A stretch of DNA of 64,000 nt. Source: Gracilibacillus suaedae (lineage in GTDB: Bacteria; Bacillota; Bacilli; Bacillales; Amphibacillaceae). The translations under genes and the position numbers were made by a program. The stretch is taken from contig NZ_JAGFVL010000030.1 of NCBI RefSeq assembly GCF_017599345.1, positions 1 through 64,000 of the forward strand, in the 5' to 3' direction. The stretch's first letter is position 1. Each line of letters starts with the position of its first letter. The notes beneath the pieces were generated by a model that was not told where the DNA came from, made no database searches, and saw only the letters and a list, made by a program, of their open reading frames with translations. Shown piece after piece: positions 1-64,000 of the stretch.

Positions 1-59
1 AGAGAGCGTAAAAAGTTTTGTGTAAATGGTTATACTTACCAAAAAGGAGATGATCATTT

Positions 60-1280
60 ATGCAAGACTTTTTTTATGACAAAACGATTAAAGAACTAAC
101 GAAGGATTGTCGTACAGTAGAGGATGTTCAGGAGATGATGAAGCAATTGTTTAAAGACACGCTTCAACAGGTATTTGAAGCCGAATTAGAAGAAGAATTA
201 GGCTACCAGAAACACAGTATAAAAGGAAATAACACAGGTAATAGTCGAAATGGGTACAGTAAGAAAGGGATCCAATCAAAGTTTGGAAAAGTAGATCTTC
301 ATATTCCAAGAGATCGAAATGGCGATTATGAACCGAAAATTGTTAAGAAACACGAAAAGACGGTAAACGGAATTGAAGAACAAATATTAGGGTTATATGC
401 CAAAGGGATGTCCACAAGAGATATTGAAGATCAAATGAGAGATGTGTATGGCATCGACATTTCTCCTACATTGGTTAGTAAAGTTACCGATAAAATCATG
501 CCTCTGGTGACCGAATGGCAAAATCGACCGCTAAATCGTGTTTATCCGATTGTTTTCTTAGATGCGATTCACTTCAAGGTTCGGAAAGAAAATCGAATTG
601 TCAATAAAGCAGCTTATACGGTATTAGCGATTAATATGGAGGGCCAGAAGGAGATTTTAGGTATCTGGATTGGCGAAAGTGAAAGTTCTAGCTTTTGGCT
701 TGGTGTATGTACCGATCTAAAAAATAGAGGGGTGGAAGATATCTTAATTGCTTGTAAAGACGGGCTTTCTGGTTTTTCTGAAGCTATAAACTCAGTCTTT
801 CCACGCACAGAGATACAACTTTGTGTGATTCATCAAATCAGAAATTCCATGAAATACGTTTCCTACAAAGAACAAAAAGTGGTGATGAAAGACTTGAAGA
901 AGGTTTATCAAGCGCTCACTTTAGAAGAAGCAGAAATGGAGTTTGCGACATTCAAAGAAACTTGGGGCAAAAAGCACCCTATCATCATACGCTCTTGGGA
1001 ACAAAACTGGTTAGAATTAACGACATATTTTCAGTATCCACACGAAATACGGAGAGCGATTTATACAACTAATATCGTAGAAGGCTATCATCGCCAACTG
1101 CGAAAAGTAACAAAAACAAAATCAGCCTTTCCATCAGATGAAGCTTTGCGCAAAATGATTTACCTTACTACGATGGCAATTTCTAAAAAATGGACTATGC
1201 CGATAAGAGGATGGACAGAATGTATATCACAACTTGCCATCTATTTTGGAGAGAGGCTAGAATCGGAGCTGTCACTATGA
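60..1280 (+). CDS. IS256 family (Mutator-type) transposase
   Basis: This 406-residue protein has the size and layout of IS256-family DDE transposases, which excise and integrate the element through a circular intermediate. The likely catalytic triad is visible: D168 in the VFLDAIHFKVR motif, D234 in ACKDGLSG, and E341 in the TTNIVEGYHRQLRK motif. An N-terminal segment with LEEELGY and the NSRNGYSKK motif, which precedes the catalytic core in this family, is also present. A strong AAGGAG ribosome binding site lies just upstream of the ATG. The frame is intact, so the element may be active. Confidence 0.93.
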   Translation: MQDFFYDKTIKELTKDCRTVEDVQEMMKQLFKDTLQQVFEAELEEELGYQKHSIKGNNTGNSRNGYSKKGIQSKFGKVDLHIPRDRNGDYEPKIVKKHEKTVNGIEEQILGLYAKGMSTRDIEDQMRDVYGIDISPTLVSKVTDKIMPLVTEWQNRPLNRVYPIVFLDAIHFKVRKENRIVNKAAYTVLAINMEGQKEILGIWIGESESSSFWLGVCTDLKNRGVEDILIACKDGLSGFSEAINSVFPRTEIQLCVIHQIRNSMKYVSYKEQKVVMKDLKKVYQALTLEEAEMEFATFKETWGKKHPIIIRSWEQNWLELTTYFQYPHEIRRAIYTTNIVEGYHRQLRKVTKTKSAFPSDEALRKMIYLTTMAISKKWTMPIRGWTECISQLAIYFGERLESELSL

Positions 1281-1315
1281 CCTCTAGTAGAGTGCCGGCT
1301 TGACATGGAGCCTCT

Positions 1316-1397
1316 GCGGGCGTGATGGTTTGGCGATGGAGATACCTTTAAAAAACAAAGCTATCGCCAACGGAAAAGATGAGTGTATCACGCCCGC
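1316..1397. repeat. large hairpin between transposase and right IS end
   Basis: GCGGGCGTGAT at 1316-1326 pairs perfectly with ATCACGCCCGC at 1387-1397, and nested arms TTGGCGAT (1330-1337) and ATCGCCAA (1363-1370) extend the structure. It lies in the untranslated tail of the IS. It could end transposase transcription or block read-through from outside, but there is no clear T-run, so the role is inferred. Confidence 0.7.
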
Positions 1398-1442
1398 CTC
1401 TCCACGTAAAGCCTTTAGATGTTAGTTGAGTGCAATTCCCAT

Positions 1443-1922
1443 TTACACAAAATAATTTATACTCCCACCAACTATGAGTGTACCATCTTCTAATTGATTG
1501 GCATCCATAATATGTTTTACAAATTTCGTATTCCCATAATATTTTTCGGAGATAGTAAACAACGTATCCATTCGGTCTACTTCATGGATAACAATATCCG
1601 AGTCATTTATTTCCTCCTTATCAGAGGGATTCGCTTTAATTATTACCTGCTCAGCAAAATGATCTTTTTCCTCAGATTCTGCTGACGATAAATATTCTTC
1701 GCCCCAAAGTTTGACGGTTAACAATAGGAGTATAATCACAATAAATAATAGTAAAATAAACTTTATAAATGGAAAAGATATTTTCCATTTTGCCTTCGTT
1801 TTTCTCCTTTGATGCACTTCACTCCTGGGAGGCAATGAATAGGTATTATCGTATTTCGCTTGCTGCTGTTCAACTTGATTTCTTAGCGATGATGCCTGGT
1901 CATCTCTTTGATTATGATACAT
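1443..1922 (-). CDS. ypbE: LysM-domain membrane protein (YpbE-like), 3' end altered by IS insertion
   Basis: A 159-residue bitopic protein: a charged, glutamine-rich cytoplasmic head (about residues 1-45), one membrane segment (about 47-69) and an extracellular part ending in a LysM module (VIHEVDRMDTLFTISEKYYG onward). LysM binds N-acetylglucosamine in peptidoglycan. The neighbours CPBP protease and RecQ match the ypbE-ypbD-recQ order of B. subtilis. The start has a GGGGAGG ribosome binding site and overlaps the ypbD stop by 11 nt. The last seven or so residues (GSINYFV) and the stop codon are encoded by the IS terminal repeat, so the native C-terminus has been replaced. As only the end of the LysM fold is changed, function may survive. 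Confidence 0.75.
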   Translation of the reverse strand: MYHNQRDDQASSLRNQVEQQQAKYDNTYSLPPRSEVHQRRKTKAKWKISFPFIKFILLLFIVIILLLLTVKLWGEEYLSSAESEEKDHFAEQVIIKANPSDKEEINDSDIVIHEVDRMDTLFTISEKYYGNTKFVKHIMDANQLEDGTLIVGGSINYFV

Positions 1923-2499
1923 GATGAAACCTCCCCGACCTGATTAACAAAGCCAATATAACGTCCACAAGAAAATGCAGTGTGATTACCACAGTCAGAT
2001 TGCTTGTCCAATGATATACCAAGCCTATCCAAAAACTCAAGCCAATAATTGTAATAAAAAGGACCGCTTTTGATAAATATCTAATATGAACGACCGCAAA
2101 AAGAATACTTGCAATCAATATGCCAAAATTAGTTTGGATCACACCTCTAAATAGGAATTCTTCGACAATAGCAATAACAAAGCATAATAAGATGATGCTT
2201 GTATAAGAGCCTTCTTGAAATATTTTTTGATTGATACCGCCATCATCCCACCAATTTTTTGGACATATCCTCATGAATAGTAAATCCATTAAGATGATGA
2301 TAAGAGCAGAGAAAACACCAAATATAATCCAATCAGAAAAATTCCAATAAAACAATGAAGCTATAGTTTGCCAGTCGTTAAATAAAAAGGAAGCTAGAAC
2401 GACCGCAATCAGTCCAAGAAGTAGCTGAGACAGCCATATTTGTTGCTTTAATTGTTTACTTGACAGTAGTCTGATAAGTTCTGCTTGGCTTTTTTGCAT
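1912..2499 (-). CDS. ypbD: CPBP family intramembrane glutamic endopeptidase (YpbD-like)
   Basis: A polytopic membrane protein of 195 residues with the CPBP/Abi signature motifs: EEFLFR (E113, E114, R118), FAVVH (F134 to H138) and HFLVD (H175, D179). These residues form the active site of CAAX-type intramembrane proteases. At least five hydrophobic segments are apparent. The substrate cannot be told from the sequence. It has an AAGGAG ribosome binding site, follows recQ with almost no gap and overlaps ypbE, so these genes are probably cotranscribed. Confidence 0.82.
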   Translation of the reverse strand: MQKSQAELIRLLSSKQLKQQIWLSQLLLGLIAVVLASFLFNDWQTIASLFYWNFSDWIIFGVFSALIIILMDLLFMRICPKNWWDDGGINQKIFQEGSYTSIILLCFVIAIVEEFLFRGVIQTNFGILIASILFAVVHIRYLSKAVLFITIIGLSFWIGLVYHWTSNLTVVITLHFLVDVILALLIRSGRFHHVS

Positions 2500-2500
2500 G

Positions 2501-4021
2501 TTAGTCTCCTTGATATAATATCTCTTTCAAACTAGTTTGCCAGTCTTGATTACTATTATTACTATGTTCAACTGCTGGATACCAGTTTTCCCATTGGAAA
2601 TCACAATAATCACAACACATATTTGTTGGCTTTTGAATATGATCTTGAAAATGCGAAAAGAGTGCTTTTCTCTTGCATCCTGTCGTATAAAGCCATTGTA
2701 ACATTTCGTTTAATTTATTATATTTGTATCGATAGCGTTTTTCGATTGTTTCTTGTAATATCATAAAGGCATCCTGAAATGGAAAAGCGGTTATATTAAA
2801 TTGTTCATGTTCTAATATTTTAAGTTTTTCTAACTGATAACGAAAAAAACGCCAATGAGGCTCCACCCCATTTACTTTCAACATAAATTCCTCCTTTAAA
2901 TCATTAAATGACACATCATTATTATAAATTAGTTGTAACATTTGCTTAACAACGCTAATGTCAGGTAATTCTGCATCGAGTAAACGTTGTGGAATGATGT
3001 GATCATACTCATGAAAAAGGATTACACTAACAGCTTCTTGGCCATCTCTTCCCGCTCTGCCTATCTCCTGTATAAATGATTCGATTTGGGATGGAAAATG
3101 ATAGTGAATCACTAATTGGATATCTTTCTTATTAATGCCCATACCAAAGGCATTTGTACAACAAATAACATCCAATTGCTTGTTCATAAATTGTTGTTGA
3201 ATCAATAATCGATCCTGATTATCTAAGCCGCCATGATAATAAGCGACATTTCGATTGTGTTCTTTTTCTTGCAATATTGTCGCAACTCTAGCAGCTTCTT
3301 CTCTACTGGAAAAATAAATTAAAGTTGGAACCGGATAACTCCGGATAATTTGTGCAAGTTTATTTTCTTTTTCTTTCACTTGATTAACCTGTTCCACTAC
3401 AAAAGAGATATTCGGTTTATCCATTGGGTAGATAAATTTTTCAACATCAGGTATTTGCAATGTATCCATAATATCTTGCTGGACATCTGGTGTTGCCGTT
3501 GCGGTCAGTGCTAATAACGGTGGGTTATTTAATAATTGGTGCGCTTGTTTAATTCTAAGATAATCAGGACGAAATTCATGACCCCATTGAGAAATACAAT
3601 GTGCCTCATCCACTACAAACAAGCTAACCTTCAAAGACTTTAATCTTGATAAAATCCTTTTACTTTGTAGCATTTCTGGTGACAAATATAGTAATTGATA
3701 AGAATCAATTTGTTGTAATAGTATTTCTTTTTCTTGGTAGGAAAGCATGCTGTTTAATGCAGCCACCCTTTTAAACCCTGTAGCCTTCAACTGTTTAACT
3801 TGATCCGTCATTAATGAGAGTAACGGTGATACAACAATAACGGTTCCTGATAACATCATGGCTGGTAACTGATAGCAAATCGATTTACCTGTTCCAGTTG
3901 GGAGGACTGCAAAGACGTTCCGCTTCTTCAGAACAGCTTCGATAATTTCTTTTTGGCCAGCACGGAAATGCGAAAAACCAAAATGGGTTTGTAAATGCTG
4001 TTCTAGTTGTGATTCAGGCAT
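2501..4021 (-). CDS. recQ: RecQ-family ATP-dependent DNA helicase (short form)
   Basis: A superfamily 2 helicase of 506 residues. Helicase motifs occur in order: Walker A (LPTGTGKS), DEAH box (VVDEAHCISQWGHEFRPDY), motif III (LTATAT), motif IV-V (YYHGGL, GMGINK) and motif VI (QEIGRAGRDG). A C-terminal zinc-binding segment (CKRKALFSHF, CCDYC) follows. There is no HRDC domain, as in the short RecQ next to ypbB in B. subtilis. I set the start at the ATG at 4021 because GGAGGAG lies seven bases upstream; an upstream in-frame codon at 4039 has no such signal. It overlaps the end of ypbB by eight bases. Expected to unwind recombination intermediates. Confidence 0.93.
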   Translation of the reverse strand: MPESQLEQHLQTHFGFSHFRAGQKEIIEAVLKKRNVFAVLPTGTGKSICYQLPAMMLSGTVIVVSPLLSLMTDQVKQLKATGFKRVAALNSMLSYQEKEILLQQIDSYQLLYLSPEMLQSKRILSRLKSLKVSLFVVDEAHCISQWGHEFRPDYLRIKQAHQLLNNPPLLALTATATPDVQQDIMDTLQIPDVEKFIYPMDKPNISFVVEQVNQVKEKENKLAQIIRSYPVPTLIYFSSREEAARVATILQEKEHNRNVAYYHGGLDNQDRLLIQQQFMNKQLDVICCTNAFGMGINKKDIQLVIHYHFPSQIESFIQEIGRAGRDGQEAVSVILFHEYDHIIPQRLLDAELPDISVVKQMLQLIYNNDVSFNDLKEEFMLKVNGVEPHWRFFRYQLEKLKILEHEQFNITAFPFQDAFMILQETIEKRYRYKYNKLNEMLQWLYTTGCKRKALFSHFQDHIQKPTNMCCDYCDFQWENWYPAVEHSNNSNQDWQTSLKEILYQGD

Positions 4022-5087
4022 AATGATTCTCCTCCACATTCTTTGTCCCGCCTAAAGCTATTACCAGTTTAATTTGAAAATAGCTAATTGAGTCTGGTAG
4101 CTGACTTTTAATATCTTTTAATCTTTTGGATTCAAGCTTTTTTAATATGGAACTAATCAATAGATATTCTTGTTCCGTAATATATGCAGACCAATTCAAT
4201 TCTTGATAGATATAAGCAATCTCAACAATGTGATCCTTTATCGTATTTTCTTTTAAATTACGAACATTAGCAATTTCATCAATCGATAGACCCTGTTTCA
4301 AATAATAGAATGTCTGATTTGTCGAATCACTTAACAACTTATTCATTTTATGATCAGGATATAACTGAGGAAGAAACGTAAAGTGATGGTCCGTTTTGAT
4401 TGCTTTACAGATAGCATGTATAATGTTCATGAAAGATAAATAAACATCATGAGTAGTAATATAATATTTCTTAGCAATTTGGTATCTGCTAAGTCCAACT
4501 TTTTTCAGAGAGGTTAAACTATCAACAAAAGCTGCTGCATGACTATCTGGAAAATTCTCTAATATCATGGTTAAATCTTGATAGAGATATTTCAATATTG
4601 TATCAGTTCCAAGTTGGTGTTGGTTGTTCCACACTTTCTTTACAAATTGCTGGCTTTCAACATCCTCTATAATCGGTATAAAGCGTGTATTTCCCCGATG
4701 TATATGTGTCAATGTTTGAATAAAAAGTAGTAAATGTTTGGAAAATTGCTCTGCTGTTTCATGAAGTTCCCCACCGTTCAATTGCAAATAATCGTCTTGT
4801 TCTTCCATTAGCTTTTGATAATACACCTTTCCTCTATCACTAACATGTACGGTTTGTTGATCAGGGTTAACTGTAATAAGCTTGTGATATTCCAAACGAT
4901 CGATTTCCTGATTAAAAGCTTGTCTAGTTAATGATTTATATATTCCGAAATAATTGGTTAAACCAAATAAATTGCTATCTTGTATCGTTTGAGTCGATTT
5001 CTTTGCTGTTAACAAGTGAAGTATATTATATACTGTTCGTTCACCATTTAACTTCATTATACTATCTAATAAAATACATTCAAACAT
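4014..5087 (-). CDS. ypbB: helix-turn-helix domain protein (YpbB family)
   Basis: A 357-residue protein placed directly upstream of recQ with overlapping ends, as YpbB is in B. subtilis. The C-terminal part (YYLKQGLSIDEIANVRNLKENTIKDHIVEIA) reads as a helix-turn-helix related to the domain found at the C-terminus of some RecQ proteins, which suggests YpbB and RecQ act together as a split protein. The rest has no motif I recognise. A GAGGTG ribosome binding site precedes the ATG. Specific function is unknown. Confidence 0.78.
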   Translation of the reverse strand: MFECILLDSIMKLNGERTVYNILHLLTAKKSTQTIQDSNLFGLTNYFGIYKSLTRQAFNQEIDRLEYHKLITVNPDQQTVHVSDRGKVYYQKLMEEQDDYLQLNGGELHETAEQFSKHLLLFIQTLTHIHRGNTRFIPIIEDVESQQFVKKVWNNQHQLGTDTILKYLYQDLTMILENFPDSHAAAFVDSLTSLKKVGLSRYQIAKKYYITTHDVYLSFMNIIHAICKAIKTDHHFTFLPQLYPDHKMNKLLSDSTNQTFYYLKQGLSIDEIANVRNLKENTIKDHIVEIAYIYQELNWSAYITEQEYLLISSILKKLESKRLKDIKSQLPDSISYFQIKLVIALGGTKNVEENHYA

Positions 5088-5218
5088 GTAAACACCTCAA
5101 TCTAAGCTACCTATATTTTAACAATTATTATGAGATTTGAATACAACATCATTGTAACTTACAAAAGTATTTGATAACCTAATAGCTAGAAATAAGAAAG
5201 AAAAGGAAGTGGCGATTG

Positions 5219-5440
5219 ATGCCATATTATACTTGGATAGAGAAAGAAACGTGTATTGCGTGTGGGGTATGTGGTGCAACTGCACCGGATCTATTCGATT
5301 ATGACGACGAAGGTGTTGCATACAGCAAGCTCGATAATAATAAAGGTGAAACAGAAGTGCCACCAGATTCAGAAGAAGATCTTTTAGATGCACATGAAAG
5401 CTGTCCAACAGAATCAGTAAATATATATCATAAAGAATAG
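5219..5440 (+). CDS. fer: 4Fe-4S ferredoxin
   Basis: A small acidic protein of 73 residues with the single-cluster ferredoxin pattern CIACGVC near the N-terminus and the fourth ligand in ESCPTES near the C-terminus. It closely resembles the B. subtilis Fer family, which donates electrons to cytochrome P450 and other reductases, and it lies next to ypbB as in that genome, but on the opposite strand. The ATG at 5219 was chosen with AAGGAAG about ten bases upstream; a TTG one codon earlier is possible. Confidence 0.92.
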   Translation: MPYYTWIEKETCIACGVCGATAPDLFDYDDEGVAYSKLDNNKGETEVPPDSEEDLLDAHESCPTESVNIYHKE

Positions 5441-5466
5441 GGATTGCTACGGCCCTATTCTTTTTT
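5432..5466 (+). terminator. intrinsic terminator of fer
   Basis: AGAATAGGG (5434-5442) pairs with CCCTATTCT (5453-5461) around a ten-base loop and is followed by a T-run. The stem overlaps the fer stop codon. Confidence 0.9.
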
Positions 5467-5531
5467 GCAAACTATCAGAAAGACTAAAACTTCATAGCAT
5501 ACGTAAATGCGTATGCTCGGTAACTTGGGCT

Positions 5532-5664
5532 GAGTGCGGACATTTGTTCCGTTATTGGTGACAAAATTGCCGTTTTCAGTGTATATGCGGACATCTATTC
5601 CGCTATTCAGCCAAATAGTACCGATATGAACCGAATAAGGGATTCAATGTCCGCTCAACACAGA
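5532..5664. repeat. intergenic repeat with GCGGACAT/ATGTCCGC ends
   Basis: The fer-rsiX gap holds two direct GCGGACAT...TTCCG motifs (near 5537 and 5590) and an inverted ATGTCCGC near 5650, giving a loosely palindromic element. Motifs of this kind are common between genes in Bacillus-type genomes. No gene is seen here. Confidence 0.5.
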
Positions 5665-5699
5665 CTTTTATAGTCACTTAATTTTTTGATTGCGACCAT

Positions 5700-6845
5700 T
5701 TACTGAATAATGTTAATTTGATCGGTAGTTTGAATTGGTTCGGATAAATCATACTTTCCAATTTGATCGATCCCTATACTAAACATGACTTCCTGATATC
5801 CATAAGTGGATGCAGTAGCTAGAATTGCTTCAATCATTTGAATGGTAATTTGATTGTCACCAATTTGAGCAGATGATAAGGAAACAAATACCTGACCAGC
5901 TGTCTGATCCTCTGTCTCAATAACTGTATCTTCCGGTATAGAAGGCTGAATGTTGAATTCTGGTTCCGCTATTTTCATATCTTCTAACGCTCTGGTTAAT
6001 GTTTTAAATGTTCCATCAGTTTTGGCAGCAAACCATTCTGACCCATTATTATATTGATATATTTTAAAAGGTACTTGCTCAACTGGACTTATTGGATAAA
6101 GGTTATTACTAATAGCTCCTTCATCTAAAATAGCATGGTAATTCTCAAATTGAATTTCCTCAATCCCTAATGGTCCAAACATAAATGCTAATACCTTTTC
6201 GAAACTGCTGTAATTATTGCCACTAGGTTGCAATTCAAATGAATCTGTAAATGTAGCAATTATTTTTTGGTTATTTCTTTCAAATTGTATATCACGTATT
6301 CCGATATCATACAAGCCGTTTTCTGCTAAATCGATATATTCGTTAATTTGATGATAAGAAAAGTTACTGTTCAAGATCGTAATCGGTATGATGTGTTGTC
6401 CTTGTTCTGTCAAAAACGCCATATAGCTAGCGTCTTCTTCATCTCCCATATCAAGTAAATAACGATATTCTTCATTTATATTGTCTTGTATTTCCGCTTT
6501 ATCAAAAATTTCTGCTTCTCGAGATTCTTCTGTTGCTGATGTTTCACCATCAGCATTATCAAAAGTATCCACGTCTGAATCATCTGCCATTTCAGAAGTT
6601 GACTGATCATAACTCCTTGAAAAATCTTGCCCTTGTATAATGACGAAAATTAACAATGCTGCACAAGCAGTAGCAAGCATCGGAACCCATATAAATGACC
6701 GCTTCTTCCGAGAAGTTCCTTTATCTTGCTTCATTTGTGCTTGTATTTGCTGGAAAATATCGTCTTTAGTACGCTTATCTTCTATTTTAGGTAATTTTCG
6801 TAGCAGTTCCTTTAAATGTTCATCATTTGACTTATGATTCTTCAT
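5700..6845 (-). CDS. rsiX: anti-sigma-X factor RsiX
   Basis: A 381-residue membrane protein with a short cytoplasmic N-terminus (ELLRKLPKIEDKRTKDDIFQQI, the part expected to bind SigX), one membrane segment at about residues 48-69, an acidic linker and a large extracellular domain. The start overlaps the end of sigX by 14 nt, the classic sigma/anti-sigma arrangement. Length and N-terminal motif agree with B. subtilis RsiX (about 368 residues). It holds SigX at the membrane until a cell-envelope signal releases it. Confidence 0.9.
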   Translation of the reverse strand: MKNHKSNDEHLKELLRKLPKIEDKRTKDDIFQQIQAQMKQDKGTSRKKRSFIWVPMLATACAALLIFVIIQGQDFSRSYDQSTSEMADDSDVDTFDNADGETSATEESREAEIFDKAEIQDNINEEYRYLLDMGDEEDASYMAFLTEQGQHIIPITILNSNFSYHQINEYIDLAENGLYDIGIRDIQFERNNQKIIATFTDSFELQPSGNNYSSFEKVLAFMFGPLGIEEIQFENYHAILDEGAISNNLYPISPVEQVPFKIYQYNNGSEWFAAKTDGTFKTLTRALEDMKIAEPEFNIQPSIPEDTVIETEDQTAGQVFVSLSSAQIGDNQITIQMIEAILATASTYGYQEVMFSIGIDQIGKYDLSEPIQTTDQINIIQ

Positions 6846-7377
6846 GATAGCCTTCCTCCTCTCTCAACGAGGTCATCATACATTGTTGCAGGACTTTTAG
6901 CGCTCGATGCTGAGTAGTTTTTACTTTACTGGTAGACCAATTTAATATTTCTGCTGTCTCTTTTATATTAAAGTCTTGAATATAACGTAATATAATCACT
7001 TGTTTTTGATCATTGCTACAGCGTTCCATACATTGATAAATCTGCTTCATTCTGTCATCTAACATCACATATTCTTCCGGAGCTTGCTGATCAGATTGAA
7101 GTGTCTCTCCTTCTTTACCCCAATTAAAGAATTCTAAAAATTTATTTCGTTGTCGCTTTAATTTGCGAAAATAATCAAAAGTTACATGCCTAGCAATTGA
7201 AAAGAGCCATGTCTTTTCCGAACTTTCTCCTTTAAAATGTTGATATGAACGTAAGACCTTGATATAAACTTCTTGAACAATATCTTCCGTTTGTTGTTTA
7301 TCTTTTACCATATAAAATATATATTGAAATAAGTCCTGATGATATTTGTCATATAGTTCCTCGAAAGTGGTCTTCAC
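6832..7377 (-). CDS. sigX: ECF RNA polymerase sigma factor SigX
   Basis: A 181-residue group 4 sigma factor. Region 2 includes DLFQYIFYMVKDKQQTEDIVQEVYIKVL and SSEKTWLFSIARHV; region 4 includes IILRYIQDFNIKETAEILNWSTSKVKTTQHRALK. The similarity to B. subtilis SigX, which controls cell-envelope modification, is strong, and rsiX overlaps it. Translation starts at a GTG with AGGGGGT seven bases upstream. A SigX-type promoter is visible upstream, which implies autoregulation. Confidence 0.92.
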   Translation of the reverse strand: MKTTFEELYDKYHQDLFQYIFYMVKDKQQTEDIVQEVYIKVLRSYQHFKGESSEKTWLFSIARHVTFDYFRKLKRQRNKFLEFFNWGKEGETLQSDQQAPEEYVMLDDRMKQIYQCMERCSNDQKQVIILRYIQDFNIKETAEILNWSTSKVKTTQHRALKVLQQCMMTSLREEEGYHEES

Positions 7378-7405
7378 GTCAAGACCCCCTTACCTTATTC
7401 TATTT

Positions 7406-7431
7406 GTCGAAAATCATAGCGAAAAGTTACA
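7406..7431 (-). promoter_or_regulatory. SigX-type promoter of sigX-rsiX
   Basis: On the minus strand TGTAAC (complement of 7426-7431) is followed after 16 bases by CGAC (complement of 7406-7409). This fits the SigX consensus TGTAAC-N16/17-CGAC. It lies about 30 bp upstream of the sigX GTG. Confidence 0.75.
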
Positions 7432-7466
7432 AATCAATTCAAATTATGTATACAAAACTAAAATGA

Positions 7467-7601
7467 GTCTGGGACAAAAGAGTAATTAGATAGGAAAAAT
7501 CCGAACATTAAAGTTTGAGTATGCATACCGCTTCGGCAAAATACTTCGCTTAATTCAAATTGTTCGGATTCCAGTTCTACCTATTTAGTTATGTCCCAGC
7601 C
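7467..7601. repeat. MITE-like inverted-repeat element (GTCTGGGAC ends)
   Basis: The ends GTCTGGGACAAAAGAG... and ...TTATGTCCCAGCC are imperfect inverted repeats of about 41 bp that also share CCGAACA next to a central loop. The loop carries TACCGCTTCGGCAAAATAC, the same core found in the long repeats at 16.5 kb and 56 kb. It fills the gap between sigX and the ECF S-component gene and could act as a bidirectional terminator. Confidence 0.7.
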
Positions 7602-7613
7602 ACAGTAATTATT

Positions 7614-8120
7614 TTATAATAAATGTTTAGTATACTGAAATATCCTACCTAATACTGGAAATAAGAGGATCATAAAAATAACATTTCCTACAGCGTGAGC
7701 GATATCAAAGGATATACCTGCCAAGTAGTAAGCGACAAAATTACCAGCAAACGTAAATGTCCCTAAATTGACGATCAATCCATAAATAAATGCTGAAATA
7801 AACGCAAAAATAGTTAATAGTATCATGGTATTTTTACTGTTATATTTCCCTATAACACCAGCTAAGATCCCTATTATCGCCCATGCAATCATTTGCCAAA
7901 TAGTCCAAATGCCCATGCCTAAAAAAAGATTAGTAATGTAGGTTGAGATGATGGCGATACATATTGCTGGTAATACACCTACCATGGCACCAGAAATGAT
8001 GATAATGGCAGTCACAGGTTGAATATTGGGTAGAAATTGAAAGGTTATTCTGCCTATAACGCAAACTGCTGCTAATAATGATATAAGTGTAAGTTTATAG
8101 GTATTCAACGTATCACTCAA
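7614..8120 (-). CDS. ECF transporter S component, probably for cobalamin
   Basis: A 168-residue protein with five to six membrane segments and the typical look of an S component of energy-coupling-factor transporters (IQPVTAIIIISG, GMGIWTIWQMIAWAIIG). S components bind a vitamin and work with a shared EcfAA'T module encoded elsewhere. It overlaps the DUF4430 lipoprotein gene by eight bases and lies downstream of a cobalamin riboswitch, so B12 or a precursor is the likely substrate (inference). The start is a TTG at 8120 coupled to the upstream gene; a second TTG at 8108 is possible. Confidence 0.8.
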   Translation of the reverse strand: MSDTLNTYKLTLISLLAAVCVIGRITFQFLPNIQPVTAIIIISGAMVGVLPAICIAIISTYITNLFLGMGIWTIWQMIAWAIIGILAGVIGKYNSKNTMILLTIFAFISAFIYGLIVNLGTFTFAGNFVAYYLAGISFDIAHAVGNVIFMILLFPVLGRIFQYTKHLL

Positions 8121-8487
8121 TTACTTGAAGATCAAATGTAATATGGTCTCCATCCTCTACTTGATATTCAGCAATCCCTTTATTTATCATTTCTCCGTTT
8201 GCTTCATATGTCCAAAAGATATTTTCAACCGTATTCTGTTGGTGTCCTTCAATAGCGGTAAGAAAACCATCGTCAGATACTTCCACATCATAATTTTCTT
8301 CTAGGACAGTTTGCAAGCTTGCTCCTGCTTGAACAGTCAATTCATCCTCACTGACCGTAGTATCAGATGTTTGATCTGTAATCGTTAATGAAATAGATAC
8401 TTCCTCATCTGTGGTTGAGGTATTTCCACAAGCAGTCATTACAATTGCTAAAATTGTGATAATAACTAAATGTTTGATTTGTTTCAT
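8113..8487 (-). CDS. DUF4430 domain lipoprotein
   Basis: A 124-residue secreted lipoprotein: an N-terminal signal with lipobox VMTAC (Cys 20), a threonine/serine-rich linker and a DUF4430 domain (LQTVLEENYDVEVSDDGFLTAIEG through the FWTYEANGEMINKGIAEYQVEDGD motif). This fold is shared with the C-terminal domain of transcobalamin and intrinsic factor. It follows a cobalamin riboswitch and precedes an ECF S component, so it probably captures B12 or a corrinoid outside the cell. The ligand is inferred from context only. An AGGAG ribosome binding site lies upstream of the ATG. Confidence 0.82.
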   Translation of the reverse strand: MKQIKHLVIITILAIVMTACGNTSTTDEEVSISLTITDQTSDTTVSEDELTVQAGASLQTVLEENYDVEVSDDGFLTAIEGHQQNTVENIFWTYEANGEMINKGIAEYQVEDGDHITFDLQVIE

Positions 8488-8548
8488 AATCCATTCTCCT
8501 CAATGTTATGATGTTGAGGATTAAAAGCTGTTAATGTATGTATAAAGG

Positions 8549-8694
8549 GAGACTATGATCAGTGAGGTTTCTGACCACCACTGATCATTAGCGAAACTTA
8601 TCAGGTTATTAGCGTCTGTTATCCCTAAACTTCTCCTAATAAGAATTGATGCTTGAAGTGGAGAGGCTTACAGACGATTAGCACCGTGATAAAG
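8549..8694 (+). repeat. dispersed structured repeat, family A, copy 1
   Basis: A copy of the family with GAGACTATGATCAGTG, a hairpin closing with CACTGATCATTAGCGAAAC, then TTAGCGTCTGTTATCCC and, about 70 bases later, CTTACAGACGATTAGCAC. CGTCTGT and ACAGACG pair perfectly. It lies in the leader between the cobalamin aptamer and the DUF4430 gene, on the opposite strand. Together with the aptamer it accounts for most of the 425-bp non-coding stretch at 8488-8912. Confidence 0.75.
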
Positions 8695-8740
8695 TTGATA
8701 CAACAGTCAACATACTTAATCCTCGAAGCATGAATAAATG

Positions 8741-8902
8741 TTTAAAATGGCAGGTCTCCTGACTTTGTGTATTATTCTACTCTAGCGTCTTCCCATACGT
8801 AAATTTACCGCACAGTGACATAGGCTATTTCGTAACACTTACAGTTGCGAGGACAGTTCTGGATTCACACCAGATTCCCTTTTAAGCAATACACCATTAA
8901 AC
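8741..8902 (-). promoter_or_regulatory. cobalamin (B12) riboswitch
   Basis: Read on the minus strand, this stretch holds the conserved cobalamin aptamer motifs in order: AAAGGGAATCTGGTG, AATCCAGAACTGTCC, CGCAACTGTAA, AGCCTATGTCACTG, GGGAAGACGC and the B12-box region GTCAGGAGACCTGCC. The P1 arms GTTTAATGG and CCATTTTAAAC close the element. It starts ten bases after the resD stop and precedes the DUF4430-ECF S pair, which it should switch off when cobalamin is plentiful. A short hairpin (GTTGA/TCAAC) follows around 8695-8715 and may be part of the expression platform. Confidence 0.93.
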
Positions 8903-8912
8903 ACGTCACATT

Positions 8913-9635
8913 CTATGAGTTATGTGTCACTTCGAATTTATAACCGACACCCCATACTGTTACAATCATTTTAGCAGCATCTGTTGATACTTTACTTAGT
9001 TTTTCTCTTAAACGTTTCACGTGCGTGTCTACTGTTCGTAAATCACCAAAAAACTCATATTTCCATACTTCTTTCAGTAATTCTTCCCTTTCAAAAACTT
9101 TATCCGGGGATTTTGCTAGAAATAAGAGCAATTCGTACTCTTTTGGTGTTAAATTAACTTCCTTATTATCTGCTAAAACACGATGTGCATCATTATCAAT
9201 TAATAGATGCGGAAATTCGATCATATCTTTCGATCGGTTTGCTGTATGTATCGTATTAGAACTTGTGGATCTTCTCAATAATGCCTTGACCCTTAATACA
9301 ACTTCACGTGGGCTAAAAGGTTTCACGATATAATCATCAGTTCCTGCTTCAAAACCATGAATCCTACTTAACTCTTCTCCTTTAGCAGTAAGCATAATAA
9401 CAGGTGTTGTCTTTTGGGATCTCAGTTCTTTACATACCTCTAAACCGTCTTTACCAGGCATCATTAAATCAAGTAAAATCACTTCATAATCTTCAGTCAA
9501 GGCTAACTTCAAGCCTTGTTCTCCGTCTTCTGCTTCATCAATCTCAAAACCTTCGCGTTCGAGATACATTTTTAATAGACGGCGAATTCTATCTTCATCA
9601 TCGACAACAAGAATTTTTTTCGTTTCCTTCTCCAT
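8913..9635 (-). CDS. resD: response regulator ResD (OmpR family)
   Basis: A 240-residue OmpR/PhoB-type regulator: receiver domain with acidic pocket DDE near residue 12, phosphorylation site D56 (VILLDLMMPGKDG), and conserved K in the IVKPFSPRE motif; then a winged-helix domain (LTPKEYELLLFLAKSPDKVF, TVDTHVKRLREKL). It matches ResD, the activator of respiratory and anaerobic genes, and lies after resABC as expected. The sensor kinase gene resE, which normally follows, is absent; a riboswitch starts ten bases after the stop. The ATG follows a purine-rich GGGGGGAGAAGG. Confidence 0.92.
   Translation of the reverse strand: MEKETKKILVVDDEDRIRRLLKMYLEREGFEIDEAEDGEQGLKLALTEDYEVILLDLMMPGKDGLEVCKELRSQKTTPVIMLTAKGEELSRIHGFEAGTDDYIVKPFSPREVVLRVKALLRRSTSSNTIHTANRSKDMIEFPHLLIDNDAHRVLADNKEVNLTPKEYELLLFLAKSPDKVFEREELLKEVWKYEFFGDLRTVDTHVKRLREKLSKVSTDAAKMIVTVWGVGYKFEVTHNS
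8937..8965 (-). promoter_or_regulatory. candidate SigA promoter for the riboswitch transcript
   Basis: On the minus strand TTGTAA (complement of 8960-8965), a 17-bp spacer and TATAAA (complement of 8937-8942) lie inside the 3' end of resD. This would start a transcript just before the aptamer. It matches the consensus at nine of twelve positions and is untested. Confidence 0.45.
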
Positions 9636-9716
9636 CCTTCTCCCCCCCTATCTCTTAATAGTATATAGGCAAAAAGCACAAGAGACAAATATCACTTGTA
9701 CTTTCCATCAAAAATT

Positions 9717-10904
9717 TTATGCATAAGAATGTAAACCGGCTAACACTAGGTTAACAACGATTAAATTGAACATAATAATCGCAAACCCTATAACGGCTAA
9801 CCAAGCTGATTTCTCACCATGCCATCCTCTCGATAAACGAAGATGTAAGAAAATAGCATAGAAAAACCAAGTAATTAGAGCCCAAACTTCTTTGGGATCC
9901 CAGCCCCAATATCTATTCCATGCTTCTTGTGCCCAAATGGCTGCAAATATTAATCCTCCTAGAGTAAATACCGGAAATCCAATAGCAACTGCTCGGTAAC
10001 AAACTTCATCCAATAATTCTGGATTTGCTTTTTTTAGTAATGGTTGGATTGCAGCGGCTATTCTTTGTCTCAATATGGCTCTCGCTATCAAATACAATAA
10101 TAAACCAGCAGCTAAGGACCAAACTAATGTATTCAATTTCCGAGGAGCTTCTGCACCATGAAGCCATCCCGGTGCTGCAAAAACAGCATCCATCTTATCT
10201 TCTGTTGTTAGTTCACCATTCTCAGGACCGAACAACGCTGGCAGTTGATAATCTAATGTCATTTCTTCTTCATCAACCACATAAGAAAATGTTGCATTAT
10301 AATCCATGGATGAAAAAATCGTTGTCATAATCACAAATCCTAATGTTGCACAAATAGAATACATAATGACTTCTAACCAGGTAGTTTTGGCAGTAGTTTG
10401 TGATTGATTAATTTGACGAATTAAATAGATCATACCTGCTACAAAACTAACCGCAAGAATCGCTTCACCTAAAGCAACTGTTGTAACATGAATGTACAAC
10501 CAATGACTTTTCAAGGAAGGAACTAAAGGTGAAATTTCTCTTGGATACATACTTGCATACCCGATAATTAATAATGCTACAGGTAAGGCAAATAATCCTA
10601 ATAACTCTATACGATAGATAAAGTATAAAATGATAAACGCCAATACAAGCATCATACCGAAAAAGGTAACAAATTCAAACATGTTACTAACCGGTGCATG
10701 TCCACTTGCCATCCATCTTGTAAAAAAGTATCCAACTTGTGCGATGAACCCCAGTATAGTAGTACCTATTGCTAACTTGTTCATAAGTGTGAACTTTTTT
10801 TCATGTTGTTTATCCCTAATGGTTGCAGCAAAAAAGATGACTGCTATTAAGTAAATCACAAAAGCAGTATACAATAGGCCACCACTCAAAGATATTAAAT
10901 CCAT
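9717..10904 (-). CDS. resC: cytochrome c biogenesis protein ResC (CcsA/CcmC-like)
   Basis: A 395-residue membrane protein with about eight hydrophobic segments and the tryptophan-rich heme-handling motif [18 protein letters not shown], diagnostic of the CcsA/CcmF/CcmC family. With ResB it forms the system II complex that carries heme across the membrane and attaches it to apocytochrome c. AAGGAGGAG precedes the ATG. It lies between resB and resD in the conserved operon order. Confidence 0.93.
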
Positions 10905-10943
10905 ACACTTTCTCCTCCTTGCATCACCTCAAACGGTAATGAG

Positions 10944-12566
10944 TTACGAATCATTCTTTTTTTCCTGGTCTCGAACCATGGTAAAAGATGTCCCATCAAT
11001 CATTTTTTCAAATTCTCTTGTTAATCCATACCAATTTTTATTCGTATGACATGCTATATACATGCTATCTGCCGCTTGATGAATCCAAATTCTTCGATGC
11101 TGCCAATACATCCCTTGTATAACACCAACCATGAATATAAATGCCCCTAAACCAATAATAGGGAGCGTCAAATCTTTTCTTATCTTTAATCCGCTAACAT
11201 CGCGCACACCAAAATCTGTTAAACTTAGCTTGTACTGATTGTCACCTGAAGGAATATTTTGGCCAATCGCTAAAAAGCTAGCCTCTCGCTCTTCTATATC
11301 AGGTCCATAAACAAAGAAGACAAATCCCGGATTTCGAGGGTAATTAGATACGGATCTCGGCTCACCATTATTTAATTCATATTCCGGATAATAACGATTC
11401 AGCTCAATACGGTAGCCATTATCAAATACATATTCACTTTCAGGATCTGTTAAATCAACGGTAAACTCTACAATAGCTTCTTCCTCTTCATCATCTACTT
11501 CATGCAATTTAAAAGACATCGTCTGAAATTCATTAAGTTGATAACTATCTTGATAAAGTGCTAATCCATTTATTTTCAACGGTTCGTTTACGATAATTTC
11601 GCCGCTTTTGACCTCTTTTAACTCTGGATCCGATCCAATAACATCCCTTGATACATCTTCATATATTACGGCATTCGTTTCAAAATGCTTCGGTACAGGT
11701 CCACTTGTATTTTGTAAAGCCTCTTCAAAAATCGCATCTTCGTCATCATTTCCATATGTTTCAAATATAAATTCTTCGTTTTTTATGTAATATTGTTGAT
11801 TAGTACTAGGTATAACTGCTGTCTCGCCTTCTCTTACCCAAACAAAATCATCTACGTACATAAATGGAATGAAGCGAAAGAGTGTACCTACTAAAAAGAT
11901 AATAAGTCCTAAATGATTTACATATGGACCCCATCTTGAAAATCTACCTTTTTCGGCAAGTATGTGGCCGTCTTCCTCGCTAATCTTATACCGATGCTTT
12001 TTAAGATTGTTGATAAATTGAGTCTTATCGTCTGTATTATAGTCGGTATATTCACCAAAGAGTTTCTGTCTTTTTAAAAAATTCGGATGTCGTTTAATAG
12101 CTTGATTTTTCAGTGCTTTATATAAAGGAACTCCTCTGTCGATACTTACGATAAAAATAGAAATACCGATCAAAGCGATCAATACCATGTACCACCAAGA
12201 ATTGTATAAGTTATGAAAACCTAATTGGTAATAGATTTGACCTAGTATTCCGTATTGATCCCGATAATGTAAAGCAGGATCGACATTTTGCGGAATGTAC
12301 ATTTCCTGAGGATATATCGTTCCAAGAGCAGATGCAACTAAAGCAATCGTAATTAGCGTTACACCTATTTTAACTGACGAAAAGAAATTCCATATTTTAT
12401 CTACTATTGAACGATTCTTCGTTTTGGAACGAATCGCACTACCGTCATATCGCATATTCAATAATGTGCCTTGCTGATCATTATCTAACGGTTTTCCACA
12501 TTTTTCGCAAATAGTAGTCCCTTCTTTATTTTGATGACCACATGTGCTACATTTCATTATGTTCAT
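10944..12566 (-). CDS. resB: cytochrome c biogenesis protein ResB
   Basis: A 540-residue protein with an N-terminal zinc-ribbon (CSTCGHQNKEGTTICEKCGK), several membrane segments (about 65-85, 125-145, 200-220 and near the C-terminus) and a large extracytoplasmic domain between the last two. This is the Ccs1/ResB architecture. The ATG at 12566 was chosen because GTGAGGGG lies eight bases upstream and it sits ten bases after the resA stop; an upstream in-frame codon at 12596 would overlap resA and lacks a ribosome binding site. Confidence 0.92.
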   Translation of the reverse strand: MNIMKCSTCGHQNKEGTTICEKCGKPLDNDQQGTLLNMRYDGSAIRSKTKNRSIVDKIWNFFSSVKIGVTLITIALVASALGTIYPQEMYIPQNVDPALHYRDQYGILGQIYYQLGFHNLYNSWWYMVLIALIGISIFIVSIDRGVPLYKALKNQAIKRHPNFLKRQKLFGEYTDYNTDDKTQFINNLKKHRYKISEEDGHILAEKGRFSRWGPYVNHLGLIIFLVGTLFRFIPFMYVDDFVWVREGETAVIPSTNQQYYIKNEEFIFETYGNDDEDAIFEEALQNTSGPVPKHFETNAVIYEDVSRDVIGSDPELKEVKSGEIIVNEPLKINGLALYQDSYQLNEFQTMSFKLHEVDDEEEEAIVEFTVDLTDPESEYVFDNGYRIELNRYYPEYELNNGEPRSVSNYPRNPGFVFFVYGPDIEEREASFLAIGQNIPSGDNQYKLSLTDFGVRDVSGLKIRKDLTLPIIGLGAFIFMVGVIQGMYWQHRRIWIHQAADSMYIACHTNKNWYGLTREFEKMIDGTSFTMVRDQEKKNDS

Positions 12567-12576
12567 AAGAAACCCC

Positions 12577-13167
12577 TCACGTTCCCTTTGGTACAATCTC
12601 TTGTAAATAGCTCTCTAATCGTTCAAGTGAAAGTTCTCCTAATACTCGGTCTACCACCACACCATTCTCATCAATAAAATAAGTAGTTGGCAATGGTACG
12701 ATACCATAAGCGTCCAACACTTGACTATCTTTATCATGAAGTATTGGAAATGACAAATTATAATGATCTACAAACTTATCAATGACTAATTCTGTTGCAT
12801 CCACACTAACAGCGACAATTTCTACTCCTTGCTCTTTATATTTCGGATACAATTCCTCCATATAAGGCATTTCTCTTTCACAAGGTTCGCAATACGTAGC
12901 CCAAAAATTTAACATAACGCCCTTACCCTCAAGATCAGAAAGCTGCAATGAAGATTCTACGGCATCCCCGTTATTTGCAACACGATCTAATTGAAAATCT
13001 GGTGCTTGTTCATTTTTGTCAACAGCCGTTTCTTCTTCAGCGGTTAAATTCGAAACAATAGCAAACACTAAAGCTCCAAATAGTACTACCAATATCGCAG
13101 ATCGAAAAATAAAGCGATTTCGCTTCTTAACTCGTTTTTTTCGTTTCGCTTGTTCAACCTTTTCCAT
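12577..13167 (-). CDS. resA: thiol-disulfide oxidoreductase ResA
   Basis: A 196-residue membrane-anchored thioredoxin-like protein. One membrane segment at about residues 21-40 is followed by an extracytoplasmic thioredoxin fold with active site C93-E-P-C96 (FWATYCEPCEREMPYM), the CEPC motif typical of ResA. It keeps the heme-binding cysteines of apocytochrome c reduced for ligation by ResBC. The ATG at 13167 has AAGGGAG eight bases upstream, while the GTG at 13176 abuts that site and is unlikely. Confidence 0.93.
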   Translation of the reverse strand: MEKVEQAKRKKRVKKRNRFIFRSAILVVLFGALVFAIVSNLTAEEETAVDKNEQAPDFQLDRVANNGDAVESSLQLSDLEGKGVMLNFWATYCEPCEREMPYMEELYPKYKEQGVEIVAVSVDATELVIDKFVDHYNLSFPILHDKDSQVLDAYGIVPLPTTYFIDENGVVVDRVLGELSLERLESYLQEIVPKGT

Positions 13168-13233
13168 GGATCTCACTCCCTTCGATCATTGTACCATTTA
13201 CGATGATCAAAAATTGTGACAGTTATTTAACAA

Positions 13234-13950
13234 TTACTTGGCCAATTTCTTTAGCTCGGACACTTCTTGTGGGGTCAACTCTCGATGTTCACCTGCATTT
13301 AAACTATCTAATGTTAAGAATCCGAATTTTTCCCTTTTCAGCTTCTGCACTGGTGTACCAATCGCTTCAAACATTCTTCTTATTTGTCGGTTTTTTCCTT
13401 GATGTAGAATCATTTTAATAATCGCTGTTTTTTTCTTAGGATCAGTGGACAATACCTTTACTTGTTTTGCTTTCAATATATCTCCTTCTGAGCGAATTCC
13501 CTTTTTGAATAATTGTAATTTTTCTTTTGAGGGAATTCCTTCTGTTTTAACGATATATTCTTTATTAATCTGATGACTCGGATGTAACAATAAATTGGTA
13601 AAGTCACCATCGTTAGTCATTATTAATAATCCTGAAGTATCATAATCTAGTCTGCCAACTGGATAAAGTCTTTCATCATATTCTTCAAAAAAATCAGCCA
13701 CTGTCTTCCGGTTTTTATCATCGGATACGCTAGTAATCACACCACGTGGTTTATAGAATAGAAAATATAATAATTTTTCTTTTTCAATTGGTACTCCCTC
13801 TACTTTCACTTCATCTTGATCAGATACTTTGGTACCTAATTCTGTCACTACTCTTCCATTTACTTCTACTAGACCATCAACGATCATTTTCTCTGCTTTT
13901 CTTCTAGAGGTAACACCGCTTTTAGCAATTACTTTCTGCAGTCGTTCCAT
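13234..13950 (-). CDS. rluB: ribosomal large subunit pseudouridine synthase RluB
   Basis: An S4 domain at residues 1-60 (MERLQKVIAKSGVTSRRKAE...) precedes a RsuA-family pseudouridine synthase domain with the catalytic Asp in PVGRLDYDTSGLLIMTND and the conserved GKNRQIRRMFEAIG motif. Family members modify a uridine in 23S rRNA helix 89/90. The start at 13950 matches the family N-terminus; a codon at 13968 would add six residues and has no clear ribosome binding site. About 60 bp separate it from resA, in line with the conserved order spmB-rluB-resA. Confidence 0.9.
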   Translation of the reverse strand: MERLQKVIAKSGVTSRRKAEKMIVDGLVEVNGRVVTELGTKVSDQDEVKVEGVPIEKEKLLYFLFYKPRGVITSVSDDKNRKTVADFFEEYDERLYPVGRLDYDTSGLLIMTNDGDFTNLLLHPSHQINKEYIVKTEGIPSKEKLQLFKKGIRSEGDILKAKQVKVLSTDPKKKTAIIKMILHQGKNRQIRRMFEAIGTPVQKLKREKFGFLTLDSLNAGEHRELTPQEVSELKKLAK

Positions 13951-14047
13951 TATGCTCACACTTTCCATCTAGATTTATGTTATCATTGTTAACCATGTCA
14001 TTTATTTCGTATACATGAAAAACAGTAGCGCTTGAAAACGAGCGCTA

Positions 14048-14581
14048 CTATAAGAATATCCAAGACACAATTATTACTGAAACTATTATACCAATAAAAT
14101 CCGCAATCAGTCCAACTTTTAAAGCGTTCCCCATTTTTTTTATCCCAACTGCACCAAAATAGACAGTTAATATATAGAGAGTTGTATCTGTACTTCCCTG
14201 CATGGTGGATGCCAGTCTACCTAAAAAGGAATCAGGACCATAAGTTTTGATAATCTCAGTTGTTACACTTAAGGCAGCAGTACCAGAAATGGGTCGTAAT
14301 ATTGCTAACGGTGCTATGTCCGCTGGTATTCCGACCTTTGATAAAACAGGCTGTAATAAGCCGATAAACGCATCTAATGCTCCTGAGCTCCTTAGAATCG
14401 CAATAGCAACTAACATTCCTAATAAAAAAGGAAGAAGAGAAACCGACATTTTTAAGCCTTCTTTCCCACCTTCCACAAACACCTCATATGCTGGAACTTT
14501 TCTGATAATGGCCACAATTAAAATCATCATTACGGTCACTGGAACTAACCAAATACTTATGACCGTCAACCATTCAACCAT
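14048..14581 (-). CDS. spmB: spore maturation protein SpmB
   Basis: A 177-residue protein with four to five membrane segments and the nucleoside-recognition (Gate) motif region (SLLPFLLGMLVAIAILRSSG, PISGTAALSVTTE). SpmA and SpmB act together in dehydration of the spore core in B. subtilis. An AAAGGAG site precedes the ATG and spmA ends about 35 bp upstream. Confidence 0.93.
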   Translation of the reverse strand: MVEWLTVISIWLVPVTVMMILIVAIIRKVPAYEVFVEGGKEGLKMSVSLLPFLLGMLVAIAILRSSGALDAFIGLLQPVLSKVGIPADIAPLAILRPISGTAALSVTTEIIKTYGPDSFLGRLASTMQGSTDTTLYILTVYFGAVGIKKMGNALKVGLIADFIGIIVSVIIVSWIFL

Positions 14582-14616
14582 GTTGAGACTCCTTTCCTTT
14601 ACCTATGCTATAACCT

Positions 14617-15195
14617 TCATTTTTGTCGTGATTTTTGCATCAAACGATCAATCGTTATCGCTGAAACAGTTGTAATAAAGGTAGCCAAAATCGTACTTGC
14701 AACGATTTCAGTTGGTGCTGCTGAACTATACTCCATACGAATGCCAATTACCGTGGTCGGTACCAATGTAAGACTGGAAGTATTAATAACTAAAAAAGTT
14801 ATCATGGAATTACTGGCGTGATCAGATTTACTTATTTTTTTCATCTCTTCCATTGCTTTGATGCCCATTGGTGTAGCTGCATTTCCTAACCCGAATAAAT
14901 TGGCAGAAAAGTTAGCGAGTATATATCCCATTGCAGGATGACCATCAGGAATTTCAGGGAATAATCGTTTTACAATCGGTCTAAATAATTTTGAAAAACC
15001 TTTTAATATCCCTGCTCGCTCAGCAACTCTCATCATACCTAGCCAAAAAACTAATACACTTGATAAACTGATTACCAGTGTAACAGCCTCACTGGCCCCT
15101 TCAAACAAAGCCTCATTGACTTGTTCCATCGTTCCATTAAACATGGCATAAACAATACCAATGATCGCCATTAATGCCCATATCACATTAATCAA
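14617..15195 (-). CDS. spmA: spore maturation protein SpmA
   Basis: A 192-residue membrane protein of the same Gate family as SpmB, with the motifs SSVLVFWLGMMRVAERAG and NLFGLGNAATPMGIKAMEEM. It is needed with SpmB for low core water and heat resistance of spores. I take the TTG at 15195 (MINVIWALMAI) as start because GGTGAT lies just upstream and the N-terminus then aligns with B. subtilis SpmA. A TTG at 15207 is also in frame. The start overlaps the dacB stop by eight bases, which suggests coupled translation. Confidence 0.9.
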   Translation of the reverse strand: MINVIWALMAIIGIVYAMFNGTMEQVNEALFEGASEAVTLVISLSSVLVFWLGMMRVAERAGILKGFSKLFRPIVKRLFPEIPDGHPAMGYILANFSANLFGLGNAATPMGIKAMEEMKKISKSDHASNSMITFLVINTSSLTLVPTTVIGIRMEYSSAAPTEIVASTILATFITTVSAITIDRLMQKSRQK

Positions 15196-16291
15196 GATTA
15201 TCACCAAACAATCGTTTCAATTGTTCTAGAAAAGTGGTCCAGAACGATGGTTCTCTCGACTCTTCCATAGAATAGAGATATAGTGATGTATCTGTAATTG
15301 CTTCATCATTAAGATAGAAAACACGCTTTCCAATCTTATCAAAATCAGAAGGTTTACGACTAACATAATTTTCATAGCTAATATTATTCACTTCGTTTTC
15401 TGCTAAAGGATAGTAGATAGATTCTTGAATTTCTGCCGTAATGATATCTTGCTCATCGGTTTTCAGTCTCATCGTGGATTTATCTTGTATTTTTTTTAAT
15501 GGGAATTTTTCAAATCCCCATTCAAATAAATTTATATGATCTTGCCAGTCGCTTGGAGCGTTTAAGGTTACTACTATTAGTGTTTGTCCATTTTTTTCAG
15601 CTGTTGAAACTAGTGTTCTTCCTGCAGCTCGTGTATAACCGGTTTTTCCACCATTACTGTACTCATATAATTGAGTAAGCAATTTGTTTTTGTTTATCCA
15701 AGCATAATCGCGGGCAGAAGATTGATATGATGAAGTACCGGAAATTTCTCTAAAAACAGTATTTTCCATAGCATATTTGGTTAAAAGTGCCATGTCATAG
15801 GCTGTGGAGAAATGTGTATCAGAGTCCAGTCCATGTGGATTGTCAAAATGACTATTTGTCATACCAATCCATCTGGCTTTTTCATTCATTAAGTATGCAA
15901 AGCCTTCTTGACTGCCACCGATATGCTCACCAATTGCTACGGCTGCATCATTTCCCGACCTTAACATTAAACCGTAGACAAGATCTCTTAATGTGATTTT
16001 ATCGTCTTTCTTTAAATAAATGGAGGATCCTTCTGTTGATATCGCATTATCCGATATTTTAACGTATTCATCTAATTTTCCAGATTCTATAGCTATAATA
16101 GCTGTTAAAATCTTGGTGATACTTGCTATCAGTGTTGGATTGTCTGCATTTTTCTCATATAGGACTCTACCTGTTTCTTGATCCATTAAGATAGCACTCT
16201 CTGCTGAAACCTGTACATTTGCTTTTATATCTGGTTGTGGTAATAAGACAAAAATTAATACAATACATATACTATAAATAAACGGTCGCAT
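15188..16291 (-). CDS. dacB: D-alanyl-D-alanine carboxypeptidase DacB (spore cortex type)
   Basis: A 367-residue S11-family penicillin-binding protein. A signal peptide (about residues 1-24) is followed by the active-site motifs S57-I-T-K60, SGND and KTGYT, and a C-terminal domain. It trims peptide side chains of peptidoglycan; the location before spmAB matches B. subtilis dacB, which sets the cross-linking of spore cortex. The ATG at 16291 has GAGGTG four bases upstream and gives a proper signal peptide; an upstream GTG would add 36 unlikely residues. Confidence 0.92.
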   Translation of the reverse strand: MRPFIYSICIVLIFVLLPQPDIKANVQVSAESAILMDQETGRVLYEKNADNPTLIASITKILTAIIAIESGKLDEYVKISDNAISTEGSSIYLKKDDKITLRDLVYGLMLRSGNDAAVAIGEHIGGSQEGFAYLMNEKARWIGMTNSHFDNPHGLDSDTHFSTAYDMALLTKYAMENTVFREISGTSSYQSSARDYAWINKNKLLTQLYEYSNGGKTGYTRAAGRTLVSTAEKNGQTLIVVTLNAPSDWQDHINLFEWGFEKFPLKKIQDKSTMRLKTDEQDIITAEIQESIYYPLAENEVNNISYENYVSRKPSDFDKIGKRVFYLNDEAITDTSLYLYSMEESREPSFWTTFLEQLKRLFGDNLD

Positions 16292-16427
16292 GGCACACCT
16301 CATCTCACTTTGCAGATACGTTTGTACCATTCTATGCAGACAAGCAGTGCATATGACTACAAAACAAGCAAAACCACATGTCTTCACTATTCGAACCAAT
16401 GTGGCGGTTTATGATTAAAGTAAGTTT

Positions 16428-16928
16428 TTAATTCTAAGTAGATACAAACTGCGAACAAATAAAAAATTCCGAAGTGAGACTTTCCTCCATTCTTTCCATA
16501 GGAAGTGTTGGAATACCGCTCCGGCAGAATACTCCGCTTTCCGTGGGCGGTTTTTAGCTAACTTTGCAAAGAAAACTACTTTGCAAAGTGGATCTTCAGC
16601 TCTCGTGAGTCCCACAGGAGTCTCCGTATTCTGCTGCGCTAATTTTACTTTTCTGATTGTTGTAAGAATAGAACACCTGGGTTTGTATCCTTAGGATTTT
16701 CTGCCACTTATTCAGAACACGATTCTAAGCTGCGGAAAAATGCGACACTCCTGGAGGAATAGCGCGAACCGAAGGTCCATTTGGTGAAGTGGTTTTCTTC
16801 ACCAAGTTAGCTCAAGGTCGCCCCGGAAAGGGAGTATTTTTCCGCAGCAACGGTCACGCACTCATCAACAAAAGAATGGTAGAAGGCAACTCCATGTCCA
16901 CTTTACTTCGTAGGATATGTTTTTTGTA
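16428..16928. repeat. dispersed long repeat, family B, copy 1
   Basis: About 500 bp of the 685-bp dacB-scpB gap is closely similar, with indels, to 55945-56330. Shared landmarks in the same order are ACAAACTGCGAA, ACCGCTCCGGCAGAATACTCCGC, GGGCGGTTTTTAG, TTTGCAAAGTGGATCTT, CCCACAGGAGTCTCCGTATTCTG, CAGAACACGATTCTAA and GGGAGTATTTTTCCG. Elements with this GC-rich core are widespread between genes in Bacillaceae. Reading frames here are accidental. Confidence 0.85.
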
Positions 16929-16943
16929 CTGTTATTATATAAA

Positions 16944-16978
16944 GGAAAAAACCTGTAACTTTGGTAAGCTACAGGGTT
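16944..16978 (-). terminator. intrinsic terminator of scpAB
   Basis: On the minus strand AACCCTGTAGCT pairs with AGTTACAGGTT around a short loop and runs into TTTTTTCC. It begins at the scpB stop codon. Confidence 0.85.
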
Positions 16979-17558
16979 AGTCGTTCATATTTTGTAGTCG
17001 ATCGAAGAATAGGTCAGCTTCTTGCTCTACATCAATTTCATCAATATCTTCTGGCAACGGTGGTAAATCATCAATAGAACTTAAGCCGAAATAAGTTAAA
17101 AATTCGATAGTTGTGCCAAACAAGATTGGTCTTCCCACCCCTTCTTTACGACCTACTTCCTCAATTAATGCTCTGGAGATAAGGGTTTGTAATGGCCGTT
17201 CACTTTTAACACCGCGAATTTGTTCGATTTCCGTTCTGGTAATTGGTTGCAAATAAGCGATAATCGCTAATGTTTCTAATGCCGCTTGTGATAGCTTAGC
17301 ATGGACTTTCGCTTCTTTCAATTTCGTAAAATATTCACTATGCTCTGGCTTTGTAGTTAAAAATAGCACTTGTTGTGACTCCATCAACATAATGCCTCGT
17401 TTAGCATGTTCATATTCAAACTTTAACTCATTAATTAAGTGGTCCGCCATATCTATATCTAAATCTAAAACTTTTCGCAGTTCTTTTTTATGTATCCCGT
17501 CATCTCCAGCAGCGAAAATTAAACCTTCCATTATCGCCTTAATATCATTTATATCCAA
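16977..17558 (-). CDS. scpB: segregation and condensation protein B (ScpB)
   Basis: A 193-residue protein with two winged-helix domains (LSQAALETLAIIAYLQPITRTEIEQIRGV; ALIEEVGRKEGVGRPILFGTT) and an acidic C-terminal tail. ScpB dimers bind ScpA and the SMC ATPase in chromosome condensation. A TTG at 17558 is the best start, since GGAGG lies eight bases upstream; the ATG and TTG at 17573 and 17576 overlap that ribosome binding site. Confidence 0.93.
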   Translation of the reverse strand: MDINDIKAIMEGLIFAAGDDGIHKKELRKVLDLDIDMADHLINELKFEYEHAKRGIMLMESQQVLFLTTKPEHSEYFTKLKEAKVHAKLSQAALETLAIIAYLQPITRTEIEQIRGVKSERPLQTLISRALIEEVGRKEGVGRPILFGTTIEFLTYFGLSSIDDLPPLPEDIDEIDVEQEADLFFDRLQNMND

Positions 17559-17583
17559 CTTGATAACCTCCATCAATCATTAG

Positions 17584-18312
17584 TTAGGGTTGGTAACGAT
17601 ATACGATCAATTCATCCAACTGTTTTTCTTGTTTACAATTTATCTTTCTTTGTTTCATCAATTCCAGTATCGCAATAAATGTCGCAACAATATATGTTCT
17701 AGTTTTGTTTGGAAAAAGTTGATAAAAAGAAATAGGGTGTTCAAATTCCTCTAATTTCTCCATAATTTCATTCATCCGTTGATCAATTGGTATTTCTTGA
17801 CGTTGAACAGAGGTCTCCATTGGTCGGTTCCACTTTTTTCTTTCCAATACTTTCCCAATTGCTTCAATCATATCATATATATTGGCTCCACCTTCAGGTA
17901 ATGGATATGATTCTTCTTGCCCCATTTGAAGTGGTGGTCTTGTATGCACTTGGCTTTGCTCCACTTCTCTTTCTTTAAGATGCTCCGCTGCTTCCTTATA
18001 CTTTCGATATTCAATAAGACGGCGCATTAATTCTTCACGTGGGTCTTCTTCATATTCTTCCTCAATTTCAACGGTTGGATTAGGTAATAACAGCTTACTT
18101 TTGATTTCCAGTAATGTAGCTGCCATCACTAAATACTCACTAGCTATATTTAGCTCCAATTGTTGCATCGTATGGATATAAGCCATGTATTGTGCAGTTA
18201 TCTCTTTAACCGGAATGTCATAAATATCGATTTCATATTTATTAATAAGGTGTAATAATAAATCTAAGGGACCCTCAAACGTCTCTAATTTAACTTGATA
18301 ATGGTCGGGCAT
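17584..18312 (-). CDS. scpA: segregation and condensation protein A (ScpA)
   Basis: A 242-residue kleisin. The N-terminal SMC-binding region begins YQVKLETFEGPLDLLLHLI; the middle is acidic and variable; the C-terminal winged helix (TYIVATFIAILELMKQRKINCKQ) binds the SMC head. It bridges the SMC dimer with ScpB. GGAGGT lies six bases before the ATG. Cotranscribed with scpB. Confidence 0.95.
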   Translation of the reverse strand: MPDHYQVKLETFEGPLDLLLHLINKYEIDIYDIPVKEITAQYMAYIHTMQQLELNIASEYLVMAATLLEIKSKLLLPNPTVEIEEEYEEDPREELMRRLIEYRKYKEAAEHLKEREVEQSQVHTRPPLQMGQEESYPLPEGGANIYDMIEAIGKVLERKKWNRPMETSVQRQEIPIDQRMNEIMEKLEEFEHPISFYQLFPNKTRTYIVATFIAILELMKQRKINCKQEKQLDELIVYRYQP

Positions 18313-18449
18313 ACGAATACCTCCAACATGAGAATAAAGATTTATAGGCTATTCTGACAAACGCCTATACCATATAAATAAAATTGCATACATTAATGTT
18401 GAGAAATCAATTTTATAATTGATTAATTACATCTTTAGGAGGTTTGAAA

Positions 18450-18533
18450 ATGGGATACGCATACGGCGGCGGCTTTGCTTTAATCGTTGTGTTATTCATT
18501 CTTTTAATCATTGTTGGTGCAGCTTGGTTCTAG
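18450..18533 (+). CDS. YjcZ family small sporulation protein
   Basis: This 27-residue ORF encodes MGYAYGGGFALIVVLFILL followed by IIVGAAWF. A glycine/tyrosine head and one hydrophobic segment are the hallmarks of the YjcZ-type spore proteins found in many small copies in Bacillaceae. AGGAGG lies seven bases before the ATG and a strong terminator follows 15 bp after the stop. It is divergent from scpA. Role in spores is unknown. Confidence 0.88.
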   Translation: MGYAYGGGFALIVVLFILLIIVGAAWF

Positions 18534-18548
18534 AATAAAGTTTACCAT

Positions 18549-18579
18549 AGCTTATCGCCAAAATGGCGATAAGCTTTTC
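18549..18579 (+). terminator. terminator of the yjcZ-like gene
   Basis: AGCTTATCGCC and GGCGATAAGCT form a perfect 11-bp stem with a four-base loop, followed by TTTTCT. Confidence 0.88.
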
Positions 18580-18604
18580 TATTGGATGAAAAGAATCCAC
18601 TACG

Positions 18605-18641
18605 GAAAAAACCTTTGCTATTTCATGATTAGCAAAGGTTC
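18605..18641 (-). terminator. terminator of ribT
   Basis: On the minus strand AACCTTTGCTA pairs with TAGCAAAGGTT and continues into TTTTTTCC, ten bases beyond the ribT stop. Confidence 0.85.
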
Positions 18642-18650
18642 TTTACGATT

Positions 18651-19016
18651 TTATTCATCCGTATTTTCATTGCATTTTTGTAGAAATTTTTCAGTCTGTT
18701 TATTTGCAATCACTTCATAAGTAGCGCCATAATGTTTTTTTAAAGCATTGACCATTTTCTTTCCTATTCCCAAGTTGCGGTGGGATGGATTAACTGTTAA
18801 ATGCTGAACAACTGCAGATTCGGATTCTTTAACCAGGTATACGCCAATTGCTCCTAGTACATCTTCTTCTTCTTTCCAAAGAAACAACTGCCAATCCTCA
18901 TTCGTTTCGTATTCTTTAATTGTATCTTGAAGTTTTGAAACTTCTTTTTCTTCGGGCATAAAGGAAAGTAAACCCATTGCTATTTTTTCAAATCTTTTTT
19001 TAAAGCGAATTAACAT
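18651..19016 (-). CDS. ribT: GNAT family N-acetyltransferase RibT
   Basis: A 121-residue protein starting MLIRFKKRFEKIAMGLLSFMP, nearly the N-terminus of B. subtilis RibT, with the acetyl-CoA binding motif NPSHRNLGIGKKMV of GNAT enzymes. In B. subtilis it is the last gene of the ribDEAHT operon; here no riboflavin biosynthesis gene is near. Its acceptor substrate is not established. The start at 19016 has GAGGGG six bases upstream. Confidence 0.88.
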   Translation of the reverse strand: MLIRFKKRFEKIAMGLLSFMPEEKEVSKLQDTIKEYETNEDWQLFLWKEEEDVLGAIGVYLVKESESAVVQHLTVNPSHRNLGIGKKMVNALKKHYGATYEVIANKQTEKFLQKCNENTDE

Positions 19017-19103
19017 ATTGAACCCCTCATTATTCATAACAATTCATATATTGATATGTTATGTTTTCGTACAAAAGTCGTTACTATTAATTGTTTCCAA
19101 TTA

Positions 19104-19199
19104 CTAGGAAGAAAATACAATTCCAAACCAATAATAACAACCCCACACAATACTTAAAATTAATAAAACAAGAAAAAGTATGCCATTTTTTCTACGCAT
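19104..19199 (-). CDS. possible 31-residue membrane peptide
   Basis: A short ORF encodes MRRKNGILFLVLLILSIVWG followed by CYYWFGIVFSS: a basic start and one hydrophobic helix. AAGGAA lies eight bases before the ATG, and TTGACA with a TATTGT box 17 bases further on the minus strand (about 19246-19275) could drive it. It fills part of the 293-bp ribT-ppiB gap. No family is recognised; it could be chance. Confidence 0.4.
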   Translation of the reverse strand: MRRKNGILFLVLLILSIVWGCYYWFGIVFSS

Positions 19200-19309
19200 A
19201 TTTATCGTTCCTTCGAGTTCAGAGAATATGAGCTTTCCTTCACTTACAATATTATATTACTATTTGGATGTCAATCTTTATCTAATTATGGTAGCTGAAG
19301 AACTTAATT

Positions 19310-19744
19310 TTACACTTCTGAAACGCGTACAGTTTTCATGGTATCTCCTTGACGGATACGAAGAACCGTATCCATGCCCTCTGTTACTTGACCAAATACA
19401 GTATGAACACCATCTAGATGTGGTTGAGGTTCATGTACTAAGAAAAATTGGCTTCCACCAGTATCTTTACCAGCATGTGCCATCGATAATGAACCTGCTA
19501 CATGCTTATGAGGGTTCCCCTCGGTTTCACATTTTATCGTGTATCCAGGCCCCCCCATACCAGTACCTGTTGGATCACCGCCTTGGGCAACAAAACCAGG
19601 GATCACACGATGAAAAATCACGCCATCATAAAACTTATCATTTGCTAATTTTTCAAAGTTAGCTACCGTATTAGGTGCTGCTTCTTCAAATAAGTCTATA
19701 ACAATTTGCTCGCTATTTTCAAATTCTATTACTGCTTGTTTCAT
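19310..19744 (-). CDS. ppiB: peptidyl-prolyl cis-trans isomerase B (cyclophilin)
   Basis: A 144-residue cytoplasmic cyclophilin. Active-site residues typical of the fold are seen in [14 protein letters not shown] (H45, R46, F51, Q54) and [19 protein letters not shown]. It speeds proline isomerisation in protein folding. The ATG at 19744 was chosen because AGGAGG lies eight bases upstream. It follows lysA by ten bases, as in related genomes. Confidence 0.95.
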
Positions 19745-19754
19745 GTTTATCCTC

Positions 19755-21053
19755 CTATTCATATGACAAGTCATTTTGAATCATATCTTTAAATGACTCT
19801 CGTTTAATAACTAATTTATCTTGCCCATCTTCTACAAAAACTACAGCAGGTTTTGGAAAACGATTATAATGATTAGACATCGAGTACCCATAAGCACCGG
19901 TTGAGAAAACAGCTATAATATCATCCTGAGTGACCTTTGGTAATTCTATATCCCAAATTAGCATATCACCAGATTCACAACATTTTCCTGCAAGAGATAT
20001 TTGTTCTTTTTCGCTACCGTCGACATTATTGGCAATAACCGCATCATATTTAGCGTTATAAAGTGCTGGACGCAAATTATCCGTCATCCCACCATCAACG
20101 GACACATACTTTCTGACATTTGGTATTTCTTTGACAGACCCAATAGAATACAATGTTAACCCTGCATCTCCAACAATCGAGCGACCAGGTTCTATCCAAA
20201 TTTCAGGAAATACCATCTCATTTTCATTCACTTGCTCGCTAATTTTATCAGTTAAAGCTTTAACATAAGTTGAAAGTGGTAAAGGATCATCTTCAGCTGT
20301 GTACTTGATACCAAATCCACCGCCAACATTTAATACTTCTGATTCAAAATCATAGCGGTCTACCCACCCTTTCAATGTTTGAAAAAGTCTTTCAATCGCC
20401 ATTGTAAAACCATCTGTTTCAAAAATTTGCGAACCAATATGACAATGCAGTCCTTTTACATGGATCCCATCAATTTTCATTAATTTCTGTAATGCTTCTT
20501 CCGCTTGACCATTTGTTAAATCAAAACCGAATTTTGAATCTTCGTTTCCAGTTAAAATGTAATTATGTGTATGTGCTTCAATTCCTGGAGTAACTCTGAT
20601 TAAAACATCCATCTCTTTATTCTGTTCTTTTAAAACATGTGCTAATAAATCTATTTCATAAAAATTATCGACAACAATACAACCTATATTATATTCTACC
20701 GCCATCGAAATTTCATCAATACTTTTATTGTTCCCATGCATATGGATTTTTTTAACAGGAAAATCTGCTTGCAATGCTGTATATAACTCACCCTGGGATA
20801 CGACATCTAAACTTAAATTCTCTTGTTTGGCAACTTGAATCATTGCTACGGATGAAAATGCTTTACTCGCATATGCAACCTGTGCTTGCACACCTAGTTC
20901 CTCAAATGTATCTACAAATGCTCTTGCATTTTCACGAATTTTATTGACATTATAAACGAATAATGGAGTGCCGTATTTTTTAGTAAGATCAACAGCATCC
21001 AAGCCACCAATGGTTAAATGGCCATCCTCATTAACTGCAAACGGATGTAACAT
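19755..21053 (-). CDS. lysA: diaminopimelate decarboxylase
   Basis: A 432-residue fold-type III PLP enzyme that converts meso-diaminopimelate to lysine. Visible motifs are the PLP lysine region AYASKAFSS (K64), [37 protein letters not shown] and CESGDM of the other active-site half. The order spoVAF-lysA-ppiB is conserved in Bacillus. GAGGG precedes the ATG. Confidence 0.95.
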
Positions 21054-21102
21054 CTTATTGAACCCTCGCCTTCTATCTCTAGCTTCTACACCTATTCATC
21101 AA

Positions 21103-21157
21103 ACAAAAATCCCTTATCCCCATCTTTCTTAACGAAGACAGGTAGACAAGGGATAAA
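21103..21157 (-). terminator. probable terminator of the spoVA operon
   Basis: On the minus strand ATCCCTT and AAGGGAT form a stem with further internal pairing, followed by TTTTTG. It lies about 85 bp after the spoVAF stop. The loop is long, so the call is moderate. Confidence 0.55.
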
Positions 21158-21242
21158 AGAATTCCCATTTCTACAAAATCTAACAAAGTATAAAGATAAT
21201 TTATCACAGGCTTATCTCCAGTTCAAGTGTTTACAATTAAGA

Positions 21243-22706
21243 TTATGCTTGTTTTTGATTATTTTTAGGCCTTACTATGCTAGGCCTTGTTTTAGACAAA
21301 GGCATTGACACCCGGAATAAAATTTGCCATAGGGCTTTGTCGTTAAAAGGAAGAAGTGGCCATAAATATGGCGTTTGTAAGGATCTCGTAGATATCAATA
21401 GCAAGAGGAAAATTGTCAATCCAATGACGAGTCCTTTCACTTGAAAGATAAAAGTTAAAATAATTAAAATAATTCTTGCCATTTTATTTGCAACACTTAA
21501 TTCATAACTTGGTGTTGCGAATGTACCAACTGCACTAATCGCAACATATAAAATAACTTCTGCACTAAATAGGCCTACATCTATCGCAATTTGCCCGATT
21601 AACACCGCAGCAATCAACCCCATCGCAGTTGATAAAGGTGTCGGTGTATGAATGGCTGCCATCCGTAAAAATTCAATACCAATATCCGCTAATAATATTT
21701 GTACAATGATTGGCACGTTCCCTCTTTCGTTGGGGCCGATAAATTGTAAATTTTCAGGTAATAGCGATGGGTCCATTACTAATAATAACCAGAGTGGTAA
21801 TAAAAATAAGGAAGCAAAAATCCCGATAAACCTGATCCAGCGGACAAATGTACCTACTGCTGGAGACTCTCGGTATTCTTCAGCGTGCTGCACATGATGA
21901 AAATACGTAGTTGGCATAATTATCATGCTTGGGGATGTGTCAACCATTATGAGCACATGTCCTTCAAATAAATGGGTAGCAGCTACGTCTGGTCTTTCTG
22001 TATATCTGACAAGTGGATAAGGGTTAAACCCTTGTTGCACCAAATATTCTTCTATAGTCTTGTCAGCCATTGAAAGCCCATCTACTTCAATTTGTTCTAA
22101 TTCATTTTTAATTAAATCTACTAGCCCTTTATCAGCTACATCTTGAATATAGGATATACAAATATCTGTTTTAGATCGTTCACCAACTTGCATCATCTCA
22201 TGACGTAGGCGTTCATCCCTTATCCGCCTTCTAGTTAAGGCGGTATTTTCAATAATATTTTCGGTATATCCATCTCTAGAGCCTCGTATGACTTTCTCTG
22301 TATCAGGTTCCTCCGGTGACCTACCGGGATAGTGACGAACATCAACGATAAAACATTCGTCTTGACCATCAACGAAAATAACAAGTAGACCAGATAACAT
22401 CTGATCGACCGCTTCATCCATTGTTTTCGCTTTTTCAACCTGTTGATGAACGATACGATTATTCAATACTTCATAAATTTCACTATTGTATTCTTCATCA
22501 TCATTAATGGAAATTAGTTTTTTCATTACTTCAATCACAAAGTCAGTATCAACTAAACCAGTAACATAATATAACTGAATTTTCTTCTCGAAAATAGTAA
22601 GTTCACGAAATCCAACATCGAAAGATACATCAATACCTAGTTTTGTTTCCATGTATTCTTGGTTTTTTCTTAGCAATTTATTTACTGGTGTTTTATTTTT
22701 ATTCAT
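21243..22706 (-). CDS. spoVAF: stage V sporulation protein AF (GerA-type)
   Basis: A 487-residue protein of the GerAA/SpoVAF family: a soluble N-terminal half (INDDEEYNSEIYEVLNNRIV..., RHYPGRSPEEPDTEKVIRG) and a C-terminal half with about five membrane segments (WIRFIGIFASLFLLPLWLLL, PTPLSTAMGLIAAVLIGQIAI). In B. subtilis SpoVAF modulates germinant-triggered dipicolinate release. It sits before lysA as expected, but directly after spoVAB. The ATG at 22706 has AAGGAG six bases upstream; the reading frame is open to 22748. Confidence 0.93.
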   Translation of the reverse strand: MNKNKTPVNKLLRKNQEYMETKLGIDVSFDVGFRELTIFEKKIQLYYVTGLVDTDFVIEVMKKLISINDDEEYNSEIYEVLNNRIVHQQVEKAKTMDEAVDQMLSGLLVIFVDGQDECFIVDVRHYPGRSPEEPDTEKVIRGSRDGYTENIIENTALTRRRIRDERLRHEMMQVGERSKTDICISYIQDVADKGLVDLIKNELEQIEVDGLSMADKTIEEYLVQQGFNPYPLVRYTERPDVAATHLFEGHVLIMVDTSPSMIIMPTTYFHHVQHAEEYRESPAVGTFVRWIRFIGIFASLFLLPLWLLLVMDPSLLPENLQFIGPNERGNVPIIVQILLADIGIEFLRMAAIHTPTPLSTAMGLIAAVLIGQIAIDVGLFSAEVILYVAISAVGTFATPSYELSVANKMARIILIILTFIFQVKGLVIGLTIFLLLLISTRSLQTPYLWPLLPFNDKALWQILFRVSMPLSKTRPSIVRPKNNQKQA

Positions 22707-22720
22707 GATGAACTCCTTCT

Positions 22721-23155
22721 TTAAAAAATATCTACGAAGATGATCCAATGAAACAAAGACCCGGCTATTTTACCGATCACAATTGCCATTAATAGCCACA
22801 GTAGTTCTTTATCAATTCCTAATCTTTTCATCAAAATTGGAAAAACATTCAACACTTCTGTTAATGCAGCAGCTAACATTCCAATAAAAATACCATGTAG
22901 TAACCCCCAAAAACCTAAGATGTAGACCGGAAGGTTCAACGTCCACTCTGTAAAGGATAAATATGTACCTAATAAGGTACCAACTATAACACTTGCTTGA
23001 TAATGTTTCATCCAGTCGATTGATTTACTTAGCTGAACTAATCTCGGTATAATTCCTAATACAGTTAAGAAAGCTACAAAGCCCGCACCTACCATTAGCC
23101 CTGACCCAAATCCTATTGCGATTTCCACTACAATATATACTATTTCACGAGTCAT
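22721..23155 (-). CDS. spoVAB: stage V sporulation protein AB
   Basis: A 144-residue protein with four hydrophobic segments and the SpoVAB signature stretches FGSGLMVGAGFVAFLTVLGI, YLSFTEWTLNLP and FIGMLAAALTEVLNVFPIL. It is part of the spoVA operon needed for loading dipicolinic acid into the forespore, though its own role is unclear. The ATG lies inside the end of spoVAA (11-bp overlap), pointing to coupled translation. spoVAF follows after 14 bp. Confidence 0.92.
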   Translation of the reverse strand: MTREIVYIVVEIAIGFGSGLMVGAGFVAFLTVLGIIPRLVQLSKSIDWMKHYQASVIVGTLLGTYLSFTEWTLNLPVYILGFWGLLHGIFIGMLAAALTEVLNVFPILMKRLGIDKELLWLLMAIVIGKIAGSLFHWIIFVDIF

Positions 23156-23762
23156 TGCGTTTATTTAGAATATTTTCATGATGTATTAAATATTGATCAA
23201 GGTCCTGTTGATAGTTAAACATTTCAACTTCTAACGGGCTTGGTTCTTCATTGAAACGTTTTTTGAAAATATGATTAAAAAACAAGATCATTCCTAATCC
23301 TAAACCGATTGAATAGGGGATTTGAATCCATAGTGGTTTATTTTGCTGTTCCCCTGTTAACAAGAAATACAATCCTTGATGTACTTCTTCCATACTTACA
23401 TCATAATGAAAATTCATGATCGCCATTGCTGAACCTATGCAAAGAAGTAACCAAATTAACAAAATTAAAAAGATACTAGCTTTTTTATCATTTTTTTTAA
23501 TCTCTACAATCACCTGATTGGATCCTAATAATTCAACACTAAGGAACGGATAAGCTTCTACTAGAGTATCTAATAAATGGAATCCATCAATAACAGATAC
23601 ATTATGATCTTTTTCTGTTATTTGATAAATCTTCAAATTTTCTAATTCATTCAAATAATCAATATTTCCGGTGACAAAGGCAATGTCCTGTAAAATAATT
23701 AAATGTTTTTTTTCCACTGCAATCTTTTTTTTGAGTCGAATATATATTTTTTCTTCCTGCAC
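23145..23762 (-). CDS. spoVAA: stage V sporulation protein AA
   Basis: A 205-residue protein with a soluble N-terminal domain and two membrane segments (about 96-116 and 147-166), matching SpoVAA in length and plan. It is the first gene of the spoVA operon, behind a candidate SigG promoter. Translation starts at a GTG with AAAGGATG upstream. Confidence 0.88.
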   Translation of the reverse strand: MQEEKIYIRLKKKIAVEKKHLIILQDIAFVTGNIDYLNELENLKIYQITEKDHNVSVIDGFHLLDTLVEAYPFLSVELLGSNQVIVEIKKNDKKASIFLILLIWLLLCIGSAMAIMNFHYDVSMEEVHQGLYFLLTGEQQNKPLWIQIPYSIGLGLGMILFFNHIFKKRFNEEPSPLEVEMFNYQQDLDQYLIHHENILNKRNDS

Positions 23763-23812
23763 ATTACATCATCCTTTTATTATTAACTTGCTTGTGAGGA
23801 AAATGGTGTTCT

Positions 23813-23841
23813 TAGTATAAGTTGAATTTAAATATTCATTC
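23813..23841 (-). promoter_or_regulatory. candidate SigG promoter of spoVA
   Basis: On the minus strand GAATG (complement of 23837-23841) and TATACTA (complement of 23813-23819) with a 17-bp spacer resemble the SigG consensus GNATR-N18-CATNNTA. The spacer is one base short. It lies about 50 bp upstream of spoVAA, which is forespore-expressed in B. subtilis. Confidence 0.45.
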
Positions 23842-24012
23842 ATAACAGCATAGAAAAACAAAACCCTCTATTTAGAAACGTAGATAACGACTGCAAGGTT
23901 GTGAAAGTTCTGTTTGGAGTAGCGTGATAATTTGATGTTCGGTCACCTAAGAGATAATTTTGAAATATATAGTGATGTTTACTACCACTCCGGTCATCCT
24001 CTTCCATTTACT

Positions 24013-24256
24013 GGATATAGTCGATTATCTCAGAAGAGAAGACTTTTTCCTCGGAACAGGTTGGGCCCTTCCGGGGATATTTCCTTCCCTTCCCTGGATA
24101 TAATCGTTTATCCTCGGAAGGGAAGACTTTTTCCTTGGAACAGTACGGCCCTTCCGAGGATAGCTCCTTCCCTTCCCTGGATATAATCGTTTATCCTCGG
24201 AAGGGAAGACTTTTTCCTCGTAACAGGATGAGCCCTTCCGGGGATATTTCCTTCCG
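24013..24256. repeat. 83-bp tandem repeat, three copies
   Basis: Units begin at 24013, 24096 and 24179 with GGATATA and repeat every 83 bp; the last unit is cut a few bases short. Each junction carries CTTCCCTTCC and GGAAGGGAAG, an inverted repeat of ten bases, so every unit can form a hairpin. The array lies in the 708-bp spoVAA-sigF gap. The rest of that gap holds family C-like and family B fragments and no convincing gene. Confidence 0.88.
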
Positions 24257-24330
24257 TGAGGTTTACACGACAGCATAGAAAACACTAGGAAAGTTATTTT
24301 TGGTTTGAGTAGATGTTGCACTTGTTCCCA

Positions 24331-24420
24331 ACGAAGTATTCTGCCGGAGCGTATGGCAGCAATCATCAAAATGCAAAGTGGAAGAGAGCAAATCTATGTC
24401 CACTTTACTTCACAGTTTAT
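24331..24420. repeat. fragment of family B repeat, inverted
   Basis: AGTATTCTGCCGGAGCG is the complement of the ACCGCTCCGGCAGAATACT core, and the stretch GAAGAGAGCAAATC...CACTTTACTTC recurs at the ends of the long copies near 16.9 kb and 56.3 kb. Confidence 0.6.
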
Positions 24421-24442
24421 GGATACTATGTAAATTTTCCAT

Positions 24443-24472
24443 AAAAAAAAGACTATCCCGGAGGATAATCCT
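24443..24472 (-). terminator. terminator of the spoIIA operon
   Basis: On the minus strand GATTATCC and GGATAGTC form a stem around a short loop, followed by eight T residues, directly after the sigF stop. Confidence 0.85.
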
Positions 24473-25217
24473 AATTTGTGATTTCTTCTTTTATTTTTTC
24501 TAATATTTTCTTTTCTATTCGGGACACTTGAACTTGTGAAATTCCCAGTCGGTTCGCAACCTCTGTTTGGGTTTTATCCTTATAATATCTTAAATATACA
24601 ATCAACCGCTCTCTTTCATCCAGATCTTTAATAACCTGTTCCATCGTCATTTTATCAAACCAATTGTCATTGACGTCTGCAATCTGATCCAATAACGTAA
24701 TTGGATCACCATCATTTTCATACACTGTTTCGTGTATGGATTGTGGTTTCTTCGTCGCTTCCTGCGCGTGGATGATATCTTCAGGTGTAAGATCTAGCTT
24801 TTCAGCAATTTCTTGTACTGTCGGGGCTCGAGCCAATTCTTTTGTTAACTCATCTGTTACCCTTCTGATTTTATTTCCAATTTCTTTTAAGGAGCGACTA
24901 ACCTTTACAGTACCATCATCTCGTATAAACCGCTGGATTTCACCAATAATCATTGGTACAGCATAAGTGGAAAATTTTACATCATATTCTAAGTCGAATT
25001 TATCAATTGATTTTAATAAGCCAATGCAACCGATTTGAAATAAATCATCTTGATCATAGCCTCTGTTGAGAAAACGTTGGACAACAGACCAGACAAGGCG
25101 AATGTTTTTCTCCACCAATATTGATCTCGCTTCCTCATCTCCTTGTTGACTTAACTTGATATACCTCTTTACATCTTTATCATCTAAAGGTGATGCGTTA
25201 GACATTTGTGTTTTCAT
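24471..25217 (-). CDS. sigF: RNA polymerase sigma-F factor
   Basis: A 248-residue sigma-70 family protein, the first forespore-specific sigma factor. Region 2 (NIRLVWSVVQRFLNRGYDQDDLFQIGCIGLLKSIDKFD), region 3 and region 4 (LIVYLRYYKDKTQTEVANRLGISQVQVSRIEKKIL) are all conserved. The ATG at 25217 follows AGGTG by six bases; codons at 25223 and 25226 overlap that site. It ends the spoIIAA-spoIIAB-sigF operon. Confidence 0.95.
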   Translation of the reverse strand: MKTQMSNASPLDDKDVKRYIKLSQQGDEEARSILVEKNIRLVWSVVQRFLNRGYDQDDLFQIGCIGLLKSIDKFDLEYDVKFSTYAVPMIIGEIQRFIRDDGTVKVSRSLKEIGNKIRRVTDELTKELARAPTVQEIAEKLDLTPEDIIHAQEATKKPQSIHETVYENDGDPITLLDQIADVNDNWFDKMTMEQVIKDLDERERLIVYLRYYKDKTQTEVANRLGISQVQVSRIEKKILEKIKEEITN

Positions 25218-25226
25218 AGACATCAC

Positions 25227-25667
25227 CTAATTACACATGGTTTTGCTAGTTTGAAAATCTTTTGTCATTTTCACCTTTGTGCCTTCTCCTGGGTGTGAAA
25301 TAATTTCGACTTTGTCCATGAAGTTTTCCATAATAGTAAAACCCATTCCTGACCGCTCAAGTTCAGGTTTAGAGGTATAAAGCGGTTCTTTAGCTAAATC
25401 GATATTATCGATTCCCATCCCTTCATCCTCGATTAGGATGGATAATGTTTGATCAGTTAAGCTACAAGTTATATAGACGTATTGATTTGGGTCCTCTTCA
25501 TAACCATGAATAATAGCATTAGTTACTGCTTCCGAAACAACGGTTTTAATTTCTGTTAATTCATCCATATTTGGATCAATTTGTGATACAAATGCTGCAA
25601 CAGAAACTCTGGCAAATGCTTCATTTTCACTGACACTTCTAAACTTTAATTCCATTGCATTATTCAT
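25227..25667 (-). CDS. spoIIAB: anti-sigma-F factor and serine kinase SpoIIAB
   Basis: A 146-residue GHKL-type kinase: N-box [12 protein letters not shown]1 box EDEGMGI and G2 box [14 protein letters not shown] are all present. It binds SigF with ATP and phosphorylates SpoIIAA. The start overlaps the spoIIAA stop in an ATGA, and GGGGGTGG serves as ribosome binding site. Confidence 0.95.
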
Positions 25668-26017
25668 GACGCCACCCCCAAACTGGAAAGAGCAAAACCT
25701 TCATTCGACTCTAGCCTGACAATCTTGAATAATCCCGACATATTAAATAATCTTTTAACTGCTGGATTGACAGAACAGACAATCATTTCTCCACCTAATT
25801 GTTTTACTTCCTTATAACGTCCTAATACAACGCCTAAACCTGAACTGTCCATAAAATGTAAGGCATCAAGGTTTAAAATGACGTGCTTAATGCCTTCTTG
25901 ATGCAGGCGTTCTTGCCATTCTATTTTTAATCGAGCAGCAGAATGGTGATCTAGTTCACCATCTAATCGGACGATTAATACATCTTCGACAACAGTAAAT
26001 TGTGTCTGTAATTGCAT
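25664..26017 (-). CDS. spoIIAA: anti-sigma-F factor antagonist SpoIIAA
   Basis: A 117-residue STAS-domain protein. S58 in [14 protein letters not shown] is the conserved phosphorylation site. When dephosphorylated by SpoIIE it takes SpoIIAB away from SigF. A SigH-type promoter lies upstream. GGAGGG precedes the ATG. Confidence 0.95.
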
Positions 26018-26048
26018 ATATTTCCCTCCCAGTTTTTTCTGTAATACT

Positions 26049-26078
26049 TTTTTCTATATCTCTTATACATAATCCTGC
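26049..26078 (-). promoter_or_regulatory. SigH-type promoter of spoIIA
   Basis: On the minus strand GCAGGATTA (complement of 26070-26078), a 12-bp spacer and ATAGAAAAA (complement of 26049-26057) fit the SigH consensus RNAGGAWWW-N11/14-RNNGAATWW with one change in the second box. B. subtilis spoIIA is transcribed by SigH with Spo0A. Confidence 0.7.
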
Positions 26079-26120
26079 TAATTGACAAAACTAGAACGAA
26101 ATCGTCTAAATAAGCTTATT

Positions 26121-26127
26121 TTCGACC
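26121..26127 (-). promoter_or_regulatory. possible 0A box upstream of spoIIA
   Basis: GGTCGAA on the minus strand matches six of seven bases of the Spo0A-binding sequence TGTCGAA. It lies about 45 bp upstream of the SigH -35 box, where activation of spoIIA by Spo0A~P would be expected. Confidence 0.4.
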
Positions 26128-26143
26128 TATTCTTTCCACTTCG

Positions 26144-27337
26144 TTAAAAGAATGATTGAAATGTTCGTTTAAACAGCTGAAGTACATTAGCATGCTTAAT
26201 ATCTTCTAATACAATTAAATCTGTTTCACTGATAATGTCTTCACCCTCTACCACTTGCAGCTTACCGACCATTGTTCCTTTTTCAAGTGGTAACTCTATA
26301 TCTTGATTAATGGTTATTTTTGTATCGATTTTATTTAAATTGGTTCCTTTTGGATAAAGAATGGATACGGAGTCGTTGGTAACTACATCCACGTTCTGTT
26401 TATTTGCTTTTAACCATTCAAACGACGTCACAGCCTGATTTTTTTCGTATAATGGCTTTGTTTCAAATTTCGCATAAGCATAATCTAGCAATTGGCTTAC
26501 ATCACTATTGCGATCTTTTGTGCTTTCTGCTCCCATAACAACAGCTATAGTTCTCATACCATTTTTCTCTGCAGTTGCCGTCAAACAATATTTCGCTTCG
26601 TTTGTATATCCTGTTTTCAGACCGTCTACACCTTCATAGAAACGAACCAGCTTATTTGTGTTAACAAGCCAAAACTCATCTTCAGTATCTTTACGCAAAT
26701 AATCCTCATAAATACTTGTGTAATTTGTAATATCCTCATACTTTAGCAGCTCTTTAGCCATAATGGCCATATCATGAGCGGTACTGTAATGATTCTCTGC
26801 TGGTAAGCCAGTTGAATTTTGGAAATTGGTAGATTTAAGTCCCAATTCTTCTACTTTTTCGTTCATCATTTCCACAAAAGCTTGCTCACTGCCAGCAATT
26901 CTTTCGGCCATAGCCACACTAGCATCATTACCTGATGCTATAGCAATACCCTTGAGCAAGTCATCTACTGACATTTCTTCTCCAGCTTCTAGGAAGATTT
27001 GTGATCCACCCATTGATGCAGCATTTTCACTGACTCTGACTTGTTCATCTAAGGATAATTCACCCTTTTCAATTGCTTCCATAATAAGTAACATAGTCAT
27101 GATTTTAGTCATACTTGCTGGTGGTAATTCTTCACTAGAATTTTTATCATATAATATATTTCCTGTATCACGCTCGATAAGTATCGCTGATTGCGAATGT
27201 TTAGCTAAATCTAATGATTCACTTTCACTTACTTCGCTTGCTACGTGATTTTCTTCATGATGAGCAAATGCGCTTCCTTGACCGATCATCACCATACTTA
27301 TAACAACGAGTATAGTTATGCTTATTCTTTTCAACAT
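26144..27337 (-). CDS. dacF: D-alanyl-D-alanine carboxypeptidase DacF
   Basis: A 397-residue S11-family enzyme: signal peptide (about residues 1-26), S75-M-T-K78, SGND and LKTGYTNEA active-site motifs and a C-terminal membrane-associated tail (HANVLQLFKRTFQSFF). Placed upstream of spoIIA as in B. subtilis, where DacF works in the forespore on spore peptidoglycan. The ATG at 27337 has GGAGG five bases upstream; the GTG at 27343 overlaps that site. Confidence 0.93.
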   Translation of the reverse strand: MLKRISITILVVISMVMIGQGSAFAHHEENHVASEVSESESLDLAKHSQSAILIERDTGNILYDKNSSEELPPASMTKIMTMLLIMEAIEKGELSLDEQVRVSENAASMGGSQIFLEAGEEMSVDDLLKGIAIASGNDASVAMAERIAGSEQAFVEMMNEKVEELGLKSTNFQNSTGLPAENHYSTAHDMAIMAKELLKYEDITNYTSIYEDYLRKDTEDEFWLVNTNKLVRFYEGVDGLKTGYTNEAKYCLTATAEKNGMRTIAVVMGAESTKDRNSDVSQLLDYAYAKFETKPLYEKNQAVTSFEWLKANKQNVDVVTNDSVSILYPKGTNLNKIDTKITINQDIELPLEKGTMVGKLQVVEGEDIISETDLIVLEDIKHANVLQLFKRTFQSFF

Positions 27338-27362
27338 CTTCACCTCCGATTTATAACATTTC

Positions 27363-27393
27363 TATTTTTTCCAAAATAATCTAAAAGTATAAC
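27363..27393 (-). promoter_or_regulatory. candidate SigF promoter of dacF
   Basis: On the minus strand GGAAAAAATA (complement of 27363-27372) matches the SigF -10 pattern GGNRANANTW fully, with GTTAT 16 bases upstream as a weak -35. B. subtilis dacF is SigF-dependent. Confidence 0.5.
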
Positions 27394-27750
27394 TTTTACT
27401 TTGAAATATTTTTAAAAAAGCAGTTAAAACCCACCCTATCCATATCAATAAAACCTAAGTACACCATTAAAAGCATGATAAGCACTACTTCGATTTGGTG
27501 ATTTTTGAAATATAAAACAAATAAATATCTCTACTCCGGCGATCTACATTAGCTATAAATCTACAACCTCAATATTAAGTACCATGAGGTAGAAACTGTA
27601 TTCGGTCACATCAAGGGCAATTGGTCATTCCGCAGATTTTCACTTCACGGCCTAGAAAATTGCTTTATTCATTAAATGAAATCTTAGTTGCAGATTAATT
27701 GATTTGATACCGGAACAAATAAGATGCTAAATTGATACACCTCCGTAAAC
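27394..27750. other. non-coding stretch where drm and pupG are expected
   Basis: In B. subtilis phosphopentomutase and purine nucleoside phosphorylase genes lie between dacF and xerD; here there is no open frame of note. The stretch contains degenerate pieces (TTTTGAAATATA, CTCTACTCCGGCGATCTAC, CGGTCACATCA) similar to parts of the gaps at 23.9 kb and 33.4 kb, so it looks like decayed dispersed repeat. Confidence 0.5.
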
Positions 27751-27783
27751 AAAAAAAATCGCCACGATGATAATCGTGACGAA
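27751..27783 (-). terminator. terminator of xerD
   Basis: On the minus strand TCGTCACGAT and ATCGTGGCGA form a ten-base stem with a four-base loop followed by eight T residues. Confidence 0.92.
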
Positions 27784-27784
27784 A

Positions 27785-28681
27785 TTAAGCTCTTGGATGA
27801 TGTGTTTTATAAATATCTTTTAATCTTGATTTAGACACATGGGTATAGATTTGAGTTGTAGAGATATCCGCATGACCAAGCATTTCTTGAACTGCTCTTA
27901 AATCAGCACCATTCTCTAGCAGGTGTGTCGCAAAGGAATGGCGTAATGTATGTGGAGACAACTCCTTTTTAATACCTGCATCTCTGGCAATCTCTTTAAT
28001 GATCTTCCAAAATCCTTGACGTGACAATGAGTTGCCATGATGATTGACAAATACTGTTTCGGTTTGCTTTTTCTTAACTAAATCGGATCTAGCAGATTGA
28101 ATATATAATTCTAAAGCATCTTTTGCAATATCACCTAAAGGAACAATTCTTTCTTTCGATCCTTTTCCGAAACAGCGAACAAATCCCATTGTTAAATGCA
28201 AATCGTTCATTTTTAAGTTAATCAGTTCAGAAACACGAAGCCCTGTTGCATAAAGTGTTTCTAACATCGCTTTATTACGTATCGAATATTTATCTGTAGC
28301 TGGTATATTCAGTAATTTATCAATATCTTTGGTAGATAATACTTTTGGCAATTTACGGTTTGCTTTTGGCGTTTCAATATGTAAACTCGGATCCTCTTTA
28401 AGCTGATATTCTCTTATTAGAAATTGATGAAATAACCTTAAAGTGGACAACATTCTTGCGATAGTAGCAGATGATTTACCCTGGTCGTTCAAATGATACA
28501 AAAATTGCATAATATCATGACGACCAGCTTGTTTCCATTCTTTTAGTTCTCTTTCTTCCTTAAGAAATTGATAATACTTGAGAAGGTCTCGTTTATAGGC
28601 TTGCAACGTATTATCAGATAATCCTCTTTCTATTTTTAAAAAGTGAAAAAACTCTTCTACTGGATATTGCATTTCATCCAT
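27785..28681 (-). CDS. xerD: site-specific tyrosine recombinase XerD
   Basis: A 298-residue tyrosine recombinase with an N-terminal SAM-like core-binding domain (residues 1-90) and a catalytic domain with the full residue set R149, K173, H244, R247, H270 and Y279. With XerC-type partner CodV it resolves chromosome dimers at dif. It follows yqzK and fur, as in B. subtilis. Confidence 0.94.
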   Translation of the reverse strand: MDEMQYPVEEFFHFLKIERGLSDNTLQAYKRDLLKYYQFLKEERELKEWKQAGRHDIMQFLYHLNDQGKSSATIARMLSTLRLFHQFLIREYQLKEDPSLHIETPKANRKLPKVLSTKDIDKLLNIPATDKYSIRNKAMLETLYATGLRVSELINLKMNDLHLTMGFVRCFGKGSKERIVPLGDIAKDALELYIQSARSDLVKKKQTETVFVNHHGNSLSRQGFWKIIKEIARDAGIKKELSPHTLRHSFATHLLENGADLRAVQEMLGHADISTTQIYTHVSKSRLKDIYKTHHPRA

Positions 28682-28684
28682 GAT

Positions 28685-28903
28685 TTATTCTCCCAATCGA
28701 AAAAAGATACTTAAACGTTCCCAAACATCGGGTTCTTCCTGGTGAAAAACTTTTACGGCATTTCCTTGAGGATATTCATAGCGATCTAATTTTTCATATT
28801 CTTGATGTAACGCTTTGATCACATAATAAAATAAAATGGTACACAATACAAAAATAATAAAAAACTTCATCATTTCAAAAAAAACTTTTACAATGGATGA
28901 CAT
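28685..28903 (-). CDS. yqzK: DUF4227 family protein (YqzK)
   Basis: A 72-residue protein with one membrane segment (about 12-32) and the conserved tail YPQGNAVKV...WERLSIFFRLGE seen in YqzK proteins between fur and xerD. Function unknown. It ends three bases before xerD, so the two are probably cotranscribed. Confidence 0.85.
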   Translation of the reverse strand: MSSIVKVFFEMMKFFIIFVLCTILFYYVIKALHQEYEKLDRYEYPQGNAVKVFHQEEPDVWERLSIFFRLGE

Positions 28904-28966
28904 ATGGCATTCTCCTAATAGAATAGACTCTATTAGAATTTATACCGATATTATATAAAAATATAC

Positions 28967-29446
28967 CTATTTAGCAGATAATTTTTTTGCTTCACAATTT
29001 CGACAAATTCGATCCTGACATTTTTGGCATATTCCGTGGAATGTTAATCGGTGATCTTTGACAATAAATCCCCAATCTGTTTGAACAATTTGTTCCACAT
29101 CTTCTAGCAAGTCATCCATTATTTCTTCAACTGAACCACATTCGGTACAAACTAAATGATGATGGAAATGCTTTGCCCCTTCTTTGCGAAGATCGTAGCG
29201 AGAAACCCCATCACCAAAGTTAATTTTATCGACAATTTCTAGTTCCGTTAATAATTCTAGTGTTCTATATACAGTTGCTAAACCTATTTCCGGTGATTTA
29301 TCTTTTACTAATAAATAAACATCTTCTGCACTAAGATGATCTTCTTCTCTTTCCAATAATACTCGAACAGTTGCTTCACGCTGTGGAGTTAATTTATAAC
29401 TTTGAGCGTGCAATTCCTTCTTAATACGGTCTAATCGGTGTTCCAT
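28967..29446 (-). CDS. fur: ferric uptake regulator Fur
   Basis: A 159-residue Fur-family repressor. The N-terminal winged helix includes LTPQREATVRVLLE and GLATVYRTLELLTELEIV; the C-terminal metal/dimer domain has HFHHHLVC (H93, H95-H97), structural zinc cysteines TECGS and a second pair CQKCQDRICRNC. It represses iron uptake genes with Fe(II). The ATG at 29446 has AGGAGG eight bases upstream; a longer frame to 29500 would run through the promoter. Perfect SigA promoter and PerR/Fur-like boxes lie upstream. Confidence 0.93.
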   Translation of the reverse strand: MEHRLDRIKKELHAQSYKLTPQREATVRVLLEREEDHLSAEDVYLLVKDKSPEIGLATVYRTLELLTELEIVDKINFGDGVSRYDLRKEGAKHFHHHLVCTECGSVEEIMDDLLEDVEQIVQTDWGFIVKDHRLTFHGICQKCQDRICRNCEAKKLSAK

Positions 29447-29471
29447 AATGAGGACCTCCTTACATATGTTC

Positions 29472-29500
29472 ATTATAAATAGTCCTATGTAAGGTGTCAA
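29472..29500 (-). promoter_or_regulatory. SigA promoter of fur
   Basis: TTGACA (complement of 29495-29500), a 17-bp spacer and TATAAT (complement of 29472-29477) are a perfect SigA consensus, 25 bp before the fur ATG. Confidence 0.9.
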
Positions 29501-29515
29501 TTAAAATAATTATAA
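29501..29515 (-). promoter_or_regulatory. PerR-type box upstream of fur
   Basis: TTATAATTATTTTAA on the minus strand differs from the PerR box TTATAATNATTATAA at one position and abuts the fur -35 element. B. subtilis fur is PerR-controlled. Confidence 0.6.
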
Positions 29516-29540
29516 AAAACACTAATAAACATTTATTTTT

Positions 29541-29555
29541 TAATAATTATTATCA
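29541..29555 (-). promoter_or_regulatory. Fur/PerR-type 7-1-7 box overlapping the spoIIM stop codon
   Basis: TGATAATAATTATTA on the minus strand matches the Fur 7-1-7 sequence TGATAATNATTATCA except at one position. Its TGA is the spoIIM stop. It lies 41 bp upstream of the fur -35 box. Confidence 0.5.
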
Positions 29556-30206
29556 ATTAATAAATCGATCGGATATTAATCTCATCGTTTCAAAGGAAAC
29601 AACGGATTCCAATAAAGCTGCAATGCTAACGACAACCATTAAACAGATAAAAACAGCAGTATATCGATAAAAAATTTGTAAGATCGGTTGTTTATAACGT
29701 CTGGAAAACATACTCTGCAACAACGTTAATGAGAATATCATAGCAAAGCTGCTAGCCATAATATAGATTGGAATGATAATCAGATTTTGTGGTGCTATTG
29801 CAGAGAATGAGAACAGCAATCCTTGGATACCTAACTGATTAACAAAAAAGCCTACAGTAAATCCGATCGCTACTCCTTTTACAAATAATAATACCCAAAT
29901 GATAGGCAATCCAATAACCGCTAATCCTAGGAAAAAAAGCAAGCATAGAAATTGAATATGATAAAATATTGCATTTTGAAATAATGCTTGTTTAGATATA
30001 TCTTCATCTTGTAAATAACCAAGAAAGAACCGTTCTAAATAAAAAAATAAATCTTCTTTTTGAACAAAATTCATGCTATTGACGATAATTGCGCCAAATA
30101 TGATCCCGGTTATAAAAAGAATGATCGTAAATATATAGATGGTATGGTATTTTACAAGGTGATTGGAGATTGGCTTTCTACTTTTTGGTAGTATCAATTC
30201 ATTCAC
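29553..30206 (-). CDS. spoIIM: stage II sporulation protein M
   Basis: A 217-residue protein with about five membrane segments and the SpoIIM motifs LFQNAIFYHIQFLCLLFFLG and GFTVGFFVNQLGIQGL. SpoIIM works with SpoIID and SpoIIP to hydrolyse peptidoglycan during engulfment. Start is uncertain: a GTG at 30206 abuts AGAGG, and a TTG at 30197 lies 11 bases from it. Order spoIIM-fur-yqzK-xerD is conserved. Confidence 0.9.
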   Translation of the reverse strand: MNELILPKSRKPISNHLVKYHTIYIFTIILFITGIIFGAIIVNSMNFVQKEDLFFYLERFFLGYLQDEDISKQALFQNAIFYHIQFLCLLFFLGLAVIGLPIIWVLLFVKGVAIGFTVGFFVNQLGIQGLLFSFSAIAPQNLIIIPIYIMASSFAMIFSLTLLQSMFSRRYKQPILQIFYRYTAVFICLMVVVSIAALLESVVSFETMRLISDRFIN

Positions 30207-30302
30207 ATCCTCTAATTAAGTTCTCGTTTCCAATCTATGAATGGAATAATAGAAATAGAACTCAACTAGAGTTTATTTTCATTTTACATAATAGTATTAT
30301 GG

Positions 30303-31463
30303 TTAACTTTTAACTTTTCCATATCTTCCTCCGCCACCTTCAGCCACCATTAACTTCCCTTCACGTAATTTTATAATCATATTAGCTAATTTTTCTCCAA
30401 CTACTTTTACTAAATCAGCCTTTGATACATAGTGAATGATATTCATTTCGTTACCAAAATGATCTAATAACTTTTCCATAGTTTTTGGGCCCAGTTTAGG
30501 CAAATATTCAAGTGGTACTTGATATACATAATCTGGCCGCGTACTATCAGTAACTTGATCGGAGGATAATTCCCGTATTCGATCTGAAACACCTTTAACA
30601 TATTTACTAGAACCACACTTGGAGCATCTGCCTCCTTTAAATGTGGCAAGACAATTGGCACATACTGTTGCATAATATTTTCCTAGTTTTGGATTCATCC
30701 CAAAATTTTGTGTTACGCACCGCCCGACTTCATTATTTAATGCCATTTTTAATTCTTTAAAACTTGGTTCAGCTAAAAGTAACTGTTGATATTCTCTTGC
30801 AATTTTCGGCAACGAATGGGCATCGGAATTCGTTAAATACGTGTACCGATGTAATTCTTTAATTTGATCAGCCATCTTGGTATCAGAACTTAACCCAAGT
30901 TCAACAGCGTCCACTTGATCTGGATCTAATACTTCTGTTAGAGAATAGGATACTCCTTTACCGAACAGACTCTTAAATGGTGTAAAAACATGGGCAGGAA
31001 TGAATAACCCTCCAAGTTCATGTGTTTTTGTTTGTAAAGTTACAGCATCACCGTAATAGCGCTGTGAACTTAGTTCAATATTTTTCATATGTGAGGACAA
31101 CCAAAGGGAAAATTCCCTCATATTTTGAATAAATGGAAAGAAACATAACACATGTATCGGACCTTTACAATTTTTATCATATACTTCTACTTCGCTACCT
31201 AAAATTAAAGTTGTGTCTCCAAATTGAATACCACCATCTCCAAGTTCAGCTGCCTTCTCCTGTTTGACAGCTAATTCAACCTCGTTTAAAACTGTAGGAG
31301 CATGACAGTCTATAATGCCGACAATATCTATCCCTTTCCGTTCACTAGCCTCTTGCATTATATTCATCAATGTTAAATGCTGAGAAGCAGTAATCTTCAC
31401 TGGTTTCCCTTTTGCATTACGTCCAATATGAATATGTAAATCGGTAAAAAATTCTTTTAGCAT
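30303..31463 (-). CDS. yqxK: endonuclease Q-like PHP-domain protein (YqxK)
   Basis: A 386-residue protein: PHP-type metal-binding domain (TDLHIHIGR, DCHAPTVLNEVE, GSEVEVYDK, PAHVFTPFKSLFG, NSDAHSLPKI), then a four-cysteine zinc finger (CANCLATFKGGRCSKCG), then a helix-hairpin-helix region (YLPKLGPKTMEKLLDHFG). This layout matches endonuclease Q, which cleaves DNA 5' of deaminated or abasic bases. It lies next to nudF as YqxK does in B. subtilis, two bases downstream. Confidence 0.87.
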   Translation of the reverse strand: MLKEFFTDLHIHIGRNAKGKPVKITASQHLTLMNIMQEASERKGIDIVGIIDCHAPTVLNEVELAVKQEKAAELGDGGIQFGDTTLILGSEVEVYDKNCKGPIHVLCFFPFIQNMREFSLWLSSHMKNIELSSQRYYGDAVTLQTKTHELGGLFIPAHVFTPFKSLFGKGVSYSLTEVLDPDQVDAVELGLSSDTKMADQIKELHRYTYLTNSDAHSLPKIAREYQQLLLAEPSFKELKMALNNEVGRCVTQNFGMNPKLGKYYATVCANCLATFKGGRCSKCGSSKYVKGVSDRIRELSSDQVTDSTRPDYVYQVPLEYLPKLGPKTMEKLLDHFGNEMNIIHYVSKADLVKVVGEKLANMIIKLREGKLMVAEGGGGRYGKVKS

Positions 31464-31464
31464 T

Positions 31465-32010
31465 TCACTTCAAACCCTTGTGTTGTAGATAAAGAATCGC
31501 ATAAGCTGTTTTTGCATCATGTATTTTTTGTTCTGCAACTAACCTTTCTGCCTCTTCCAATGATAGTTCGATTAATTCTACAAATTCATCTTCGTCCATT
31601 GCTTTTGGCTGCTCTACTTTTCTCAGTGAACTTGTTTTATATAAGTACATTATTTCATCCGCAAATCCTGGAGAAGTGTAAAAGGAAGTCACATATGTTA
31701 ATTGATCTGTCGTATAACCGGTTTCTTCTTCTAATTCTCTTAATGCCGTTACTTCAGGTTCCTCAGCTTGTTCTAGCTTTCCTGCTGGAATTTCTACTAA
31801 TGTTTTTTCTAATGGCTTACGATATTGTTTGACAAAAATAATTTTATTATTCTCCGTTACAGGAATTATCGCTACAGCGCCTGGATGTTTAACGATTTCC
31901 CTTGTTGATGTTTTCCCATTTGGTAAGGTGACGTCATCTACTTGCACATTAATCACCTTCCCTTCAAAAATAGGTGTGGTATGTGTGGTCTTCTCTTCCA
32001 AACTAGTCAT
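31465..32010 (-). CDS. nudF: ADP-ribose pyrophosphatase (Nudix)
   Basis: A 181-residue Nudix hydrolase. The Nudix box runs from G77 (AGKLEQAEEPEVTALRELEE then ETGY), with the AIIPV and IIFVKQYRKP motifs of ADP-ribose pyrophosphatases. It breaks ADP-ribose into AMP and ribose 5-phosphate. The ATG at 32010 was chosen; the TTG at 32034 has no ribosome binding site. Confidence 0.92.
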   Translation of the reverse strand: MTSLEEKTTHTTPIFEGKVINVQVDDVTLPNGKTSTREIVKHPGAVAIIPVTENNKIIFVKQYRKPLEKTLVEIPAGKLEQAEEPEVTALRELEEETGYTTDQLTYVTSFYTSPGFADEIMYLYKTSSLRKVEQPKAMDEDEFVELIELSLEEAERLVAEQKIHDAKTAYAILYLQHKGLK

Positions 32011-32147
32011 GAAAATATCATCCTTTCTCTTCAAACTATCTCTTTCATTGTATTTCTTTCTTAGGATTTGTACAATGAATTTATCATGGTGCTAAACATC
32101 TGTATGACTCTGTTCAAATTTCAAAGGTACACCAGGATATCTTTATA

Positions 32148-32224
32148 GGGATAACAGACGCTAAACACCTGATAAGTTTCCCTTATGATCAGTGGGGACA
32201 AACCTCCAACTTATAATAGTCTCA
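32148..32224 (-). repeat. dispersed structured repeat, family A, copy 5
   Basis: On the minus strand it reads GAGACTATTATAAGTTGG..., CCACTGATCAT, GGGAAACTTATCAGGTG, TTAGCGTCTGTTATCCC. The distal CTTACAGAC part is not evident. It lies between nudF and yqkF. Confidence 0.7.
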
Positions 32225-32257
32225 CTCTATATGGATGAAGAAGAAAGGATGAGCGAT

Positions 32258-33172
32258 ATGAAAAAAACGAAACTCGGAATGTCTGAACTTGAAGTTTCTC
32301 AACTTACACTTGGTTGTATGTCTCTTGGGACCGACCCAACCAAAGCAAGTGAAATTATTGATGAAGCATTGGAACTTGGTATTAATTATTTAGATACAGC
32401 TGATTTATATGATCAAGGCGTAAATGAAGAAATCGTAGGTCAATCGATAAAAAATAAACGAGATCAAATTATATTAGCTACAAAAGTAGGTAATCATTTA
32501 AAAGACGATGGCAGTTGGTTTTGGGATCCTAGAAAAGCTTATATTAAAGAACAAGTAAAAGAAAGCTTAAGAAGACTACAAACTGATTACATTGATTTAT
32601 ATCAGTTACATGGCGGTACGATTGAAGATCCAATAGATGAAACGATTGAAGCTTTTGAGGAACTAGTGAAGGAAGGCGTCGTACGCTATTACGGTATTTC
32701 TTCGATTAGACCAAATGTAATTCGAGAATATATAGCAAAATCTAATATCAGTAGTGTGATGATGCAATATAGCATGCTTGATCGTCGTCCAGAAGAAGAA
32801 GTAATGACACAGTTAGCTAATCACCAAATCAGTGTAGTAACAAGAGGATCATTAGCTAAAGGAATGTTAAGTGCTAAAGGGCAAGAAGTCGTTTCAAAAA
32901 AAGGAAAGAAAGGATATTTAGATTATGATGCAAATACCTTAAAAAATACGGTTGAGCAGTTACAAAGGGTGCTGGAAGATAACCAGACATTGAATGGCTT
33001 GGCATTGCAATACGTATTACAAGAACAAGCTGTTGCTGCTGTCGTAGCTGGCGCGAGCTCTATTGCACAATTAAGAGCGAATGTCGATGCATTAAATCAA
33101 GATTTTGAACCTGAACAATTTGCAAAAGTTAAAGAAATAACCAAAGCAAATACCTATCAACAACACAGATAA
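32258..33172 (+). CDS. yqkF: aldo/keto reductase (YqkF-like)
   Basis: A 304-residue NADPH-dependent oxidoreductase with the family motifs GCMSLG, NYLDTADLYDQGVNEEIVG, the catalytic Tyr/Lys/His region (DTADLY, LATKVG, YQLHGG) and GVVRYYGISSIRP. B. subtilis YqkF lies in the same neighbourhood. Substrate unknown. The ATG at 32258 matches the family N-terminus (MKKTKLGMSELEVSQ), with AAAGGA nine bases upstream. Confidence 0.9.
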   Translation: MKKTKLGMSELEVSQLTLGCMSLGTDPTKASEIIDEALELGINYLDTADLYDQGVNEEIVGQSIKNKRDQIILATKVGNHLKDDGSWFWDPRKAYIKEQVKESLRRLQTDYIDLYQLHGGTIEDPIDETIEAFEELVKEGVVRYYGISSIRPNVIREYIAKSNISSVMMQYSMLDRRPEEEVMTQLANHQISVVTRGSLAKGMLSAKGQEVVSKKGKKGYLDYDANTLKNTVEQLQRVLEDNQTLNGLALQYVLQEQAVAAVVAGASSIAQLRANVDALNQDFEPEQFAKVKEITKANTYQQHR

Positions 33173-33600
33173 GAAAAGCGCAGATCGCCTGTTTAGAAAC
33201 GTAGCGACTTCAGAATTAACTGAGATATAGGAATCACTGAGAAAAGCGAACCGATGATTACTTATCTTAGGACAATTCGTGAAGTCGGTTAGTTTCTTGG
33301 TACTTGCGTAGACAAATACCTGAATTTTATGCTTTCTTTCCCTATAAGAAAAACTGAGCAATCAGCCTAGTCCTGATCACTAAATGCTATGTAGATCTAC
33401 CATTCCTCTAGTAGCCATTATGAAATATATCGCCTGTTTGACCATCACTCCGGCTGCCTACGTTGAATTATATTCTACAACATTTCTCGGACCAAGCAAC
33501 TTGGGTTGTTAACCGTAAGGAAGTGCAAAGATATGGCATAGGAAATCATTAATAAATGGATATAAAACCAATATGCCTTATGTTTCACCAAGTACTTTTT
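33173..33600. repeat. dispersed repeat, family C (decayed), no gene
   Basis: The 476-bp gap starts with AAAAGCGCAGATCGCCTGTTTAGAAACGTAGCGACTT and contains GAAATATATCGCCTGTTTGACCATCACTCCGG. The TTTAGAAACGTAG and CACTCCGG pieces recur near 23.88-24.0 kb. It resembles the AAGCGC...CGCCTG intergenic repeats of halotolerant Bacillaceae. No plausible coding frame. Confidence 0.5.
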
Positions 33601-33648
33601 TCTACCAACACACGATAATGACAGAGATTTTATACTCCTCTTTTATTT

Positions 33649-33969
33649 TTAAGCTATTACTGAATGAATATGAATAAACGGATTTAACATTTCATTCGGA
33701 CTTGTTAACCTGAACGTTGCACCATTATAATCTAATTTCATTTTTTCACTAAAAAATGTAGCTTCTTGGTTATGAACAACCACATCAAATTGATCACATT
33801 CCACCTCTATGTGATTCGCTTCTCGCCTGGCAATGAGTGAAATAGTAGGCATACCGTTAACGCCACACCCACATCCCTCTGTATCATATGTTAAAGCTAA
33901 GATAGTGCTTTTCGAATTCGCTAATGTATTTATTTTAGCTAACGCATTTTCTGTAATCATCAATTGCAT
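33649..33969 (-). CDS. yqkB: HesB/YqkB-like iron-sulfur cluster biosynthesis family protein
   Basis: A 106-residue protein of the HesB-like fold. The N-terminal MQLMITENALAKI and the GCGCGVNGMPTI motif resemble A-type Fe-S carriers, but the usual C-terminal CGCG is missing, as in YqkB. Role is not established. GGAGGG precedes the ATG. Confidence 0.82.
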   Translation of the reverse strand: MQLMITENALAKINTLANSKSTILALTYDTEGCGCGVNGMPTISLIARREANHIEVECDQFDVVVHNQEATFFSEKMKLDYNGATFRLTSPNEMLNPFIHIHSVIA

Positions 33970-33981
33970 AATATCCCTCCA

Positions 33982-34779
33982 TTACTTCTTCTTAAAAGCA
34001 GGTTTCAATATGGTTTCCATTATTCGTGGAAAGTTTTGATATAGCTTACTTCCCGCATGCATCCAAAATGGTAAATTTATTTCCCTTTTATTCTTAAAAA
34101 GGGATTTGATTATGTGGTTCGCTACATCTTTTGGATCTAACATATATTTTGTGACACTTTTTTGATAATCACCTTTTGGATCTGCAATTTCAAAAAAAGG
34201 AGTTTTTACCGGTCCAATATTCACCGATGTAACAGGTATCTTTCCTTCCAGTTCCATACGTAAAGCATTAGAGAAACTGATAACACTCGCTTTCGTAGCA
34301 CTATATACAGCGGATTTAGGTGTAGCTATTTTCCCTGCTTGAGAACCGATGTTTACTATATGTGCAACAGGTTGATTCATAAGTGTTGGAAGCGTATAGT
34401 AAGTAGTAAAAAACAGAGAATCCAAATTGAGCCGGATCATGTTATCAATCTGTTCCCAATTTAATTGATCAAATGCCTCAAAATAACCTACTCCTGCGTT
34501 ATTGATAAGGATATCTATTTTCCCACATTCCTTGAGAATTTGATCCATTCCCTTCTGCCATTCTTTACGATCTGTAATATCAACTGGATAAGTAATCGGC
34601 TTGATTCCATACATTTTGTCTATTCTGCTTGCAATTTCGATTAATTTATTTTCTGTTCTAGCAACTAAGACAGGAATAGCTTTTTGTTCCGCTAAAGCAA
34701 AAGCTAACGCTTCACCAATACCACTGGAAGCACCAGTAATTAATACATGTTTTTCTTTTAACTTATTTAATTGATTCAT
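33982..34779 (-). CDS. yqjQ: short-chain dehydrogenase/reductase (YqjQ-like)
   Basis: A 265-residue SDR with NAD(P)-binding motif TGASSGIGEALA near residue 16, NNAGVG, catalytic Ser/Tyr/Lys (NIGSQAGKIA, YSATKASV) and a C-terminal membrane-leaning segment. Substrate unknown. It is cotranscribed with yqkB (12-bp gap). Confidence 0.9.
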   Translation of the reverse strand: MNQLNKLKEKHVLITGASSGIGEALAFALAEQKAIPVLVARTENKLIEIASRIDKMYGIKPITYPVDITDRKEWQKGMDQILKECGKIDILINNAGVGYFEAFDQLNWEQIDNMIRLNLDSLFFTTYYTLPTLMNQPVAHIVNIGSQAGKIATPKSAVYSATKASVISFSNALRMELEGKIPVTSVNIGPVKTPFFEIADPKGDYQKSVTKYMLDPKDVANHIIKSLFKNKREINLPFWMHAGSKLYQNFPRIMETILKPAFKKK

Positions 34780-34955
34780 TCTATCAACTCCACTCTTATC
34801 ATAACATATTCCATAATACAGACAGAATCAATTGATTTGGTGATGAATGTAAATTTTTTGTTAGAAATATCGAATTTATCAGTTAGATCATTGACTTTTT
34901 CTGATAAATTAAAGACAATCATGAAGAAGTTAAACTTTTTCTTAGAGGTGAAATG

Positions 34956-35699
34956 ATGTCTACCATTATTTATGCACATCGCGGCGCAAGCAAGCATGCA
35001 CCCGAAAATACAATGCCTGCTTTTGAACTCGCTTATAAACACGGGGCAGATGGTATTGAAACAGATGTACAATTAACAAAAGACAACATTCCTGTTTTAA
35101 TTCATGATGAACAGTTAAACAGGACAACAAATGGGATCGGCTTTGTGAAAGATTTTACATATGACGAACTGGAACAATTAGATGCAGGAAGTTGGAAATC
35201 TTCCCATTATAAAAATACAAAAATACCAACCTTAGATGATCTGCTTGCATGGAACCAGGATAAACAATTAAAATTGAATATAGAACTTAAAAATAACATT
35301 ATTCCTTACCAAGGATTAGAAGACATAATCTGCCAGAAACTAGTGGAATATCAAATGACAAAACAAACCGTCATCTCGAGTTTTAACCACGATTGTATTA
35401 CAAAAATTCATGATAGAGGAATAGATATTGATTATGCTTTATTAACTGGTAGACGAAATAAAGCATTGGTGCCATACAGTAAAAAAATTAAAGCAAAAGG
35501 TATCCATATCAGTTATCGCCTGCTATCCAACAGGTTAGTTACGCTGGCAAATGATAACCAATTATATGTCGCAGTATATACAGTAAATTCATCTATTGCT
35601 ATTAACAAAGCGATCCGTTTAGGATGCCATGCACTTTTTACAGATATACCAAAATTAGCGATTGACATCAAAAAAAGAAGGCTTGCAGAAAGGAATTAA
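34956..35699 (+). CDS. glycerophosphodiester phosphodiesterase (YqiK-like)
   Basis: A 247-residue GDPD-family enzyme. The motifs AHRGASKHAPENTMPAFELA, GADGIETDVQLTKD and PVLIHDEQLNRTTNG contain the catalytic histidines and metal-binding acids. It lacks a signal peptide, so it acts in the cytoplasm on glycerophosphodiesters. The ATG at 34956 has GAGGTG five bases upstream. rnz follows after four bases. Confidence 0.92.
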   Translation: MSTIIYAHRGASKHAPENTMPAFELAYKHGADGIETDVQLTKDNIPVLIHDEQLNRTTNGIGFVKDFTYDELEQLDAGSWKSSHYKNTKIPTLDDLLAWNQDKQLKLNIELKNNIIPYQGLEDIICQKLVEYQMTKQTVISSFNHDCITKIHDRGIDIDYALLTGRRNKALVPYSKKIKAKGIHISYRLLSNRLVTLANDNQLYVAVYTVNSSIAINKAIRLGCHALFTDIPKLAIDIKKRRLAERN

Positions 35700-35702
35700 T
35701 CG

Positions 35703-36620
35703 ATGCACATACATTTTTTAGGCACAGGGGCTGGATTACCTAGTAAAGATCGTAATGTTACATCGATCGTACTAGACTTGTTACAAGAGCGTAATGCTCT
35801 TTGGATGTTTGATTGCGGTGAGGGAACTCAACACCAAATTTTACATACCACAATCAAGCCAAGGAAGATAGAAAAAATATTCATTACCCATTTACATGGA
35901 GATCATATCTTCGGGTTACCTGGTTTGTTAAGCAGTCGATCTTTTCAAGGTGGAGAGGAACCAGTAACCATTTACGGTCCTTCAGGAATTAAACAGTTTA
36001 TAGAAACTGCATTAACAGTTAGTCAATCAAAACTATCCTATCCCATAATTATTGAGGAACTGAAAGAGGGGCTTATTTTTGAGGATGATCAATTTGCTGT
36101 CTCTGTAAAAAAATTAGACCATGCAATTGACAGCTTTGGATTCCGCATTGATGAAAAAGACAGTCAAGGTCCATTATTAGTAGATAAATTAAAAGAAGCA
36201 GGTATTACACCTGGCCCCATCTATCGGCAATTCAAAACGCATGAAACAGTTAAACTGTCCAATGGTAAAACAGTTCAATCCAAAGACTATATTGGAGAAC
36301 CTAAGAAAGGAAGAAGTGTTGCCATTCTAGGTGATACCAGGACTAAAGAAGAATATGCTACTTTTGTTCAAAATGTGGATCTATTGATTCATGAAGCTAC
36401 TTTTAATCAGGAACAGGAACAACTGGCATATAATTACTTTCACTCCACAACAGCACAAGCTGCAAAAACCGCACAAAAAGCAAATGTTAAGGAATTAATC
36501 CTTACACATATATCATCGAGGTTTCAACTGGATGAGGTGGATCAATTACTATTAGAGGCTAAGCAATATTTTGAACAAACTGTTATCGCACATGATTTTT
36601 ATTCAACTTCTATAAAGTGA
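35703..36620 (+). CDS. rnz: ribonuclease Z
   Basis: A 305-residue metallo-beta-lactamase fold nuclease with the zinc motif H63-L-H65-G-D67-H68 (FITHLHGDHIFGLPGLL), LDHAIDSFGFRI, GDTR and HEATF, and the exosite insertion PGPIYRQFKTHETVKLSNG. It makes the 3' end of tRNAs that lack an encoded CCA. The stop codon lies inside a family A repeat. Confidence 0.94.
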   Translation: MHIHFLGTGAGLPSKDRNVTSIVLDLLQERNALWMFDCGEGTQHQILHTTIKPRKIEKIFITHLHGDHIFGLPGLLSSRSFQGGEEPVTIYGPSGIKQFIETALTVSQSKLSYPIIIEELKEGLIFEDDQFAVSVKKLDHAIDSFGFRIDEKDSQGPLLVDKLKEAGITPGPIYRQFKTHETVKLSNGKTVQSKDYIGEPKKGRSVAILGDTRTKEEYATFVQNVDLLIHEATFNQEQEQLAYNYFHSTTAQAAKTAQKANVKELILTHISSRFQLDEVDQLLLEAKQYFEQTVIAHDFYSTSIK

Positions 36621-36680
36621 GACTATGATCAGTGCGGGTTTTTCCCTCCACTGATCATTAGCGAAACTTCAGTTTGCTAG
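36617..36680 (+). repeat. dispersed structured repeat, family A, copy 2 (5' part)
   Basis: GTGAGACTATGATCAGTG, a hairpin, then CCACTGATCATTAGCGAAACTT; the distal part is lost. It starts in the rnz stop codon and might end the transcript. Confidence 0.75.
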
Positions 36681-36714
36681 CTCACCTGGCCACTCAATTA
36701 GCAGTAATAGGATC

Positions 36715-37824
36715 TTAATTTAGCTCACCTAAATATTGAAACAGGTCTAACTGGTAAGTAATATCCTCTTTCTTTACGGCGTTTTGTACAGTGATACCTA
36801 GTAATCTAACTGGATCAGCATTCCAATGTTCTTCTAATAACTGCTCACTGTAAAATAATATATCAGAAGACTTTTCAACGTACTGATTCAATTTCATTCT
36901 CCTTGTGATTGTCATTCTATCACTGTAGCGGATGGTTAACTGGATGGTATCACCTACTGCTGACTTTCGATGCAGACGCTTTTCAACACTTTCCGAAAGA
37001 ACTCGTAATTGTCCAAGTAGTTGCTCATAATCAGAAACATCAACTGGGAAAGTCTGAGAGCTTCCGATACTTTTAAAACTGCTCGCTCTTTCTGGATCAA
37101 CTGGACGTGGGTCTTCTCCCAACGCCCTCGTTTTTAACCTCTCCCCATTCACTCCTAATAATCCTTTTAACAGCAGTGTATCTGTTTCCACTAAATCTTC
37201 AATTGTTTCGATCTGGTATTTCTTTAATTTTTCGGCTGTTTTATTTCCAATCCCATACATTTCTTCAATTGGCAACGGCCATAGCTTAGAGGAGACATCC
37301 CTTTTTCTTAATATCGTAATACCGTTTGGTTTTTTCATATCTGAAGCCATTTTCGCCAGAAATTTATTAGGTGCTATCCCGATACTACAAGGTAAGTGTA
37401 AATCATTTGCGACATGTTGTTGAATAGCATCAGCAATATCGAGCGGATTACCTAGATCATAGCTGTCTGTAATATCCAGAAATGCTTCATCAATCGAAAC
37501 AGGCTCCACATATGGTGTATAATCTTCCAAGATACGAAAAATTTGATTGGAAACTTCTCGATAACGATCAAAATTTGGTCTTTTTACAATCAATTGAGGA
37601 CAATGTTTCTTCGCTTCCCAAAGAGACATCGTTGTTTTTACACCTTTACTTCGTGCTTCATAACTACTTGTAACCACAATTCCTTTACGTTCATCAGGAT
37701 TACCGGCAATAGCAAGCGGCTTACCTTTTAACTGTGGATTATCTGCTATTTCTACCGATGCATAAAAGCTATTCATATCAACATGTAATATCACACGGCC
37801 GTTTTTCGGATACCATGATTTCAT
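36715..37824 (-). CDS. dinB: DNA polymerase IV (Y-family)
   Basis: A 369-residue translesion polymerase. Catalytic motifs HVDMNSFYASVE, SYEARSKGVKT and PVSIDEAFLD are present, then the thumb helix-hairpin-helix (MYGIGNKTAEKLKKY) and little finger. It ends shortly after the sliding-clamp motif QLDLF, so the longer tail of B. subtilis YqjH is absent. I chose the ATG at 37824, 11 bases after the upstream stop, because it gives the family N-terminal length; an ATG at 37863 overlaps the neighbour. Ribosome binding site is weak, so coupling is likely. Confidence 0.92.
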   Translation of the reverse strand: MKSWYPKNGRVILHVDMNSFYASVEIADNPQLKGKPLAIAGNPDERKGIVVTSSYEARSKGVKTTMSLWEAKKHCPQLIVKRPNFDRYREVSNQIFRILEDYTPYVEPVSIDEAFLDITDSYDLGNPLDIADAIQQHVANDLHLPCSIGIAPNKFLAKMASDMKKPNGITILRKRDVSSKLWPLPIEEMYGIGNKTAEKLKKYQIETIEDLVETDTLLLKGLLGVNGERLKTRALGEDPRPVDPERASSFKSIGSSQTFPVDVSDYEQLLGQLRVLSESVEKRLHRKSAVGDTIQLTIRYSDRMTITRRMKLNQYVEKSSDILFYSEQLLEEHWNADPVRLLGITVQNAVKKEDITYQLDLFQYLGELN

Positions 37825-37834
37825 ATCATCACGC

Positions 37835-38953
37835 TCATTCAGCTGATTTTTTAACGATTTCATATAATAAAACAGGTACCTCTGTTAAATCTGAAATATT
37901 AATCCTTTCATCTTTCGAATGAATATTTTCGTAGCCTACAGCTAAGTTAACTGTTGGAATTCCCTTTCCGGATAGGTGATTTGCATCACTGCCACCACCA
38001 CTTACCTTTAATGAAGGGGTCTTGCCCACTGCTTTTACAGCATCTTTAGCTACTTGTACGACTTGATCCTTTTCTGTGAATCGATAATTAGGATACATGG
38101 GTTTAACCGCAATATCAACAGTTCCACCCATTTGTGAAACAGTTTCTTCCAGCGCATCACACATTACATTCACTTGTCTATCTAATTTATCCTTTGATAA
38201 AGACCTTGCTTCTGCAACTAATAACACTTGTTCACAGACTACGTTCGTTGGCCCTTTCCCTTCAAAACTGCCAATGTTTGCAGTAGTTTCTTCATCAATT
38301 CGACCTAATGGCATCTTCGTAATTGCTTTAGCAGTCATACTTATCGCAGAAATTCCTTTTTCTGGATTCACCCCAGCATGTGCAGCTTTTCCTTGTATAG
38401 TGGCATATAGTTTTGCTTGTGCTGGTGCAGCAGTAATAATAGTTCCAACCTCCCCATCACTATCCAGTGCATAACCGTACTCCACCGGTAATTGTTTAAC
38501 GTCAAATTGTCGGGATCCTACAAGTCCAGATTCTTCCCCACTCATAATCACAAAATAAATATCACCATGTTCTATCGGATTTTCCTTCATGATATAAATA
38601 AGCTCTAAAATAGCTGATATTCCAGCTTTATCATCCGCACCTAAAATAGTTGTTCCATCTGAATAGACGATATTATCACGTATTTCTGGCTGAACCCCTT
38701 CGCCAGGAGCAACAGTATCCATATGTGCGGTAAAATAAATAGCCGGCATGTTTTTATTTGTTCCTTCTAGTCGCGCTATGATATTACCTGCTTCATGTCC
38801 TGTTATTTGATTAGTTTGATCTTCTTTTACTTCTAACGCTAATTGCTGAAAATGATTGATTAAATAATCAGCTATTTTTCTTTCTTTTCCCGTTTCGGAA
38901 TCAATTTTTACTAACTCGAAAAATTGGTTAACAATACGTTCTTGATTGATCAA
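37835..38953 (-). CDS. M20 family metallopeptidase (YqjE, PepT-like)
   Basis: A 372-residue zinc aminopeptidase-type protein: FTAHMDTVAPG (metal His, catalytic Asp), GADDKAGISAIL (bridging Asp), MSGEESGLVGS (catalytic Glu) and YALDSDGEVG. A lid domain interrupts the fold (about residues 180-290). It resembles tripeptidase T-like YqjE of B. subtilis. Start is a TTG with AAGGGG upstream, agreeing with the family N-terminus MINQERIVNQFFELV. Confidence 0.9.
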   Translation of the reverse strand: MINQERIVNQFFELVKIDSETGKERKIADYLINHFQQLALEVKEDQTNQITGHEAGNIIARLEGTNKNMPAIYFTAHMDTVAPGEGVQPEIRDNIVYSDGTTILGADDKAGISAILELIYIMKENPIEHGDIYFVIMSGEESGLVGSRQFDVKQLPVEYGYALDSDGEVGTIITAAPAQAKLYATIQGKAAHAGVNPEKGISAISMTAKAITKMPLGRIDEETTANIGSFEGKGPTNVVCEQVLLVAEARSLSKDKLDRQVNVMCDALEETVSQMGGTVDIAVKPMYPNYRFTEKDQVVQVAKDAVKAVGKTPSLKVSGGGSDANHLSGKGIPTVNLAVGYENIHSKDERINISDLTEVPVLLYEIVKKSAE

Positions 38954-39044
38954 AGTTTATACCCCTTTTCTTGATATGTACTTGTCCATTCTTTTAATTA
39001 GTTGTAAAATATAGTTTAGTATTGCTCATAAAGGAGGATTTAAT

Positions 39045-39149
39045 ATGGCATCTAAACGTGAAAAACGAATGAAACTGGTTATATATATTATGATTGTAGC
39101 AATGGTATTATCAACTTTAACAGCAGGTTTAGCAATGTTTGTTAACTAA
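39045..39149 (+). CDS. prli42: stressosome-associated protein Prli42
   Basis: A 34-residue membrane peptide, MASKREKRMKLVIYIMIVAM then VLSTLTAGLAMFVN: a basic cytoplasmic head and one helix, as in Prli42, which anchors the stressosome in Listeria and Bacillus. AGGAGG lies eight bases before the ATG. It is divergent from the peptidase gene, the same position as in related genomes. Confidence 0.85.
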   Translation: MASKREKRMKLVIYIMIVAMVLSTLTAGLAMFVN

Positions 39150-39182
39150 TTTTGATTGATTATCTTTCTGCTGAATGACAAA

Positions 39183-39222
39183 TTTAAACCCGTTTCATTC
39201 GTGATTGAAACGGGTTTAAAAC
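39183..39222. terminator. bidirectional terminator between prli42 and brxB
   Basis: AAACCCGTTTCA and TGAAACGGGTTT form a 12-bp stem with an eight-base loop. The T-runs on both sides are short, and both neighbours converge here. Confidence 0.65.
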
Positions 39223-39251
39223 TTCTCAGGCTAAGTTATGTAATCTCGAGA

Positions 39252-39683
39252 TTACACTTCCTCACAATACTGATCAAACAATCCTTGCAGTTTATTCACT
39301 ACTTCTACTGGACTATGCCCTTCTATTTCATGTCTTTCCACCATTTTCAAAATTTGCCCATCTTTTAATAAAGCAAATGATGGTGAGGATGGCTCATAAC
39401 CTTCAAAATATTGACGTGCTACTTCTGTTGCTTCTCGATCCTGTCCAGCAAAAACTGTCACTAGCTGTTCTGGTCTTTTATCATAATGAATAGCACTAGC
39501 TGCTGCAGGTCTTGCAACACCACCTGCGCATCCGCATGTGGAATTTACCATTACTAATGTGGTACCACTTTTAGATAAAGCTACTTTCACATCTTCAGGT
39601 GTTCTAAGTTCTTCAAATCCTGCTTGTGTGATTTCGTTTCTTGCTGATTCCACTATATCTCCCATAAATAAGTTAAATTCCAT
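39252..39683 (-). CDS. brxB: bacilliredoxin BrxB (YqiW)
   Basis: A 143-residue DUF1094/YphP-family protein with the C50-G-C52 active site in [16 protein letters not shown]. Bacilliredoxins remove bacillithiol from oxidised protein thiols. Start at 39683 fits the family N-terminus ([15 protein letters not shown]), with AGAGGG eight bases upstream. Confidence 0.93.
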
Positions 39684-39743
39684 TTTGCTCGCCCTCTCTA
39701 AATAAAGTACTTTCTTAAATAGTAACAATTGACATCAACTTTT

Positions 39744-41564
39744 TCAATTAACTGAACTTTTAGTCTTAATAATAGGCAGTGTTATTTTAAATGTCGTTCC
39801 TGAAGAATCACTGGAAACAACAGAAATATCGCCTTGATGATTTTTAATAATTCTACAAACAACATTTAATCCTAATCCGGTTCCGTTAGATTTAGATGTA
39901 GAGAAAGGTTCAAACAAGACATCTTTAACAGAATCTGGAATACCTGATCCTGTATCACTTACATAAATATGGTATTTGTTATTCTCCACTTTACTCTCTA
40001 TTTTTATTGTACCGCTGTCCCCGATTGCATCCATACTATTTCTGAGAAGGTTTAGGAACACCTGCTTGAACTGCTTTTGATCCGCGAGTATGAATTCATC
40101 TGTAATGTCTGTAACAATATTAATATTTTTGGCTTCTAATGAACTATACATAAGCGGTAGCAATTCTTCTAGTATGTTTTTCAATAATAACATATCTTTT
40201 TCTGGCTTTTTATGATTTGACATTAATAACATTTGTTCCACAATAGAATAAAGTCGGTCAATTTCTTTCATCATTAGATGGAAGTTGAATTTTTCCATTT
40301 CCTCTTTCGACATCGATTCTTTCATAAGCGTTAAGAAACCATGAATAACTGTTAACGGGTTTCTTATCTCGTGAGCTGAGCTAGCAGCCATCTCCCCAAC
40401 TAAAGCAAGTTTTTCTGACTGAATGATACGGTTTTCCAGTTTCGTTGATTCAGTAACATCAATAAAGAAAAGGATTTTTCCTGTTGTCATTTGATGACGA
40501 CCTTTTAGCTTACTTTGTGAAACTAGTAATACATATTCTTTATTACGAATAGTAATATGAAGCTTTTTATTTTGGAAACACTCATTAGAAATAAGCATTT
40601 TTAGAATAGGATATTTATTTTGCTTTTCGATAATATCCTGATCTGTAATGATTTCATTGCTCAAATCAAATAAATCACGAACATATGAATTTGCTAAATA
40701 TTCATCGGCATTATTGTCATACGTAATAATACCTACAGGCAACGAGTTTAAAATTTGTTCATGCTTCATTTTATCAGAAATAATTTGGTGGAACGACTGT
40801 TGCAAACTGGCGGACATTTGGTTGATTGACTTTGCTAGACTTTGAAATTCTAACTGAGTAGTACTAGAAACAGTTTCTCCATAATTACCATTTGCAATTT
40901 TGTTTACCTTCGTTACCATAGATTCTATAGGCTTTGTAATACTCTTGCTCATTTTAAATGAAAAATATAAGGAAATTAAAATGCCAACAATAGTAATGAT
41001 AAGTAAAAAGTATAAGGACTTTTCAATAATTTCGGGATATGTATTTGTATTTTGTTGTAAAGAACTGTACTCTTCATCTCTCTGTGTAATGATTGTTTCC
41101 TTAAGTGATTCTAGAACAGGTAAGTATTCTGATTCAATCACATTTCTAGCTGCCTCTACTTCCCCATATTCAAGTAAGCCAAATACTTTATTGGTAACAG
41201 TAAAATCTAATAGCATGAGTTGCTTATGTATACTTTCAATGCTATCTGGTATTGGAATTTCTTCTGCTAATTCCAGACTACTTGTGGCAACTTCATTCTC
41301 TTCAAATTCCTGCTGAAAATCATGTTCAAAATCTGTATGAGAGTAACTGAGAACAATTTGTTTTTTAATTGCTAGTTCCTGTTCCCATTGATTTAACCAA
41401 ACGATTTCAGGTAGATTTTCATCCTTGATAGTATTCGTTACATCACTTACTTCTTCAATCGATTGAATTAATAGAAGCGAAAAACCACTAAAAATAACCA
41501 TCACAGTAAGGAGAATACACAGTAATTTATTGCGTAATGAAAATTTTTGAAAAAAGGAAATCAT
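39744..41564 (-). CDS. membrane sensor histidine kinase, orphan
   Basis: A 606-residue kinase: membrane segments at about 13-33 and 183-203 flank an extracellular four-helix-like domain; then HAMP (204-258), a PAS domain (about 266-376), HisKA with H398 in SAHEIRNPLTVIHGF, and an ATPase domain (N-box NLLRNSMDAIGDSG, DTGSGIPDSV, GTGLGL). HAMP-PAS-HisKA of this kind is common in kinases feeding the sporulation phosphorelay. No response regulator is adjacent. The BMP-type binding protein gene ends 27 bp upstream, which suggests the two make a sensing pair. Confidence 0.88.
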   Translation of the reverse strand: MISFFQKFSLRNKLLCILLTVMVIFSGFSLLLIQSIEEVSDVTNTIKDENLPEIVWLNQWEQELAIKKQIVLSYSHTDFEHDFQQEFEENEVATSSLELAEEIPIPDSIESIHKQLMLLDFTVTNKVFGLLEYGEVEAARNVIESEYLPVLESLKETIITQRDEEYSSLQQNTNTYPEIIEKSLYFLLIITIVGILISLYFSFKMSKSITKPIESMVTKVNKIANGNYGETVSSTTQLEFQSLAKSINQMSASLQQSFHQIISDKMKHEQILNSLPVGIITYDNNADEYLANSYVRDLFDLSNEIITDQDIIEKQNKYPILKMLISNECFQNKKLHITIRNKEYVLLVSQSKLKGRHQMTTGKILFFIDVTESTKLENRIIQSEKLALVGEMAASSAHEIRNPLTVIHGFLTLMKESMSKEEMEKFNFHLMMKEIDRLYSIVEQMLLMSNHKKPEKDMLLLKNILEELLPLMYSSLEAKNINIVTDITDEFILADQKQFKQVFLNLLRNSMDAIGDSGTIKIESKVENNKYHIYVSDTGSGIPDSVKDVLFEPFSTSKSNGTGLGLNVVCRIIKNHQGDISVVSSDSSGTTFKITLPIIKTKSSVN

Positions 41565-41591
41565 TTGGCATTTCTCCTAACATCAGCTAAA

Positions 41592-42575
41592 TTATTGGGG
41601 AATTTTATAATTGGTTGCTTCTTCGATTAATTCAATTTCATCTTCTGAAAACATAGGACCAAATGGCGCTATACCATAAACTCCATCACTATCATCCAAG
41701 TATTTCTTTTCAAACTTAATTCCTTCTTCACTTAGAAAATCTTCCAATATAGCATTATAAGCCATTGGGACGTTATTTAAAACACTAGTAAGAACCTTAT
41801 TTTCAGCCATATAAGATTGATCTTCTAAATAACCTATCGTGTATACACCTTGCTCTTTTGCATAATTAATAACTTCTTGATTATAGCTGTTCCCTTTCGT
41901 ATAGATGACATCTACACCTTGATCTATTAATTCAGCGGCAACTAATTTTGCGGCTGATTTACTTGTTCTTTCAGGGACTACTTTATAAAACAATTCTACT
42001 GAATCATCAATTAATCCAATTCCTTTCGGAAATCCCCAATCCTTATGGCTATTATCAACAGCATCTATTAGTCCAATTTTATTCGACTTTGTTTTTAATC
42101 CAGCGGCCATACCTGCAATTACTTCTATTTCATTTTGATTAAAAGTATAAACAGCAAGGTTTTTCGCAATATTATCACCATGCAATGTCACAAATTGAAC
42201 ATTTTTATACTGATTTATAATTCGGTAAAATGGTTCAGAAAATTCTCTACCATGTCCGATAATTAATTCGTAACCTTCTTTAACATACTGTTCGACAAGG
42301 GAAGATGTATCTCTTTCTGCATTGACTTCTCCTAGAACTTCAGCAGTTACATTATACTCTTCTTCAATAAGGATTTTTCCTTTATAAGCTAAGCTTCCCC
42401 AGCTTTGATCATTTAATCGGTCAGTCGTTAAGATTAATACTTTAGTAGGAGCTGTTTCAGAAGCATTCATATTATTCATTATCTGATTAGATTTAAACAC
42501 TAAAAAAATAACAAAGATCGATACCACAATCAATGTAATTGCTAATATGTATTTTACTTGTTTTTTTGCTTCCAT
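41592..42575 (-). CDS. BMP family (Med-like) membrane-anchored binding protein
   Basis: A 327-residue protein with an N-terminal membrane anchor (about 9-28) but no lipobox cysteine, followed by a BMP/Med-type periplasmic binding fold (LILTTDRLNDQSWGSLAYKG, GYELIIGHGREF, TFNQNEIEVIAGMAAGLKTKSNKIGLID, GVDVIYTKG). Relatives bind nucleosides for ABC uptake; Med in B. subtilis affects competence. No transporter genes are near, and a sensor kinase follows. Ligand unknown. Confidence 0.82.
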   Translation of the reverse strand: MEAKKQVKYILAITLIVVSIFVIFLVFKSNQIMNNMNASETAPTKVLILTTDRLNDQSWGSLAYKGKILIEEEYNVTAEVLGEVNAERDTSSLVEQYVKEGYELIIGHGREFSEPFYRIINQYKNVQFVTLHGDNIAKNLAVYTFNQNEIEVIAGMAAGLKTKSNKIGLIDAVDNSHKDWGFPKGIGLIDDSVELFYKVVPERTSKSAAKLVAAELIDQGVDVIYTKGNSYNQEVINYAKEQGVYTIGYLEDQSYMAENKVLTSVLNNVPMAYNAILEDFLSEEGIKFEKKYLDDSDGVYGIAPFGPMFSEDEIELIEEATNYKIPQ

Positions 42576-42762
42576 ATGCCCTCATCCTTATTCATAGTAA
42601 CAAGTCTATTATACATAAAAAGACAAGTTTTGAACACACTTTTACAATTTTCATTCATTTTCGACATATTACTCAGAAAAATAATAGTCATATCGACAAA
42701 GTAGACGAGCATATAGTTAAACGATATCGGATTTAAAAGCGACAAGGGAGGAGAGTAATGCA

Positions 42763-43437
42763 TTGAATATATCATTGTTTGAAGGAATCGATTGGATCAG
42801 TTTATTACAAATAATCTCAATTGATATAGTATTATCAGGGGATAATGCTTTAGTTATCGCGATGGCAACAAAAAATCTCCATAAAAAGAATCAAAACAAA
42901 GCTATTTTAATTGGTGTTGCTGGAGCTATTATCCTTAGAATTATCTTTGCGACTGGAATTATTTATCTGCTGAAATTCCCACTAATTTACCTTATAGGTG
43001 GTATTTTATTAATTTGGATCGGTTATAAGATTTTAATAAAAGAGGAGGAAGCACAAGAAATCACGTCACATCATTCTTTATACAAAGCAGTAATGACCAT
43101 TATTCTTGCGGATGTCATCATGAGTTTAGACAATGTTGTAGCAATTGCAGGTGCTTCCAAAGGTAGTGTTACATTACTGGCGTTGGGTGTTATCGTGAGT
43201 ATTCCGTTAATGATATTTGGAGCTAAATTTATAGTTCATCTTCTAAAACGTTACCCCTATCTCATGTATATCGGATCAGCTATTTTAGTTTACACTGGTG
43301 TTGATATGCTGGTACATGAGCCATTTGTTTATCAGTTTTTCCAATTGAAGTCCGGACTGATTACTGTTTTATTAAGTGTTATAGTCACGATCGGCGTAAT
43401 AGTTTCCGGTTATATTACCAATAAACAAACTGAGTAA
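42763..43437 (+). CDS. TerC family membrane protein (YjbE type)
   Basis: A 224-residue protein with about seven membrane segments and the TerC motifs SIDIVLSGDNALVIAMA and ADVIMSLDNVVAIAGAS, whose aspartates are thought to bind metal. YjbE-group members export manganese in Bacillus. The start is a TTG with GGGAGGAG about nine bases upstream; a nearer ATG is followed at once by a stop. No Mn riboswitch is seen upstream. Confidence 0.88.
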   Translation: MNISLFEGIDWISLLQIISIDIVLSGDNALVIAMATKNLHKKNQNKAILIGVAGAIILRIIFATGIIYLLKFPLIYLIGGILLIWIGYKILIKEEEAQEITSHHSLYKAVMTIILADVIMSLDNVVAIAGASKGSVTLLALGVIVSIPLMIFGAKFIVHLLKRYPYLMYIGSAILVYTGVDMLVHEPFVYQFFQLKSGLITVLLSVIVTIGVIVSGYITNKQTE

Positions 43438-43442
43438 ATTTT

Positions 43443-44081
43443 TTAATAATTGACCGTTCCTTTCTTAACTGGTGCTTTTTTATGAACAACTGGGACATTC
43501 CATTTCCATTTGACGGCTAAGATACGAATGGTTAAGGTCACCGTTAGACAAATATATAAGCTAATCGTTGGTGACAGCAATTCATATGTGGTGATTAATG
43601 CAATAGAACCGGCAATCGAAGCAATCCCGTATATTTCTTTACGAAATACGAATGGAATTTCTCGAACAAACACATCTCGTAAGACACCACCGCCAATTCC
43701 TGTTACTAATCCCATTGCTACAATAAGGAATGGCTGAGAATAATCAAGACTAATGGCAGCATTGGCACCTACAGCCGTAAAAACACCTAATCCAATCGCA
43801 TCTGAGAACGTGATTCCATGTTCAAATTTGTCGATTTTGTCATAAAATAATATGGTTGCCAAGCTTGCTAGTAAACTAACTAAAAAATACTGCGGATCAG
43901 CTAGATTAGTTGGTGGTATATTACCGATCATCAAGTCCCTGATAACACCACCAGCTAATGCTGTAGTCAATCCTAATAAAATAACACCAAATATATCTAA
44001 ATTTTTTTTGATGGCGATTAGAGATCCAGAAATAGCAAACGCTATTGTTCCAATATAAACAAATGCTTCAATTAAAAACAT
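43443..44081 (-). CDS. TRIC-type cation channel family protein (UPF0126)
   Basis: A 212-residue protein with seven membrane segments in two repeated halves, each with a glycine-rich turn: TTALAGGVIRDLMIGNIPP and VTGIGGGVLRDVFVREIPF. This is the bacterial TRIC signature. GGGGGAT precedes the ATG. It converges with the TerC gene, six bases apart. Confidence 0.88.
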   Translation of the reverse strand: MFLIEAFVYIGTIAFAISGSLIAIKKNLDIFGVILLGLTTALAGGVIRDLMIGNIPPTNLADPQYFLVSLLASLATILFYDKIDKFEHGITFSDAIGLGVFTAVGANAAISLDYSQPFLIVAMGLVTGIGGGVLRDVFVREIPFVFRKEIYGIASIAGSIALITTYELLSPTISLYICLTVTLTIRILAVKWKWNVPVVHKKAPVKKGTVNY

Positions 44082-44137
44082 GGCTATCCCCCACTTTTCG
44101 TAGATGAAAATATACGTTTTCTTCTATACCAAGTAAC

Positions 44138-44428
44138 TTATAACTTATCAAAAAACCATTGTAACACTAATCCTTGAATAATAACACCAAATATGGATGT
44201 TATCGTTAATAACAAAAGACTAGGAAAATGGTTGATACTTTCCAAGCTATTCGCAAAAATAAATAAGTGTTGCAAAACGATAAAAAATGCATCATGCCAA
44301 AATTCTAATTTGTTCCCCATTTTCCAGATAATAATCGTTTCAATTAGTAACAATGCCAGTACTGACAATATTAGTATCATTTTTTCAACCGATAATGTCA
44401 ATATGGTAACTATTACTAATAGAATCAT
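44138..44428 (-). CDS. hypothetical membrane protein
   Basis: A 96-residue ORF with about three hydrophobic segments (1-14, 17-37, 68-91). No family recognised. The ATG has no clear ribosome binding site, and it is separated from the TRIC-like gene by 56 bp on the same strand. It may be real or a remnant. Confidence 0.45.
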   Translation of the reverse strand: MILLVIVTILTLSVEKMILILSVLALLLIETIIIWKMGNKLEFWHDAFFIVLQHLFIFANSLESINHFPSLLLLTITSIFGVIIQGLVLQWFFDKL

Positions 44429-44480
44429 GTGACCATGTCATATATCAATCTAGCTTTTTGCTGCATTATTATTATCATTA

Positions 44481-44505
44481 TCTATTAGCGAAACTTGAAT
44501 TAACT
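44481..44505 (+). repeat. fragment of family A repeat
   Basis: CTATTAGCGAAACTTGAATT carries the conserved TTAGCGAAACTT core only. It lies in the non-coding 44429-44685 gap. Confidence 0.5.
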
Positions 44506-44595
44506 CGATAATAACCATTGCATTTTTTTGCTAGAAAATATCTGGTATCACCGTTTTTCTCCATAAAATTTCACTCACTTTATAGTGACACAACT

Positions 44596-44634
44596 AAAGG
44601 GAAACCTCTATATCAATCACAGGTTTCCCTTACT
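44596..44634 (-). terminator. terminator of the bkd operon
   Basis: AAGGGAAACCT and AGGTTTCCCTT form an 11-bp stem with a loop of about 14 bases, about 50 bp after the bkdB stop. The T-run is weak. Confidence 0.75.
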
Positions 44635-44685
44635 TTATTTAGTATAATGTTTTTAGACAAAAAATGAAACTACTTTTTACAATTT

Positions 44686-45951
44686 TTAATAAATTGGTGT
44701 TGTCTCACTCGATATATTCTCTAATATCGCTTTAACATGCGACATAAACGCCCCACAGATTACACCATCTAAAACTCGATGATCTAATGACAAACATAGG
44801 TTTACCATATCACGAGCCGCGAACATATCGTCAATAATGACCGGGCGTTTTACAATGGATTCCACTTGTAAAATTGCTGACTGTGGATAGTTAATAACAC
44901 CCATTGATTCTACAGAACCGAATGATCCTGTATTATTCACCGTGAATGTCCCATCTTCCATATCCTCTTTCGTTAACGTCCCCGTTCTTGCTTTATTGGA
45001 GAGCTGAGCAATTTCTTTGGCTATACCTTTAATACTTTTCTCATCCACGTTTTTGATTACTGGGACATATAATTCGTGTCCGTGAGCTACTGCAATCGAC
45101 AGGTTAATTTCATTACGCTGAATTATTTTGTCTCCTGCCCAGCAACTATTTAGTTCAGGGAATTTCTTCAAGGCCTTCGCCACAGCATTTAAGAAAAAGG
45201 CAAAGTAAGATAAGTTGTACCCTTCATTTTCCTTAAATTTATCTTTCTCAGCATTTCGGTATGAAACCAGATTGGTAACATCAACCTCAATCATCATCCA
45301 AGCATGTGGTATTTCCGTTTTCGACCTCACCATATTTTGAGCAATTGTTCTTCTTAGACCTGTCACTGGTATTTCACGATCACCAGGTTTCGCTTGAACA
45401 GGTTTACGACGAATAATTGGTGGAGTAAATTCTTCCATTTCTTCCTGCTCTGTCGGACTCTCTTGTGTTGACACTGGTTCAGCATTGTTTATGGTTTCTG
45501 TTTGTCCGCCTGCAATCAATTTTTCAATGTCTTTTCTGGTTATGCGGCCTCCTTTACCTGAACCGGTTACCGTACTTAAGTCTATTTGATGCTCTCCTGC
45601 TAACCGCATGACTACTGGAGAATAACGGGCTTTCATATTTTGTTCTACCGACGGTTCATCATCTGATTCTGGTGCAGGAGATGAGGATGCCTGCTCGCTC
45701 TCTTCACCTTCTGCCTCGATGTAGCACATCAATTGACCGACTTCAATTGTTTCTCCTTCTTCAGCAATCAATTCTTTAATAACACCAGAATAAGACGAAG
45801 GCACTTCTGCGTTTACCTTATCTGTCATTACTTCTGCGATTGCATCATATTTCTCGACATAATCCCCAGCCTGGACAAGCCAGGTACTAACTGTTCCTTC
45901 TGTTACGCTCTCGCCAAGCTGAGGCATATTAATACGTTGCACCGTCAACAT
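44686..45951 (-). CDS. bkdB: branched-chain alpha-keto acid dehydrogenase E2 (lipoamide acyltransferase)
   Basis: A 421-residue E2: lipoyl domain (residues 1-77) with lipoylated K45 in VMTDKVNAEV, linker, peripheral subunit-binding domain (ARYSPVVMRLAGEHQIDLS), and acyltransferase domain ending in the catalytic SLDHRVLDG. It transfers the branched acyl group to CoA. The ATG at 45951 has AAGGAG five bases upstream. Last gene of the operon. Confidence 0.94.
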   Translation of the reverse strand: MLTVQRINMPQLGESVTEGTVSTWLVQAGDYVEKYDAIAEVMTDKVNAEVPSSYSGVIKELIAEEGETIEVGQLMCYIEAEGEESEQASSSPAPESDDEPSVEQNMKARYSPVVMRLAGEHQIDLSTVTGSGKGGRITRKDIEKLIAGGQTETINNAEPVSTQESPTEQEEMEEFTPPIIRRKPVQAKPGDREIPVTGLRRTIAQNMVRSKTEIPHAWMMIEVDVTNLVSYRNAEKDKFKENEGYNLSYFAFFLNAVAKALKKFPELNSCWAGDKIIQRNEINLSIAVAHGHELYVPVIKNVDEKSIKGIAKEIAQLSNKARTGTLTKEDMEDGTFTVNNTGSFGSVESMGVINYPQSAILQVESIVKRPVIIDDMFAARDMVNLCLSLDHRVLDGVICGAFMSHVKAILENISSETTPIY

Positions 45952-45963
45952 TCTCACTCCTTC

Positions 45964-46947
45964 TTAAAATTCCGCTAAATCGCGAATAGCTTGTTCAATC
46001 TTTTCAGCATTTATCATAAATTCTTTTTCTAATGGTGGTGCATATGGCATTGCAGGTACTTCTGGCCCCGCTAATCTATGAATCGGCGCATCCAAATCAA
46101 ACAAGCAATGTTCACTTATGATAGCAGAAACCTCTCCTATTATACTGCCTTCTTTATTATCTTCAGTGACTAATAACACTTTACCTGTTTTAGAAGCTGC
46201 GTCAATAATCGTTTGTTGATCCAGTGGATATACCGTTCGTAAATCAAGAATCTCGGTATTAATGCCTTCTTGCTCCAGCTTTTCTGCTGCTTGTTTGGTG
46301 AAATGTACACATAACCCATACGTAATCACCGTTACATCATCACCTTCACGAACGGTGTTTGCTTTACCGATTGGCACGGTATAATCTTCTTCAGGTACCT
46401 CTTCTTTCAAAAGACGATAAGCTCTTTTATGTTCTAGGAATAACACTGGGTCATCATCTCTAATAGCAGCTTTGAGTAATCCCTTTACATCATATGGAGA
46501 GGAAGGCATTACAATTTTTAACCCTGGCTGATTTGCAAAAATAGCTTCTATTGATTGTGAGTGATAAAGTGCTCCGTGTACTCCTCCACCATAGGGTGCT
46601 CTTATTGTTATCGGACAATTCCAATCATTATTAGACCGATATCGAATACGCGCAGCTTCAGAAATAATTTGATTAACGGCAGGCATAATAAAATCAGCGA
46701 ATTGCATTTCTGCAACAGGACGCATACCATACATCGCTGCTCCAATTCCAACACCTGCTATAGCAGATTCAGCAAGAGGTGTGTCTATCACTCGTTTCTC
46801 TCCAAATTGATCATATAAACCTGATGTTGCTAGGAAAACACCACCTCTTTTCCCCACATCTTCACCAAGAACAAATACTTTCTCATTTTGTTCCATTTCT
46901 TCTTTTAATGCTTGATTAACTGCCTGGATATACGTCAAAACAGCCAT
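45964..46947 (-). CDS. bkdAB: branched-chain alpha-keto acid dehydrogenase E1 beta
   Basis: A 327-residue E1 beta subunit with the transketolase pyrimidine-binding domain (VFVLGEDVGKRGGVF, RVIDTPLAESAIAGVGIGAA, MQFADFIMPAVNQI) and C-terminal domain (VTYGL, DLRTVYPLD, VTEDNKEGSI). With E1 alpha it decarboxylates branched keto acids from Val, Leu and Ile. Its ATG overlaps the bkdAA stop (TAATG). Confidence 0.94.
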   Translation of the reverse strand: MAVLTYIQAVNQALKEEMEQNEKVFVLGEDVGKRGGVFLATSGLYDQFGEKRVIDTPLAESAIAGVGIGAAMYGMRPVAEMQFADFIMPAVNQIISEAARIRYRSNNDWNCPITIRAPYGGGVHGALYHSQSIEAIFANQPGLKIVMPSSPYDVKGLLKAAIRDDDPVLFLEHKRAYRLLKEEVPEEDYTVPIGKANTVREGDDVTVITYGLCVHFTKQAAEKLEQEGINTEILDLRTVYPLDQQTIIDAASKTGKVLLVTEDNKEGSIIGEVSAIISEHCLFDLDAPIHRLAGPEVPAMPYAPPLEKEFMINAEKIEQAIRDLAEF

Positions 46948-47948
46948 TAGTGATCCCCCTTTTCACCATAGACATAATTATTAATTGTTGAAACATCTGC
47001 ATACGGTGCGTCCTCAGCATATTCTGTCGCATCATTTATTTCTTTTTTTATTTCCGACTCTAAATCGTCATTTATCGTTTCAGTAAGATATCCCTTTTCA
47101 AACAAGAAGTTTTTGAAACGTTCTAAACCATCTTTTGATTTTTCGTTCGTTACCTCATCTTTTGTTCGATAAGTCATGTCATCATCATCACTGGAATGAG
47201 GTGTTAAACGATAGGACACGGCTTCAATCAATGTAGCCCCTTCTCCATTTAAAGCACGTTCATGTGCTTCTTTTACTGCTTCATATACTTCGATCGCTTC
47301 ATTTCCATCGACTTTAATTCCTTTTATCCCATAGCCAATAGCCCGGTCCGAAATATTTTCACATGCTACTTGTTTATTTAGAGGTACACTAATGGCATAC
47401 TTGTTATTTTCCACCATAAAAATAACAGGTAATTTGTGAACACCAGCAAAATTCAATCCTTCATGAAAGTCACCTTGATTCGAAGAGCCTTCCCCTAAAG
47501 TGACAAACGATACCGCAGGGTTATTTTCCATTTTTGCAGCTAAGGCAAAACCTGCAGCATGAGGTACTTGAGTCGTTACAGGGGAAGAGCCAGTAACAAT
47601 ACGGTTCTTTTTCTGGCTAAAGTGACTTGGCATTTGTCGACCGCCTGAGTTTGGATCTTCACCTTTGGCATACGCCTGTAAAAATATTTCTCTTGTAGTC
47701 ATACCGAAATGGATGACAACACCGAGATCACGGTAATAGGGTAATACGTAGTCCCGCTCTTTGTTCAAGGCAAATGACGCCGCAATCTGCATTACTTCTT
47801 GCCCTTGACAGGATACAACAAACGGAATACTTCCCGAACGATTTAATAACCACATTCTTTCATCAATTCTTCTTGCTAATAACATCTCACGATACATTGC
47901 CAGTAAGGTATCTTTATCGTTTTCTAATGCATAATTTTGATTAACCAT
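46947..47948 (-). CDS. bkdAA: branched-chain alpha-keto acid dehydrogenase E1 alpha
   Basis: A 333-residue TPP-dependent E1 alpha subunit. The TPP motif is GEGSSNQGDFHEGLNFAGV...VENNKYAIS, and the phosphorylation-loop-like TPHSSDDDDMTYR is present. It overlaps lpdV by eight bases and bkdAB by three. Confidence 0.94.
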   Translation of the reverse strand: MVNQNYALENDKDTLLAMYREMLLARRIDERMWLLNRSGSIPFVVSCQGQEVMQIAASFALNKERDYVLPYYRDLGVVIHFGMTTREIFLQAYAKGEDPNSGGRQMPSHFSQKKNRIVTGSSPVTTQVPHAAGFALAAKMENNPAVSFVTLGEGSSNQGDFHEGLNFAGVHKLPVIFMVENNKYAISVPLNKQVACENISDRAIGYGIKGIKVDGNEAIEVYEAVKEAHERALNGEGATLIEAVSYRLTPHSSDDDDMTYRTKDEVTNEKSKDGLERFKNFLFEKGYLTETINDDLESEIKKEINDATEYAEDAPYADVSTINNYVYGEKGDH

Positions 47949-49365
47949 GAATTTTCCTCCCCTCGACTGCTAATGCAGCCTCTCCAATAATTTCACTTAA
48001 AGATGGATGCGGATAGACGACCTCAGATAATTCTAAAGCCGAACCATCGAAATATTTGGCAGTACTTGCTTGTCCAATTAATTCTGTTACTTGCTCTCCA
48101 ATCATGTGGATACCTAAAATATCATTTGTTTGCTTATCTATAATTATTTTGGTAAAACCTTCTGTATGACCATTCACATGCGCTTTTCCAATTGCCTGAA
48201 GTGATACTTTTTCGACACGATAGTCATATCCTTTGTGTTTTACTTCGGCTTCTGTATAGCCAACCATCGCTATTTCAGGACTTCCGTAAATACATGACGG
48301 AATTTCCTGTTGACTTATGGAGCTGCTTCTAATTCCCGCAATATGTTCGACTGCTTTCTTTCCTTCATAAGTCGCAACATGTGCAAGCTGTTTACCTCCA
48401 TTTACATCACCAATTGCATAAATGTGGCTCTCTTTAGTTTGAAAATGTTCATTGACCTCAATAAACCCTTTTGGATCAAGTTGGATGTCTGTGTTTTCTA
48501 TTCCAATTTTTTTAGTATTTGCTTGTCTTCCCACTGCAATCAGTAATTTTTCGGCTGATATATTATGTATTTCATGTTTTTGTTGATATCTTACTTGTAT
48601 TTCAGGCCCTATTTCAAATGAACCAGGATCTATTTTGGCTTGTTCAAGGATAGTAATTCCTTTCTTTGTTAATATTCGTTTGAATTGTTTCACAATATCA
48701 TGATCAAAAGTCGAAAGTATCTGATCTTGTGCTTCCATTATTGTTACTTTTACACCCACATCATGTAAGAAAGAAGCCCATTCCAATCCAATAACCCCGC
48801 CACCTACAATGATGATCGATTTTGGTAATGCACTCATTTCTACTAAGTCATCTGATGTAACGATATGCCTATGATCTATTTCCATATCAGGCAGTATACT
48901 TGGTGAAGACCCCGTTGCGATAATTACGTTTTTAGATACTAATATATCATTTTCTCTTTCATCTCCATATTCTACAGAAATTGACCCAGCAATTGGCGAA
49001 AAGATAGAAGGACCTAATATACGACCAAAGCCCTCATATACATCGATTTTATTAGTGTGTACTAAATGTTCGACACCTTGATGTAAAGCGTTGATTACCT
49101 TTCCCTTCCGTTCCATTGCTTTGTCAATATTAAATGTTGGAGCTGTCGTTTCCACTCCAAAATCAGCAGCATTTATTACTTGTTGATAAACGGCAGCACT
49201 TTTCAGTAAAGCTTTCGTGGGAATACATCCTTTGTGTAAACAGGTTCCACCAAGCTTTTCCTTTTCAACAATTGCTGTTGTTAAACCTAATTGAGCAGCT
49301 CGGATTGCTGTAACATAGCCACCTGTGCCACCACCAAGAATAACAAGATCATAATTTAATGCCAT
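47941..49365 (-). CDS. lpdV: dihydrolipoyl dehydrogenase (E3) of the BKDH complex
   Basis: A 474-residue flavoprotein with FAD motif LGGGTGGYVTAIRAAQLG, redox disulfide GGTCLHKGCIPTK, NAD motif IIVGGGVIGLEWAS, second FAD site YAIGDV and the catalytic HPHPSLSE at the C-terminus. It reoxidises the E2 lipoyl group. The ATG at 49365 gives the usual N-terminus (MALNYDLVILGGG); one at 49374 is possible. Confidence 0.93.
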   Translation of the reverse strand: MALNYDLVILGGGTGGYVTAIRAAQLGLTTAIVEKEKLGGTCLHKGCIPTKALLKSAAVYQQVINAADFGVETTAPTFNIDKAMERKGKVINALHQGVEHLVHTNKIDVYEGFGRILGPSIFSPIAGSISVEYGDERENDILVSKNVIIATGSSPSILPDMEIDHRHIVTSDDLVEMSALPKSIIIVGGGVIGLEWASFLHDVGVKVTIMEAQDQILSTFDHDIVKQFKRILTKKGITILEQAKIDPGSFEIGPEIQVRYQQKHEIHNISAEKLLIAVGRQANTKKIGIENTDIQLDPKGFIEVNEHFQTKESHIYAIGDVNGGKQLAHVATYEGKKAVEHIAGIRSSSISQQEIPSCIYGSPEIAMVGYTEAEVKHKGYDYRVEKVSLQAIGKAHVNGHTEGFTKIIIDKQTNDILGIHMIGEQVTELIGQASTAKYFDGSALELSEVVYPHPSLSEIIGEAALAVEGRKIHG

Positions 49366-49382
49366 ATAAGCCATTCCTTCCT

Positions 49383-50456
49383 TTAATTGTATTGCTTTAC
49401 TCTCTCTTTTCCCTGTAAAACTCTTAACGTACCTTGCGCAAGAGCTAACATCACATTTTCACCCGGAAATACATAGGTATCAGCAATCCAGCTTACTTGT
49501 TCGATAATTTTTTGATTGAGATAATCGTATGCAGCTAGATCACCTGTTAGAGCAATTGCATTGACATTGCCAGATACAACCGTGCTCATCTTCCCTATTT
49601 CTTTTGCTACCTGGTAGGCTAAAACATTAAATACTTCCTTCACTTTCTCAGGTTGAGATCTCCATAATATTTTTAAATCAGCACTTCTTTCAATATCCAA
49701 ATATGCTTTGATTCCACTTCTGTTTATTAACTGATCTTGTAATGCTACTTTTGACATTCCTGAGTCAAAACTTAATTGTATCAGATCTTTATTAGGTATC
49801 GAACCAGCACGCTCAAATGAAAATGGACCATCTCCATCAAAACCATTATTAACATCAATTACCTGTCCGTATTGATGTACGCCAACCGTTATGCCACCAC
49901 CCATATGAGCGATCACTAAACAAAGATCTTCATATCTTGCATGAAGTTGATTAGCAAGCGATCTTCCAACAGATTTCTGGTTCAAAGCATGAAAAATGCT
50001 TTTCCGTTCAATCGAAGGTACTCCTGTTTTTTTAGCTATCTCCAACATCTCATCCACTACAACTGGATCGACAATATAAGCATTGATATTCCATTCCGTT
50101 GCTATGTCATAAGCTAATAATGCACCTAGGTTAGAGACATGGGTACCATTTATACTGTTATTTAGATCATCGACCATTTGCTCATTCACCTGATAAGTAC
50201 CACCTTCAATCGGGCGTAGTAACCCACCTCTCCCACAAACAGCATCAATTGTTGAAATATCGATACCAATAGATTGGATTCTCTCGATAATATTTTGCTT
50301 TCTTTCATTACGTTGCGCTAATATGTCTTTAGCTAAACTTACATCGGTTAAAACGACCAGCTGTTCATATAAGCACTCATCATTCTCAAATAGTGCAACT
50401 TTCGTACTTTCCACCAAAGGATTGATAACTAAAATGCGATAAATCTTTTTTGTCAT
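49383..50456 (-). CDS. buk: butyrate/branched-chain fatty acid kinase
   Basis: A 357-residue acetokinase-family enzyme (LVINPLVESTKVALFENDE, HVSNLGALLAYDIA, CLVIAHMGGGITVGVHQYG, NVNAIALTGDLA). It makes ATP from acyl phosphates, here presumably isobutyryl, isovaleryl and 2-methylbutyryl phosphate. The usual partner ptb, which forms these from acyl-CoA, is not in the operon. The start overlaps the bkdR stop by four bases. Confidence 0.92.
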   Translation of the reverse strand: MTKKIYRILVINPLVESTKVALFENDECLYEQLVVLTDVSLAKDILAQRNERKQNIIERIQSIGIDISTIDAVCGRGGLLRPIEGGTYQVNEQMVDDLNNSINGTHVSNLGALLAYDIATEWNINAYIVDPVVVDEMLEIAKKTGVPSIERKSIFHALNQKSVGRSLANQLHARYEDLCLVIAHMGGGITVGVHQYGQVIDVNNGFDGDGPFSFERAGSIPNKDLIQLSFDSGMSKVALQDQLINRSGIKAYLDIERSADLKILWRSQPEKVKEVFNVLAYQVAKEIGKMSTVVSGNVNAIALTGDLAAYDYLNQKIIEQVSWIADTYVFPGENVMLALAQGTLRVLQGKERVKQYN

Positions 50457-52054
50457 GGAGCACCTCGATCAATATTATATTTATCCATCTTATAATATAA
50501 ATTACGAACAGAAACACCTAAAGACTTTGCTGTTTTCGTTTTATTAAAATCCTGCTGTTGTAAAGCTAATAAGATATAATCTTTTTCAAACTGATCGATC
50601 GCAGTCTGTAACGGCATATTAAAGCTAGCTCTCTGTACATGATGGGGTTCTTTTAAATCATTTTTTTTCAATTGCTCTTTTGTAATAACATTTGTAAAAA
50701 CATCAGCTTCCAACACCAATTTCTCTAGTGTCCTTTCTAATTGAGCAATATTACCAGACCACTCACACTTTTTCCAATATTCAATAACTTCCTTGTCTAC
50801 TTTTGATATATTTGTATGATACTGTCTGTTAAGTTTGGCTAAAAGCATATCTACTAGCAAATAAATATCTTCCTGCCTTTCGCTTAATGCTGGCAACGTA
50901 ATTTGGTAACGTTGAATCATATCATACAAAGAATTTTTCCAATGTTCGGAAAGTAAAGCCTGTGAACTTCCAAAAATCACTCGCAATTCATCTGTATTAT
51001 TTACAAATTCAAATAATTGTTCTTGCTTTTCTTTTGTGATTATTTCATCCATATAAAAATATACTGTTCCGTTTCTTCCAGATTGCAATACACGTTCCAA
51101 CTCAGTGCTCAAATTGCTCGAACTTGCTAATGCAGAAAAGTTACATCTTATAAAAGGGTGTGAATACCTATCACTCAATGCATGGATGACTCTCGCCAGC
51201 ATATATTTCCCAGTTCCTTTTTCCCCTCTAATTAGTATAGGAGTTCTCATCTTTGCATATAGCTTGGCGTGTTCGCGTGCAATATTGATTGCTGGCGATT
51301 TTCCAATAATATCGTCTATTCGGTAGGTCTTTTCTAACTTTCTTATGATTTTTTTTGCGAATTGCAGTTCTTGTTCGCTATCCATTAACTTATCTGCATT
51401 TAAAAACTGCACACAACCGATTAACTTCCCATTTCTTTGAATTGGCTTACTAATTATCTCAATGTGATTGGACATAATCTTATTATCCTGAAATGTTTCC
51501 CTGATTTCTCGTCTAGTTTTCATCGCTATTTCAGCCAATCTATGTACCCATTTGTCAGCATGTCGACTGATTGTTCGTAATTCATTCCACCAACAATCAC
51601 TACTTAACCATTCACTATGATCTACAAGTACAACACGAAATTTTGTATAGCTATTTCGTAACTCCCGCAACACTCCTTCAACTAAATCAATATTCGTTAA
51701 TTGACTGACACGTTCATGGAATCTAGTTAAAGGTTCGACCAGAAGGATAACTCCAAGCAATTCTCCTTGCTCACTTAAATAAGGGCTATACCGCGTCACA
51801 ACTTGTTTGCCATTTTTTTTGATGACATCGCATTTTTCCAAAGGATCATGCATTTGCTTTACGTCAATTGTAGTAGCATTCTCAAGTAATTCATTAATAG
51901 AAATATTGCTTATATCCCCATTCAAATAAAGTATATCTTGAGCTGACTTGTTTAGATAACTTATGTTGTCATTTTTATCTACTAATAATAAGCCAACTGG
52001 TAAGTTATGAAATAAATGGTCATATCTATCCAACATGTTTGCAGTTATTTTCAT
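50453..52054 (-). CDS. bkdR: BkdR-like regulator lacking the sigma-54 contact motif
   Basis: A 533-residue protein with PAS domain (about 14-110), a second sensory region (to about 240), an NtrC-type AAA+ domain (about 245-455) and a Fis-type HTH (KTAKSLGVSVRNLYYKMDKY, 507-526). Position upstream of buk matches BkdR. Unusual: Walker A is GEKGTGK (277-283), but the stretch between CNFSAL and NGT (304-330) has no GAFTGA loop, Walker B reads VYFYMDE, and the PLRER motif is PALSERQED. It probably cannot activate sigma-54 polymerase and may act like TyrR. Start uncertain: ATG at 52054 with AAGG, or ATG at 52066. Confidence 0.85.
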   Translation of the reverse strand: MKITANMLDRYDHLFHNLPVGLLLVDKNDNISYLNKSAQDILYLNGDISNISINELLENATTIDVKQMHDPLEKCDVIKKNGKQVVTRYSPYLSEQGELLGVILLVEPLTRFHERVSQLTNIDLVEGVLRELRNSYTKFRVVLVDHSEWLSSDCWWNELRTISRHADKWVHRLAEIAMKTRREIRETFQDNKIMSNHIEIISKPIQRNGKLIGCVQFLNADKLMDSEQELQFAKKIIRKLEKTYRIDDIIGKSPAINIAREHAKLYAKMRTPILIRGEKGTGKYMLARVIHALSDRYSHPFIRCNFSALASSSNLSTELERVLQSGRNGTVYFYMDEIITKEKQEQLFEFVNNTDELRVIFGSSQALLSEHWKNSLYDMIQRYQITLPALSERQEDIYLLVDMLLAKLNRQYHTNISKVDKEVIEYWKKCEWSGNIAQLERTLEKLVLEADVFTNVITKEQLKKNDLKEPHHVQRASFNMPLQTAIDQFEKDYILLALQQQDFNKTKTAKSLGVSVRNLYYKMDKYNIDRGAP

Positions 52055-52082
52055 CACACCTTGCATTATTTTTCATACTCTT

Positions 52083-52112
52083 ATAATAAAACTTCTTGCA
52101 AAACTTTGCAAG
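52083..52112 (-). promoter_or_regulatory. SigA-like promoter of bkdR with overlapping palindrome
   Basis: On the minus strand TTGCAA (complement of 52106-52111), a 17-bp spacer and TATTAT (complement of 52083-52088) form a good SigA promoter about 30 bp before bkdR. CTTGCAAAACTTTGCAAG at 52095-52112 has perfect eight-base inverted arms and covers the -35 box, so it is a likely operator. No GG-N10-GC sigma-54 promoter is seen. Confidence 0.6.
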
Positions 52113-52155
52113 GATAGATAATTTCTTTTATTGTCGTTATTTGCTATAATGAAGT

Positions 52156-52278
52156 GATAGTCTAACAATGTGGAGGATTTAACCTCCACTGATGGTTAGC
52201 GAAACTTATCGTCCGTTATATTATCTCCCACATAGCATATGGAAATTCTGGGATTACGGCCGTTAGCACGTGATGAAC
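52156..52278 (+). repeat. dispersed structured repeat, family A, copy 4
   Basis: GATAGTCTAACAATG, stem GTGGAGG/CCTCCAC, GGTTAGCGAAACTTATC, CGTCCGTTAT, and the distal GGGATTACGGCCGTTAGCACGTGAT. Compared with copy 1 the long-range stem changes CGTCTGT/ACAGACG to CGTCCGT/ACGGCCG. It forms the leader of yqzF. Confidence 0.75.
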
Positions 52279-52309
52279 ATATTACTAGCGTGTGGTAGGA
52301 GGGAGTATT

Positions 52310-52552
52310 TTGAGAATTATTGCGTTATTGCTATTAGCCTTACCTGCTGTATTAGCAACTTACGGTATTAAATTAATGAGAGATGCATTTTTCGGTGAGC
52401 TAACAGATATATTTATGCACATTATTATCCAGTTTATTGTGGGACTAGGTCTTTTCGCGGGAGGATTATATTTTATCGGTGGATTTATTCTTCACAGAGA
52501 TCGTAAACGTCAATTAATAAAAGGCGGAAAAAATAACAGGTATTCCCAATGA
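52310..52552 (+). CDS. yqzF: DUF2627 membrane protein (YqzF)
   Basis: An 80-residue protein with two membrane segments (about 4-22 and 36-60) and the family motifs TYGIKLMRDAFFG and YFIGGFILHRDRKR. Function unknown. YqzF precedes bkdR in B. subtilis too. The start is a TTG with GGAGGG six bases upstream; a GTG at 52292 is in frame but overlaps that site's spacing poorly. Confidence 0.87.
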   Translation: MRIIALLLLALPAVLATYGIKLMRDAFFGELTDIFMHIIIQFIVGLGLFAGGLYFIGGFILHRDRKRQLIKGGKNNRYSQ

Positions 52553-52572
52553 GGAATACCTGTTATTATGTT
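52534..52572. terminator. bidirectional terminator between yqzF and aspartokinase
   Basis: ATAACAGGTATTCC and GGAATACCTGTTAT form a 14-bp stem with a six-base loop. On the minus strand it is followed by TTTTTTCC, so it ends the aspartokinase transcript. It overlaps the end of yqzF. Confidence 0.88.
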
Positions 52573-53918
52573 TATTCAAAGAAAGTGTTATACAATGCTT
52601 TAACTGATTCATTTACCTTATCTGCCTTTATCCCAAACATCATGGAGACTTCAGAAGAACCTTGATTCATCATCTCAATATTGACATTTGCTTTTGTGAA
52701 GGCGTGTGTTGCTTTATCAGCAAGTCCTACTGTACTATCCATTCCTTCACCTACAACCATAATTAAAGCTAAATCTCGATCCACACTGACGGTATCCGGG
52801 TCAAGTTCGTCTTTTATCCGTGCAATTACACGTTCTTCTTTTTCTTTTGTAAGGCTTGACTCACGGATAATTACCGAAAGATCATCTATTCCAGAAGGAG
52901 TATGCTCAAAAGAGATATGTTCATCTTCTAAAATAGTTAACAATTTTCGCCCAAAACCTAATTCCCTGTTCATTAGATATTTACTTACATAAATGCTAAT
53001 AAATCCAGTATCACTAGCAATACCTACCACAGGATTTGGTTGCGGTTCTTTTTTCGATACAATGATCGTACCCATTCCTTGAGGGTTGTTCGTATTTTTA
53101 ATACAAACTGGAATATCTGCTTTAAAGGCAGGGATTAATGCCTCATCATGGAAGACAGAAAAACCAGCATAAGAAAGCTCTCGCATTTCTTTGTATGTTA
53201 AAGAAGTGATTTCTTTTGGATTCTCAACAATCGTCGGGTTTACACAATAAACAGAATCAACATCTGTAAAGTTTTCATAGAGATCTGCTTTCACACCTGC
53301 TGCAACGATTGAACCTGTAATATCTGAACCACCACGAGAAAATGTAATTAATTTACCAGCTTTTGTGTAACCAAAGAATCCTGGAATAACCACTATTTCA
53401 TCGCGTTCTCTTAATTTATACAACCGATCATAACTTTCATCTAAAATTTGCGCACTACCAGGATTGTCGCTTACCAATATACCAGCTTCCCCAGGATTTA
53501 AATAGGTTGCCTTAAGTCCTAATGATTGCAAATAAAAGCTTAAAACCTTTGCTAATGAGTCTTCCCCTGTAGCTTTTAGTGCATCCATTTTTAATGCGAC
53601 ACTATCGTCAGAAGCGAGAATTCCTTCAACACCATCTCTTATTTCATGGATAATTTGATCCGTTATGTTGAGTTCTTTCGTAATTTCTTGAAAGCGATCT
53701 AATACATTTTGTAAATTCCCTTGATAATCTTGTTTGTTAAAGTATGCTTCCCCTAATTCAATAAGTAAGTCCGTTACTTTAATGTCATCTGAAAATCTTT
53801 TTCCTGGTGCGGATACAACGATTACTTTACGTTCTTTATCATCTTGAATTATATTTGCTACTTTCTGTAATTGCTCAGCATTAGCTACTGAACTTCCTCC
53901 AAATTTAGCTACTTTCAT
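52572..53918 (-). CDS. aspartate kinase
   Basis: A 448-residue monofunctional aspartokinase: kinase motifs KVAKFGGSSVA, VVSAPGKR, FSRGGSDITGS and two C-terminal ACT domains (from about residue 300; TGFISIYVSKYLMNRELGFG, LALIMVVGEGM). Length and start resemble the YclM/ThrD type of B. subtilis more than the alpha/beta LysC type. It makes aspartyl phosphate for the Lys/Thr/Met pathway. The 193-bp upstream gap shows no lysine riboswitch. Confidence 0.9.
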   Translation of the reverse strand: MKVAKFGGSSVANAEQLQKVANIIQDDKERKVIVVSAPGKRFSDDIKVTDLLIELGEAYFNKQDYQGNLQNVLDRFQEITKELNITDQIIHEIRDGVEGILASDDSVALKMDALKATGEDSLAKVLSFYLQSLGLKATYLNPGEAGILVSDNPGSAQILDESYDRLYKLRERDEIVVIPGFFGYTKAGKLITFSRGGSDITGSIVAAGVKADLYENFTDVDSVYCVNPTIVENPKEITSLTYKEMRELSYAGFSVFHDEALIPAFKADIPVCIKNTNNPQGMGTIIVSKKEPQPNPVVGIASDTGFISIYVSKYLMNRELGFGRKLLTILEDEHISFEHTPSGIDDLSVIIRESSLTKEKEERVIARIKDELDPDTVSVDRDLALIMVVGEGMDSTVGLADKATHAFTKANVNIEMMNQGSSEVSMMFGIKADKVNESVKALYNTFFE

Positions 53919-54111
53919 GTTTTAACCTCTCCAATAATTATTTTTATGCCAATAAAAATATTATCACACTTTTATCAGAATTGTTAAACAAAAGTAGTGT
54001 CTAAACGGGAAAATATTGGAGTAATTAACCGCTTATATGAATAAGATGAATGACATCTTAAAATTTTGGTTTAAATCAAATCATATAAACAGAGATTGGT
54101 ATTGGATCTTA

Positions 54112-54708
54112 TTATTTTGAAATAAACATTTGTGTCCAATAATTCCCTGACCTTACATACCCTACACCAATATGTGTATATTCACCATTTAAAATATTTG
54201 CTCGATGACCACTTGAATTCATCCAAGCTTGTACGACTTGATATGGTGTTTCCTGTCCTTGCGCAATATTCTCTGCAGCCGAACGATAGTTAATATTAAA
54301 ATCACTCATCATATTGAAAGGAGACCCATACGTTGGACTTTGATGACTGAAATAATTATTTTGCTGCATATCCTGTGATTTATAACGGGCAACCCGTGAC
54401 AATTGCCAGTCCGGCCTTAGTGGCGATAATCCATATTTTTCTCTCTCTTGATTGGTATATTGAATAACCTGATGCTCAATCGCCTTTATTTCATCCTTGG
54501 TTGGGATAGTTACTTTCTGGTTAGGATAAATTAAATCAGGATTTTCAATTTGTTGATTTGCTTCTATAATTTCAGATAAACCAATTTGATGCTTTTTTGA
54601 AATTTTCCATAGACTTTCGCCAGGCTGTACGATATGAGTTGCGGCAAAGATTGTTTGAACCGGAAACAAAATCATACATAACGAGAACATTACCAATAAT
54701 TTTTTCAT
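54112..54708 (-). CDS. secreted LysM-CAP domain protein
   Basis: A 198-residue protein: signal peptide (about 1-22), LysM (24-70; HIVQPGESLWKISKKHQIG...YPNQKVTIP) and a CAP/SCP domain (about 75-198; QVIQYTNQEREKYGL, FSHQSPTYGSPF, ENIAQGQ, VQAWMNSSGHRANIL, HIGVGY). LysM would fix it to peptidoglycan. Related proteins are found in spore coats and at the cell surface; the activity of bacterial CAP domains is unclear. Confidence 0.9.
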   Translation of the reverse strand: MKKLLVMFSLCMILFPVQTIFAATHIVQPGESLWKISKKHQIGLSEIIEANQQIENPDLIYPNQKVTIPTKDEIKAIEHQVIQYTNQEREKYGLSPLRPDWQLSRVARYKSQDMQQNNYFSHQSPTYGSPFNMMSDFNINYRSAAENIAQGQETPYQVVQAWMNSSGHRANILNGEYTHIGVGYVRSGNYWTQMFISK

Positions 54709-54834
54709 AACTACAACTCCTTGAATTTTTTTCTATATTTCCCCATACAACTGTTAATATTCGCTTAAATAATTGGAAATAACAAAGGGATCATGATAAA
54801 GTATCAATAGGTTGAAAAGGGTGGAGGGTTAGAC

Positions 54835-55947
54835 TTGAATTGGAGATTTTGGGAAAACATTACTTATGATGATTATGTTAACATCGCCATAAGTATAGGA
54901 ATCGTATTAATTGCATTTATCCTAAGAAAACTCTTTATTAAATATATCTTTTACTTATTGTTAAAGTTGGCTAAAAAAGGGAAAAGTGAATTTTTAAATT
55001 ACGCATTAACAGCATTTGAAAAACCATTGCGTATGTTAATCATAATTATCGGCGTATATATTGCAATCAATTATTTTCCGTATTTAGATCAAAGAAACGA
55101 GTTATTTAGGCAGATAATAAGAGTGAGTTTTATTTTTTCGATAACTTGGGGCTTGTACAATTTATCTTCGAGTTCTTCGCTACTTTTTATGAAGATAAAT
55201 GATAGTCTGAATTTTAATATTGACCAAATTTTAATACCATTTTTATCGAAAGCCGTACGCGTAATCATCATTGCCATTAGTTTTAGTATTATTGCTCAGG
55301 AATTTGGTTATGAGATAAGTGGTTTTGTTGCTGGACTCGGCCTTGGTGGTTTAGCTTTTGCATTAGCCGCACAGGAAGTGATTAAAAATTTATTTGGTGG
55401 AATTGTAATTATTACAGAAAAACCATTTTCTATTGGTGATTGGATTCAGACACCTAGTATTGAAGGAACCGTAGAAGATATTAACTTCAGAAGTACGATC
55501 ATTCGGACATTTGCTGATTCTGTAATTACGATACCAAATTCCACGTTGTCAAATGAACCAATTACAAACTGGAGTGAAATGGGAAAAAGGCGAATTTTCT
55601 TTCATTTAGGTGTGGAATATGGTACGACTAAAGAGCAGCTCGAAGAAGTGATCAAACAAATTAGAACCTATTTAGAAAATAATGAAGATATTCATCCTGA
55701 AACCATTTTTGTACGTTTTTCCGAGTATAATGATAGCAGCTTAGATATCATGCTTTATTTCTTTACCCATACAATTGTATGGGAAGAATATTTAAAAATA
55801 AAAGAAGACGTGAATTTTAAAATTATGGAAATATTAGAAGAACAAAAGGTTTCAGTCGCTTTCCCTTCCCGTTCGCTTTATTTAGATCAGGAAAGCCACG
55901 AATTTATGAAGAACTTTCGTAAGAACACCGATCGAGACGCTAAGTAG
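54835..55947 (+). CDS. MscS family mechanosensitive channel
   Basis: A 370-residue protein with three to four membrane segments; the pore helix and beta domain contain GLGLGGLAFALAAQEVIKNLFGG, EKPFSIGDWIQTPSIEGTVEDI and TIPNSTLSNEPITNWS. It should open on hypo-osmotic shock, in keeping with a halotolerant host. Start is a TTG with GGTGGAGG eight bases upstream. Confidence 0.92.
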   Translation: MNWRFWENITYDDYVNIAISIGIVLIAFILRKLFIKYIFYLLLKLAKKGKSEFLNYALTAFEKPLRMLIIIIGVYIAINYFPYLDQRNELFRQIIRVSFIFSITWGLYNLSSSSSLLFMKINDSLNFNIDQILIPFLSKAVRVIIIAISFSIIAQEFGYEISGFVAGLGLGGLAFALAAQEVIKNLFGGIVIITEKPFSIGDWIQTPSIEGTVEDINFRSTIIRTFADSVITIPNSTLSNEPITNWSEMGKRRIFFHLGVEYGTTKEQLEEVIKQIRTYLENNEDIHPETIFVRFSEYNDSSLDIMLYFFTHTIVWEEYLKIKEDVNFKIMEILEEQKVSVAFPSRSLYLDQESHEFMKNFRKNTDRDAK

Positions 55948-56330
55948 AAACAAACTGCGAAATTGTAAAAATATATGGAGTGAGGCTTTCCTCCATAGGG
56001 AGTACTGAAATACCGCTCCGGCAAAATACTCCGCTTTCTGTCGGGCGGTTTTTAGCGAACTTTGCAAAGTGGATCTTTAGCTCTCGCTGTCCCACAGGAG
56101 TCTCCGTATTCTGCCTGCGCTACTTTTACTTTTCTGACTGTTGTAACAATAGAACACTTGGGTTGGAATTCTTAGGATTTCCTGTCACTTATTCAGAACA
56201 CGATTCTAACCTGTGAAAAAATGCGACACTCCTGAAGCCGTGCCCCGAAAAGGGAGTATTTTTCCGTAGCGACGATCATCCACTCATCTAAATTCAGTAC
56301 AGAAGAGAGCAAATCCTTGGCACGTTCTTC
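55945..56330. repeat. dispersed long repeat, family B, copy 2
   Basis: Same order of landmarks as 16428-16928 but shorter: AAACTGCGAA, ACCGCTCCGGCAAAATACTCCGC, GGGCGGTTTTTAG, TTTGCAAAGTGGATCTT, CCCACAGGAGTCTCCGTATTCTG, CAGAACACGATTCTAA, GGGAGTATTTTTCCG, GAAGAGAGCAAATCC. It begins at the mscS stop codon. With the terminator at 56.37 kb it explains the 554-bp gap; no gene. Confidence 0.85.
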
Positions 56331-56370
56331 GTAGTTTATGTATTTTCTCGATCATAATTATATCTTTAAA

Positions 56371-56420
56371 ATAAAAGTACCACCCGTTCCTAACATTGAA
56401 ACGGGTGGTACTTTTATTTG
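56371..56420. terminator. bidirectional terminator between mscS and spo0A
   Basis: ATAAAAGTACCACCCGTT and AACGGGTGGTACTTTTAT form an 18-bp stem with an 11-base loop and A/T runs at both sides. It serves the two converging transcripts. Confidence 0.92.
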
Positions 56421-56501
56421 TTATTGAATTAATAGCACTTATTTGAATTTCATGAGAAGGACTGTCACTTTGGTTTTGTGACAAGGTGTTTATTCGTTAA
56501 T

Positions 56502-57271
56502 TTAGCTTGCTCGATGCTCTAGTCTCAATCGATCTGCAACCATCGCAATGAATTCAGAATTAGTCGGTTTCGCTTTAGAGACACTTACCGTATATCCAAA
56601 TAATGAAGAAATGGACTCCATGCTACTTCAATCGCATGACGAATTGCTCTTTCCACCCGTGAAGCAGTAGTATTGAATTTGGATGCAATGTCTGGGTATA
56701 ATACTTTCGTTATCGAACCTAATAACTCAATGTCATTGTACACCATCGTAATGGCTTCACGTAAGTACATATATCCTTTAATATGCGCAGGTACACCTAT
56801 TTCGTGAATAATGTGTGTAATATTTGCTTCTAGGTCGAACTTTTTGTTCTGACTGCTGTTAGCAGAAGATCTTTGCTCATTATGTACCGCAGTTTGAATA
56901 CCATGAACTTGTCTTATTTGCTCTGCAAGATGCTCCAAATCGAATGGTTTTAAGATAAAATAGGATGCACCTAAGCCAACAGCTTTTTTAGTTACTTCTT
57001 CCTGACCAAATGCAGTAAGCATGATAACATTAATGTGTTTAGTGTTATCATTTTGTTTTAGTTTAGAAAGAACTGCTAAGCCATCTATATGGGGCATAAT
57101 AATATCTAACACGACAACATCAGGATTTAGTTCTTCTAGATTATCCAGACATTCCTTACCATTATATGCCTTACCTACTACTTCGATATCATCCTGATCT
57201 AGTAAGTATTCATCCATTAAGTCTACAAGCTCTTGATTGTCATCAACTAACATAACCTTTGTCTTTTCCAC
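56502..57271 (-). pseudogene. spo0A: sporulation master regulator Spo0A, frameshifted near the C-terminus
   Basis: The GTG start at 57271 (AAGGAGGA upstream) opens a receiver domain with D56 ([14 protein letters not shown]) and the Spo0A effector domain ([35 protein letters not shown]). After AWS the family sequence RGNID is missing: 16 nt are lost at about 56615, so the frame goes to PFLHYLDIR and stops at 56585. The remaining 37 residues ([20 protein letters not shown] ... RLRLEHRAS) are intact in another frame down to the old stop at 56502. The product is 228 rather than about 270 residues and lacks the end of the DNA-binding domain. Either a true mutation or a sequence error. Confidence 0.9.
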
Positions 57272-57320
57272 AAAAAGTTCCTCCTTCAATTCTATGCTAA
57301 CAATTTTGATTCCACCTAAT

Positions 57321-57349
57321 AATTTCGACAAAAGGAAGAAAAATCCTTC
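57321..57349 (-). promoter_or_regulatory. SigH-type promoter of spo0A
   Basis: On the minus strand GAAGGATTT (complement of 57341-57349), 11 bases, then GTCGAAATT (complement of 57321-57329), fitting the SigH consensus with one change. B. subtilis spo0A has a SigH promoter (Ps) at this place. Confidence 0.65.
57324..57330 (-). promoter_or_regulatory. 0A box overlapping the spo0A promoter
   Basis: TGTCGAA on the minus strand is a perfect Spo0A-binding core and overlaps the SigH -10 element. Confidence 0.6.
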
Positions 57350-57391
57350 TTATCTTCTTAAAAAAATTATTTTTCTTTTAAATATCAGCAA

Positions 57392-57398
57392 TGTCGAA
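57392..57398 (+). promoter_or_regulatory. second 0A box upstream of spo0A
   Basis: TGTCGAA on the plus strand, about 43 bp upstream of the SigH -35 box. Paired 0A boxes suggest autoregulation. Confidence 0.55.
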
Positions 57399-57477
57399 AA
57401 ATCTTTATTTTAGCATAGCAAAATTATTCCAATTCATCAATGCTTTTCTATTAAATAATGCATAACACTTTAAGCAA

Positions 57478-57520
57478 AAAGCAAACCCGTTTCCATATAA
57501 ATTGAAGAAACGGGTTTTTG
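57478..57520 (-). terminator. terminator of spoIVB
   Basis: AAACCCGTTTC and GAAACGGGTTT form an 11-bp stem; on the minus strand it is followed by GCTTTTTGC. It lies about 45 bp after the spoIVB stop. Confidence 0.82.
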
Positions 57521-57564
57521 ATAGAAAATGGTGAATCGAGAATTATTTTTCTTTAATCGGTGGT

Positions 57565-58851
57565 TTAGCTTGCCTTTTTCTCTTCCTGTTTGTAAATATC
57601 TATTCCTGCTTCATTCAACATCCATTCAATGTGTACGCCATACCCACTAGTTGGATCATTTACAAAAACATGTGTAACCGCACCAACCACTTTATCATTT
57701 TGAATAATTGGACTACCACTCATTCCTTGGACAATCCCACCTGTTGCATCCAATAAACGCTGATCAGTTATTTCTAATATGAGCCCTTTGGTTGCAGGAG
57801 CAGATTGTTCAACACTGTTTACAATCTCTACATCAAATGCTTCCACTTTTTCCCCATCAATTACAGTTAATATCTGGGCAGCTCCTTCTTCTACTTCATT
57901 TGGTAATGCTATCGGCATTGGTTTTGACCATTTACCTTCTTTAGGTGGCTCTTTTAATGTACCGAAAATGCCAAAAGGTGAATTTTTGGTTATATTCCCT
58001 AATTGCACATCATTGAATTTAAAATCTGCTTTCTTTTCCCCTGGAACTCCATTTTCCCCTTTTTTTATGTCAGTTATTTCAGAACGGACAATCGATCCAT
58101 CATTAATTTCTACTGGTTTTCTTGTATCCATGTCAGAAATAATATGCCCTAAAGCCCCATATTTATCTGTTTCTGGATCATAAAAAGTCATGGTTCCAAT
58201 TCCAGCAGCTGAATCCCGAATATATAAACCAATACGATAATCTTCTTCTTTAATATCATACTGAGGGGTTAAATCAGTTTCCATTGTCTGCTTCCCTCGT
58301 TTAATTTCAACATCTAATGTTTTATTGTTTTCTCCAGCTTCCTTTACTATCGGCGCTACTTCGTCCATGTTTGAAATAGACTTATCATTGATCGATATAA
58401 TACTGTCACCGATTTGAATATTTGCTTCCTCACCTGGTGATGCTGTTCCGTCATCAGTTGTAACTAAATGGTGACCGACTACTAAAACTCCCTCGGTTTG
58501 AAGGTTGATACCTATCGATTGACCACCAGGAATAATACGAAAATCTTCATATACATCGACGTTGACTTTTTTTACTGGAAATTGACCTACAGAGTAGGTA
58601 ACTTCATCACTTCCGCTTTCCTCAAGTGAATACTTCATCAAATCTGTAGCATAATGAACGGAATTATCATTCATCGCGGATACCGAGACATCATCACCTA
58701 ATGTCGGTAACGAAACAGGTTCTGACTGAGAAAAGGTTTTAATTTGGTTTGGGATGGAAAGGTATATTTGAAATGGTGAATACCATGGGAGTACAAATAA
58801 TATGACAAGGAGTATTAATCCTATACTTTTTCTTATATAATCATTTTTCAC
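57565..58851 (-). CDS. spoIVB: SpoIVB serine peptidase (S55)
   Basis: A 428-residue protein: N-terminal membrane anchor (about 8-30), PDZ domain (about 105-195; [34 protein letters not shown]) and S55 peptidase domain with H236 ([10 protein letters not shown]) and S378 (GMSGSPI), the same numbering as the B. subtilis active site. Made in the forespore, it cleaves SpoIVFA to trigger pro-SigK processing. GTG start with AAGGAGG eight bases upstream. Confidence 0.94.
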
Positions 58852-58990
58852 AACATCGCCCTCCTTGTTAGTACAGACTGTTTTTGATCTGTATCATTAA
58901 TTTGACCTTAAGGAGGGCTTTTTAAACCCGTTAAACATAACAAAATCGGGTGAACTTTTCCACTTGTAGAAATGTTTTGCCGGGATACTT

Positions 58991-60706
58991 TTATCTTTTA
59001 TGATTCATTTCAATTAATTCTTTTGCGTGTGTTCTGGATGTTTCTGTTAATTCAGCACCAGTAATCATTTTACCAATTTCATCAATTCTTTGATCAAACG
59101 ATAATTCTTGAATCGTTGTATGTGTTCGATTCTGCTTTACAACTTTTTCAATTTTTAAATGCGTATCAGCTATAGAAGCTACCTGAGGTAGATGTGTGAT
59201 ACAAAGAACCTGTGATCCAACTGATATATTATAAATCTTTTCAGCCATTGCCTGAGCTACACGTCCACTAACACCAGTATCGACTTCATCAAAAATGACA
59301 CTTGTAACTCCTTGGTGCTTCGAAAAAATATTTTTTAGTGCTAACATGATTCGTGACATTTCCCCACCTGAAGCAATTCGATCCAATTCTTTAACAGGTT
59401 CTCCAGGATTTGTAGAAATTAAAAACTTTACTTGGTCCATTCCATCTTCATTTGGAGTTACTTTTCTCCCATCAAAAGGTATTCCTTTTTCTTTAAATGG
59501 AATCAAAACATCCACTTGAAAATTCGTTTTCTCTAAATAAAGATCCTTTAACTCGGCTAAAACCGCTTTTTCCAACTGTTTAGCAGCTTTTTTTCTAATG
59601 TTGTGCAACTCTTTAGCTTCTAATAATAAATCATTTGCCGCTTCTTGTACCATTTCTGATAAGTTGGCAAGATGCCGATCACGATTTTTAATTTCATCTA
59701 ATTCTTCTTCAATTTTTGCACTGTAAGTCATGATCTCTTCCACACTTTGACCATACTTTCTTTTCAATTGATCAATTTCATGCAATCTTGATTCAATTAA
59801 TTCTAACCTTCCTGGTTCATAACTCATATTCTCAAGGTGTTGCCTGATTTGATAAGATAATTCTTCAATCAAGTAGTAATGGTCAACATATTGTTGATGC
59901 AATTTTTGAATGTCTTTATTAAGTTCTCCAGCTTCTTCAAGGTTATTAGCAGCATGCGACAACCAGTCCAACCCTTTTTGTTCGCCATGTAATGCATTAT
60001 AGGCATCGTTTAAATTTTTATGGATCGTTTCGAAATGATGTAATTTATTACGTTCATCAGTAAGATCGATATCTTCATTTGGTTGTAGATCAGCATTTTG
60101 AATTTCATTTAATTGGAATTCTAATAAATCAATTCGTTGAGCCAACTCTTGTTCGTTTTTATTATTGGCATCATATTTATCTTTAAGTTCTTTCCAATGC
60201 TGATATAACTTTTGATAGTGATTCTTAAAGCGGGAGTGACTCGATTGATAAAAATAATCCAATAACTCAATATGCTTATCCTGATTCAATAATGCTTGTG
60301 TTTCGTGTTGGCTATGTATATCTAGGACGGTTTGTCCAATTTCTTTTAATATTGCTAAAGTTGTCAGTTTACCGTTAATGCGGCAAATACTCTTTCCTGA
60401 ATGGGAAATAGTCCGGTGAAGAATTAGCATATGGTCTTCCATTATGTCAATTCCTAATTCGCTAGCCTTCTGATAAACAGGGTGATTGGTATCATCAATG
60501 ATAAACAAACCTTCTAATTCTGCCTTCTTTTCACCGTGACGAACATATTCAACCGATCCCCTTCCACCAATCAATAAACCTACCGCATCGATAATGATCG
60601 ATTTTCCTGCACCTGTTTCTCCAGTTAATACTGTTAAACCTTTTTGAAATGGAATATGAAGTTCATCAATAATTGCAAAATTTCTAATGGATAATTCGGT
60701 TAACAT
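58991..60706 (-). CDS. recN: DNA repair protein RecN
   Basis: A 571-residue SMC-like ATPase: Walker A LTGETGAGKSIIIDAVGLL near the N-terminus, a long coiled-coil middle (about 155-360), then signature ASGGEMSRIMLALK and Walker B VIFDEVDTGVSGRVAQAM. It gathers ends at double-strand breaks. Order argR-recN-spoIVB-spo0A is conserved. Confidence 0.95.
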   Translation of the reverse strand: MLTELSIRNFAIIDELHIPFQKGLTVLTGETGAGKSIIIDAVGLLIGGRGSVEYVRHGEKKAELEGLFIIDDTNHPVYQKASELGIDIMEDHMLILHRTISHSGKSICRINGKLTTLAILKEIGQTVLDIHSQHETQALLNQDKHIELLDYFYQSSHSRFKNHYQKLYQHWKELKDKYDANNKNEQELAQRIDLLEFQLNEIQNADLQPNEDIDLTDERNKLHHFETIHKNLNDAYNALHGEQKGLDWLSHAANNLEEAGELNKDIQKLHQQYVDHYYLIEELSYQIRQHLENMSYEPGRLELIESRLHEIDQLKRKYGQSVEEIMTYSAKIEEELDEIKNRDRHLANLSEMVQEAANDLLLEAKELHNIRKKAAKQLEKAVLAELKDLYLEKTNFQVDVLIPFKEKGIPFDGRKVTPNEDGMDQVKFLISTNPGEPVKELDRIASGGEMSRIMLALKNIFSKHQGVTSVIFDEVDTGVSGRVAQAMAEKIYNISVGSQVLCITHLPQVASIADTHLKIEKVVKQNRTHTTIQELSFDQRIDEIGKMITGAELTETSRTHAKELIEMNHKR

Positions 60707-60718
60707 ATGTTCACCACC

Positions 60719-61168
60719 TTATAACATATCTAAAAACTTGGCCTTAAGTGCATCTGCTTCTTCTGTAGTCTTACATATGATTAGAATGGTATCATCACCA
60801 CAAATACAGCCAACAATTTCTTCCCAGCCAAGATTATCAATTAATGCTCCCATTGCCTGTGCATTCCCAGGCAATGTTTTCATGACTATGAAATGTGTAG
60901 CTGTATCAATACTGATAAATGCATCCATAATAAATCTCTTTAATTTGTTTAATGGATTAAATTTTTGATCAGCCGGTAAACTATATTTATACCTGCCATC
61001 TGTAGTAGGTACCTTCACCAAATGCAATTCTTTAATATCTCGCGAAATAGTTGCCTGAGTAATGGCATAGCCTTGACTTCTAAGTTCCTCAACTAAATCA
61101 TCTTGTGTTTCAATTTCATTTTCTGTAATGATCTCACGAATTTTAATATGTCGTTGAGCTTTGTTCAT
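60719..61168 (-). CDS. argR: arginine repressor ArgR/AhrC
   Basis: A 149-residue protein, the usual AhrC length, with winged helix ([37 protein letters not shown]) and the arginine-binding oligomerisation domain ([33 protein letters not shown]). It represses arginine biosynthesis and activates catabolism. ATG at 61168 has AGGAGG seven bases upstream. Confidence 0.95.
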
Positions 61169-61201
61169 GGTTCTTCCTCCTGGATACTTGTTCATATAAA
61201 A

Positions 61202-61343
61202 TGAGACTATAATCTATGGGAGAGTTTGCGCCCTCATTGATCATTAGCGAAACTTATCAGGTTTGTTAACCTCACGTAACTTCCCTGTATTACTTAAAGG
61301 TGAAAAATGGAGACTTACAGACATTTTGCACTGTGATAAAATG
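61202..61343 (+). repeat. dispersed structured repeat, family A, copy 3
   Basis: TGAGACTATAATC, stem TATGGGAG/CCCTCAT, TGATCATTAGCGAAACTTATCAGG, and distal GGAGACTTACAGAC...TTTTGCACTGTGATAAAA. It fills the argR-tlyA gap. A short stem GGACTAC/GTAGTCC at 61343-61363 may end the tlyA transcript. Confidence 0.75.
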
Positions 61344-61373
61344 GACTACTTAAAGGGTAGTCCAATCGAATCC

Positions 61374-62195
61374 TTAGCGAACTAATGCTTGATGGGCTTC
61401 TGTTACTACTTCTTGTGTTAAAGTCAAAATGTCTATCTCCTCTTTTGTTTCGCCTCTGGAATTCCCCAGTAATCCAAGATATTCAATGTTGCCGTCGCCT
61501 CCAGTTATGGGTGAAAAGGTTACGTCCAGAATTTGAAACCCTGTTCCTTTGGCAAAAGACAATATATCTCGTAAAACTTGTAAATGGATGGATGGATCTC
61601 TCACAATCCCTTTCTTACCAACTTGTTCTCTTCCAGCTTCAAACTGTGGCTTGATTAAGATAACCGCTTGACTGTCTATGGATAACAAACGATAAAGGGG
61701 TGGCAAAATTAATCGTAGAGATATAAAAGAAACATCTACAGTAGCAAAATTAGGTGTCTCCTTCGTTAGCACATCCGGTGTAACGTATCGGAAGTTGGTT
61801 CTTTCCATCACAACTACTCTTGGATCATTTCGTAATTTCCAATCCAACTGATTGTAGCCAACATCAATCGCATAACTCAACCTAACTCCATTTTGTAACG
61901 CGCAATCGGTAAATCCACCAGTAGACGAACCAACATCAACCATTACTTTACCGTTTAAATCTAACGAAAAATATTCAATCGCTTTTTCTAATTTTAATCC
62001 ACCACGTCCAACATATGGTATCGCCTTACCTTTTATATCAATCGGTATGTCATCATTTACTTTTGTGCCAGGTTTGTCCATGCGTTGCCCTTTAGAGAAG
62101 ACAAGACCAGCCATGATTGTTCTTTTTGCCTTCTCTCTAGATTCACTCAAACCACGATCAACTATTAGCTGATCTAATCTAACTTTTTTGCTCAT
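61374..62195 (-). CDS. tlyA: TlyA family rRNA methyltransferase (YqxC)
   Basis: A 273-residue protein with an S4 domain (KKVRLDQLIVDRGLSESREKAKRTIMAG) and an FtsJ-like SAM methyltransferase domain (VDVGSSTGGFTDCALQNG, ATVDVSFISLRLILPP, VILIKPQFEAG). Relatives 2'-O-methylate rRNA. It lies between dxs and argR as yqxC does in B. subtilis. Confidence 0.92.
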   Translation of the reverse strand: MSKKVRLDQLIVDRGLSESREKAKRTIMAGLVFSKGQRMDKPGTKVNDDIPIDIKGKAIPYVGRGGLKLEKAIEYFSLDLNGKVMVDVGSSTGGFTDCALQNGVRLSYAIDVGYNQLDWKLRNDPRVVVMERTNFRYVTPDVLTKETPNFATVDVSFISLRLILPPLYRLLSIDSQAVILIKPQFEAGREQVGKKGIVRDPSIHLQVLRDILSFAKGTGFQILDVTFSPITGGDGNIEYLGLLGNSRGETKEEIDILTLTQEVVTEAHQALVR

Positions 62196-62201
62196 TATTC
62201 A

Positions 62202-64000
62202 TCATGCCCTTTTTTGCTTCTCATTACTTACGGCTAATAATTTTTTAAGTTCGACAACAATTTGTTCTTTTGTCAAATCGATTTCTTCCAGCAATTCTTT
62301 GACATTACCGTGTTCAATGTACCGATCAGGAATACCCATTCTTTTAATTTCAGGGTGATAATTATTTTCTTCTGCAAATTCAAGAACCGCAGAACCAAAA
62401 CCACCTTTAAGTACTGCTTCTTCCACAGTTAAAATCGGGATGTTTTTACTCATTCTATCATGTAACATTTGCTCATCTAACGGTTTAATAAATCTTGCAT
62501 TAATGACTTCAACTTGAACACCTTGCTTTTGCATATATTCGCTCGCAGCTAGAGACATAGCAATGGTAGTCCCGAATGTTAAGATAACTGCGTCTGTTCC
62601 TTGTTTTAACACTTCCCATTTACCAATAGGCAATGTTTTTAACTCTCGGTCCATTTCTACACCTAATCCATTTCCTCTCGGGAAACGAACAGCAATAGGT
62701 CCTTCATTATAAGATACAGCTGTATTCACCATATGTTGACACTCATTTTCATCCTTTGGCATCATAATCACCATGTTAGGTAAATGACGCAAGAAAGCAA
62801 TATCAAAAACTCCTTGATGTGTTTCACCATCTGCTCCTACTAGTCCTGCACGGTCGATTCCAAAAGCAACGTTTAGGTTTTGGCGACATACATCATGCAC
62901 TAATTGATCATAAGCCCTTTGTAAAAATGTGGAATATATCGCTAAGAACGGCTTCATGCCTTGTGTTGCTAAACCAGCTGACAAAGTAGCCGCATGTTGT
63001 TCAGCTATTCCTACATCAAATAAACGATCTGGATACTTTTCCTGAAATTTGTCCAGTTTTGAGCCAAGTATCATAGCAGGTGTGATCACAGCAAGACGTT
63101 CTTCTTTTCCAGCAATATTTTCTAATGTATCACTTACAACTTGACTCCATGCTGGTGCAGGATTAGCAGGCTTAATCTTTTCACCTGAATCGATTTTATA
63201 AGGACCTACTCCATGCCATTTATCTTTTTTGTCAGATTCGGCAGGGTAATAGCCTTTTCCTTTTTGCGTGATTACATGAACAAGCACAGGTCCTTGCGTT
63301 TTCTTAGCATATGCAATATTTTCTTCTAAATCCTTAAAATCATGACCATCAACAGGTCCAAAATAAGTAAAACCAAATTCCTCAAACAACATACCCGGAA
63401 CCATAAAATATTTCATGCTATCCTTCACTCGCTCCGCTGTTTGAGCAATCATGCCACCGACCGCTGGAATTTTCTTTAACAGAACTTCTAACTCATCTTT
63501 AACCCGATTATATTTACCGGCACTTCTCATTCTTCCTAACGCATTATGTAATGCCCCAACATTGCCTGCGATCGACATTTCATTATCATTGAGTATCACT
63601 GTGATATTTTTCTTTTCGTGACCAATATGATTTAGTGCTTCCAATGCCATACCACCTGTTAAAGCACCATCGCCAATAATTGGAACAACATAATTATCAG
63701 CTTGTTTCATATCACGAGCAATTGCCATCCCCATGGCTGCAGACAGAGATGTTGAGCTATGTCCTGTTTCCCATACATCATGCTTGCTTTCTGTCATTTT
63801 AGGAAAACCGCAAAGCCCTTTATACTGTCTAAGCGTATCAAATTGCTCGGTACGTCCAGTCAGTATTTTATGAATATAGGATTGATGCCCAACGTCAAAG
63901 ATTAATTTATCTTCAGGACTATTAAATTGCTTGTGTAATGCGAGCGTTAGTTCTACTACTCCTAAATTGGCTCCTAAGTGACCGCCCGTTACAGATAATT
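62202..64000 (-). CDS. dxs: 1-deoxy-D-xylulose-5-phosphate synthase, N-terminus beyond window
   Basis: The frame is open to the window edge, so the first part of the gene lies outside; the methionine at 63797 is internal (preceded in frame by [20 protein letters not shown] and [16 protein letters not shown]). Visible are the TPP motif [16 protein letters not shown], the pyrimidine-binding [18 protein letters not shown] and the C-terminal domain. It condenses pyruvate and glyceraldehyde 3-phosphate in the MEP isoprenoid pathway. It ends six bases before tlyA, so the two are cotranscribed. Confidence 0.95.

Follow-up and report, generated by a model that had tools for sequence, protein, structure and literature searches.

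A BkdR homologue of Gracilibacillus suaedae without the GAFTGA loop and its probable passage from sigma-54 activator to autorepressor

The window analysed here, a stretch of 64,000 nucleotides, carries a bkdR gene whose product is well supported as a former sigma-54 activator that is now independent of sigma-54, because protein (loss of the GAFTGA loop, Walker B and the arginine fingers), genome (no rpoN) and DNA (no -24/-12 element, and buk fused to bkdR) all point the same way. We think it probable that BkdR has given up sigma-54 activation altogether and that the operon is read mainly from the old, autoregulated SigA-type promoter of bkdR, which BkdR probably represses. A first-pass annotation had proposed a switch from sigma-54 activation to SigA control; the loss of sigma-54 dependence is upheld at all three levels, and SigA control of the bkd operon, like repression by BkdR, is what we infer.

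The regulator, its genome and its operon

The gene bkdR (50453..52054; 533 aa), like all genes and protein features given below, is on the minus strand. Its ATG at 52054 is preceded by an AAGGTG-like ribosome site, and it stops at 50453 (an alternative start of the open reading frame lies at 52066). Its orthology to BkdR is seen in its position between lysC and the bkd genes, in similarity over the full length and in the common HTH, and its closest named relative is that of G. lacisalsi (83% protein identity). The protein consists of a PAS domain (residues 10–107; 51734..52027), a second PAS-like region seen in the AF2 model only, a degenerate AAA+ (sigma-54 activation) domain (about residues 249–390; 50885..51310, placed by Pfam and structure comparison), a lid, and a Fis-type HTH (residues 486–526; 50477..50599) that is largely invariant across 24 aligned relatives. 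Pfam profiles match the PAS, AAA_lid_14 and HTH_8 regions, in keeping with the earlier view that PAS and HTH were kept, and the match to PF00158 covers profile positions 1–63 of 168 only. The N-terminal Rossmann-like region of the canonical BkdR of about 690 aa is absent, and the full canonical set (Rossmann-like, PAS, PAS, AAA+, HTH) is therefore incomplete in the window protein.

Within the AAA+ domain, Walker A (GEKGTGKY, residues 277–284; 51203..51226) aligns and is retained. The distance from Walker A to the G of Walker B is 52 residues, where all 41 loop-bearing orthologues have 67; the segment is thus 15 residues shorter than in canonical BkdR, and the L1 or GAF[ST]GA hairpin would have had its place at 51071..51130. 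The shortening and the missing loop were already recognized in the first-pass annotation, and we rejected the reading that the loop is merely displaced, as a search for GAFTGA or GAFSGA across all 533 residues found no six-residue stretch matching better than 2/6. Altered motifs downstream were confirmed by alignment as well: Walker B reads NGTVYFYMD (51047..51073) in place of MGSIFLDEI (GSIFLDEI to GTVYFYMD), FREDLYYR has become WKNSLYDM, and WPGNIREL has become WSGNIAQL. Of the features that mark a sigma-54 activator (bEBP), Walker A is hence present, and L1, the Walker B acid pair and the arginine fingers (aligned GTVYFYMD and WKNSLYDMI) are absent; the sensor II motif is altered. The AF2 model of the AAA+ part (pLDDT about 90) finds its best matches, among the chains compared, in the AAA+ domains of FleQ, NtrC1, VpsR and PspF (Z 22–23, rmsd about 2–3 Å over about 215–220 residues). 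Such a core may bind nucleotide without hydrolysing it.

The gene is intact, with a full-length homologue, in 17 of 17 Gracilibacillus genomes, and the Walker B acid pair is absent from 14 of these 17 proteins (G008, G009 and G013 still have DE). Ratios of dN/dS (Nei–Gojobori) for four Gracilibacillus pairs were 0.21, 0.15, 0.14 and 0.23; by region, for two pairs, they were 0.17–0.21 in AAA+, 0.14–0.18 in the HTH, 0.14 and 0.34 in the lid, and highest, 0.32–0.37, in PAS. The overall range of 0.14–0.23 indicates a maintained protein and no pseudogene.

The annotation had suggested looking for sigL (rpoN). A PF04963 profile search of the draft genome (64 contigs) returned no match, and PF04552 gave only a sub-cutoff match of 39 positions, overlapping a gene that reads as a LacI-type repressor; both searches were positive in the controls, E. 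coli and B. subtilis. Sigma-54 scored over the cut-off in none of the 17 Gracilibacillus genomes (our own and 16 others, two of them less than 90% complete).

Behind bkdR, and overlapping it by 4 bp as first annotated from the same, correct, coordinates, lies buk, butyrate kinase (49383..50456). It is followed by a dihydrolipoyl dehydrogenase identified from its translation (47941..49374) and by genes for E1 alpha (46947..47948) and E1 beta (45964..46947), which, from knowledge of such operons, we take to be of the lpdV, bkdAA and bkdAB types, respectively. In the window lineage ptb and bcd are no longer found behind bkdR. A -24/-12 element was sought around the bkdR stop (40 bp upstream to 300 bp downstream of it), where the best match was 9/11 and lay within buk, and in the 500 bp upstream of bkdR, where it was 7/11; its reported absence thus holds for the flanks searched. 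The promoter scan did pick out TTTATA-16-TATAAT (50474..50501, minus strand; 10/12), inside the end of bkdR and just before buk. Across the 17 genus genomes this site is exact in G000 and G003; G010 and G015 have it exact with a 3 bp shift, G002, G014 and G016 differ from it by one base, and the remaining 10 have a weaker form. It sits on the last codons of bkdR, overlapping conserved HTH codons, and may act as a second buk start outside the control of BkdR.

The promoter of bkdR and a candidate operator

Upstream of bkdR we find a SigA-type promoter, TTGCAA-17-TATTAT, with its -35 hexamer (52106..52111, minus strand; 4/6) inside a perfect palindrome, CTTGCAAANNTTTGCAAG (52095..52112), and its -10 hexamer at 52083..52088 (minus strand), for an expected start near 52076. 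The palindrome, with the core TGC-N8-GCA, covers the -35 and spacer and is our candidate BkdR operator (site 1); from the coordinates its centre lies at about -28, and it is retained and symmetric in the closest relatives. A second site, TGAAAAATAATGCA (52059..52076, minus strand), is decayed and half lost in the window, many relatives having TGCAAAAAAATGCA instead. The promoter matches at 9/12 positions, and scanning of this kind gave 12 promoters against 15.1 expected from shuffles, no more than chance, so that its support comes from conservation in relatives and not from the scan score. The SigA-like promoter that had been noticed ahead of bkdR is present.

The same motif recurs throughout the family. 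Among loci with sufficient upstream DNA (24 loop-bearing, 40 loop-less), TGC-N8-GCA occurs at bkdR's own promoter in 23 and 40, respectively (63 of 64), as against about 2 of 64 shuffled upstream stretches. Inside bkdR genes, ends excluded, there are 33 copies in 138 kb and 17 in shuffles; this is a twofold excess, but amounts to only about 0.1 per 450 bp, so the excess at promoters stands far above the gene background too. Paired sites exactly 35 bp apart were found at 16 of the 24 loop-bearing and 21 of the 40 loop-less loci, and a site 1 whose opening TTGC hexamer is followed after 17 bp by a TA---T hexamer at 19 and 34 (53 of 64). The motif also precedes the sigma-54 promoter in canonical loci: 29 of 38 have it around positions -58 and/or -76 relative to the -24 element, and four of 38 have a site elsewhere within the 100 bp. 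Canonical Bacillus loci (B. licheniformis group) have sites of a similar kind. Near the bkdR stop of promoter-less loci a site is seen in five of 45, probably as a remnant. The predicted SigA-type promoter of the window is, on this comparison, not a new one: it is bkdR's own, with matching sites in loop-bearing BkdR loci. The conserved position of site and promoter hexamers may amount to an operator over a SigA promoter, as a repressor would need, with operator and promoter both as candidates and the promoter scan at chance level.

A wider BkdR regulon in this genome was considered and rejected: CTTGCAANNNNTTGCAAG is matched in full at a single place in the 4.65 Mb, and with up to two mismatches it occurs at 13 places, close to the 11 of a control pattern. 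Six of 12 mismatched loci were inspected, among them one on C61 within a mutS-like gene and one on C9 before a methyltransferase-like and an acetate-kinase-like gene, which may be a further target.

Loop, promoter and sigma factor across the family

Sigma-54 exceeded the cut-off in 98 of 159 family genomes and was not found in the other 61. We examined 84 BkdR loci, from 51 of the sigL-plus and 33 of the sigL-minus genomes; the remaining 28 sigL-minus genomes were searched with PF00158 only and stand outside the BkdR counts. The sigL-plus loci comprise the 30 best ones obtained when 80 of the 98 genomes were searched with the loop-less window protein as query, together with L126 and 20 that were picked (16 of them tree tips), and the share of loop-less loci is biased upward by this query and by the picking. 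Three cases needed separate treatment. Genome G084 combines a loop-less BkdR with SigL-A, about ten strong or intact activators and three rpoB genes; because of the latter we treated it as a mixed assembly and dropped it from the counts, where it would be a counterexample to the SigL-A–BkdR link described below. The fragmented G158 was scored sigL-minus with eight PF00158 matches above 220 bits, so a sigma factor may have escaped detection there; this genome enters no BkdR count. A perfect -24/-12 match in G146 lies within ptb and was not counted as a promoter.

The loop (GAFSGA or GAFTGA) is present in 41 of the 84 aligned proteins, and Walker A in its strict form, GxxGxGK, in 83. Calling a promoter where a perfect TGGCAYN5TTGCW stands behind bkdR, we find among 83 loci 38 with loop and promoter, three with the loop only, 42 with neither and none with the promoter only (Fisher p 1.7e-20, a value that ignores relatedness). 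Loop-bearing BkdR occurs with sigL in 40 genomes and without it in one; loop-less BkdR occurs with sigL in 10 and without it in 32. Mapped on an RpoB/RpoC tree (56 usable tips), the loop shows 10 losses, or nine with weak nodes collapsed, if loss is taken as irreversible and bkdR as not exchanged between species.

The simple rule that the loop was lost because sigL was lost proved incomplete, since the 10 loop-less genomes just mentioned retain a SigL. Two deep clades divide the 38 SigL proteins (39 regions): A with 17 and B with 21 proteins, supported at 0.996 and 1.0. Leaving G084 aside, SigL was typed in 32 of the 51 sigL-plus genomes that have a BkdR entry: 16 have type A (five of them also B) and 16 have B only. 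All 16 SigL-A genomes with a counted BkdR have both loop and promoter, the 17th SigL-A being that of G084, with its loop-less BkdR. Among the 16 genomes with B only, six are loop-bearing (four with the promoter) and 10 loop-less; the 42 loop-less genomes thus consist of 32 without sigL and 10 with SigL-B only. Each of these 10 has exactly one further strong activator match (E up to 1e-33), which in nine shares the fetched region with sigL at gaps of up to about 6 kb. This neighbourhood offers no clean contrast, because in the loop-bearing G038, G056, G130 and G159 an activator also lies about 8–9 kb from SigL-B and the fetched regions are unequal in length. In five SigL-A genomes (G039, G054, G116, G121, G129) BkdR is the sole strong activator match, and SigL-A therefore looks like a sigma factor retained largely for BkdR. 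SigL-B could in part have been re-acquired by transfer.

Intermediate loci suggest an order of events. Three loop-bearing loci lack the promoter (G038, G161, G043), and in G043 FK replaces FR. Among the 42 loop-less proteins, seven (G044, G132–G137) still have both the acids of Walker B and FR..YR, the arginine-finger motif, and the 19 of 84 proteins without the Walker B acid pair are all loop-less. Thus it appears that, in present-day species, promoter loss comes before loop loss and decay of the ATPase mostly last. We see it as a real possibility, short of a probable one, that about nine to ten conversions from activator to autorepressor took the same ordered path in this one family: the sigma-54 promoter would be lost, the operon captured by the regulator's own autoregulated SigA-type promoter, and then the loop and finally the ATPase motifs given up, with an AAA+ core that binds but does not hydrolyse ATP kept in the switch. 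In some species BkdR would be the only recognizable client of SigL-A, so that, once BkdR escapes, nothing would be left to maintain that sigma factor.

The present role of BkdR

In our preferred reading, an ancestral BkdR would have occupied one or two sites ahead of a -24/-12 promoter downstream of bkdR and opened the sigma-54 polymerase by ATP hydrolysis and the GAF[ST]GA loop, with further sites on bkdR's own SigA-type promoter. In the window lineage sigma-54, the -24/-12 promoter and the loop would all have gone; since ptb and bcd no longer follow bkdR and buk is fused to it, buk-lpdV-bkdA is most likely read mainly from the SigA-type promoter of bkdR. Having kept HTH and Walker A, BkdR most likely sits on the palindrome as a dimer or higher oligomer and represses this promoter until released through its PAS sensor, the signal for which is perhaps a branched-chain amino or keto acid. 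Centred near -28 over the -35 and spacer, the site lies closer in than the usual positions of activators, so a repressor fits better than an activator.

A regulator bound to the same palindrome might instead contact the SigA polymerase and activate it, as reported for NtrC of R. capsulatus. Loop-less relatives have indeed been reported at sigma-70 promoters, some of them activating (PMC3162934; PMC10274813), but a site inside the promoter, with its 17 bp spacer, and the matching site at bkdR's own promoter in loop-bearing species make this unlikely. Quite unlikely, too, is a BkdR in decay, or one acting on its own gene alone, with buk and the genes behind it expressed constitutively, perhaps from the promoter-like site in the end of bkdR. 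The open frame in all 17 genus genomes, the low dN/dS, the largely invariant HTH and Walker A, and a site 1 still symmetric in the nearest relatives all speak for a working regulator, and the site before buk is not conserved across the genus; what such decay would account for is the progressive erosion of the AAA+ motifs, the half-lost second site and the presence of TTTATA-16-TATAAT ahead of buk.

Could BkdR still serve a sigma-54 that our searches failed to recognize? The 10 loop-less genomes with SigL-B and the 64 contigs of our own assembly leave some room for this, but we hold it to be very improbable: neither profile finds an RpoN in the genome, no -24/-12 element was found, loop, Walker B and arginine fingers are all lost, and the SigL-B genomes with loop-less BkdR have one other strong activator (10/10), which in 9/10 lies in the region fetched around sigL. 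That the palindrome is a transcription terminator, as its weak terminator-like hairpin match (52112–52095) might suggest, is scarcely credible, for at this place many relatives carry TTGCTAAANNNTGCAG-like forms with little capacity to fold into a hairpin, yet with TGC-N8-GCA and its 17 bp distance from the -10 retained, and the motif also lies ahead of the sigma-54 promoter in most canonical loci.

Some observations sit less easily with repression from the old promoter, namely the type B sigma-54 of the 10 loop-less genomes, the combination found in G084, the half-lost site 2 and TTTATA-16-TATAAT before buk. TyrR and Caulobacter NtrC, as loop-less relatives able to activate too, likewise count against it.

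TyrR, DhaR, HupR, VpsR and YplP have sensor domains and targets that differ from those of the window BkdR, which scores 72.3 bits against an NCBIfam TyrR equivalog cut-off of 576. All five, from E. coli (TyrR, DhaR), R. capsulatus, V. cholerae and B. subtilis, respectively, are described as activator relatives with GAFTGA lost or broken and with sigma-54 independence shown or proposed, and Francke et al. also note that some organisms have an activator homologue yet lack sigma-54 (PMC3162934). Caulobacter NtrC has an L1 deletion that removes GAFTGA, as in the window BkdR, and it is reported to seem to repress its own operon; it differs in being a two-component response regulator, and it also activates glnBA and has a wide regulon (PMC10274813). 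The BkdR of B. subtilis and B. thuringiensis shares with ours its place before the bkd genes and its PAS, AAA+ and Fis-type HTH. It activates a -24/-12 promoter with sigma-54, and in B. thuringiensis, where this was tested, is reported to be required at the sigma-54 promoter that precedes the gene for phosphate butyryltransferase (PMC4428206), whereas the window BkdR lacks loop, Walker B pair, arginine fingers and Rossmann-like region, and neither sigma-54 nor a -24/-12 element was found with it. A published sigma-54 survey is described as retaining only GAFTGA-bearing proteins (PMC12316311).

Relatives without GAFTGA are thus already known (TyrR, VpsR, Caulobacter NtrC). The graded series is apparently unreported: the matches listed for BkdR, for GAFTGA loss and sigma-54, for sigma-54 in Gracilibacillus or Terribacillus, and for BkdR operators held, in their titles and the beginnings of their abstracts, no description of this case. 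Accounts of how a regulator outlives its sigma factor have mostly drawn on isolated end states, TyrR being one. In the present case the starting point, intermediates and end point of a single regulator can be seen across related species, alongside its DNA sites and sigma factor, so that the order of steps becomes readable and each step testable. A BkdR operator is predicted as well, and the protein is a candidate for a transcription factor of the pseudo-ATPase type.

Gene order and candidate signals around bkdR

In Gracilibacillus, buk lies directly 3' of bkdR in 17 of 17 cases (50453-50456 in the window; loci L083-L098), whereas the order in genome G017 is bkdR-ptb-bcd-buk-lpd. A promoter-like TTTATA-16-TATAAT (50474-50501, minus strand) is situated within the end of bkdR, ahead of buk, and a terminator-like hairpin of 15 pairs (52532-52567) occurs directly 3' of lysC. 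The candidate BkdR operator core, TGC-N8-GCA, is also found in the G. suaedae genome at L162:1503, ahead of methyltransferase-like and acetate-kinase-like genes; this may be a chance occurrence.

Sigma-54 paralogues

The sigma-54 proteins of the family split into two deep paralogue clades, SigL-A and SigL-B (sigL regions L196-L214 and L216-L235), and both paralogues are found together in five typed genomes. The SigL-B of genome G135 is short, at only 326 aa. Three rpoB genes accompany SigL-A and a BkdR without the GAFTGA loop in the G084 assembly (L131, L199, L200), which looks like a mixture and was dropped from the BkdR counts.

Other activators with absent or altered loops

GAFTGA is absent also from a second activator-derived regulator of G. 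suaedae, a 594-aa protein with a PrpR_N domain (contig C21, L001:1081-2865, minus strand). Regulators of the same kind are encoded at L099, L100, L101 and L127, and the counterpart in G017 likewise lacks GAFTGA, despite the two sigL genes of that genome. Three sigL-less genomes, G117, G035 and G036, encode activators of about 460 aa (L103, L104, L106) in which the loop sequence is GSFVGA, the AAA+ domain being otherwise canonical-looking.
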